IMG/VR virus record: IMGVR_UViG_3300025687_000162
Location: 1 to 34,408 of that record
DNA from: a virus
Direction: 5' to 3' (one strand)
DNA length: 34,408 nucleotides
The notes below the pieces were generated by a model that was not told the origin of the DNA, searched no databases, and saw only the letters and a program-made list of their open reading frames with translations. Made by a program: the position numbers and the translations under genes. Below, in pieces: positions 1 to 34,408 of this stretch (its first letter is position 1; each line of letters starts with the position of its first letter).

Positions 1-864
1 AGAAATGCGTAAGGGTTTGATACGGCTTTTTTGATTTACTTTTTGACCAGTTTTAATATCAATAATTGTACCATCAGGAAGATAAAGCAATCCTTTTTCT
101 CTATCATATCTAGAACCAATAGGACTTTCACTTGCTTGAATAATGTCTGTCATCTCTAAAGGTTTAGTTCCTGTACCTACTCCCATTGTGTAGTAGTCTT
201 TCATTGCCTGTGTTAATGGTGTGTCTTCTTCTTCTTCTTCAACAGGTGCTACAGACACAGCAGGAGTTATAGTCTGATCAGGACCACCACGACCATCACC
301 AATACCTGTTTGAGAACCCGGACCATAACCTGTTCTACCAGTTACAACTGAAGGTGTTCCAAAACCAAGTGCTTGAGCAATGTTAGCCATAAGTCCTGTA
401 GCATCGTGTTGTACAGCCATTAGTCTTCCTGAAGAATCAGTATAAATATTATGAACTTGATTAGGACTAATGTTAATACCATACTTACCTACAAACTGAG
501 CAGCATTTTCATTAACAGCATCAGGAGAATCTTCTCCTCTACCTACATTAACACCAGTTGGAGCATTATTATTAGAACCAGATCCAACACTAGATAAACC
601 ACCGCCACCATGACCGCCACCTTGTTCACCCGGTGTTCCAACATTAGCATCGCTATCACCAGCCTGACTACTAAATCCACCAATATTTCCAGCAACATAA
701 GCAGGAATACCCATAGGACCTTTCTTACCTGCACCACCAAGTTCTTTTAATACTTTACCTTCTTGCGGTGTAATCCATGCAAGCATATGCAACTGACCTT
801 CAATGTCAATTGTACGTGGTGCTTTCACCATGTCTTTAAGTGTACCTTTTTTCTTCTTAGTCAT
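1..864 (-). CDS. Gly/Asn-rich virion-associated protein candidate, 3' end outside window
   Basis: An open frame of 288 codons starts at ATG 864 and runs without a stop off the left edge. Its first 8 bases (ATGACTAA) overlap the stop of the upstream 1279-residue gene, a coupling also seen at 24243-24250, which supports this start. The N-terminus is basic (MTKKKKGTLKDMV). It is followed by a segment with LHMLAWITPQEGKVLKELGG, a Gly/Ser/Asn-rich low-complexity stretch (about residues 65-110), an acidic EEEEED run near residue 206, and a region with LLYLPDGTIIDIKTG near the edge. I do not recognise the family. Position after the internal-protein candidates suggests another virion or ejected protein, but this is inference. 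Frames on other registers here are shadows. Confidence 0.8.
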   Translation of the reverse strand, partial: MTKKKKGTLKDMVKAPRTIDIEGQLHMLAWITPQEGKVLKELGGAGKKGPMGIPAYVAGNIGGFSSQAGDSDANVGTPGEQGGGHGGGGLSSVGSGSNNNAPTGVNVGRGEDSPDAVNENAAQFVGKYGINISPNQVHNIYTDSSGRLMAVQHDATGLMANIAQALGFGTPSVVTGRTGYGPGSQTGIGDGRGGPDQTITPAVSVAPVEEEEEDTPLTQAMKDYYTMGVGTGTKPLEMTDIIQASESPIGSRYDREKGLLYLPDGTIIDIKTGQKVNQKSRIKPLRIS

Positions 865-3800
865 TTGGATCTATCCTTGAGTTAAATAGTTGTTGATATA
901 TATTATTAATCTGATCAGTTGGAACATCTGCAAGCGGTCCTTGGAATGTTTCCCTTGGTTTTAATTCAGAAGGTATAAAATTATTCTGATCAGCAGCATA
1001 AATTAATTCCAATTCACTAGGTTGTAATGATCTTTTTTTTCCACCTAATGTAACTTCCTGCGTTAATCCTTCAATACTAAAACCCATATCTTTATATAAT
1101 TGTAACACGCCACGAAGATTTTTAAAACCTTCTAGCCTTTTCTTCTGCGCATTCTTATATTCTGACAATATATCTTCTGATGTAGCATTAGGATTATTTA
1201 AAACATTTTTTAATGTTCTATCTGCTTTATTAATTTCATTAATAGGTTTAAATAAATTATAACCTATGCCTACACTTATATCATTAACATTTCTTCTAAA
1301 ACCTAATAAAGCAGGAATATCTACATCACCTTCTGATATTGTATAAAGGTTATCAGACATGCCAGAATTTTCATAATCTTTTCTTCTATTATACCATCTT
1401 ATATAACTTGGATCATATAAATCAACAATATTTTTTAAAGCACGAGCAACAAAACCTTTTTCTGGACTATCAAAATCTTGCTTACCTGTATACATATCTC
1501 TTAATGTTTCTGTAATCATAGATGGTCCTACAATAGGATATAAAGTTTGTTCTAAAGTTCCTGTCCAAAGTTTATTTAATTCAAAATCTGATTTTGGATC
1601 ACCATCTAAAAATCTTTCATGTAAAAATCTAGCACCTACTTTAACAATATTATATGGATCGTATGCTCCTAAAGAAACATTAGGAGCAACAATATGTCCA
1701 GTTCTTTTATCACGTTGTATTGGTCCATAATAAAGTTTATCTTGATTAACATTATATCCCGGACCTAATAAATTCATAGCATTATCTTGTTCTTTTGTAA
1801 TACCAAAAGCACTCATAGTTAAGTTATGTGCTATTGTACCAAGACTACCTGCAACAGTCATACCTGCAAGCCTTGTAGCTGCAGCTTGCCTTAATGCTGC
1901 GGCATTAAAGTTTTCATCACTAGCTTTAAATCCAGCATTATAAGCATCTTTAAGTGTGTACTTAACAAGATTTTTAGAAGTACGAATTGATTCTTCAGCA
2001 AAAGACACAAAGTCTCCAAAAGGAGAATAACCAGACATTTTAAATATTTTAGGAACAAGCTGATAGTTAGGCATAAGATCTCTTGTTCTTTGTGCTGCCA
2101 TTTTTTTAATTGCATCATCTGCCATATTTGGGTATACTTTTTTAAGATAATCTTTTGTTCTTTCAAAATGTATGATCTTAAAAAAATCATCTTCTGCTTG
2201 ATATATTTCAGTAAGTTTTTTACCTGCTTCTTTTACTTTACTTCCTTGAGTTATTCTTGAAATATAAGAATCTGGATTTCTAAATGCTTCATTAAGATTT
2301 CTTCTAACAATACCTAAACCAACACCAGAATTAGTAACACCTAGTTCTATATATTCAGCTATTTGATCTGCTAATTCTTTACTATTTTTATTACGAAGTT
2401 GTCCAGCAATTGTTTTTGCAGCAGTTTGAATTGTTTCTCCTTTTGGTAATATACCATTAGCTGTAAGAAAAACAACATTACCCATCATATTTTTTCCATG
2501 AGTTCCAACATTTAAAACAGTTTTAGCATACTGAGTAGAACCTTTTATAGTTGCTCCATACCTAAAAATATTTTTTAAAAGTACAGGTTTAATACTATCT
2601 AAATTAACATCAAACCCATTTTTAATTGCATCTGCATAAGCCTTATCTGCATAAACACCCTGTAAAGGATTTACTACATCACCTTTTTCTGCACCTTGAA
2701 ATACCCAGTTTAATTTTTTATCTGCACCCACATCAGAAGATAAGTCAACCATAGTCTTTTGAACTTGTGCAATTGCTTCGTCCTGTGTCATTTGTGGATT
2801 TGCTTCACGCAAACGTCTTACTTTATTTTGAAATTGTATACTTAATTGACCTGCAATATCTTCTAAGAATTCATACTGAGCATTCATAGTGGACAATTTA
2901 ACATAAGTATTTTTAAAGTTTTCTTTAGGATCTTTTACTTCTCCAAGTAAATCACGAATACTTACATCAATATCTTTTTTAGACATTAATGGTTTACTTG
3001 ATGATGTATACTTATTTTTACCTGCCAAACTTTCCATAAAACTAGAAAAAGTATTAGTATCTTCTGTCTTAGCAAGTTTTTCTAAATTTTCTTGGACAAT
3101 AGGATTGGTTTTGTCTACGCCTAACTGACGAGCAATATAGTCAGCAGCATTTTCTACTACATCATCAGTAATATTATTAATAAGATCATCACCTTCTTGT
3201 CGTGTAATTTCACCTGTTCTTACACGTTCATTAATTAAACGAACACGCTGTATATTATTTGGACGTGATAATATTTTTTTAGATAATTCTTTTTTATAAG
3301 CAGGGTTGTCAAAAATTTGATATGATGTATTAATATACACACCAAGATTAGAATCAATTGTTGCTTTTAAAGGACCTGCACCAATAGGAAGACGAGCAGA
3401 TAAACCATCTAATTCATCTCGCATTAATTTAACATTATCTGCAACATCAGGAGCAATACTACGAAGAAGAGTTAATCTGTCTTCATTTCCTTTCAATGCT
3501 TTATCAATTACATCTTCATAAAATTCTTGTGTTTTATATTGTTCTGGTAATGTATCATCAATAGATTTTTGTAAGTCTTGTGCGAAAGCATCAGCACGAA
3601 GAATAGCAACTTTATCTGCTCCTTCTCTTTTAAATAGTGAAGCTATAAAATTATCGTCAGTTCCCATACGAGAACCTAAATATTGACCGATACGTCTACG
3701 TGGTTTTTCTGTAATGTCTGCTAGTTTATATACATAAGGACGAGCAGCACCACGTGTTGTATCACCTATCTGTGTAACAACATTACGAACAGAAGATAAA

Positions 3801-4696
3801 GAACCTTGTCTATAGCTACGAGCAAGAGCAGAAGCCATTGAACCTGCAGAATGTACACCTGCACCAAACAAACCTTCAATAGCAAGATTACGAATAAATG
3901 CATCAAGATAATCTTTTGCTTCAATATCTTTAGGATTTTCTGCTAGTTGTTGAAGACGTTTCATTGCTTCTGGATCTTCAAATATATAGGCTCTTACCAT
4001 ATCAAATTCATTTTCTCTTGGATCTTGCATAAGAGTAGCACCTGTAGTATACGCTACACCATATTTACCTGCTTGAGCAAACTTCTTTCCACGTGATCCT
4101 AGTCTTGTATATGCATTTCTAATAAATGGTGTTGAACGTGCTATAGTATTTAATCCTTTTGAAGCAAGACTAGTAGGCATAGCATAACTTGCCATAGTGC
4201 CACCAAGTTCTTCAAGACCTGCTAAAAGTCCTTCACCATGATATGGATCTAGATAACCTTGCATATCTCTTTGCATACTTTCAGGAATAATATAATTATA
4301 TGCTTTTGAAGTTTTTTCTAAAAGTTCACTCTTACCTACTTTATCAGGTATAAATGCTTCACCTAGCATTCCTACTGCTTCAACTGTTTCACCTAATGCT
4401 CTTCTAAACATACGACCCGGAGAACCGCCACTGTACGGATCACCTGCAATATAGTTTTCTAAATCTTTTCTGCGAGGATCATCAGGTGCAAGATTAAACA
4501 TGTCACCATATTCTTTAGCTTCTGCTAATAAACTTTTTTCTTCTTGAGCAGCACCAGTAATATCTGCAACATCTATCTCAAAAGATCTTGCAACATTACT
4601 TAAATCTTCTTTAGTAATAGATCCCTTTTCAGCCTTTATACCAGACAGAGTACTTTTAATATCATTATAAGTTTGGGACTTTGAAGATAGTGCCAT
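857..4696 (-). CDS. Giant internal virion / DNA-ejection protein candidate (1279 aa)
   Basis: This is the longest gene in the window. It is largely alpha-helical in appearance, with many charged heptads, no signal peptide, and a central stretch near residues 725-745 (NMMGNVVFLTANG) that could insert into a membrane. Another small-residue and hydrophobic stretch lies near residues 950-975 (AATRLAGMTVAGSLGT). In short-tailed phages, one to three very large proteins at the end of the tail module form the internal core and are ejected ahead of the DNA; size, composition and position fit that role. I see no lytic transglycosylase or peptidase motif. The start is ATG 4696, one base after the upstream stop (TAATATG). 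The 3' end overlaps the next gene by 8 bases. The ejection role is inferred from context, not from a recognised domain. Confidence 0.85.
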   Translation of the reverse strand: MALSSKSQTYNDIKSTLSGIKAEKGSITKEDLSNVARSFEIDVADITGAAQEEKSLLAEAKEYGDMFNLAPDDPRRKDLENYIAGDPYSGGSPGRMFRRALGETVEAVGMLGEAFIPDKVGKSELLEKTSKAYNYIIPESMQRDMQGYLDPYHGEGLLAGLEELGGTMASYAMPTSLASKGLNTIARSTPFIRNAYTRLGSRGKKFAQAGKYGVAYTTGATLMQDPRENEFDMVRAYIFEDPEAMKRLQQLAENPKDIEAKDYLDAFIRNLAIEGLFGAGVHSAGSMASALARSYRQGSLSSVRNVVTQIGDTTRGAARPYVYKLADITEKPRRRIGQYLGSRMGTDDNFIASLFKREGADKVAILRADAFAQDLQKSIDDTLPEQYKTQEFYEDVIDKALKGNEDRLTLLRSIAPDVADNVKLMRDELDGLSARLPIGAGPLKATIDSNLGVYINTSYQIFDNPAYKKELSKKILSRPNNIQRVRLINERVRTGEITRQEGDDLINNITDDVVENAADYIARQLGVDKTNPIVQENLEKLAKTEDTNTFSSFMESLAGKNKYTSSSKPLMSKKDIDVSIRDLLGEVKDPKENFKNTYVKLSTMNAQYEFLEDIAGQLSIQFQNKVRRLREANPQMTQDEAIAQVQKTMVDLSSDVGADKKLNWVFQGAEKGDVVNPLQGVYADKAYADAIKNGFDVNLDSIKPVLLKNIFRYGATIKGSTQYAKTVLNVGTHGKNMMGNVVFLTANGILPKGETIQTAAKTIAGQLRNKNSKELADQIAEYIELGVTNSGVGLGIVRRNLNEAFRNPDSYISRITQGSKVKEAGKKLTEIYQAEDDFFKIIHFERTKDYLKKVYPNMADDAIKKMAAQRTRDLMPNYQLVPKIFKMSGYSPFGDFVSFAEESIRTSKNLVKYTLKDAYNAGFKASDENFNAAALRQAAATRLAGMTVAGSLGTIAHNLTMSAFGITKEQDNAMNLLGPGYNVNQDKLYYGPIQRDKRTGHIVAPNVSLGAYDPYNIVKVGARFLHERFLDGDPKSDFELNKLWTGTLEQTLYPIVGPSMITETLRDMYTGKQDFDSPEKGFVARALKNIVDLYDPSYIRWYNRRKDYENSGMSDNLYTISEGDVDIPALLGFRRNVNDISVGIGYNLFKPINEINKADRTLKNVLNNPNATSEDILSEYKNAQKKRLEGFKNLRGVLQLYKDMGFSIEGLTQEVTLGGKKRSLQPSELELIYAADQNNFIPSELKPRETFQGPLADVPTDQINNIYQQLFNSRIDPND

Positions 4697-4697
4697 A

Positions 4698-6512
4698 TTA
4701 TTTTGCGCCTATTGCTTCCAAAATATCTTCTGTAATTTCAGGAGCAGCATCAACAGGCGATTGATTATCTACAGAAGTATCTGTATCTACAGGAGTACCA
4801 TTAGGAGTATTAGGATTCATATTCATAAGAATTGATTGCACTAACTCTTGTTGTTTTTCTGCTGTATTATACATTTCAGGGTTTTCAGAAATTATAGAAC
4901 GTGCCTGACTTTTTGCACTATTAACAGCAGTAACTGCATTTTTACCTGAAAACCCTAAATTTCCTGCTAAAGAAGTTAAATCACTAGTTACATCTAAACC
5001 TATTAAATAATCAGTAGGAGCAGTTAATTGATATATATCTATTAATCCACTAGTTTGTGTTTTAGCAAGAGCAGCTTGTGCTTCAATTTCAGAAATACGT
5101 CCTTCAGCTAATGCCTTTTGAATTTCATAACGAGCAAGTTCTACATCAGGTCTTTCTCCTTCTGCATAATCTACACCTGTAGCAATTTGAGTAGCTAAAG
5201 GATCTCTTGGATCTGCACCTGCAATACCAAGTAACACATCAGAACCATACTGAATAGGTCCTGCTTCTCTTTCTAATTTTTCTAATTTCTTTTTAGCATA
5301 TTCTTCTTGCTGTTCCCTAAACTTTTTTTGTTCTTCAAGTAAGTTTGTACCAAGCATCATACTTTGAAGATACTTTTCAACAATATCTTTTTTAGTTACC
5401 GTCATATCATCAGAACCAGTGTCTTGAGTTTCTATAACATCTGTCATTGTTGAAGTCATAGAAGGAGCAGATGTCATAACCTGATCCATATCTACATCTT
5501 CTGACATATAACTAGGTTGCTCATCTTTTAAATACATTCCTGATACTGTGTAAAATGGACGCAAATAAGGACTACCTACAGAACTTCCTGCTTGTAGTTT
5601 CTTAGTCATGCCTGATAGACCACCTTCAGATTGATAAGCAATCTTACCGCCAGTATTAAAGAAACCAAAAGCAGATCCTACCTTACCAACAGAACCTAAC
5701 ACACCAGCTAATTGTTGGAAGGTAGAAGGTTTTTGATATGGCGTATACTGTTCTTGACCATAGGCTTGATAAGGATAACCATAAAGAGTAGATTGATACT
5801 GACCAAGAAGATCATATGGATACTGTTGTTGTTTTAAGAAATCTTGATATTGAATATCTAGCCCTGCTTGTGTCATTCCTCTTTGTGCTTCACCAATACC
5901 AGATAATGCTGTTAGTTCAGCAAGAGATTGTTTAGGAGCAATTTGACCCAGAGATGTAAGACCTGAAGCAGCCTGACGCTCACGTTCTTTCTGAGATTCA
6001 AATGCACGAAGACCAGTTTCATATGCAGCCTGTTGACCTTTAGTTTGAATATCACCTAACTGTTGTTGTAGATTACGTTGTGCTTCTGCTTCAAGAATAG
6101 CTTGACGAGAACCACCCATGCCACCTACTTGTGTAGCAGCAGCACTAATATCTTGCATTGGGCGTTGTGCTTGTCTAATTGCTTCACGTTTTTCTACATC
6201 AATAACTGCTTGCTGATATGGTGACATATATTGCTGTGCAGTAGCAGGAGTATATTGTTGTGCAAGACCTGCAGTTAAACCTGCAGCAGGAGCAAAGTAT
6301 TGTTGACCAGAACCTACAAGACCTGCAATACCACCCATAGCTGCTAGTTCTTCTGGTGAAAAACCTGCTATACGTGGAGCAGTATAAGTTTGAAATCCTG
6401 CTCCCTTTTTTGCTTCATAGATATTCTTAGCTTCTTTAAGAAGATCTGCTAGTCCTGATGTATAATCCTTTGGAATATCATATGCAGGTGTTGTACCTAT
6501 ATCTACTGCCAT
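4698..6512 (-). CDS. Internal / ejection protein candidate, Ala-Gln-rich (604 aa)
   Basis: The first 230 residues are Ala/Gln/Gly-rich and helical (MSPYQQAVIDVEKREAIRQA near residue 96, then GGMGGSRQAILEAEAQRN), a composition I recall from uncharacterised marine phage virion proteins. A Tyr/Gln/Pro-rich segment follows (about 230-265). Next comes FFNTGGKIAYQSEGGLSG near residue 285, an internal copy of the GGKI motif that ends several other proteins here. An acidic linker (SEDVDMDQVM), a charged coiled coil (KKFREQQEEYAKKKLEKLERE) and an acidic Asp/Pro/Thr-rich C-terminus complete it. The start ATG 6512 lies just downstream of a GGGAG Shine-Dalgarno sequence and one base after the upstream stop. 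Its place between the tail proteins and the 1279-residue protein suggests a partner in the internal core. The role is inferred. Confidence 0.85.
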   Translation of the reverse strand: MAVDIGTTPAYDIPKDYTSGLADLLKEAKNIYEAKKGAGFQTYTAPRIAGFSPEELAAMGGIAGLVGSGQQYFAPAAGLTAGLAQQYTPATAQQYMSPYQQAVIDVEKREAIRQAQRPMQDISAAATQVGGMGGSRQAILEAEAQRNLQQQLGDIQTKGQQAAYETGLRAFESQKERERQAASGLTSLGQIAPKQSLAELTALSGIGEAQRGMTQAGLDIQYQDFLKQQQYPYDLLGQYQSTLYGYPYQAYGQEQYTPYQKPSTFQQLAGVLGSVGKVGSAFGFFNTGGKIAYQSEGGLSGMTKKLQAGSSVGSPYLRPFYTVSGMYLKDEQPSYMSEDVDMDQVMTSAPSMTSTMTDVIETQDTGSDDMTVTKKDIVEKYLQSMMLGTNLLEEQKKFREQQEEYAKKKLEKLEREAGPIQYGSDVLLGIAGADPRDPLATQIATGVDYAEGERPDVELARYEIQKALAEGRISEIEAQAALAKTQTSGLIDIYQLTAPTDYLIGLDVTSDLTSLAGNLGFSGKNAVTAVNSAKSQARSIISENPEMYNTAEKQQELVQSILMNMNPNTPNGTPVDTDTSVDNQSPVDAAPEITEDILEAIGAK

Positions 6513-6513
6513 T

Positions 6514-7224
6514 TTACATTAACTCCCGAAACAATTTATTTTCGTTTACTTCCTTTTGTTGTGTTGATTTACCATTTGCATCTTTACGAACTTCTTCCAT
6601 AAATCTGTCTAACTTTCTTGCACCTGCATTAGATGAACCATTACCTAATTCAGACACAACATCTGCAGCAATAACATATTCATCTGCACTTAACAATGCA
6701 TTCTTAATATTAGGATCACCTTTTACTTTAAAAGGTATTTTATCATCCATACCGTCACCCGGTCCTTTTACCTGACCTTCAAATGTTCTTGAGTTAGCCT
6801 GTCTACCTGCCGCTAAAGCTGCTGTTAAACCATCTGTAGGCTGCATAGGCGGCTGTTGAGGCATTGGTTGCTGCATGGGTACAGGAATTTCTTGCATAGG
6901 CTGCTGCGGCATTACAGGCTGATTAAGCATAGGTTGTTCAAATTTAGCTAGTTTATTTAAACCAAAATCCATAAGTTGCTGCATTGCTTCTTTACCAGAT
7001 TTAAATCCAGTAGATAAACCTGACAGCCCAGACATTGCTTCATTCAAATTAAATGCTTCAGGTAAACCAGTACGTGGATTAACAGTTAGCTCACCCATAC
7101 GTCTAAGCATATTAATTTCTGGTTTTGACATGTGTACTAATTCTGTGTCACCCATACGTCCACGCAGTGCAAGAAGATTAGATAACCCACTCATGGGTGC
7201 ATTTCTGTTTACCATATACGCCAT
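6514..7224 (-). CDS. Conserved phage structural protein with Pro/Met/Gln linker (236 aa)
   Basis: It has two conserved-looking segments joined by a Pro/Met/Gln-rich linker (about residues 98-132, with repeated QQPM). The N-terminal segment has GDTELVHMSKPEINMLRRMG and TVNPRTGLPEAF (25-58). The C-terminal segment has KGPGDGMDDKIP then SADEYVIAADVVSELGNGSS (about 153-199). I recall this pairing, including the GPGxGMxDxIP and VIxADVVSxLGxGS signatures, from uncharacterised proteins near tail genes in many phages. No function is established to my knowledge. The start is fixed by a TAATG junction with the upstream gene at 7224. It is likely a minor virion or assembly protein. Confidence 0.85.
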   Translation of the reverse strand: MAYMVNRNAPMSGLSNLLALRGRMGDTELVHMSKPEINMLRRMGELTVNPRTGLPEAFNLNEAMSGLSGLSTGFKSGKEAMQQLMDFGLNKLAKFEQPMLNQPVMPQQPMQEIPVPMQQPMPQQPPMQPTDGLTAALAAGRQANSRTFEGQVKGPGDGMDDKIPFKVKGDPNIKNALLSADEYVIAADVVSELGNGSSNAGARKLDRFMEEVRKDANGKSTQQKEVNENKLFRELM

Positions 7225-7439
7225 TATTTTACCTTATTAGGCATCATATAATTTGATTGTGCCTTAGTCATATCTGCTTGAAAGTTACTATTACTCTTAT
7301 TATACAACGAATTCATGTTCAATGCCAGCCCTTGCACCGTTTTTGTACCAAAATAATCAGATGTTTGTACTACACCTTTATTAATATTTGACACAAATGT
7401 ACTATTATTTATTAAATCAAAATAAGATTTATTGTCCAT
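7224..7439 (-). CDS. Small Asn/Ser-rich hypothetical protein (71 aa)
   Basis: It is polar and Asn-rich (MDNKSYFDLINNSTFVSN..., ending SNYMMPNKVK), with no membrane segment, cysteine or recognisable motif. Both ends are TAATG junctions (start at 7439, stop shared at 7224), so it is almost certainly translated as part of the operon. It lies between tail-tip genes and internal-protein candidates and may be a minor virion component. I do not recognise it. Confidence 0.75.
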   Translation of the reverse strand: MDNKSYFDLINNSTFVSNINKGVVQTSDYFGTKTVQGLALNMNSLYNKSNSNFQADMTKAQSNYMMPNKVK

Positions 7440-7711
7440 TAGTTAAAATCCACCCATCCTGTTCCGCTAACATAACCACGAAATTTACTTGCACTAGAAG
7501 AAAAAGCAATATCTCCATTACTTGGTCTACCTATTTCTCCAACTGTCACAACTGTGTATACTTTTGTTGAAGGTCTGTTATCTACTTGTGCATCCCTTGT
7601 ATCTAATTCATAACCAAGTAAATCTGAAAACTGTCTTAGTTCTCTATATACTTCTTCAGCAGTCATATTATTAGTCATTCTATAAGATGGAAGTCTTGGA
7701 TAATTAGCCAC
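7439..7711 (-). CDS. Small tail-region protein with GTG start (90 aa)
   Basis: The start codon is GTG at 7711. It shares its G with the TAG stop of the upstream nozzle-like gene (TAGTG), a variant of the TAATG couplings used elsewhere here. The N-terminal half is helical (MTAEEVYRELRQFSDLLGYEL). The C-terminal half looks beta-rich and ends SKFRGYVSGTGWVDFN. Such short proteins with a final Gly/Trp strand often sit beside tail-tip genes in marine phages, but I know no function. It is probably a small tail or adhesion accessory. Confidence 0.8.
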   Translation of the reverse strand: MANYPRLPSYRMTNNMTAEEVYRELRQFSDLLGYELDTRDAQVDNRPSTKVYTVVTVGEIGRPSNGDIAFSSSASKFRGYVSGTGWVDFN

Positions 7712-9537
7712 TATCTGCCACCATCTGGTCTTACATTTGCTCTAACAGATCCCCAACGCCATGAACCATTTGAACTAGCAGACACAATAATTTCTGCTTG
7801 TCTACCACGACCACGAAGATCAACCTTTGTTGTATTTTGATTTATAGTATAAGGTCCTTTTGTAATTGGTGTACTATTAGGATACTCACTAAACATAATA
7901 CTAAATTGAATATTACCATTATTTGTAATTGTATAGTCAGGAATAATTCTATCAACAAATAATAATTCATTACCATCATCAATATCAAAAGAAGAAGATT
8001 CAAGATATGATGTTAATATTTTACCATTACCACTATAAACATCTGTTGGTTCATTATTCCATAAATATCTACTATCAGAAGCAGACACACGACCTGCACC
8101 TATAGTATTATCAAATACTCTTTCTCCTGCAAGCACAGAATAAAATGATGTTCCATAAACCCAATGGTTTTCTTTATAGTTATAGATAATATATGAATCA
8201 GGTTCAGTTGAATTTTCTGATGGATATAACCACATAATTTCATTAAATTCTGAATTAACACCTGCAAAGACTTTATCTTTATTTACCATGTTAAAACTAT
8301 CATATAAATATCTACGAACTGTACATTCAAGATTTCTTACTCTTCCATCAAAAGCATAAAAGTTATCTTCTCCCATCCAGTATGAAATACCATCTACATC
8401 TACTGCGGCATGTGGTGCAATAAGACCACAATTAGTTCCTACTTGTTGGAAGCTAAATGTAAATGGTGGTCCTACATATTGCTGTGTATACATTGCAGTA
8501 TTAGTCCAAACATGTATAGCATTTCTAGAACGTATAGAACCTATAATTTCTGTACCACCTGTAAGAACTACTTCACCTGATGTAGAAGAAATAGAAGGTG
8601 TCCAATTAGTATAGTCTTCTTGGTCTGACCAACGTACAAGCATAGGATTATAACTACCTGTACCAAATTCATTAGTACCAAAAGATATAAGATGTCTATC
8701 ATTTGGTGACACTTTAATAGCATTATTAATTGATGGTGAAGCACTAATTACTACGGATCGTTCAGGTGTAATAGAAGAATCTGCATCAAAATAAAAGATA
8801 CGTCCACCACGCCTACATGCAACCATATCTTCTCCCCAATTATCTAAAGACCATTGAGAATTAAGAAATGTAATTGCACCTTCTGCAGCAGGTTCATTCC
8901 ATGCTCTTTGACCAGTTGTACTTACACCTGCATTATATACACCTGCACCATATCCTGTACCCTGAATAGGAACAGTATTTTCTGTAGGTAAAATAAATTC
9001 TATATCTGCTGTACCACCTTGAATTACTGTATTAGTAGCAGTAGTAGTAGCAGAAATAGTAAAACTATTTAAGTTATCTACAGCAACAATAGAGTATTCA
9101 CCAGAAAGAAGAATGCCACTATTACCAATAGATGTAGCAGAAGAAATAAATATTCTGTCATTGACAGATACACCATGACTTGTTATACTTACAACAACAA
9201 GTGGAGAACCAGCAGATGTATCAAATACACTTGTTAAAGCAATTGCAGAAACAAAAGGAGTAATATCATATAGTTCATTTGATTTAACTGCATAAAGAAA
9301 TTTTTCTGTACCAAAAGAAAGAAATTTCTTTGTGTCATTATCAGACCATGTTATGATATCACGAGCAATACCAGTATAAGGAGTATCTATAGCTTTGTTA
9401 TAACCACGAAGGTTCTCTGGCTTTCCTTCACGAAAGCGAACTCTATTCCCATCATACCATTTTCCTTCTTCAGCATACTGTGTAGATTCTCTATGGAAAC
9501 CGGGAATAAATTTTAAAGTGGCTAATTTACCAGCCAT
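7711..9537 (-). CDS. Tail nozzle / hub-like beta-propeller structural protein (608 aa)
   Basis: It is beta-rich with many aromatic and Asn turns. Typical segments are PGFHRESTQYAEEGKWYDGN (start), RWSDQEDYTNWTPS, GGTEIIGSIRSRNAIHVWT, and YWMGEDNFYAFDGRVRNL (about residues 390-410). It resembles the phage family in which the central tail nozzle or stabilising hub of short-tailed phages is built of beta strands (compare P22 gp10 in role, not in proven homology). The insertion around residues 90-180 is Ser/Thr/Val-rich and Ig-like. The start ATG 9537 follows an AAGGTAAG ribosome-binding site. Position between fibres and internal-protein candidates fits a nozzle. The structural role is fairly safe; the exact part is inferred. 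Confidence 0.82.
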   Translation of the reverse strand: MAGKLATLKFIPGFHRESTQYAEEGKWYDGNRVRFREGKPENLRGYNKAIDTPYTGIARDIITWSDNDTKKFLSFGTEKFLYAVKSNELYDITPFVSAIALTSVFDTSAGSPLVVVSITSHGVSVNDRIFISSATSIGNSGILLSGEYSIVAVDNLNSFTISATTTATNTVIQGGTADIEFILPTENTVPIQGTGYGAGVYNAGVSTTGQRAWNEPAAEGAITFLNSQWSLDNWGEDMVACRRGGRIFYFDADSSITPERSVVISASPSINNAIKVSPNDRHLISFGTNEFGTGSYNPMLVRWSDQEDYTNWTPSISSTSGEVVLTGGTEIIGSIRSRNAIHVWTNTAMYTQQYVGPPFTFSFQQVGTNCGLIAPHAAVDVDGISYWMGEDNFYAFDGRVRNLECTVRRYLYDSFNMVNKDKVFAGVNSEFNEIMWLYPSENSTEPDSYIIYNYKENHWVYGTSFYSVLAGERVFDNTIGAGRVSASDSRYLWNNEPTDVYSGNGKILTSYLESSSFDIDDGNELLFVDRIIPDYTITNNGNIQFSIMFSEYPNSTPITKGPYTINQNTTKVDLRGRGRQAEIIVSASSNGSWRWGSVRANVRPDGGR

Positions 9538-9540
9538 ATC

Positions 9541-10584
9541 TTACCTTTTTAAGTTTTGAATAGCAGCCATATCAATAACTGCTGTTGTTACACTAGCAGA
9601 TACTGCATAGCTACGAACACTGTAAGCAATCATATCTACAGAAGAAATAGATGTTGTAATGGTAGGAACTGTTCCGTTTATAAATTTAAAATCATTAGCA
9701 AATGAAAGTGTTTTACCACCTGATGTTGCATCTTGAATTACATAAATCACACCTTGTTGTCCAACATTAATATTATCTGGTTGACGTAGTGTACTATTTG
9801 CACTTATTTGAAATACAAAATTATTACCTGCGTCCATATTAAGTGCAAAAATACTTGTGTCAGACACAGCAACAGTAACTAATGGTGAGTATGCAGAACC
9901 TGCACTAACTTTTATTTCACCATTAAATTCTGTTAAAGATGTAAAGATATTTGTAGAACCATATGTATTTGTATATGGAGAACTTACATTAGCATAACGA
10001 ATATCAGTTGTTGACAATGCCATAAGTTTAGGATTAACATCTGTTGCATTAGTTATTGTAGCAGCAGCAGATACTTCAATTTCACCAATACTTGTAAGTA
10101 CATTACGACTTGTTGTGTCACCAAAACCTAAACCAGTTGCATCTAGTCCACGTACATTAGTACCATCTGTTACAATAATAAATGTACCTGTACCAGTTGT
10201 ACTAGTATTAACAGTAAATCCTGTTGCGGTTGCTCCTGTATTAATAATACGAAGAGTACCAGTGCTGGATGTCTGTGTTACTTTATTATAAACAACATAT
10301 GATTTAGATTGTGCAGGAAGAACAATATTAGCAGCAGATGCACTAACAACATAGCCTTGTAATTCAAGAGCCATAGAACGTGCTTCATCTGCAGCACCAT
10401 TATTTGTAGTAAGTACAGTATCATTAACAAGTTGAGAGCCAGATGTTCCAATAGTTGTATATGCACCAACGGCATCATCAAGTAAATCAATGACGTTTTG
10501 ATTTAGAATATCTCCCCAAGAGTTTGGATTTTCACCATCACCTTGTTTTTCAATTCTTATTCTAGTTGTATATGTAGATGCCAT
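9541..10584 (-). CDS. Tail-fibre-like structural protein (347 aa)
   Basis: The N-terminus (MASTYTTRIRIEKQGDGENP then NSWGDILNQNVIDLLDDAV) is a signature I recall from many marine phage tail-fibre or appendage proteins. The rest is beta-rich and Ser/Thr/Ala-dominated, with GLDATGLGFG and a Gly-rich GGKTLSFANDFKF near residue 290. The hydrophobic end DMIAYSVRSYAV...VIDMAAIQNLKR is typical of fibre C-terminal strands. The start ATG 10584 has an AGGAAGAG ribosome-binding site 6-12 bases upstream. Its base composition matches the AT-rich phage core, unlike the adhesin genes to its right, so it is probably not part of the exchanged cassette. It probably forms a fixed appendage on the tail. Confidence 0.8.
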   Translation of the reverse strand: MASTYTTRIRIEKQGDGENPNSWGDILNQNVIDLLDDAVGAYTTIGTSGSQLVNDTVLTTNNGAADEARSMALELQGYVVSASAANIVLPAQSKSYVVYNKVTQTSSTGTLRIINTGATATGFTVNTSTTGTGTFIIVTDGTNVRGLDATGLGFGDTTSRNVLTSIGEIEVSAAATITNATDVNPKLMALSTTDIRYANVSSPYTNTYGSTNIFTSLTEFNGEIKVSAGSAYSPLVTVAVSDTSIFALNMDAGNNFVFQISANSTLRQPDNINVGQQGVIYVIQDATSGGKTLSFANDFKFINGTVPTITTSISSVDMIAYSVRSYAVSASVTTAVIDMAAIQNLKR

Positions 10585-10623
10585 GCTTCTCTTCCTATAA
10601 TTACAAGTTCTTTATATTATATA

Positions 10624-10854
10624 CTACTTTATTCGGTCAGACAATATTTTATCAAGTTTGTCTTCTACTCTATGCAATGCTTCCATAACACGATTCATGT
10701 CATCACGAAGTTCCATTTTTGTTGCATAGTCTTCACGTGTTCTATTAAGCAGAATCTCAAGACGTTTAAGTTCTGTTGACATAGCATTTACCCACCAGCC
10801 ACCGCCAATAATAACAATCCCAATTAATATATCAATTAATTCTGCCATTTCCAT
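10624..10854 (-). CDS. Small membrane protein with coiled coil (76 aa)
   Basis: One N-terminal membrane segment (LIDILIGIVIIGGGWWVNAM, residues 5-24) is followed by a charged coiled coil to the end (STELKRLEILLNRT...DDMNRVMEALHRVEDKLDKI). The start ATG 10854 has GAAGGA eight bases upstream, which beats the internal ATG at 10848. Single-pass proteins of this size with a cytoplasmic or periplasmic coil in phage tail modules may be holin-like, or anchor or exclusion factors. No lysin gene is visible next to it, so lysis is only a guess. Its AT-rich composition marks it as outside the GC-rich adhesin cassette. Confidence 0.8.
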   Translation of the reverse strand: MEMAELIDILIGIVIIGGGWWVNAMSTELKRLEILLNRTREDYATKMELRDDMNRVMEALHRVEDKLDKILSDRIK

Positions 10855-10856
10855 TG

Positions 10857-11396
10857 TTAGATTCCTTCAGGCCAATTAGATATTGGTGCATTGCCAGTTA
10901 AAACACCATTAACCATAGGCGCATCGAACAGAGCCATAAACGCAGTATGGTTAGCCGCCGCATCTATCGCCGCTTCAATCGTGTTTGAGGCAGTCCTCAC
11001 GCTTGCTCTATAATCAAGTGTCGCTTGGTCAACAGAATAGTCAGCAACTTCACTAGCTTTGATTACCATCCAATCGGTAGGAGCAAGCAATCCACCAGCC
11101 TGTTGCTTGATGGTAGCTTTCCACTGTGACTTTAGCCCCAGCGTGACAACCTGAACGCCATTTTCCATAATAGGATTACCATCTTCATCAACAGCATTGA
11201 CATCATCCAATGCCTTTGGCGTGTTGGCATCCCAATAAAATCTATTGTCGAATAATGCTGGTGGGTCAACCCATACCAACCCAGCCGCAACTTTCTCAGC
11301 GTCAGACCATCTGCCCCAGCTAGTAGGGTGCTGGATGCCGTCAGCGTTCTTCCACGCCCGACCTTCTCTGATTCTTTTACCTTGATATGTCCACAT
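10857..11396 (-). CDS. Tail-fibre assembly / adhesin accessory protein candidate (179 aa)
   Basis: The N-terminal half is Trp-rich (MWTYQGKRIREGRAWKNADG, GRWSDAEKVAAGLVWVDPP). The C-terminal half contains LLAPTDWMVIKASEVADYSV, YRASVRTASNTIEAAIDAAA and a final NAPISNWPEGI. The LAPTDW...YR..VR arrangement is what I know from phage tail-fibre assembly chaperones and related accessory proteins encoded right after adhesins. Its stop and the ribosome-binding site are tightly packed: the adhesin stop TAG at 11408-11406 is part of TAGGAG, which precedes ATG 11396. It shares the GC-rich base use of the adhesin, so the two probably travel together. It is likely needed for folding or mounting the adhesin. 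Confidence 0.8.
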   Translation of the reverse strand: MWTYQGKRIREGRAWKNADGIQHPTSWGRWSDAEKVAAGLVWVDPPALFDNRFYWDANTPKALDDVNAVDEDGNPIMENGVQVVTLGLKSQWKATIKQQAGGLLAPTDWMVIKASEVADYSVDQATLDYRASVRTASNTIEAAIDAAANHTAFMALFDAPMVNGVLTGNAPISNWPEGI

Positions 11397-11405
11397 AATT
11401 AACTC

Positions 11406-14400
11406 CTATCGGGCATTTGCATATTTGAATGGTTGTTCGGCTAGAGCTAGATATATATAGCTACTGCCACTGGCATTAGTTGATGTAGCATTGAGGCGCA
11501 ACTTGAAACCATTACTATAATAATCAGCGACATTGGCTAAAGTAGCCTCTGCGTTACTGCTTTCTGCAAGTAAATACAAATCCAAATCATTATATGGGTT
11601 TCTAGTAGAATCTTGAATGACCCAACTACCAGTAGTATTTGTCCGTTTAATCATAACAAAAGCTGGCCTAAATCCTGTATAAACAAACGTGCCATCTGCC
11701 AAACCATTGCCAATGTATTTGTCCACCTTGCACATCCCTTCGGCGTTTGCAAAACAGTACCCGATAATGTCCTGACCAGAAGCATTGACATAGTTGTAAG
11801 AACCAAGAGTAAATACAGATGATGTTGGTTCTGTGTTATTCCAAAGAAGTGAAGTTGACGACCAAGCCGCAGTCGAATTCAATCTCAAATAGCCCAAATG
11901 ACCAGAGCCGTTATTAGCATCCTGAGCCAGCGTAGACCATTCAGTTCCACCAGCATCCATATTTTTGGTAATAATTAATCGGGGCTGGCTCGACAAACCG
12001 TGTCCAACCGTAGCCCCAGCCGTACCATTGCCAGTCCATTTTACAACACTGAACCACTTATCGCCCTGACTTGTTTCATCCACACTCACTGTGCTGATAA
12101 TACTGCCATCAGTGTTAGATACGCCAGAGCCGCCAGCTTTCCAAGACCACCCTACAACAGGCTCACCGCTTTTATTGACATCATAACCATTACCGTCACC
12201 AACAGAAAAACCATCGCTGTCAAAAGACATAATAATGTTGGCTGTTCCTTCAGCATTTGTAGTGTTTGATTGTAAGTATTTAGTGCCGCCACGAATAGCA
12301 TCAGCCCAGTTAAAGCCTGAGTTTGCTGACCTTGATTTTGCAACAACAAGTGACGGCTGGAAGCCCACGCCAGTAATTTGACGGTTATTCGTGTTATCAC
12401 CAGTCCACAGAACCGTATTGAAATAATCTTCTGGCGTTTCATCGTTCAGCGTGTTTATCGCACCGCTTGGCAGATTGGCAGAGTTCCACGCCTTGCCGTT
12501 AGCACCTTGCGACTGTGAGAATACACCTGTACCACTTTCATCAGAAATGCCATTAGGGGCTTTAAGACCAGCAAAGCTATCATCCTGACCAGCATTAAAA
12601 ATAACGCCTTTAGAGTTATGCCCAGCCACAAAGAAACCATAAGGGTCTGTCGTATTTGGAAGGCTCTGAGCAGAACCCTGTGCTGTACCGTTGTTATAGA
12701 ACTGCACAGTCTGTGCGTCCATGTCTAGCAATACACCAACAATGTCACCAGCCGTATCGAAGTCATCCAGACCAGTAACAGTGGATGAAGAACTATTGTT
12801 TCTTATTGTGCCATTAGATAAATAAGCTACACATTCATGACCAGATATAATGCCAAAGTTAGCGTCATCGTAATAACCAGATGATATGGCGGCATTAAGG
12901 CCAGTAGGACACCAAACTCCAATATAATGACCATTAGCACCAGTAACAGTATTGTAACCTTCAAAATACCATTTTCCAGAATTGGGCGGCACAAGCATTG
13001 TTGACCTAGCAATTATAGAGCCAGAGCCAGTAGTATTGCTAACCTTTAGATTACCTTCAGATAAGTACAAAGCAAAATCATTAGGGTTCATCGTAGCAAA
13101 ATTATTAGTACCATCAGGCACAACATCGTTGAAATCTAGGTTGTTTGGTTGCCAGTCATTGCCCTGCCCAGACGTATCCTTCCAGAAGGCCGCATTGCGT
13201 GTGTCTGCAAAGGCCATATAGATATATGTGCCGCCAGAAGCATTGCCTAACGCACTACCGCCTTGAAAAGTAAAACCATCATCGTCAAAGTCTACACCAA
13301 CACTTGAAGCATCGCCTTCTACGTTTGCAAGGTCAGCAACAAAATATTTGGTAATAGGGTTACTTGTGTCTCTAGTATTATCCCATATTCCCCAGTTGGC
13401 AGTTGTGTCAGTGCGCTTCGCCAACAGAAAGGCTGGCTTAAATCCCAGACCAGTGATGCTATTTCCAGCCGCCCCAGTTCCACTGTATGTACCAATCTTT
13501 GAGTAGCCAGTTTTTTCAGCGAAACAATACGCCACCAGATTGTTGCCAGAACCGTTTGTCTGTGCGTCACTGCCAACACTAAATACTGATGATGTAGGTG
13601 TTGTGCTATTCCATATATTAGCATTTGTATTAGGTGCATTAGTCGCATCAAGGTAAAGAAATTGTGTGCCACTTAAAGCATTAGTCCAAACTACCCAATG
13701 GTTTCCAGCCACAGAGCGTTGCTTTACTATTACGGCATCAGGTGTCTGCCCAAGGCCATGTCCAATCGTAGCGTTAGCCCCCGTCCCCGTAAATGTAGCT
13801 ATGGAAAAGCCGTAATCAGTATTAGCCTTGACCGTACTGGTGATTGACCCATCAGTGTTGCTTGCTGGTGAACCAGAGCCAGCGTCCCAGCACCAAGCGA
13901 CATACTTTTCGTTAATGTCATTTACTTCACCACCAACACCTAAACTAAATCCATTACTATTAAAGCTGGTTAACCCAAAAGCCCCTCTGTTAAACTCAGC
14001 ATCAGTATTGTTTGCAAATAATTGTAATCCTGCGCCTCTAACTGTGTCATTCAAATTGTGAACTTCAGCTACATCTCTGTTTTTAATCCAAACTAAGTCA
14101 GGTGAAAACCCACATCCGTTGATAGAATGACCAGCCACATCATTGCCAGTGTAAGTAACGGTATTAAACCCACTAGCCTCAGTCGTGTCGCCAAACTGCA
14201 ATCTAAAACCATTCGTGCCAAACGTTAGGTTAGCCGTGTCCTTTGGTATCCAGATGCCAGACTTTAGCTCACCAAAGCTGGTAGGGTCTAGGGCTTGTCC
14301 GTCAATAAAGTTGACTTCTGCCATATAACCGTCATAGTAGCGAGTGTAATCTGGGAATTTACCAATATTATGTTCAACGGTATAGTTGATGTCGGTATCT

Positions 14401-14891
14401 GTATTTTGTGGTGGATATTGCGCTGTTGAAAAGCTAGTAACTTGCTCACCATTAACATACAGTTTTGCTCTATCAGATGCAGTCGCTTGGGTTGTATCGA
14501 CTGACCAAACAATATGATACCATCCAGCCATATCTCTAAATACTTGAGATGTTGCTAAATAATAAGACGCATTAGAAGGCGTTGAAGAAAGCTGCGCACG
14601 AATAGTATCGTTGTCGCCAGCATTTAGAAACATAAGGACATTATACAATCCAGCACTAGAATCTTGAGCCGCAAAAAGAGTAGGTATATTTCCAACAACA
14701 TTTGCATTTAAATTCCCACGCTTAACCCAACCACTCCAAGTCCAAGTCCTGCGATTGCCAGCCGTTGTTGGTGTGCGGCTTAGATATGCGCTGTCGTTAT
14801 CGTTGAATCGTAATGACTGTTCGATGGGGAAGTCGTAGAACCCAGCCGCACCAGTTGAAGCCATAAAAAACGGGTTATTAGTTAAAGACAT
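11406..14891 (-). CDS. Giant multidomain adhesin: LamG-like, SPRY-like and six repeat domains (1161 aa)
   Basis: Residues 1-44 form an N-terminal attachment segment (MSLTNNPFFMASTGAAGFYD). Residues 45-210 look like a concanavalin-A/LamG fold (TWTWSGWVKRG, WYHIVWSVDTTQATASDRAK, LYVNGEQV). Residues 243-565 hold three beta domains A, B and C, each marked by a G-[FL]-x-[PQ]-x-[LAP]-x-[VIL]-x-K strand. Residues 620-770 look SPRY-like (KWYFEGYNTVTGANGHYIGV, VGVLLDMDAQTVQFYNNGTA). Residues 822-1152 repeat the three domains as A', B' and C'. These are carbohydrate- or protein-binding folds, so a receptor-binding role at the tail tip is likely. The start ATG 14891 has CGGAGAAA upstream. The region is clearly richer in GC than the phage core, pointing to acquisition or exchange. 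Confidence 0.88.
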   Translation of the reverse strand: MSLTNNPFFMASTGAAGFYDFPIEQSLRFNDNDSAYLSRTPTTAGNRRTWTWSGWVKRGNLNANVVGNIPTLFAAQDSSAGLYNVLMFLNAGDNDTIRAQLSSTPSNASYYLATSQVFRDMAGWYHIVWSVDTTQATASDRAKLYVNGEQVTSFSTAQYPPQNTDTDINYTVEHNIGKFPDYTRYYDGYMAEVNFIDGQALDPTSFGELKSGIWIPKDTANLTFGTNGFRLQFGDTTEASGFNTVTYTGNDVAGHSINGCGFSPDLVWIKNRDVAEVHNLNDTVRGAGLQLFANNTDAEFNRGAFGLTSFNSNGFSLGVGGEVNDINEKYVAWCWDAGSGSPASNTDGSITSTVKANTDYGFSIATFTGTGANATIGHGLGQTPDAVIVKQRSVAGNHWVVWTNALSGTQFLYLDATNAPNTNANIWNSTTPTSSVFSVGSDAQTNGSGNNLVAYCFAEKTGYSKIGTYSGTGAAGNSITGLGFKPAFLLAKRTDTTANWGIWDNTRDTSNPITKYFVADLANVEGDASSVGVDFDDDGFTFQGGSALGNASGGTYIYMAFADTRNAAFWKDTSGQGNDWQPNNLDFNDVVPDGTNNFATMNPNDFALYLSEGNLKVSNTTGSGSIIARSTMLVPPNSGKWYFEGYNTVTGANGHYIGVWCPTGLNAAISSGYYDDANFGIISGHECVAYLSNGTIRNNSSSSTVTGLDDFDTAGDIVGVLLDMDAQTVQFYNNGTAQGSAQSLPNTTDPYGFFVAGHNSKGVIFNAGQDDSFAGLKAPNGISDESGTGVFSQSQGANGKAWNSANLPSGAINTLNDETPEDYFNTVLWTGDNTNNRQITGVGFQPSLVVAKSRSANSGFNWADAIRGGTKYLQSNTTNAEGTANIIMSFDSDGFSVGDGNGYDVNKSGEPVVGWSWKAGGSGVSNTDGSIISTVSVDETSQGDKWFSVVKWTGNGTAGATVGHGLSSQPRLIITKNMDAGGTEWSTLAQDANNGSGHLGYLRLNSTAAWSSTSLLWNNTEPTSSVFTLGSYNYVNASGQDIIGYCFANAEGMCKVDKYIGNGLADGTFVYTGFRPAFVMIKRTNTTGSWVIQDSTRNPYNDLDLYLLAESSNAEATLANVADYYSNGFKLRLNATSTNASGSSYIYLALAEQPFKYANAR

Positions 14892-14906
14892 ATTATTATT
14901 TCTCCG

Positions 14907-17753
14907 TTATGCAAATGCAAGTTGTGGCGTACCCAGTAAAATACGTCCTGATGCTATTACGATGTACGGAACTACATCCGTCCCACTAGCAGAGAGTGTA
15001 ATACCAGCCCCACCAGCAGTCTCGTAATCTGTTCCAAGAGATACTGTGTAGCCACCTGTTTGAATGAATGTAATAAAGCCTGACTGACCAACCTGTTCTG
15101 TTGTAGGATTGTCTAGTGTAACATTGCCTGTCATAGTTAATACAAAGTTCTGGTTTGCACCGAAGTCTAAGGTTATATTACCTGATACACTAGCGGTTTG
15201 GGTTGTTGCAATGGCAGTGCCAGTGATAGTCACGCCTGTGGCTGTGGTTTCTAACTTCGGAACGTTGTTAAAGTTCAATTCAACTTTGCCATCCGATACA
15301 CACTGTATCATCGTTTCGCCAGTGTACTTTTGTAGCGCAATGTTATTGCCTCTAATTAGAAATGTGCCGTTAGCATACGTTTCATCAATATATGCGTTTG
15401 TACCATCGTGGTAAATTTGCAGTTTTCCAGAAGAAAAAGATGCCTTGTCGTTGTCGCCGAAGTTAAGGTCATCAGATGTTGTGCCGCCGTCAAAGGTGAT
15501 TGTGCCAGTGACATCCAGCCCACTAGAATTTATAAACGCCTTTTCAGATGCATCAACCCTAAAAGAAATTTTACTGTCAGCAACCGCATTATCCTCATCA
15601 GCCTCAATACGAAGCGAAGTGTTGTCTAACGTAATCTCGCCATTGTTACTAGTATCGCTATCATCAAAGCGTATGCGTGGGTTATTCGTTCCCAAGTCTA
15701 ACAACTGTGCCGTCACAGTACCAGTAACGTCAATACTACCAGTAAATGTTCCACCTGCAAGAGGCATATGATTACTAATGCTTGTAGCAAGTGTTGCAGA
15801 TACTGCAGCAAGTTCTGCATCTGTAGGTACACCTGATGTAGAAATAACTCTACTTGCATTAATATCAATACCTGTTCCTGCAGTATATACAAGAGCAGAA
15901 CTAAATTGTACAAAAGTAATATCTGTAGTGCCAAAGGTAATCTCACCAATGTTATTACATACATAGGCTTCACCTGCACCTTCAGTTCCTTCTTGTACAT
16001 AAAAATAAGAACCGCCATCAAGACCATCATTAGTTGCAGGTGCATAACTATCAGCATCTGTTGCACGTGTAAGAACCCAGTTAGTAGAAACAGAACCTGT
16101 ATCAGTTACTGTATATACACCGTTTTGTGTAGCATCTGTTTGGTTGTAAATAAGAACACGGTCAGATGTATTAAGAGTTACACCATCAATAACAAGAGCA
16201 GCCTGTGTACCTGCATTAGTAAGTGTTGCGCCTACACCTGCTGTACCATTATTATAAGTAGCATTAAGATTACCTGCACTGTCAGGGCTTTCTACACGAA
16301 CTGGTGAATGAAAGTGAATAGCAGCAGCAGTAAGATTATCTACATATTGCTTTGTTGCTGCTTCAAGATTAGCAGAAGGATTACCGGGCAAAGTAATTGC
16401 ACCTGTCATAGTACCACCTGCAAGTGGCAAATGATTAGCAATAGATGTTGCTAATGTTGCACTTAGTGCAGTTACATTAGAATTAGTATTGTCAATAGAT
16501 GTTGCTAGTGTTGCGCTTAATGCAGTTATATTAGAATTAGTATTGTCAATAGATGTTGCCATTGTTGATGACACACCAGCAATTACATTATTAATAGAAG
16601 TAATTGTAGGACCAACAAAAGATGTAGCACTAACTGTACCACTTACTTGAACACCATATGGAAAATCCGCATCCTGTCCATCAGTAAGAGTAAGCATAGA
16701 AAATGAACCAGTATTGGTTAAACGTATATCATTACTTTGTACAAAAAGACTTCCAGTTCCGCTTTCAGTAATTAAAGAATTAGAACCATTATGCTGAATA
16801 GTTAAATCTTTATCTGTACCAAAATGTAAAGGAATATTATCTGCAAAAGTTGCGCTACCATTTACAATAAGATTATTACTTACATTAATAGTTGTTGCGC
16901 TTACTGTACCAAATTCTTGATTAGCAAATAAAGCAAGCGTACCAGAACCTGTAATACCTGTAGTCGTTACACCATTTTCTGTAAGATAAATACCTGTACC
17001 AGTATTAAGTGCAGTCATTGTACCTGCACCTGCAAGACCTGTAATATTAGAACCATCACCATAAAGGAATGTTGCACTTACAATACTAGTAGTAATATTC
17101 TTTGAAATAACAGGACCTGCTGCTGTAAATGTTCCTGAAATATTTAAATCATTTGAAATAGAAGTAGTACCATCAACATGCATTGTTCCTGCTACACTAA
17201 CATTTCCTGCTACATTCAATGCACCACTAACAGATACATTATTTTCTACATAAAGAGAAGAACCTGAAAGAGTTCCACCAACAAATGCAGCAGCACTAAT
17301 AGTTGTTGTAGCAGTTACATCTGTAATACGACCTTGTGCATCAACAGTAAAAGTAGATCCACCTGTATAAGTTCCTGCAGATACAGAAGTATTTTCTAAA
17401 GCAAATGTAGGATTACCTGCTGTACCATCAGCATTAGTAACACTAATACCAGTAGAACCTGTAAGTGTTCTTCCTACTACAGTACCTGCATTACCTACTG
17501 CTACACCAGTAATATTAGAAATATCTGTTATTGCATTAATTTGTTCAGCAGTTTTTGTAATGGCTGTACCATTTAATTGTAAAGTACCATTAATATTTAC
17601 TGCAGCATTAGAAATTTGTAAAGCAGAGTTAGTTCCATCACCATCTTGGATAGTTCTTACTGTGCCATCAATTCCTGAATTAGCTACACTTGTTTGTATT
17701 TGAAGCAAATCTTTATAAGTACTTGCAATTGTTTTACCAGTTAAACTTGCCAT
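14907..17753 (-). CDS. Long tail-fibre protein, mosaic (948 aa)
   Basis: The start chosen is ATG 17753, which shares its A with the upstream stop (TAATG) and gives MASLTGKTIASTYKDLLQI, a conserved fibre N-terminus. An upstream in-frame ATG at 17768 would add five residues and overlap the previous gene. The body is a Ser/Thr/Gly-rich beta fibre with NVSVSGALNVAGNVSVAGT repeats, an 18-residue tandem repeat (SIDNTNSN[IV]TALSATLAT), and an LPLAGGTMTGAITLPGNPSA...ATKQYVDN block common in phage fibres. From about residue 673, base composition changes and the protein becomes of the IRFDDSDTSNNGEITLD / LQIYHDGTNAYIDETY type. So the virion-attached half and the distal half appear to have different histories. 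Confidence 0.88.
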   Translation of the reverse strand: MASLTGKTIASTYKDLLQIQTSVANSGIDGTVRTIQDGDGTNSALQISNAAVNINGTLQLNGTAITKTAEQINAITDISNITGVAVGNAGTVVGRTLTGSTGISVTNADGTAGNPTFALENTSVSAGTYTGGSTFTVDAQGRITDVTATTTISAAAFVGGTLSGSSLYVENNVSVSGALNVAGNVSVAGTMHVDGTTSISNDLNISGTFTAAGPVISKNITTSIVSATFLYGDGSNITGLAGAGTMTALNTGTGIYLTENGVTTTGITGSGTLALFANQEFGTVSATTINVSNNLIVNGSATFADNIPLHFGTDKDLTIQHNGSNSLITESGTGSLFVQSNDIRLTNTGSFSMLTLTDGQDADFPYGVQVSGTVSATSFVGPTITSINNVIAGVSSTMATSIDNTNSNITALSATLATSIDNTNSNVTALSATLATSIANHLPLAGGTMTGAITLPGNPSANLEAATKQYVDNLTAAAIHFHSPVRVESPDSAGNLNATYNNGTAGVGATLTNAGTQAALVIDGVTLNTSDRVLIYNQTDATQNGVYTVTDTGSVSTNWVLTRATDADSYAPATNDGLDGGSYFYVQEGTEGAGEAYVCNNIGEITFGTTDITFVQFSSALVYTAGTGIDINASRVISTSGVPTDAELAAVSATLATSISNHMPLAGGTFTGSIDVTGTVTAQLLDLGTNNPRIRFDDSDTSNNGEITLDNTSLRIEADEDNAVADSKISFRVDASEKAFINSSGLDVTGTITFDGGTTSDDLNFGDNDKASFSSGKLQIYHDGTNAYIDETYANGTFLIRGNNIALQKYTGETMIQCVSDGKVELNFNNVPKLETTATGVTITGTAIATTQTASVSGNITLDFGANQNFVLTMTGNVTLDNPTTEQVGQSGFITFIQTGGYTVSLGTDYETAGGAGITLSASGTDVVPYIVIASGRILLGTPQLAFA
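16441..16548 (-). repeat. 54-bp tandem repeat in the fibre gene (two full copies plus partial)
   Basis: Units 16441-16494 and 16495-16548 differ at only a few bases. The unit begins again at 16549 (atagatgttgcc) before diverging. Each encodes 18 residues of the fibre (SIDNTNSN[IV]TALSATLAT, in reading order). Slippage here would lengthen or shorten the shaft by 18 residues. Confidence 0.85.
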
Positions 17754-18031
17754 TACACTAAATTCCAATATCCAGTTTCATTTTCCCATTCCGTGGTTGC
17801 ATTTTCCCACGTTACATTTCTATCACCATTATATTCAGGACGAGCATCTTTAATATAATACCGTTCATCTATACGTGGTGATCTATTCTGTGGATGATTT
17901 TTTAAATCAAACTGACCTTCAAAATCAGTTGGACAAACCATCATACCATAACTATTCTTTTTTAATTGGTTTAATTTATATCTAAAACCACATGTATCAC
18001 ATATACCAAAAACATTTTTTCTTCCTGCCAT
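17753..18031 (-). CDS. Small metal-knuckle-like phage protein (92 aa)
   Basis: The N-terminal half looks like a small zinc ribbon: C11-x-x-C14 (ICDTCGFRYKLNQLKK) and C33 (MMVCPTDFEGQFDLKNHPQN). The expected fourth cysteine is replaced by Asp36 (CPTD). The C-terminal half is polar and Trp/Asn-rich (NVTWENATTEWENETGYW). I recall proteins with this CG(F)xYKL...VC pattern next to neck and tail genes of marine and freshwater phages, where no function is known. Both ends are TAATG junctions (18031 and 17753). It sits between the second adaptor and the fibre, so a tail-assembly role is plausible. Confidence 0.82.
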   Translation of the reverse strand: MAGRKNVFGICDTCGFRYKLNQLKKNSYGMMVCPTDFEGQFDLKNHPQNRSPRIDERYYIKDARPEYNGDRNVTWENATTEWENETGYWNLV

Positions 18032-18702
18032 TATACCATAATCCTTGGTTTAAGCAAAAGGTTTGTTCGTTCTCTGTCTTGTTCCATTGCACGAAGCATA
18101 CGCTCTTCATACTCTGTCTTTAGCATATTAATACGGTTCATATCTACACCGGGACGTTTTATTGCCATATTGTATGCAAGACCTGCTGTAAGACATGGAA
18201 GAAACTTACGTGATATGTCTGCAGTTTCTACAGCAGATTTATTTACATCTTGAAGATATGTAAATGTTTCTACCTTGATTGTGTCTGTTGAGTTTTCAGG
18301 AATAGGCCAAAGATACATTGTAGCAAAGTCACGCCCATTACGAATAGCATATTGTGTAGTACGACCTGTCTGCCCTTTATTAGGGATCTTCATATACTCT
18401 TCCATAGAAATCCGTTGAAGTTGAATATCACGGTTATCCCTATTATGTACTGCTTCTAACACATCAACTGTTGCACTAGAAAAAGCATAGGCAGTAACAC
18501 TGGTTGTTAAAGACACAGTTGATGTTCCAATAGACCACAACATTACACCACGGTTTTGCCAATCTTGTAATAGCAAATTGATGGAGCGTCTTGCAGACTT
18601 AGGTTCATGCCCAAGTGTCTGCTCTCCACCAATCATTTCACTTGCTTCTTGAATAACTTCGTCAATATCCATTGAGAAGTTATATGTACCTGACGATGCC
18701 AT
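18031..18702 (-). CDS. Neck / head-to-tail adaptor-like protein, second copy (223 aa)
   Basis: It resembles adaptor (tail-tubular A-type) proteins that sit between portal and nozzle in short-tailed phages. Recognisable parts are an N-terminal helix pair (FSMDIDEVIQEASEMIGGEQ, ARRSINLLLQDWQNRGVMLW), a central beta region with YLWPIPENSTDTIKVETFTY, and a C-terminal helix bundle ending TEYEERMLRAMEQDRERTN. It is similar in size and layout to the 218-residue protein at 23594-24250, so there may be two related adaptor-type proteins. The start is fixed by TAATG at 18704-18700, shared with the 46-residue gene upstream. Confidence 0.82.
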   Translation of the reverse strand: MASSGTYNFSMDIDEVIQEASEMIGGEQTLGHEPKSARRSINLLLQDWQNRGVMLWSIGTSTVSLTTSVTAYAFSSATVDVLEAVHNRDNRDIQLQRISMEEYMKIPNKGQTGRTTQYAIRNGRDFATMYLWPIPENSTDTIKVETFTYLQDVNKSAVETADISRKFLPCLTAGLAYNMAIKRPGVDMNRINMLKTEYEERMLRAMEQDRERTNLLLKPRIMV

Positions 18703-18842
18703 TAGTATAACCTATTCTTTCTCTGCATTGATTGGGCTGTACGCTTTACGCCATTCTTTTTGCCAATAGTTTTCTTCATTAACCTTTTTTTCATAGGTGT
18801 TTTTGTTATCTGTTGGCTTATGTTTGAACGACTGATAGACAT
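18702..18842 (-). CDS. Very small, strongly basic protein (46 aa)
   Basis: Read from ATG 18842, this frame gives MSISRSNISQQITKTPMKKR followed by 26 more residues (LMKKTIGKKNGVKRTAQSMQ, RKNRLY). It has 9 Lys, 5 Arg and no Asp or Glu. Its stop TAA overlaps the ATG of the downstream adaptor gene (TAATG at 18704-18700), and its start lies two bases after the upstream stop. It therefore fills the only gap between the two neighbours exactly. The SRSNISQQ...K start resembles small proteins I recall from marine phages. It is probably nucleic-acid-binding by charge alone; the function is unknown. Confidence 0.78.
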   Translation of the reverse strand: MSISRSNISQQITKTPMKKRLMKKTIGKKNGVKRTAQSMQRKNRLY

Positions 18843-18844
18843 TT

Positions 18845-19042
18845 TTAATAAAGACAGTTATGCCCAACCATTCCACCTTTTTTATATTTCTTCATAGAAC
18901 CACCAGCACTACGCTTATATGTATATCCTTTAGGTCCTGCAGTATTTGATCCTGACATGCCTGTGGTTTGATCATTACCATATGGATCTTTTATAGTTTT
19001 TTTCTTAGCTTTTGGTTTAGCCATTCCTGCTTTATTCATCAT
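18845..19042 (-). CDS. Small Lys/Gly-rich protein with KKGGMVGHNCLY tail (65 aa)
   Basis: It has 13 Lys, 1 Arg and only 2 acidic residues. After a basic start (MAKPKAKKKTIKDPYGNDQ) and a Gly/Ser/Thr-rich middle, it ends in SMKKYKKGGMVGHNCLY. The final KKGG-hydrophobic part is the same kind of C-terminal motif that ends several other proteins in this window, here with its own last seven residues (VGHNCLY). The start ATG 19042 has AGGGAG about nine bases upstream. An internal ATG at 19039 is possible but less well spaced. The function is unknown. Confidence 0.8.
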   Translation of the reverse strand: MMNKAGMAKPKAKKKTIKDPYGNDQTTGMSGSNTAGPKGYTYKRSAGGSMKKYKKGGMVGHNCLY

Positions 19043-19044
19043 GA

Positions 19045-19395
19045 TTATTTACTCCCTAATTTTTTATGTGTTTGAGTTTTTGGTGGACTTTTCTTGCTCC
19101 CACTCGGACCAGCCCAAAGAACTTTATCAGCCCAGTAAGCAGCAGACATTTTACCTTTTGATATGTTTTTTGCATGACGTGACTTAAACGACTTCCTAGC
19201 TGTAGGCGAGTAATTATGTCCATAACCTTTTTGACCAAAGTGGATAAGACGAATATTGTCACCCTCTTTAGCCAAGACCATACCTTTTTTATTTGGTCTA
19301 TTAGACCTTTTAGGTTTATTGAACCCTGCGAATTTTGTTCCACGATATTCTATTCCCCCTGATGGTAATCTTTTAACTCCCGGATACTTACTCAT
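19045..19395 (-). CDS. Conserved basic phage protein (116 aa)
   Basis: It contains KKGMVLAKEGDNIRLIHFGQ (about residues 36-55), then ARKSFKSRHAKN and MSAAYWADKVLW. I recall this arrangement (K...AKEGDKxxLxxFG...RRKSFRxRH...ARYW) from a small family spread over many marine phages, usually with cysteines in the H-x-C / W-x-C positions; here the cysteines are absent. It has about 21 Lys and 7 Arg against 4 acidic residues. The start ATG overlaps the upstream gene by ATGA (19395-19392 region). It is probably a nucleic-acid-associated virion or assembly protein; the function is unknown. Confidence 0.83.
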   Translation of the reverse strand: MSKYPGVKRLPSGGIEYRGTKFAGFNKPKRSNRPNKKGMVLAKEGDNIRLIHFGQKGYGHNYSPTARKSFKSRHAKNISKGKMSAAYWADKVLWAGPSGSKKSPPKTQTHKKLGSK

Positions 19396-19652
19396 TTTAC
19401 TTTCCTATATGTTCTGACTTTTTTTGCGATAGTCTTAGGCTGTTTAACGAATTGTTTTCCCTGCTTAGATCCTTTTCTTTTAGCTGCTGAAGTCTGCGCA
19501 TATTCTTTTGAGGATAGTGCTTTGATCGCTTTTGCTGGTAAGTAACGCTCACCTGTTGCTTTTGGACCTTGAGTAGATGGTTTACCACTTTTGGTTCTCC
19601 ACTTTTGTTTTGTCCAAGCCTGTAAACTCCTTTGTGATTTTTTTAATGCCAT
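19392..19652 (-). CDS. Conserved, extremely basic small protein (86 aa)
   Basis: It has 20 Lys and 6 Arg but only 2 Glu, a net charge near +24 in 86 residues. The core KSGKPSTQGPKATGERYLPA then KAIKALSSKEYAQTSAAKRK is one I recall from small proteins in marine phage genomes and some large DNA viruses, function unknown. It ends in a basic tail (IAKKVRTYRKVK). The start ATG 19652 has AAGGA seven bases upstream, and the stop overlaps the next start by four bases. By charge it could bind DNA in the capsid or during ejection; this is inference. Confidence 0.83.
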   Translation of the reverse strand: MALKKSQRSLQAWTKQKWRTKSGKPSTQGPKATGERYLPAKAIKALSSKEYAQTSAAKRKGSKQGKQFVKQPKTIAKKVRTYRKVK

Positions 19653-19673
19653 GCCTAATTCCTTATTATATCA

Positions 19674-19805
19674 TTATATTCTTTCGCTTGCAATCCTTCC
19701 ATAATGGAACATTAACCAAAACCAAGCAGCAATATGATATTGACACAGTATCATTAATGTGCTAAGTAAAATTATTTCAAATGTATCTAATAAAAAGTAT
19801 TTCAT
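19674..19805 (-). CDS. Very small membrane protein (43 aa)
   Basis: The frame from ATG 19805 reads MKYFLLDTFEIILLSTLMIL then CQYHIAAWFWLMFHYGRIAS and ERI, with stop TAA at 19676-19674. It is one hydrophobic span with aromatic flanks and a basic end. It fills the 160-base gap between a 148-residue membrane protein and the 86-residue basic protein. It begins eight bases after the upstream stop and ends about twenty bases before the next start. No clear ribosome-binding site is visible, so it may depend on coupled translation. It could be a partner of the upstream membrane protein. Coding status is likely but not certain. Confidence 0.6.
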   Translation of the reverse strand: MKYFLLDTFEIILLSTLMILCQYHIAAWFWLMFHYGRIASERI

Positions 19806-19812
19806 ATTGGTA

Positions 19813-20259
19813 TTATAACATACCACGTGCCTTTAGTCCAACATAAATTACTATACCTAAAAATCCTATTCCTGCTATAATTGCAGCACTTAAAACAATT
19901 GTTTCTAATAGTTGTTGTCTTTTCCTTTGTGCTTCTTCTTGTGCCTCTATTCTTGCCTTACGTGCTTCTGCCTGAAACTTTTGCCAATCATTCCATAATC
20001 CCGGACGACCAACATATAACATAATTTGTCTTAACTCTTCTTCTTTTTCTTTAATAACTTCTAATGCCATAAACTCTTCAAAGTCATTACCTTTATAAAA
20101 TGGACTATTCTTTTTATTTGATACTTTTTTCTGTAAAGTTTCTTTACCATCTACAAACTGAGCAATCTGACTGCCTACACTGGCTATGTCACGCCCATTA
20201 GATACTGCCTGTTTAATAACTTGGAATGCTGCGTTAGCAGCGGCTAATTCTGCTAACAT
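19813..20259 (-). CDS. C-terminally membrane-anchored coiled-coil protein (148 aa)
   Basis: It starts MLAELAAANAAFQVIKQAVS, continues with a basic segment and EEFMALEVIKEKEEELRQIM then GRPGLWNDWQKFQAEARKAR, a coiled coil rich in Glu/Arg/Gln (62-117), and ends in one membrane segment (about 118-142, LETIVLSAAIIAGIGFLGIV). I recall this exact layout, including the GRPGLWxDWxKFQAEAR stretch, as a common uncharacterised protein in marine phages of different morphotypes. ATG 20259 follows directly on the upstream TAA. The tail-anchor topology suggests action at the inner membrane, for example in ejection, lysis timing or exclusion; none is shown. Confidence 0.85.
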   Translation of the reverse strand: MLAELAAANAAFQVIKQAVSNGRDIASVGSQIAQFVDGKETLQKKVSNKKNSPFYKGNDFEEFMALEVIKEKEEELRQIMLYVGRPGLWNDWQKFQAEARKARIEAQEEAQRKRQQLLETIVLSAAIIAGIGFLGIVIYVGLKARGML

Positions 20260-20487
20260 TTAATACACCTGTACTGAGCCTTTCTTTAAGTATTTAGGTA
20301 CACAATATGCGGTAACACGATCTCGTTCATCCACCCAATCACGATAGGTGTAGCTTCCATAACGTCTTGACACTTCACTGGCATAGAAGTTGCAGTCCGT
20401 AATACTGCGGAAATACATGTCTCCACTAGCAAGGTAGCGGCTTTCTCCAGTTCCGATGTATATAAGTAAGACGAAGACATGCACCAT
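20260..20487 (-). CDS. Small exported-looking protein (75 aa)
   Basis: The start chosen is ATG 20487, five bases past the upstream TAA. It gives a hydrophobic N-terminus (MVHVFVLLIYIGTGES) like a short signal peptide or anchor. A small soluble part with two cysteines follows (DMYFRSITDCNFYASEVSRR and RVTAYCVPKYLKK). A longer reading from 20604 would run inside the upstream gene and is unlikely. Similar signal-plus-C...YxCxP proteins are frequent in marine phages. The 66-residue protein at 34082-34282 has the same design. It could act in the periplasm, perhaps on later-infecting phages, but this is speculation. Confidence 0.75.
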   Translation of the reverse strand: MVHVFVLLIYIGTGESRYLASGDMYFRSITDCNFYASEVSRRYGSYTYRDWVDERDRVTAYCVPKYLKKGSVQVY

Positions 20488-20491
20488 TCCA

Positions 20492-20902
20492 TTATGACTT
20501 ATAGCCTCCACCTTTTGCTTTGTATTCTTTAGCAAGCATTTGTGCTTTTCGTGCAGACCACTGTCCCGGTGCTCCACCTTTACCACCTGCTTTAATACTT
20601 TCAAATAAACGTTTACGCATTGTAGGTTTAGTATAATTACCTGCTTTATTTACAGATGACTTAGGCTGACCACCAAGTGCCAGCCCTTTAGTCTTTCTAG
20701 AATAAGATCCCTTACCTTTCTTTGGTTTAACTATTTTAGGTCCATACTGCTTTTGCTCTAAGGATTTAGCCATAGGATTTTTACTTTTACCTGCAGACGA
20801 TAAGGCAATAGCCACAGCTTGTTTTTGTGGCTTGCCTTCTTTTTTTAGTTTACGAATGTTCTTACTAATTGTTTTAGAAGAACTACCCTTTTTTAATGGC
20901 AT
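20492..20902 (-). CDS. Conserved Lys/Gly-rich phage protein (136 aa)
   Basis: Two short conserved-looking segments are joined by a basic linker. The N-terminal one is [20 protein letters not shown] then [14 protein letters not shown], seen widely in phages. The C-terminal one is [20 protein letters not shown] then [12 protein letters not shown], a motif I recall from marine phages and large DNA viruses. About 31 Lys and 5 Arg face 4 Glu. The linker has a [11 protein letters not shown] stretch. No catalytic motif is visible. It belongs to the basic-protein block and could bind nucleic acid. Confidence 0.83.
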
Positions 20903-20908
20903 AGTAAT

Positions 20909-22270
20909 TTACCTTTTTGGTTTACGTGCTTTGCCCCAGCCACGCATTTGACGTGCAACTACTTCAGTCTTTTTAAGTGTAGGTGCTTTTTTAATTTTAC
21001 CGCCCTTACTCAGTTTTTTCTTTGCATAATTATATGTGCCTTGAACGATCTCACTTAAACCGGGTACATTTCTAGCTCTGCCAAATTGCTTTTCTTGATA
21101 TTTTCTACCGCCCGGATTCATTACTTCATCTATTGACCCAAGCAAAGTTTTAGTTCTATTTTGTTTTTCTTTAAGAGAACGTCCACGAATATCTCCTCTA
21201 AGAATACCACCTTTTTTAAGAGCAGGATTAGCACGACTGCTTACACCTACATTGCTACGATTTTTATTCTTTGCAGCATCAAGAAGACTTTGACCTTTTG
21301 CTAGATTACCTTGTGTTCCTGCAATTGCTGCCTTACCTGCTTTAGAACCTGTGCCACCATACATTACCATTAATGCTGCACGTTCTTCTGAACTACTAGG
21401 AAAGATATTTCCTTTAGGACCAAAGCCTGTATTTTTACCTGCATCAAAGTTTGTAGTTTCTTTCAATGGAGTTACAGGTGCTGGTTTACGTGGAGTCTTT
21501 TGATCAAACTCTTCAGCCTTTGGTTTAGGCATAGGCATAGTTTCTGCTTTACCTTTTGAAATACCTGTTGGTGAGGATTCTTTCATAACCATTGCTGCAA
21601 TTGCTGCTCTCATTGCAGGATTTAAATTTCTACGAGCAGGACTTGCAGGACGTGGTGCAGGTGTTGTTCCTTTACCAGTATTAGCTTTTGCAGGTGGTCT
21701 TATTGGTCTAGTTGTTATAATATTTTTACCTTCTGCTTTAGCTTGACCAGTTCGTACTGGTTTACGTACTGCTTGTACTGGTTTACGTACTGCTTGTACT
21801 GGTTTACGTACTGCTTGTACTGGTTTACGTACTGCTCGTACTGGTTTACGTACTGCTTGTACTTTTGTACGACTAGTACTTGTTTGTGGTTTAGGAGATC
21901 GAACAGCTTGTGCTGCTTGTTCTGCTTGTTGTACAGAAGAAGGCTTTCCACGAGAATCTGCACCTTTAATTGGTTTAAATACTTTTGGTTCATTTTTTAA
22001 TGAAGGACGTGATGGTTTTAATTTACTAACACGTTCTGCTTGCTGTGCTCTAGATGGAACAACTCTTGATCCTGCACCACTAATAGGTGTAAATGGTTTT
22101 GCTTGAGCAATCATACTTGGAGTAGGATTTTTAACTACCCTTGCATTAGGAAATTTTTTTTGAATTTGTTGAACTGTTTTTGGTCCACCTTTAGCTGCCA
22201 TATATATTGGTCTACCACCAAGACCTACCATTCTTAAAACAATTGGTGCTAAGTCTAATACTGCTTTCAT
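20909..22270 (-). CDS. Basic, Pro/Lys-rich protein with histone-H1-like heptad repeat and RGWG tail (453 aa)
   Basis: It is low in acidic residues and rich in Lys, Ala, Pro and Ser. Residues about 138-172 are five copies of the heptad AVRKPV[QR]. Flanking segments are of the KPSRPSLKNEPKVFKPI kind, and HHXX-type enzymatic motifs are absent. The C-terminus has KKLSKGGKIKKAPTLKK followed by VARQMRGWGKARKPKR, a divergent form of the RG-x-G tail found on the two proteins encoded just upstream. The composition resembles H1-like DNA-condensing proteins of bacteria. TAATG at 22270 fixes the start. A role in condensing or accompanying DNA is inferred; the family is not recognised. Confidence 0.83.
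   Translation of the reverse strand: MKAVLDLAPIVLRMVGLGGRPIYMAAKGGPKTVQQIQKKFPNARVVKNPTPSMIAQAKPFTPISGAGSRVVPSRAQQAERVSKLKPSRPSLKNEPKVFKPIKGADSRGKPSSVQQAEQAAQAVRSPKPQTSTSRTKVQAVRKPVRAVRKPVQAVRKPVQAVRKPVQAVRKPVRTGQAKAEGKNIITTRPIRPPAKANTGKGTTPAPRPASPARRNLNPAMRAAIAAMVMKESSPTGISKGKAETMPMPKPKAEEFDQKTPRKPAPVTPLKETTNFDAGKNTGFGPKGNIFPSSSEERAALMVMYGGTGSKAGKAAIAGTQGNLAKGQSLLDAAKNKNRSNVGVSSRANPALKKGGILRGDIRGRSLKEKQNRTKTLLGSIDEVMNPGGRKYQEKQFGRARNVPGLSEIVQGTYNYAKKKLSKGGKIKKAPTLKKTEVVARQMRGWGKARKPKR
21754..21858 (-). repeat. Five tandem 21-bp units coding for AVRKPV[QR] heptads
   Basis: The unit on the plus strand is gtactggtttacgtactgct plus t or c. Copies start at 21754, 21775, 21796, 21817 and 21838, and a truncated sixth begins at 21859. 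Four copies are identical and the fourth ends in c instead of t. The multiple of three keeps the frame, and the near-perfect identity indicates recent expansion. Confidence 0.93.
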
Positions 22271-22533
22271 TATTTTTTACCTTTCATTGCTTTACCATAA
22301 CCTTTTATGGCTGCTCCACAGCCACGTGGTCCTTTTTTAATTTTTCCACCCTTTTTATAAAAACCAAGATTAGATAGTTGTTCTCCTAATCCACCAAGTA
22401 TAAGTCCTGCATCAGAATAAAGATCTAACATATATGGAATTTCTACAGCAGATAAACCTGCTGCAAATTTATTAATCTTTCTTTTTTTTAATTTTTTATT
22501 AGAAGTTGGAATTGATGTTTTACTACCAGCCAT
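22270..22533 (-). CDS. Small protein with GGKI / RGCG C-terminal tag (87 aa)
   Basis: A basic N-terminus (SNKKLKKRKINK) is followed by a short hydrophobic or amphipathic middle (FAAGLSAVEIPYMLDLYSD, AGLILGGLGEQLSNLG). The tag YKKGGKIKKGPRGCGAAIKG then YGKAMKGKK fills the last third. The same tag, with few changes, ends the 352-residue protein immediately upstream. The body has no similarity to that protein that I can see. Both ends are TAATG junctions. The protein is little more than a carrier for the tag, so the tag itself may be the functional element. Confidence 0.83.
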   Translation of the reverse strand: MAGSKTSIPTSNKKLKKRKINKFAAGLSAVEIPYMLDLYSDAGLILGGLGEQLSNLGFYKKGGKIKKGPRGCGAAIKGYGKAMKGKK

Positions 22534-23591
22534 TATTTTGATCCTTTCATAGCTTTACCATATCCACGCATTGCTGCTCCACAGCCACGTGGTCTTGATC
22601 CTACCTTACCACCTTTCTTACGGTATGCATATTGTAAAGGATCTGATTTAATTCCTCGTGCTTTAGAATGAACTGTACCACGAAGTTTTTCAATAACTAA
22701 TTGTTTATTTTTTTCTGCATCTTCATTAATTTTTTTAATTTTATTATTTGCAACTTCTTCCGTAATCTTACCTTCTTTTTTTGATTGATTAACTTCTGCT
22801 CTATGTTTACGTGCAAGAGTTTCAATTTTATTAACAGCATTTTCCTGTTCTTTTTTAACTTGAGATCTAGCTTGGTTCATTGACTGCGCAGAAGTTAAAG
22901 TTTTAGGTGAAGATAATTCTTGTTTACGTTCTGCTAATTCTTTTGCAGAAGTAGGTTCACCTGCAAGTTTAGCTTTTTCAAGACGTTGACGAAATGAAGG
23001 CATCTTACGTCCTGTGCCACGTGCCTTACGAGAACCTTCACCTGCTGCTTCAGCAATCATAGATGCAGGTGGAGAATAACGACCAGTACTTTTTACTTCA
23101 TATTTGTTACCTTTTTTAACAATTTTAGCCTGACCAGTTTGAACTAAACGGCGAATAGCTTTTCTAGAATAACCTTTAAGGGAAGGATCAAGTTCTATTA
23201 ATGATGCCGGAACCATATTTAAACTTAGGTCTGTTAGTTTTTCATCTGGCTTACGTTCAACAGTAGACACCATTCTTTGTAGTTTAGGTTTTTCTGTTAA
23301 ACCTTTTTTAGCTGCATCCATTTCTTTTTTAACTTGTGCAATTAATCTACTACGCTCTGCTTTTTGTTTTGCAGTTAAATCAGAAAGTGCGCCTTTTGGT
23401 GTAGTCTCTGCACGTTTTTGAGCAGTACCCGGTTTCATTGCAGTCTTCTTTGGTTTAGGTGTACGACCTTCAGCAATGGCTTTTGCTTCCATTGTCTTCT
23501 TACGTGTAGCAGCAGCCTTTGCGTAACGTCCTTTACGTCCACGTTTAGCTGTTATCTTTACACCTTCTTTAATAATTTTACTTAATGCCAT
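22533..23591 (-). CDS. Basic Lys/Arg-rich protein with GGKV / RGCG C-terminal tag (352 aa)
   Basis: The first 100 residues are strongly basic (KITAKRGRKGRYAKAAATRK). A small folded-looking region follows (about 125-175: ASLIELDPSLKGYSRKAIRR, LVQTGQAKIVKKGNKYEV), which resembles a short helix-turn-helix plus strand. Next is a long charged helical stretch (KKEQENAVNKIETLARKHRA, then KKINEDAEKNKQLVIEKLRG). The last 28 residues are KKGGKVGSRPRGCGAAMRGY then GKAMKGSK. It lies directly after the first adaptor (TAACAATG junction) and heads the basic-protein block. DNA binding is plausible from charge. I do not recognise the whole protein. Confidence 0.83.
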   Translation of the reverse strand: MALSKIIKEGVKITAKRGRKGRYAKAAATRKKTMEAKAIAEGRTPKPKKTAMKPGTAQKRAETTPKGALSDLTAKQKAERSRLIAQVKKEMDAAKKGLTEKPKLQRMVSTVERKPDEKLTDLSLNMVPASLIELDPSLKGYSRKAIRRLVQTGQAKIVKKGNKYEVKSTGRYSPPASMIAEAAGEGSRKARGTGRKMPSFRQRLEKAKLAGEPTSAKELAERKQELSSPKTLTSAQSMNQARSQVKKEQENAVNKIETLARKHRAEVNQSKKEGKITEEVANNKIKKINEDAEKNKQLVIEKLRGTVHSKARGIKSDPLQYAYRKKGGKVGSRPRGCGAAMRGYGKAMKGSK

Positions 23592-23593
23592 TG

Positions 23594-24250
23594 TTAGTTA
23601 CTCCCCATAATAACTGGATTGTCTGCACCTGCTGGGCTGGCAGGAGTTTCCATATCATCTCGTCTTGTACGCCTTGCTTGATTCTGTAGAGATTGTAATG
23701 CTTGTGTATATCTTGCTTCAAACAATTGAACAAGATCAAAGTTTTTCATAAAGACCATTGCTTCTACCATTGTAGCATTAAATAATGCATCATAACAGTA
23801 GTCAGAAAAATAATTATTAGGTGTTGCTGATGCAAGAGTTACAGGTCTAGAAACATGTACAACTTCTCCATTAAAAGTAGACACAGGCGTAGGTGCAATA
23901 AGAACAGTAGTATTATTACGTCTAGCATAATACTCAGGAGTTCCTGTGCTTGCACTTACAGGCCAGTAATCACGGATGTATTCATCTGTACGTTGAAGAA
24001 GATTAATGCGTGTGCCGTTTGCTACAATATTAAAGTTCTTGACAATTCGTGTTCCAGATGGTAAAGTAATGTTATTAATTCCAGAACTTACTGCCACTGA
24101 AGTATATGTTACCAAACCGTAGTCATCAAGATCTCGTGTCAGACGTTCTTCTGCACGATTAACCATTTTAGGTATGTACGACAAAAATTCTGAACCATCA
24201 TTTTCGGTTGCAGCAACAATGTCGTCTACAAGATATGTATAGTTAGCCAT
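23594..24250 (-). CDS. Neck / head-to-tail adaptor-like protein, first copy (218 aa)
   Basis: The pattern fits adaptor proteins of short-tailed phages: an N-terminal helical part (FLSYIPKMVNRAEERLTRDL, residues about 23-42), a strand region (YTSVAVSSGINNITLPSGTR), a YWP/YYARRNNTTVLIAPTP core, and a C-terminal helix bundle (DYCYDALFNATMVEAMVFMK, RYTQALQSLQNQARRTRRDD). The Asp/Pro-rich tail is disordered. It sits directly after the capsid block, where the first ring below the portal is expected. Its start overlaps the preceding stop in ATGGCTAA (24250-24243). A second adaptor-like protein lies 4.9 kb further on. Confidence 0.82.
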   Translation of the reverse strand: MANYTYLVDDIVAATENDGSEFLSYIPKMVNRAEERLTRDLDDYGLVTYTSVAVSSGINNITLPSGTRIVKNFNIVANGTRINLLQRTDEYIRDYWPVSASTGTPEYYARRNNTTVLIAPTPVSTFNGEVVHVSRPVTLASATPNNYFSDYCYDALFNATMVEAMVFMKNFDLVQLFEARYTQALQSLQNQARRTRRDDMETPASPAGADNPVIMGSN

Positions 24251-24548
24251 AGAAAATACCGACAGTCGCTATAGACGTAGGTGCAGAAACTTTTACTACA
24301 CCATTAACTTTCATTCCAAAATCAGGTACATAAATATCACTAGCATCTACTGCAGTTGTACCTACAAATTTTAAATTGCTACCTTTAAGATTCCCATATG
24401 GATCAGTTGATGTACCAGTAATCAAAAATGTACCAATACCAGAATACGTTACACCTTTGATTCGTGTGTCTGCTACAGTTGTGCTGGTTGCGATATCTAA
24501 TACCGCACCGCTACCAATGACAAAACCTTGTCTAATATTAGTTGCCAT
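24243..24548 (-). CDS. Small beta-rich structural protein (101 aa)
   Basis: It has short strands separated by Gly/Asp/Ser turns (MATNIRQGFVIGSGAVLDIA, GIGTFLITGTSTDPYGNLKG, MKVNGVVKVSAPTS). No cysteine, no membrane segment and no catalytic motif is present. It is the first gene after the capsid terminator and directly precedes the first adaptor. A capsid-decoration, head-completion or neck role fits, but I do not recognise a family. The start ATG 24548 has AAGGAA six bases upstream. Confidence 0.78.
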   Translation of the reverse strand: MATNIRQGFVIGSGAVLDIATSTTVADTRIKGVTYSGIGTFLITGTSTDPYGNLKGSNLKFVGTTAVDASDIYVPDFGMKVNGVVKVSAPTSIATVGIFYG

Positions 24549-24600
24549 AATATATTCCTTTATTGTTAGTTAGTTAGTTTTATTATTATGTTATCCTACT

Positions 24601-24629
24601 ATTATACAAAAAAAAAGAGGAATACGAAA
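24601..24629 (-). promoter_or_regulatory. Possible weak promoter just after the capsid terminator
   Basis: On the minus strand, TATAAT (24606-24601) directly follows the terminator T-run and lies about 52 bases before the 101-residue gene. The -35 position (TTTCGT, 24629-24624) is poor. It could restart transcription for the downstream neck and tail genes, or be a chance product of AT-rich sequence. Confidence 0.28.
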
Positions 24630-24640
24630 GTACTCCTCTT
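24608..24640 (-). terminator. Intrinsic terminator after the major capsid gene
   Basis: On the minus strand, an 11-base-pair stem with one G-T pair (AAGAGGAGTAC / GTATTCCTCTT, 24640-24630 and 24625-24615) closes a TTTC tetraloop. It runs into a T-tract formed by the A-run 24608-24616. It begins 30 bases after the capsid stop. The opposite strand also has T-rich sequence after the stem, but no genes point that way. Confidence 0.92.
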
Positions 24641-24670
24641 AATTTTTTAAAGTTTTTTTGATTACTACGT

Positions 24671-25609
24671 TTATGCGCCAGCAGAACCGTAGAAACCACG
24701 CCAGTCTGACCAACCGAATGAGTAACGCTCACGAGCCTTAAAGCGAAGGTTACCTGTGTCAAAATCAGGTTCCATTTTTGTTTGCAGTGGAGCACGTACA
24801 AACATCTTAGTACCATTTGGACAATCGGTTTTAATGAACCAAGCATCTGTATCGGTAAAGCGGCGGTTAACAAAGAAACCACCCGGTACAAGACCTTGGC
24901 TACGAATGGCGTTGATGTTGTTGGTGTTAGTTGCACCGTTTGCAGCGGTGGTTGGGTTAACACCAATTGTGGTTGACATTGTGCTGTTCAGGATCTGATC
25001 AGCTGTAAATGCCAAATCTGATGGGATATGCAAAGACTTAGCTTGCAGACCAATCAGAATACCACGATCATCTTTTGCCTTAGAGATAGTAATTAGTGCG
25101 GATTCGAGTGACGCTTCCGACAGATCACCAATTAATCGGTTGCTTTGATTTCCAGCACCAATAGTTGGGTGCGAATCAGAAACCAGAGCAACACCATCAC
25201 CACCAAGGTAGGATGCGCTAAAGGCGTTATTGAAAACGTCTGCAGCTTTAACCTGCTTAGTGTTAGCCATGGCACGAGCAAGACCACGAGCACGAAGTTT
25301 AGCAAACGTGTCATAGAGATTGTCTTCCATAGCTTCTTCTGTTACAGCAAACGCCAACGCCACTGTTTCGTGGGTATAACGTGCAGTGTAACTTTCTTGT
25401 GCATCGTCATAAGAAACGGCTGCGCCTTCACCTTTAACAGGTGCAGTGCCGAAACCAGTGAAGAGCACTTCTTCTTCAAACGCACGATCTGAATTTTCAG
25501 TTTCAAAAAGCGGTGCGTGTTCATCCGAAACTTCCCCATATTCCATGCCGAAAACAGCATTAAGACCGGGAAGAAGTTCTTTAGCAATACTAGAACGATT
25601 AATAGCCAT
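24671..25609 (-). CDS. Major capsid protein, HK97-type (312 aa)
   Basis: The layout is that of Mu gpT-like and related HK97-fold capsid proteins: an N-terminal arm (MAINRSSIAKELLPGLNAVF), a strand region with GAAVSYDDAQESYTARYTHE, the long spine-helix region (VTEEAMEDNLYDTFAKLRAR, GLARAMANTKQVKAADVFNN), the SASYLGGDGVALVSDSHPT loop, and a C-terminal domain with GVNPTTAANGATNTNNINAI and a final ARERYSFGWSDWRGFYGSA strand. The GC content is a little higher than in its neighbours, usual for a highly expressed capsid gene. AAGGGAG precedes the start. A strong terminator follows, and the scaffold-like protein lies upstream, as expected. Confidence 0.93.
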   Translation of the reverse strand: MAINRSSIAKELLPGLNAVFGMEYGEVSDEHAPLFETENSDRAFEEEVLFTGFGTAPVKGEGAAVSYDDAQESYTARYTHETVALAFAVTEEAMEDNLYDTFAKLRARGLARAMANTKQVKAADVFNNAFSASYLGGDGVALVSDSHPTIGAGNQSNRLIGDLSEASLESALITISKAKDDRGILIGLQAKSLHIPSDLAFTADQILNSTMSTTIGVNPTTAANGATNTNNINAIRSQGLVPGGFFVNRRFTDTDAWFIKTDCPNGTKMFVRAPLQTKMEPDFDTGNLRFKARERYSFGWSDWRGFYGSAGA

Positions 25610-25626
25610 TGTTTATTCTCCCTTAA

Positions 25627-26238
25627 TTAAAATACTGGATCAGCACCAGATGTAGGTGCAGTTACGGTTGCATCATGGAAGTTGTCGGTATGCTGTACGA
25701 TACGAACATTCATTTTCAGATATGCACGTTCAAAAGCATCAGCAACATCATTCCCCGGTTCATTTACTGAATCAAGTGAACGAACCATCGCAATGGTTGA
25801 TGTACGACCAGCAGCCTGAACACCATGACCTGACATACCAGTAAAGGTAGAACCAGAACCAAGTGTTACGGCAAAGTTTTGTGAGCCATACAGATCACCA
25901 GCAGTCACAGAAGCGTCTGCTTGTACTTCAAATACGGCACGGCTATCGTCAGCAATCATAGCGTAAGCATCAGTAGCAGATGTACCAGAAGGCCAGTACT
26001 TGCTCCATCTTTGCTCACCATTGGCTACATAACGGCAACCCATAAATACACCCTGTGCTACTTCGGTAGTAGTAGTGATGACTTCCACATTCCCTGCATT
26101 AATACGGACAAGATCGCCAGTAAAGATGTTAGCAGCGTAAGCCGAAGCAATTGGATACTCATTGGTAGCCGAATTGTTGACATTACCTGCTCGTTTGCGA
26201 GAAGGACGGAAGCCGAACAGTGATTTAGTTGTAGTCAT
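25627..26238 (-). CDS. Capsid decoration-like structural protein (203 aa)
   Basis: It is beta-rich, with MTTTKSLFGFRPSRKRAGN, ASAYAANIFTGDLVRINAGN then VEVITTTTEVAQGVFMGCRY, RAVFEVQADASVTAGDLYGS, and a C-terminal helix-strand part. The sequence GDLVRI...GVFxGCxY is usual in phage head proteins that coat or cement the capsid. It directly precedes the major capsid gene and shares the same AAGGGAG ribosome-binding sequence, so similar high expression is expected. The exact role (cement, decoration or head-completion) is inferred. Confidence 0.78.
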   Translation of the reverse strand: MTTTKSLFGFRPSRKRAGNVNNSATNEYPIASAYAANIFTGDLVRINAGNVEVITTTTEVAQGVFMGCRYVANGEQRWSKYWPSGTSATDAYAMIADDSRAVFEVQADASVTAGDLYGSQNFAVTLGSGSTFTGMSGHGVQAAGRTSTIAMVRSLDSVNEPGNDVADAFERAYLKMNVRIVQHTDNFHDATVTAPTSGADPVF

Positions 26239-26294
26239 TGTTTAATCTCCCTTATTAAAAAAATTGCACTTCAAGCACCTTGTCCGAATCTAAA

Positions 26295-26792
26295 TTAATC
26301 TTGAAATTTAGGTGTTCGTCCTTTAGTAACTTGAGTTTTACTATTGTTACGAATTGGCATCCTAGAATCATTTTGGTTCATAAGTTGTGCATTAACTGCA
26401 TCTACCATTTCCCTACTTTGATTTTCAAAATACCGTTGACGACTTTCTGCCTTACGAATAGGCATTTTTGCTAGAGCCAGATCTCCACGACAGACTGTAC
26501 CCTCATATCGTCCGTTGTCCTTCACGATGGACGAATGCTGCATCTCAGGAACTTCTTCAATTCCGACAAACTCCCAACCTTCTGCCATCTTCTTGCCGAT
26601 ATTATTGTAATCTTCTTGACCACGAATAGTCATTCTAATCCAACGAAGTTTCATTCCTTGATCGACAAAACGATTTGTTACAGATTCTGGGATATCAAGA
26701 AGACTTGGTTCACGATATTCATAATCCATTTCTCTTGTGTTAGATTCCCTTGATTCAGCACTACGTGATGCTGTTGTTATATTACGTGCCAT
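26295..26792 (-). CDS. Conserved phage head-region protein (165 aa)
   Basis: An upstream GTG at 26807 would give five extra residues, but the GGAGG of its second and third codons is the ribosome-binding site for ATG 26792, so the shorter start (MARNITTASRS) is preferred. The core reads MDYEYREPSLLDIPESVTNR then RWIRMTIRGQEDYNNIGKKM and AEGWEFVGIEEVPEM. I recall this R-W-x-R...G.....K...GW.FV pattern from uncharacterised proteins between scaffold and capsid genes of marine podoviruses. The C-terminal third is basic and disordered. A head-assembly role is likely; the mechanism is unknown. Confidence 0.83.
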   Translation of the reverse strand: MARNITTASRSAESRESNTREMDYEYREPSLLDIPESVTNRFVDQGMKLRWIRMTIRGQEDYNNIGKKMAEGWEFVGIEEVPEMQHSSIVKDNGRYEGTVCRGDLALAKMPIRKAESRQRYFENQSREMVDAVNAQLMNQNDSRMPIRNNSKTQVTKGRTPKFQD

Positions 26793-26812
26793 TTTTAATT
26801 CCTCCACGCTAA

Positions 26813-27772
26813 TTACTGTTTATAAATTGAAGTGTACTCACCATCGGCTCGTTCCACTTTCAATTTCTCAGCTGCATATTGTTCCAGTGGTATTCCCCAT
26901 TTATCAGCCAATCGAATGTCTTCTTTAGACAGTTTGACTTTTTTGTTAGATGAAGAGGATGTTGAAGTGCGTGATGCTCCACCAACCACTTGGGCAGGAG
27001 ATGACGTTTCCTGTTGACGTTGCGATTGTCCACCTTGAAATCTATCTGGAAATCGTTGCCGAAGTCTAGAATCAATTTCTTGGTAAAACTCTTGTTCCGA
27101 AGGATCATAACCCTCGCTTTTTAGTTCATTGTCAATTTCCAGTGCAAGAGTTGTCATGACTGAATCTTGACCAAACCAAGCATTACGTCCTGCCCACTCT
27201 ACCGCTAACCTATCATATTCTACAGGTTGAATGTTTTGAGTAGCAGTTGCTGCAACAGGTTTTTCTTTTTGAACTGGACGTTCTGTTACAAAACGCTCTT
27301 TGTTCATACGAAGCATAGTTGCTTCATTCTGTGCCTTAGAAAGATAGTCTTGTGCTTGAACAATTCTATCTGTATCACCTGATTCAAGAGCCTGACGATA
27401 TGCATCTTTTGCAATTTCAATCTGACTATTAATATTTGTTTCAGCTGTTTCAAAACTTTTTTCAACTGAAGTTTCAATTTCTTTTTGTTTATTTTTCAAT
27501 TGTTCTTCAAGTTCTTTTTGCCGTGCAATAAGTTCTTGAATTTGTTCTTCACGTTCTTTCTTTTGGCGAACTAGTTGGCGAATACGTTTCTGTGCGCCAG
27601 ACTGTTGTTCTTCCTGTTCAGGTTTTTCTTCTTCTATGTGTTCTTGAACTTGCTGTGTTGGACTTTCAGTTTGTTCTTCTTCCTGTCCTTCAATTTCAAA
27701 TTCAATTTTTTCTTCCTCTTTAACGGTATTGGAAGTATCTACCGTAGCCCATTCATTATTATCTTCGGACAT
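26813..27772 (-). CDS. Scaffold-like protein, acidic coiled coil (319 aa)
   Basis: The first 60 residues are highly acidic and Gln-rich (KEEEKIEFEIEGQEEEQTES). A strongly charged coiled coil follows (about 62-140: RQLVRQKKEREEQIQELIAR, QKELEEQLKNKQKEIE), and then a C-terminal helical region with ALEIDNELKSEGYDPSEQEF and a basic tail (about 270-319, NKKVKLSKEDIRLADKWGIP). An acidic rod with a basic C-terminal capsid-binding end, encoded upstream of the capsid gene, is the normal design of a phage scaffolding protein. AAAGGAG precedes ATG 27772. No protease domain is seen. Confidence 0.82.
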   Translation of the reverse strand: MSEDNNEWATVDTSNTVKEEEKIEFEIEGQEEEQTESPTQQVQEHIEEEKPEQEEQQSGAQKRIRQLVRQKKEREEQIQELIARQKELEEQLKNKQKEIETSVEKSFETAETNINSQIEIAKDAYRQALESGDTDRIVQAQDYLSKAQNEATMLRMNKERFVTERPVQKEKPVAATATQNIQPVEYDRLAVEWAGRNAWFGQDSVMTTLALEIDNELKSEGYDPSEQEFYQEIDSRLRQRFPDRFQGGQSQRQQETSSPAQVVGGASRTSTSSSSNKKVKLSKEDIRLADKWGIPLEQYAAEKLKVERADGEYTSIYKQ

Positions 27773-27826
27773 TTATTTCTCCTTTTTAACGTCACATGCG
27801 AAACTGACGGATTACGCATTGTTTAT

Positions 27827-27855
27827 ATAATACATTATTTAAATGTAATATACAA
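27827..27855 (-). promoter_or_regulatory. Candidate promoter for the scaffold-capsid unit
   Basis: In the 100-base gap upstream of the scaffold-like gene, the minus strand has TTGTAT (27855-27850), a 17-base spacer and TATTAT (27832-27827). The -10 matches 5 of 6 and the -35 only 3 of 6. It is the longest intergenic gap in the right half, and a terminator closes the unit 3.2 kb on. Both facts make an extra promoter for abundant head proteins reasonable. Confidence 0.42.
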
Positions 27856-27872
27856 CAGCCATATTAAATTTT

Positions 27873-28289
27873 TTAATTAGAAAGATTAAAAGTTGGATCT
27901 AATTCTGTTGGATCTTCAACAACCATAGAAATTTGATCATCAAACAAAAGGATCATTCGTATCCCTTTGTAAAAAAACTTTTGACCTGTGTGTTTTCCAT
28001 AACAGACATAATCTCCCACAGAACACCAAGGACCATTCGGAAATTTATCTTTATCTTCATAGGCTGTGTCACCAATTGCTAGGACTTTGCCTACAGTTGT
28101 AAGATAAGCAATGTCATTTTTAGTTGAATCTGGTAAAATAATACCGCCCTTAGTCTGAGATTTTACAGACACAGGACGTACCAGAATATGATAACCGGGA
28201 ACTTTAGGAAGCACTTTTGGATCTGGCTGCTCTTCTGCAGAAATCCATTCGTCATTCTTCATTGCGTTTCCCATAGATACTACTTGCAT
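27873..28289 (-). CDS. GroES-like co-chaperonin (138 aa)
   Basis: Residues 28-125 follow the Cpn10 fold: the first strand PKVPGYHILVRPVSVKS, a mobile loop QTKGGIILPDST (about 45-56, with the GGI-hydrophobic motif that docks to GroEL), LTTVGKVLAIGDTAYED, a roof-like insertion DKFPNGPWCSVGDYVCYGKH, and the final strand GIRMILLFDDQISMVVED. N- and C-terminal extensions of about 27 and 15 residues are not part of typical GroES. In T4 and related phages (gp31), a phage co-chaperonin redirects host GroEL to fold the capsid protein, and its place before the head genes suggests the same here. GAGGAG precedes ATG 28289. No GroEL is encoded in the window. Confidence 0.9.
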   Translation of the reverse strand: MQVVSMGNAMKNDEWISAEEQPDPKVLPKVPGYHILVRPVSVKSQTKGGIILPDSTKNDIAYLTTVGKVLAIGDTAYEDKDKFPNGPWCSVGDYVCYGKHTGQKFFYKGIRMILLFDDQISMVVEDPTELDPTFNLSN

Positions 28290-28291
28290 AA

Positions 28292-28486
28292 TTACTCCTC
28301 TTCATTATCTTCATATACCATTGTGTTTACTAATCGTTTGATTTCTTGCTGTGACCATTCTAGTCCTGAAATCTTTCCAACGATGTTCATATACGAATGA
28401 TAGTCTGAAGCATTACCATATGCAAGCGAATTCTTTAATCCTTCAATTTCTTTTTGAAGAGAGTTTTGTATTTCTTCCCAGAGCAT
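28292..28486 (-). CDS. Small conserved acidic helical protein (64 aa)
   Basis: It is a short protein of two helices (MLWEEIQNSLQKEIEGLKNS and SYMNIVGKISGLEWSQQEIK) with an acidic end (YEDNEEE). The YGNASDYHSYMNIVGKISGL core, with Y-x-x-x-x-G-x-I-x-G, is one I recall from many phage genomes next to portal or head genes, without a known function. The start is fixed by TAATG at 28486. It is likely a small head-assembly factor. Confidence 0.82.
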   Translation of the reverse strand: MLWEEIQNSLQKEIEGLKNSLAYGNASDYHSYMNIVGKISGLEWSQQEIKRLVNTMVYEDNEEE

Positions 28487-28537
28487 TAGATACCTTTCGG
28501 TTCATAGTTATAAGGATTACGTTCTACAATAGAACCA
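28486..28537 (-). repeat. 52-base C-terminal-tag repeat, copy 1
   Basis: It matches 29316-29367 at 50 of 52 positions and lies at the 3' end of the 275-residue gene. It codes for the NPYNY tag and stop codon. Confidence 0.95.
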
Positions 28538-29313
28538 ATTTTACCACCTTCTTTACGCATAATAATATATTCATAAACAGGATGTTTTTTTCCTTTTTTA
28601 CCCATTTGTATTTCACCTATAATAGGACCAAATTCTGGTATACCTATAGTAGTTGGTCTACCATGAGGGGCTTGCCCTCTTAATTGTTCTCGGATTTTAG
28701 AACGGTCTTTACCTTTAACATTTTTTAATTTTTCTTCTAATAATGCTTCACTTTCTTCTAAAGACATTCCTTTAAATTCTGTTTTACGTTTATCATATCC
28801 TGTAAGGTTTCCACCTTTTTCATAAATAGTTTTAAGAGTATAGGCATGGCCTTCACCTTGTGGAGTAAATTTTTTAGATGGTCCTTCTACAGCAACTAAA
28901 AATCCATTATCTTGATAGCCTTCTGGAACTTTAGTCCAAAACCATCTTGCTCCATTACCTGAATCAATAAGATTTGCTTTTACTGTTACTGAACCTTTAA
29001 TTGAATTTCCTACAGGAATATCTGATGCTACATTAGGATCTACCATTAGTTTAGCATCTTTACGTAAAACCGCACCTGCAGGAGATTCTATTTCAATATA
29101 AGAACTATTTAAATTTGTTATATCATCTCCAACTATAGGTCTTTTAAGTTCAGGATCAAATCCTTCAATAGGTTTAAAAGAGCCACCAATTTGACCAGAA
29201 CGCTCTTGATTTGTATACATAACTCTTTTTAAATTACGTTCTGCTATAGGAGCAGATTGTTTAGCTGCACCTTTAGTTAAAAGTTTTACAACACTCTGTA
29301 ATCCAGCAGCCAT
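28486..29313 (-). CDS. Phage protein with GGKI / NPYNY C-terminal tag (275 aa)
   Basis: The body looks folded, with a beta-strand-rich middle (YIEIESPAGAVLRKDAKLMV, NLIDSGNGARWFWTKVPEGY, GFLVAVEGPSKKFTP), a charged helix pair (KGMSLEESEALLEEKLKNVK) and IPEFGPIIGEIQMGKKGKKH. It then ends EGGKIGSIVERNPYNYEPKG plus I. The same last 15 residues (SIVERNPYNYEPKGI) end the 219-residue protein just upstream, though their bodies differ. The ordered, enzyme-like look of the middle (R-W-F-W-T-K; GHAYTLKTIY) is striking, but I do not recognise a catalytic family. It lies between portal and co-chaperonin. Confidence 0.83.
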   Translation of the reverse strand: MAAGLQSVVKLLTKGAAKQSAPIAERNLKRVMYTNQERSGQIGGSFKPIEGFDPELKRPIVGDDITNLNSSYIEIESPAGAVLRKDAKLMVDPNVASDIPVGNSIKGSVTVKANLIDSGNGARWFWTKVPEGYQDNGFLVAVEGPSKKFTPQGEGHAYTLKTIYEKGGNLTGYDKRKTEFKGMSLEESEALLEEKLKNVKGKDRSKIREQLRGQAPHGRPTTIGIPEFGPIIGEIQMGKKGKKHPVYEYIIMRKEGGKIGSIVERNPYNYEPKGI

Positions 29314-29315
29314 AA

Positions 29316-29367
29316 TTAAATACCTTTTGGTTCATAGTTATAAGGATTACGTTCTACAATAGAACCA
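29316..29367 (-). repeat. 52-base C-terminal-tag repeat, copy 2
   Basis: It matches 28486-28537 at 50 of 52 positions, 830 bases away, at the 3' end of the 219-residue gene. The similarity stops abruptly upstream of the tag. Confidence 0.95.
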
Positions 29368-29975
29368 CCTTTTTTTCTTTCATTAACAAATTTAGGAACA
29401 AGTTTTAAATTAGAAGGTTCTTCTTTAATTAAACGATCAGAAATATCTTTTAAATTTATAATATTTTTTGGATTATTTAATTCGGGATATTTTTGTCTTA
29501 TAGCAGCATCACCATATCTTGAAAATAAACCTTTTTTTGCTAATTCATAAAAAGATATAATTCCATCTTTTGTTTTTAAAAATTTTTCATTAAAACCTTG
29601 GGATTCTAAAAAACGATTTAAAGCTGCATCATAATCATCAGTAAAACTAGATAAAAATTTTTCAAATCCTTCTTCTCCATATTCTTCAATTATTTCTTGC
29701 TCTTCAAAACTATCCTTATATTTTTTATTATATAAAGCATTAGAAAAATCTATTTTTTTTCTTACATATTTTTTATCGTCTGAAATGTCACCTAATACTT
29801 GTATTTCATCAAATTCTTTTTGTAGTGCTGGATATAATTTTTCAAATTCTTTTTTATTTAAATTTTTTATATCTACAGAATCAATAAGTTTATTAGATGT
29901 TATATTTTTAGAAGGATTATATTTTTTCTTAGTAGAACCTTTCATAATTACTTTTGCAAGTTTAACTAATGACAT
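29316..29975 (-). CDS. Lys-rich helical protein with GGS / NPYNY C-terminal tag (219 aa)
   Basis: It is highly charged and probably all-helical (KLIDSVDIKNLNKKEFEKLY, KDSFEEQEIIEEYGEEGFEK), then FYELAKKGLFSRYGDAAIRQ, ending VNERKKGGSIVERNPYNYEP plus KGI. The AT content and AAA/ATT codon use are more extreme than in most neighbours. Its body shows no similarity to the next protein, yet the last 15 residues are the same. The start shares TAATG with the portal stop at 29975. An additional protein between portal and head genes is common in phages, often hypervariable cargo. The function is unknown. Confidence 0.82.
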   Translation of the reverse strand: MSLVKLAKVIMKGSTKKKYNPSKNITSNKLIDSVDIKNLNKKEFEKLYPALQKEFDEIQVLGDISDDKKYVRKKIDFSNALYNKKYKDSFEEQEIIEEYGEEGFEKFLSSFTDDYDAALNRFLESQGFNEKFLKTKDGIISFYELAKKGLFSRYGDAAIRQKYPELNNPKNIINLKDISDRLIKEEPSNLKLVPKFVNERKKGGSIVERNPYNYEPKGI

Positions 29976-32470
29976 TACATTCCCCTTTCAGATTTAGCCT
30001 GATCAATCATCTTCATAATTACGTCTGCCGCTTTAATCGTTTCGGAGTTTTTAATGTTATCTTCTTGTTTGATAAGGTCTGCAAGGATTTCAACAGCTTT
30101 GATTGCCGTTTTTGTATTTCGATCTTTCTCTTTTTCATCTGCTTTCAGAGTTCCTTCTGCTCCTATCTTATAAGCATCCAAAGCAAGTTTTTGTTCTTTG
30201 AGATCAAGGTCACGATTTTTCAAAGCACCTTCTGTTGCTTCTTTTGCTAGTTGCGCTTGTACCTTTTGTTGTTCTATATTAAGTCGTGCAGCTTCCATCT
30301 GTACCATTTGCTGTTCTGGGCTACCACCTTGTTGTGCAGCTGCCATGTTTGCTTGCATAACTTGCTGTGCTGCTTGTGCCATAATCTGCTCAATAACTGC
30401 AGGGTTTTGCAGATTAGGATCACCCTGTGGTGCTTGCGACATAATTTGACGTGTGATGCCATTGACTTGTTCTTCATACTTCATTACAACATGTTCTTGA
30501 ATATTTGCCTGAAGCACAGGAGCAACACGTTGCATAATTGGATTACCACCATTGGCAGGATCTTGTAAGAACATTGTTTTAATCTGAATATGTGCATCAT
30601 GGTTCTGTCCTGCAAATGCTTTAATAGGTAAACCTTTAGTTGCTGCTTCAATGTCTGTTACAGGATCAAGAGGCTGTGCTTCTGGTTTGTTAGGCAGAAT
30701 ACGATCCAAATTAGGAATGTTTGCAGCACTAAGCAGTGTACGGTTTAGTTCTTCCATGTTAAACATTCCGGGTGGTGCAGTCTGCGCCAACTGCATTGCC
30801 ATCTGTGTCATCATCAAGCGGTGAGCAGATGAAGGAATGTTAGGATCACTAACAGGAATAATATCTATACGACCATCAAAGTCTGCACGGAAAATTGTTT
30901 CTGACACACCGGGAACATCGTAAGGATATTCCTGTGGTAAACTTTCATTATTAATACGTGCAAGAATACGGAATTCGTCTTTCTGTGATTTATGAAGACG
31001 TTTATGAATAGCACTGAAGAATTTACTTGATGCTTCAAGTAGTGCCATTGTTGTACCTACAGGACCATAGTTAGATCCTTCTGTAATAACTTGTTCTGTT
31101 GTGTCTGCAAACTTTTGTCCTGCGCCTGATAGAAATTGTAACATCTGGAATAATGTCTGTGAAGGTTCTTTATATGGAAGAGGGACAATAGATTTATTTA
31201 AGTCCATGCCTGTTGCTTCAACTTCTTTAAATTCACCGGGAGCAATAGGATCATTGTCACCTACGATACGTACACCTTTGGCTTTGAAACCACCGGGTAA
31301 GTTTGCAAACTGACCTGCATCAATAAGGCTACGCATTGCTGCTGTAGCAGACATAGTAATATTACCAAGGAAATGAATAAGACCAAGACCATAGAAACCA
31401 AAACCCGGAACAAAACGATAATGCGTAAAGAACATTTTCTTTTGCATGGTTTCGTCATCAGGATTCCAGTTACGGCGAATAGAAAGAACTTTTTGTGTTG
31501 ATTCTTCAATAGTTACAATGTAAGGTGCAGCAATACCAAGGTCTTCTACATCAAGATAACAATGCTGCTCAAGTAACACATACTGCATGTCTGTATCAGA
31601 CGCAGGTGAAAGACCAAGAACACTGTCCATCTTTTCTGCAAGAGCAGACTGATCGGGTAGATAAGGATCTGGTAGATCTATATCTGCATACATACCTGCA
31701 CCAATCTGACGTGCCATCTCTACAGGACTACGATATAACACATGAGTATACCTATCTGCCTGACGGAGATCTGTAGCATAGTAAGACACATAAAACTGGT
31801 CAATAGGAATGAATTCACTTACAGGACGTTGAATAGATGCATCATAGTAAATCTTTTTAAAGGCTGAACCAATCAAGGGTAAGTGGAACAGCATACGTTC
31901 AAACTCGTCAAAGTATTCAGGCATTTGCTCGGTTAATTGATAGTTCATAAAATTCTGAACTCTTGTTGCCTGACGCTGCCGTGATTCAGTGACATCACCA
32001 AGAACCTGTGCCTTTACAGGACCAGAAGCAGGGAATAGTTCTTGACTTGCCCTTGATTGGAACTTAACTGCTGATTCAATCAGCAAAGGGTGTACGGCTG
32101 TTGCTGCACCTTCAAAAGGTTCAGTTGTTTCTTCTAACTTCAGCCCAAGCAAATCAAAGCCACGCTCAAACATGGATTCCCATTCTGATCGTGAACTTTT
32201 GTCTGCTTCAAAATTATCATAGATTTGTAAACCAATAGTTGACAATGTTTCTTCGTCAAGTGTGTCAACTAAGTTTTCGTAGAATTCGTCTTCACTATCT
32301 TCTGGAAGTTCATTCATAGATGAACCTTCAAAATTAAATTCAACTTCAATCTCACCTGTGTCAGGATCAATCTCAAAGTTTACTTGTTCATTATTCATTG
32401 TAGCAAAATCAACAGGAATTACATTTGTTTCCTGTTCCATTTGCTCATTTGGATTTTTTTCTACCGCCAT
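29975..32470 (-). CDS. Portal protein (831 aa)
   Basis: It forms the dodecameric ring through which DNA enters and leaves the capsid. It begins with an acidic N-terminal region (about 1-75), then the portal core: SEWESMFERGFDLLGLKLEE, FEGAATAVHPLLIESAVKFQ, IPIDQFYVSYYATDLRQADR, HYRFVPGFGFYGLGLIHFLG, then DTTEQVITEGSNYGPVGTTM and AHRLMMTQMAMQLAQTAPPG. The C-terminal 180 residues are a Gln/Ala-rich coiled coil (EQQMVQMEAARLNIEQQKVQ), the barrel extension. It is longer than most portals (about 450-750), like the extended ones of large-barrel short-tailed phages. AGGGAA lies just upstream of ATG 32470. Confidence 0.93.
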   Translation of the reverse strand: MAVEKNPNEQMEQETNVIPVDFATMNNEQVNFEIDPDTGEIEVEFNFEGSSMNELPEDSEDEFYENLVDTLDEETLSTIGLQIYDNFEADKSSRSEWESMFERGFDLLGLKLEETTEPFEGAATAVHPLLIESAVKFQSRASQELFPASGPVKAQVLGDVTESRQRQATRVQNFMNYQLTEQMPEYFDEFERMLFHLPLIGSAFKKIYYDASIQRPVSEFIPIDQFYVSYYATDLRQADRYTHVLYRSPVEMARQIGAGMYADIDLPDPYLPDQSALAEKMDSVLGLSPASDTDMQYVLLEQHCYLDVEDLGIAAPYIVTIEESTQKVLSIRRNWNPDDETMQKKMFFTHYRFVPGFGFYGLGLIHFLGNITMSATAAMRSLIDAGQFANLPGGFKAKGVRIVGDNDPIAPGEFKEVEATGMDLNKSIVPLPYKEPSQTLFQMLQFLSGAGQKFADTTEQVITEGSNYGPVGTTMALLEASSKFFSAIHKRLHKSQKDEFRILARINNESLPQEYPYDVPGVSETIFRADFDGRIDIIPVSDPNIPSSAHRLMMTQMAMQLAQTAPPGMFNMEELNRTLLSAANIPNLDRILPNKPEAQPLDPVTDIEAATKGLPIKAFAGQNHDAHIQIKTMFLQDPANGGNPIMQRVAPVLQANIQEHVVMKYEEQVNGITRQIMSQAPQGDPNLQNPAVIEQIMAQAAQQVMQANMAAAQQGGSPEQQMVQMEAARLNIEQQKVQAQLAKEATEGALKNRDLDLKEQKLALDAYKIGAEGTLKADEKEKDRNTKTAIKAVEILADLIKQEDNIKNSETIKAADVIMKMIDQAKSERGM

Positions 32471-32518
32471 TGTTTTTCCCTGCTGTTGATAAAATTAACC
32501 GATACGCATATTATATAA

Positions 32519-34078
32519 TTATGTTCGCCAATATGCAACCCTCTTTTTTGTTCTTGGTTCATCTTCCCAGTTAGGATCTTCTGGATGTAACAAGTTCCAA
32601 CTGTCTTTCATGTAATGGATTGCCATAGTCATACAGTCTACTTGGTCATCATGTGCTCCATTAGGAAAGGACATACACTCTGAAAATAGATCATCTGACC
32701 ATACACGATCCTTTGGTAGCCAGACACGACCTGCTTCCATTAAAGGCGTAGATGCATAGACACGTGACACCTTATCTCTATCAGGAAGATAGTCTAACAC
32801 AGGAAGACCTGCTCTGCGCATGTCCTGTAAGAGTGACTGTCCTGATGCTTTCTTTTCAATAATACACACATCAGGTCTAAAGTCTTGATATAGTTCCTGT
32901 GCAATACGTCTTAGTTCAGGATATTCAAACCTTCCCCTTGTGTTACCAAGAAGAATAATATTAGAAACAACACTTTCTCCATCATAACCATCATCCTCAA
33001 AACTTTGAAATATTCCCCATGTTTGTATGACACTAAAGTCTGCAGTTCTTGAAGTACTAAAGGCTGTATCATATGTTTGTATAATAAAATCACATGGCGG
33101 TGGATCTTCATACTCCCACCATTTAAACCATTTCTTTTTAATTATACCACCGTCATCAGGACTTGGATCTTGCATATACAAAGCATTCCAATATCTTGCA
33201 CCATTGGATGCTCTAATCTCTTGCTCGTCTAGCCGTAGCATCTCATCAGACTTCCACTCTGGAAAGTATGATGTGCCTTCTGGCAAACCTAGCAATTCGG
33301 CGGCTGGTTCGTCAAGCCATGCAGGAATAGAAATTACTTCCCATGGATATACTGATTGTTCTCCTGTTGATGATTCTTGCTTTAGTAGCCATCCACACAA
33401 GTCGTCATAGTGATATCTTGTATTGATAATGATAATTGCACCATTTGGCATGATACGGGTACGAAGACCTGCAGGATACCACTCTTTGATATATCTACGA
33501 CCTGCTTCACTGAAGCTGTCTTCTTCTGACATAACGTCATCTAACAGTGCTACGTGAGCACCACGACCTGCAACCTGACTTCTTACACCTGCAGCATAGT
33601 ATGAACCATTCTTGTTAGTCTTCCACTTACCTGCTGCTTTAACATCACTACGCAAAGACACGCTACGAAAGATCTTTTGAAACTTCTCTGTGTTAACAAT
33701 GTCACGAACAGTACGACCAAAGTCACTTGCTAACTGATCACTGTGTGATACAGACATAATCTCATGGTTAGCATAGTTACCAATGTACCATGCAGGAAAT
33801 AGTTTGCTACAGATTAGTGACTTAGAAGAACGAGGAGGAAGAAATACCATAAGACGTTTAACATTACCGTCTACTACACCTTGAAGTTTCTCACACAATA
33901 ACTCAATGTGTCTACCCATCTCAAAGTCTGACACAAGAGTAGGAGCAAATATCTTTACAAATGTAAGGAAATCTGTTTTTGCTTTTAGTAGTGTGTACTT
34001 TGATAGTTTATCTTTAAAGTTAATAAAGTCACTTACACCAGAAAGATCTGGTAGTTCGTCTGTTTGTATATCTAACAT
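32519..34078 (-). CDS. terL: Terminase large subunit (519 aa)
   Basis: It is the motor that packages DNA into the procapsid. The ATPase domain has Walker A (LPPRSSKS, residues 80-87), Walker B (VALLDD, 176-181, with Glu185/186 just after), and a coupling motif (AIIIINTRYHYDD, 214-226). The nuclease domain has acidic residues at D337 (QTYDTAFS), E408 (CIIEKKASGQS) and D477/D478 (GAHDDQVD), consistent with an RNase-H-like metal site. Length is normal for the family. The portal follows, as usual. No small-subunit terminase is seen in the window; it may lie to the right. The start ATG 34078 has no strong ribosome-binding site and follows the 66-residue gene closely. Confidence 0.96.
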   Translation of the reverse strand: MLDIQTDELPDLSGVSDFINFKDKLSKYTLLKAKTDFLTFVKIFAPTLVSDFEMGRHIELLCEKLQGVVDGNVKRLMVFLPPRSSKSLICSKLFPAWYIGNYANHEIMSVSHSDQLASDFGRTVRDIVNTEKFQKIFRSVSLRSDVKAAGKWKTNKNGSYYAAGVRSQVAGRGAHVALLDDVMSEEDSFSEAGRRYIKEWYPAGLRTRIMPNGAIIIINTRYHYDDLCGWLLKQESSTGEQSVYPWEVISIPAWLDEPAAELLGLPEGTSYFPEWKSDEMLRLDEQEIRASNGARYWNALYMQDPSPDDGGIIKKKWFKWWEYEDPPPCDFIIQTYDTAFSTSRTADFSVIQTWGIFQSFEDDGYDGESVVSNIILLGNTRGRFEYPELRRIAQELYQDFRPDVCIIEKKASGQSLLQDMRRAGLPVLDYLPDRDKVSRVYASTPLMEAGRVWLPKDRVWSDDLFSECMSFPNGAHDDQVDCMTMAIHYMKDSWNLLHPEDPNWEDEPRTKKRVAYWRT

Positions 34079-34081
34079 GTG

Positions 34082-34282
34082 CTATGTATTAATTCCATCT
34101 GATATTGGTTGACATTTATAATGAATACTCTTTATAGGTGGTAAAGGAAACTCTTTTATATCATACACCATTTCTTTTACTCTGTCAAGACATTCTTGTT
34201 GTGTCCTGTTTGGACCTAACTTATCTGTAAATTCTATACAACTTCTATCAATCATGCAAATTAAAACCATTGCTGTGAACAT
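34082..34282 (-). CDS. Small exported-looking cysteine protein (66 aa)
   Basis: A hydrophobic N-terminus (MFTAMVLICMID) is followed by a small polar domain with cysteines at C15, C30 and C57 (RSCIEFTDKLGPNRTQQECL, HYKCQPISD). I recall the CIEFTDKLGPNRTxxxC pattern from small proteins placed before terminase or in early-structural positions of marine phages. The extended -10 sequence 34328-34320 lies about 38 bases upstream. No function is known; export to the periplasm is inferred. Confidence 0.78.
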   Translation of the reverse strand: MFTAMVLICMIDRSCIEFTDKLGPNRTQQECLDRVKEMVYDIKEFPLPPIKSIHYKCQPISDGINT

Positions 34283-34296
34283 AATTTATCTACTTT

Positions 34297-34313
34297 GTAA
34301 CAATTGGTAACAA
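34297..34313 (-). repeat. Direct repeat TTGTTAC, 10-bp period, in the leader of the operon
   Basis: Two copies of gtaacaa (34297-34303 and 34307-34313 on the plus strand) are exactly one DNA turn apart. They sit between the candidate promoter and the first start codon. They could be an operator or a leader-RNA element, or chance. Confidence 0.5.
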
Positions 34314-34319
34314 TAAGTG

Positions 34320-34348
34320 ATTATAACATACTTGCGTGTTCCATAAAA
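34320..34348 (-). promoter_or_regulatory. Extended -10 promoter candidate for the structural operon
   Basis: On the minus strand, TGTTATAAT (34328-34320) is a perfect extended -10 (TGnTATAAT). The -35 hexamer 17 bases upstream (TTTTAT, 34348-34343) is poor, as is typical for extended -10 promoters. It lies 38 bases before the first start codon and could drive the whole right-to-left operon. Confidence 0.6.
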
Positions 34349-34360
34349 ATATGTTATTTT

Positions 34361-34372
34361 ATATCTAGATAT
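34361..34372. promoter_or_regulatory. Perfect 12-bp palindrome ATATCTAGATAT upstream of the promoter
   Basis: The palindrome is 13 bases upstream of the weak -35 position, in the only non-coding stretch at the right edge (34283-34408). It is a possible regulator-binding site. AT-rich chance cannot be excluded. Confidence 0.35.
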
Positions 34373-34408
34373 GCCGGGATAAATACATACCCGACACACC
34401 AACAAAAT

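Follow-up and report, generated by a model that had tools for sequence, protein, structure and literature searches.

Encapsulins dock their cargo inside a protein shell through C-terminal cargo-loading peptides held on a flexible linker, and the ejection proteins of phages P22 and T7 are virion proteins delivered via the portal channel. To our knowledge no common short C-terminal tag has been described for the ejection proteins of P22, T7 or N4. Those of N4 are likewise virion proteins delivered via the portal channel (PMC5512222). In phage T4, the internal proteins IPI-III share an N-terminal capsid-targeting sequence (CTS) of about 10 residues on otherwise divergent bodies. Foreign proteins can be brought into the head by the CTS alone, which the prohead protease gp21 cleaves off, and the T4 head also holds the ADP-ribosyltransferase (ART) Alt (PMC9026906). 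Phage polyvalent proteins, ART-PolyVal among them, are found in a late-gene context, include ARTs and peptidoglycan hydrolases and are thought to be packaged and injected; some are fused to MuF or portal domains (PMC5512222). In P22, it is the scaffolding protein that drives the portal ring to form and to be incorporated, the binding site discussed being the wing domain (PMC13386823).

The window, by which we mean the whole stretch of DNA analysed here, is an IMG/VR virus record of 34,408 bases. Its minus strand carries a podovirus-like late operon, and all features given below lie on that strand. In order, the operon encodes terminase, portal, p219, p275, p64, a GroES-like protein, p319, p170, p203 and the major capsid protein, then two small proteins of the head or adaptor type, p352, p87 and p453, more small basic proteins, and after these tail and internal virion proteins. 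The portal protein (29975..32470) matches phrog_1216 (2e-39) and the major capsid protein (24671..25609) matches phrog_371 (1.5e-16). Upstream of the major capsid gene, in the scaffold position, p319 (26813..27772) matches phrog_28737, a family of unknown function.

Six proteins of this operon have a C-terminal GG-[KSM]-[IVM] followed by one of three tails, which we call A, B and C. The B tail, VERNPYNYEPKGI, is carried by the 219-residue p219 (29316..29975), which adjoins the portal gene and has a body without family assignment, and by the 275-residue p275 (28486..29313). The tag of p219 is KKGGSIVERNPYNYEPKGI (29319..29375, from the sequence and an IMG/VR-wide pattern scan) and that of p275 is EGGKIGSIVERNPYNYEPKGI (28489..28551, from the sequence and 12 homologues); p275 terminates in KEGGKIGSIVERNPYNYEPKGI. 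The body of p275 has an HPVYEY-type C-terminal segment, which is also the end of an ART-like protein (L233) discussed below. The GroES-like gene adjoins these B-tagged genes. The A tail, RGCGAAxxGYGKAMKG or RGWGKARKPKR, is found on proteins of 352, 87 and 453 residues: p352 (22533..23591), highly basic with a net charge of +15.3 per 100 residues and the tag KKGGKVGSRPRGCGAAMRGYGKAMKGSK (22536..22619); p87 (22270..22533), basic, with the tag KKGGKIKKGPRGCGAAIKGYGKAMKGKK (22273..22356); and p453 (20909..22270), basic, with internal VRKPVQA repeats and the A-variant tag KGGKIKKAPTLKKTEVVARQMRGWGKARKPKR (20912..21007). The C tail, GHNCLY, is on the small basic 65-residue protein p65 (18845..19042), whose tag KKGGMVGHNCLY (18848..18883) corresponds to [GSTP]HNRLY in relatives.

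The tails that an initial annotation had noticed on these six proteins are all present in the sequence. The interval it gave, 22270 to 23591, covers p87 and p352, while the other tagged proteins lie outside it. It had also listed the internal NTGGKIAYQSEGG of a 604-residue ejection-type protein. The motif (GGKI) is there, but in most of the relatives examined no GGK[IV] was found in the ejection proteins that correspond to it in the late operon, and the internal GGKI is therefore probably unrelated.

We sampled about 160 loci of relatives around capsid and portal genes, using simple, mechanical gene calls on fragmentary contigs. The C-termini fall into a few recurring kinds: A, as RG-x-G-x-A-x-RG-[YFG]-G-[KA]-[AV] or the shorter RG[WFY]G[KA]AR[KR]P; B, as [VI]ERNPY followed by NYxx[KR]xI or GxxYQKLI; C, as [GST]HNRLY or PNRLY; and a further kind D, as GGKITYRMSGGQVVDSSYD or FVASLYD. 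The GG linker precedes all B, all C and 107 of 124 A tails and is mostly followed by [KSR][VI]. A family without a tag in the window, p86, has an extra GGKISGHNRLY in relatives. The observation is larger than first described. The common address that the initial annotation proposed is well supported on unrelated bodies, but not as a single address, with at least three tag types and with B going with a different, near-neutral set of bodies than A and C.

The phages with these tags are an uncultured, mostly marine group. By tblastn against an isolate phage collection, the B, C and A tags had no match, the variant GRDGCAKRGRTKGRFI being the only tag form matched there, in cyanobacterial phage records. 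The isolate HTVC023P has the A-type C-termini IRGVGAAIRGHKFIGVK and GGGAAVRGMGFKGVF. A scan of genome contigs returned one relative, in a Crocinitomicaceae bin from which no reliable host can be taken. Bare tails gave nothing useful against PHROGs and the PDB, and we found no description of such C-terminal tags in the literature. A C-tag codon pattern had no match over IMG/VR, probably because it prescribed the codons too strictly, given that C tags exist in loci obtained otherwise.

The tags hold a fixed C-terminal position. We ran two codon-level patterns of the motif cores over IMG/VR with any position allowed. All 48 matches to VERNPYN have the same distance to the stop codon, exactly 13 residues; for RGYGKAMK the distance is 8 to 12 residues in 94 of the 95 matches from the loci retrieved. 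Of the 40 B tails built on the NPYN core, all keep the final Ile and the N-Y at positions −7/−6, and 39 keep ERNPY in place. Invariant residues in the p275 family (12 homologues) amount to 7/13 at the C-terminus compared to 34/262 elsewhere. The motif E[RK]NP[YFN] was observed 100 times in 414,763 residues of the relatives compared to 0.75 in shuffles, and in proteins shorter than 700 residues all 20 occurrences are inside the last 20 residues. These figures argue against chance.

The bodies that carry the tags are different. By BLASTP, similarity is confined to the last 27 residues between p219 and p275 (2e-8) and to the last 16 residues between p352 and p87 (1e-6); p352 and p453 have no significant similarity, their 9-residue tail match being insignificant. 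After removal of the tails, 204 A-, B- or C-tagged proteins of the relatives form 59 body clusters by single-linkage BLAST, a BLAST-level separation under which very remote homology of some bodies is possible. Among families with at least two tagged members, 24 of 28 are tagged in every member. In 13 relatives of 37 to 61 kb, covered as overlapping stretches, clear tags are on the late-operon strand and never on the early strand. Relative to the portal, the tagged genes occupy a stretch that begins some 1 kb ahead of it and reaches some 13 kb beyond; a second tagged site lies some 28 to 34 kb downstream once circular permutation of the contigs is taken into account. A few regular-expression matches elsewhere in these genomes are visibly chance. 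Neither outcome that the initial annotation had named as refuting its idea applies: the bodies are non-homologous by BLAST, and homologues keep the tag. Some bodies are homologous across phages yet differ in their tag, A in one phage and C in the other (L162/L146, 75 % identity, E 5e-23; L267/L146, 55 % identity, E 2e-10), so that A and C look interchangeable.

The core of the B tag is also found at the N-terminus of the portal protein. Only 9 families out of 623 contain the pattern [ED][RK][ND]P[YFN], namely the portal, where it is always N-terminal, and eight C-terminally tagged families. Portals start with MA[TVI]E[RK]NP[YFN][DE]. E-x-N-P is present in 85/85 intact portals, at positions 4-7 in 83 and after a mis-called start in two, and unlike these residues, positions 10-20 are variable. 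The window portal begins with MAVEKNPNE (32444..32470), which is the only regular E-[RK]-N-P site outside the B tags. An ENP portal is found in 39/39 contigs with B tags and a readable portal start compared to 12/24 contigs with A tags (Fisher P 1e-6), the B search pattern being unable to match the portal starts seen; this association could reflect the shared ancestry of one clade. We also considered that the tags of each clade mimic their own portal. This failed in a distant clade whose portals start with MAIERGVDD: A tags are present there and no proteins ending in ERGVDD were found, so portal mimicry is no general rule. The window itself has an EKNPN portal alongside ERNPY tags, and thus the residue after NP need not match and there is no strict covariation.

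Most tagged proteins have no assigned domain, and those that do include enzymes. One 256-residue B-tagged body (L253) matches T4 lysozyme in the PDB (E 1.3e-7 over 127 residues) and a PHROG tail lysozyme (4e-12); the similarity to solved structures extends over the catalytic domain, as for a T4-type lysozyme. Another B-tagged body (L225) appears transglycosylase-like, as read by eye only. Two more (L241 and L233) match ART-PolyVal (PF18760, E 8.8e-7) at 30.2 bits, missing the Pfam gathering cutoff of 31.2 by one bit, and we call them ART-like; L233 joins the ART-like region and an HPVYD segment in one chain. A homologue on another contig (53 % identity, tblastn) keeps a variant tail, IARNPYDYEPKAI. 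A profile of the ART-like alignment matched no solved ART. LysM domains are found on A- and D-tagged bodies, one being a 174-residue A-tagged protein (L005; Pfam LysM 60.3 bits against a cutoff of 20.9, 2e-16). Median net charge per 100 residues is strongly basic for A (+16) and C (+18) and near neutral for B (+3.7), and the N-termini of tagged proteins are basic and somewhat more amphipathic. AlphaFold2 models of p275 (12 homologues, mean pLDDT 38) and of ART-like L241 (3 sequences, 42) were too poor for a fold search.

We propose, with a probability of about 0.55, that the tails are modular C-terminal virion-recruitment signals, B mimicking the portal N-terminus, for cargo probably delivered with the DNA. 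The flexible GG-[KSR]-[VI] linker would present a short terminal peptide, and recognition of this peptide by a head-assembly component would bring unrelated bodies into the assembling virion. The B tag (VERNPYNYxx[KR]xI-COOH) would mimic MAxE[RK]NP[YFN] of the portal and bind the same partner. Whatever holds the portal N-terminus would then be its receptor, with p319 and the inner capsid surface as the most plausible candidates; p319 is a candidate from its position only, and the analogy with the P22 scaffolding protein is loose, since in P22 the wing domain, not the N-terminus, is the site discussed. B would load near-neutral enzymes such as the T4-type lysozyme, the transglycosylase-like protein and the ART-like proteins, whereas A and C may be alternative, functionally equivalent tags on very basic proteins suited to a DNA-filled capsid. 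We infer the location in the virion, the partner and the delivery into the host from sequence. Virion packaging is the best inference, and no B- or C-tagged isolate turned up in the phage collection. As to the processing near the GG that the initial annotation considered, no head protease was recognised among the ten head-region genes scanned in the window, of which only the capsid gene has weak matches to fused capsid-protease profiles.

The main rival is that the tags are partner-binding motifs of a late cytoplasmic or envelope complex, in which partners could, for instance, be the host membrane, a phage chaperone or the lysis machinery. LysM, lysozyme and transglycosylase-like bodies would also suit a lysis complex, a GroES-like gene stands beside the B-tagged genes, and the character of the N-termini described above is in keeping with such a role. 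A complex outside the virion leaves unexplained why the B core equals the portal N-terminus and why a predicted ART and a lysozyme have the same tag, and we regard it as unlikely.

Another rival sees the tails mainly as DNA, with duplicated 3' ends that serve as recombination joints for gene swapping and encode a peptide without role. The bodies do turn over like cassettes, and the tails of p219 and p275 differ at 2 synonymous sites only over 15 codons. The tags that different bodies carry in one genome resemble each other more than tags from separate genomes do, for A (0.83 vs 0.65, permutation P 2e-4), for B (0.89 vs 0.71, P 0.01, from four within-genome pairs only) and for C (0.78 vs 0.65, P 0.013). 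At identical residues, codon identity within genomes is clearly raised for B (0.74 vs 0.47 expected from codon usage) and moderately for A (0.55 vs 0.42), while for C it is 0.45 vs 0.42. Recent copying thus contributes to B and partly to A and does not explain C, where peptides match while codons differ as codon usage predicts. Recombination joints would also not account for the fixed stop distance and C-terminal Ile of B, nor for a portal copy at the opposite end of a gene in another context. The comparison of codons indicates that the peptide is what is kept, and we consider a mainly DNA-level explanation improbable.

The tags might also be ends that a protease of host or phage reads, either as degrons or as signals of stability that prevent degradation. 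Such signals would equally sit at a constant C-terminal position, keep the terminal Ile of B and be used on a variety of bodies. They would not be expected to match the portal N-terminus or to be restricted to late genes, and we think them quite improbable. Simple paralogy, with one ancestor for all tagged proteins and a C-terminus that changes slowest as the copies diverge, is very improbable. The bodies evolve fast and some clusters are joined by weak similarity only; the exchange of tags on homologous bodies speaks against common descent, and the unrelated folds of the LysM, T4-type lysozyme and ART-like bodies exclude simple paralogy (for B, through the lysozyme and ART-like bodies). Least probable of all, to the point of being refuted by the C tags as a full explanation, is conservation of the last codons as a Shine-Dalgarno sequence for the next gene in tight operons: the ATG of the next gene mostly follows within some 15 nt and an AAGG/AGGA-like stretch occurs in the last 18 nt of 49/61 A-tagged and 13/22 B-tagged genes, but in 0/29 C-tagged genes, most NPYN-type B tags end in [KR]-A-I, and the conserved part reaches well upstream of any such site. 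Such a site may add constraint on the last codons of A.

Virion recruitment by the tags leads to a broader and more tentative reading, possible but to our mind somewhat short of probable, that exchangeable C-terminal addresses load a fast-changing ejected arsenal and that one address is a copy of the portal docking peptide, recruiting to the portal's own partner. Judged from the sequences, this arsenal may comprise lysozymes, LysM proteins, ADP-ribosyltransferase-like effectors and basic proteins. If this is true, the tag would be an index of the proteins brought into cells by these phages, and a search by C-terminus would find otherwise unrecognisable cargo, some of it candidate effectors that act against host defence. 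The tag would also indicate a docking site for the portal N-terminus, in a head-assembly step that is poorly understood, and offer a short peptide for trial loading of proteins into phage heads.

Compared to known systems, the closest likeness appears to be the T4 CTS, although at the other end of the protein. As in T4, a short conserved peptide is found on divergent bodies (59 body clusters for three tags), and an ART-like protein is among the tagged cargo candidates. Unlike the N-terminal CTS, the tags are C-terminal (48/48 B, 94/95 A), their sequences are unrelated to it and B copies the portal N-terminus. The tags resemble encapsulin cargo-loading peptides in being C-terminal peptides on a flexible linker, with other sequences and a receptor that need not be the shell. 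With polyvalent proteins they have in common the late-gene context and enzymatic domains, ART-like and peptidoglycan-degrading ones included. Whereas polyvalent proteins combine many domains per chain, here we find mostly separate proteins with a common short tag, and in place of a portal fusion, the N-terminal peptide of the portal is copied.

Taken together, the tagged proteins begin with a more basic stretch than controls do: the median net charge of the N-terminus is 4, versus 1 in controls (P = 1.6e-6). Several tagged proteins with different bodies also have in common a start that follows the pattern MALSK[LI][IVL]K and is both basic and amphipathic; they include proteins from four loci of relatives (L005, L118, L127 and L128) and, in the window, the A-tagged p352 and the B-tagged p219. 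The body of the A-tagged p453 (20909-22270, minus strand) is very basic and probably disordered. It contains an internal repeat, VRKPVQA, whose units form a short tandem array.

Additional tail variants, IRGVGAAIRGHKFIGVK, RGGGAAIRGKKFSGIF, ARGCGKVMSNRRKKTKIA and GRDGCAKRGRTKGRFI, were found in distant relatives, at loci L163 (the isolate phage HTVC023P), L167, L169 and L257 to L327. A related motif, GRPTGQGYGAARKGP, is internal rather than C-terminal in a family of proteins of 58-81 aa with members in L016, L031, L045, L065 and others.

Two further minus-strand genes of the window have profile matches. The first, p136 (20492-20902), belongs to a family kept among relatives and matches the Pfam model of the ribosome-rescue factor ArfA, a 29-residue segment scoring 27.5 bits, above the cutoff of 25.5. 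For the second, p116 (19045-19395), the match is to phrog_220, annotated as minor head protein and DNA pilot, with an E-value of 1.5e-18. The sole portal relative found in genome assemblies, L363, comes from a Crocinitomicaceae metagenome bin that is likely to be contaminated.

A GroES-like co-chaperonin gene (27873-28289, minus strand; phrog_3188, 3.8e-16) has the B-tagged genes on one side and the scaffold-position gene on the other. A GroES-like gene is annotated near the equivalent place in HTVC023P, HTVC027P, CRP-901, Caulobacter phage RW and a Planktothrix phage.
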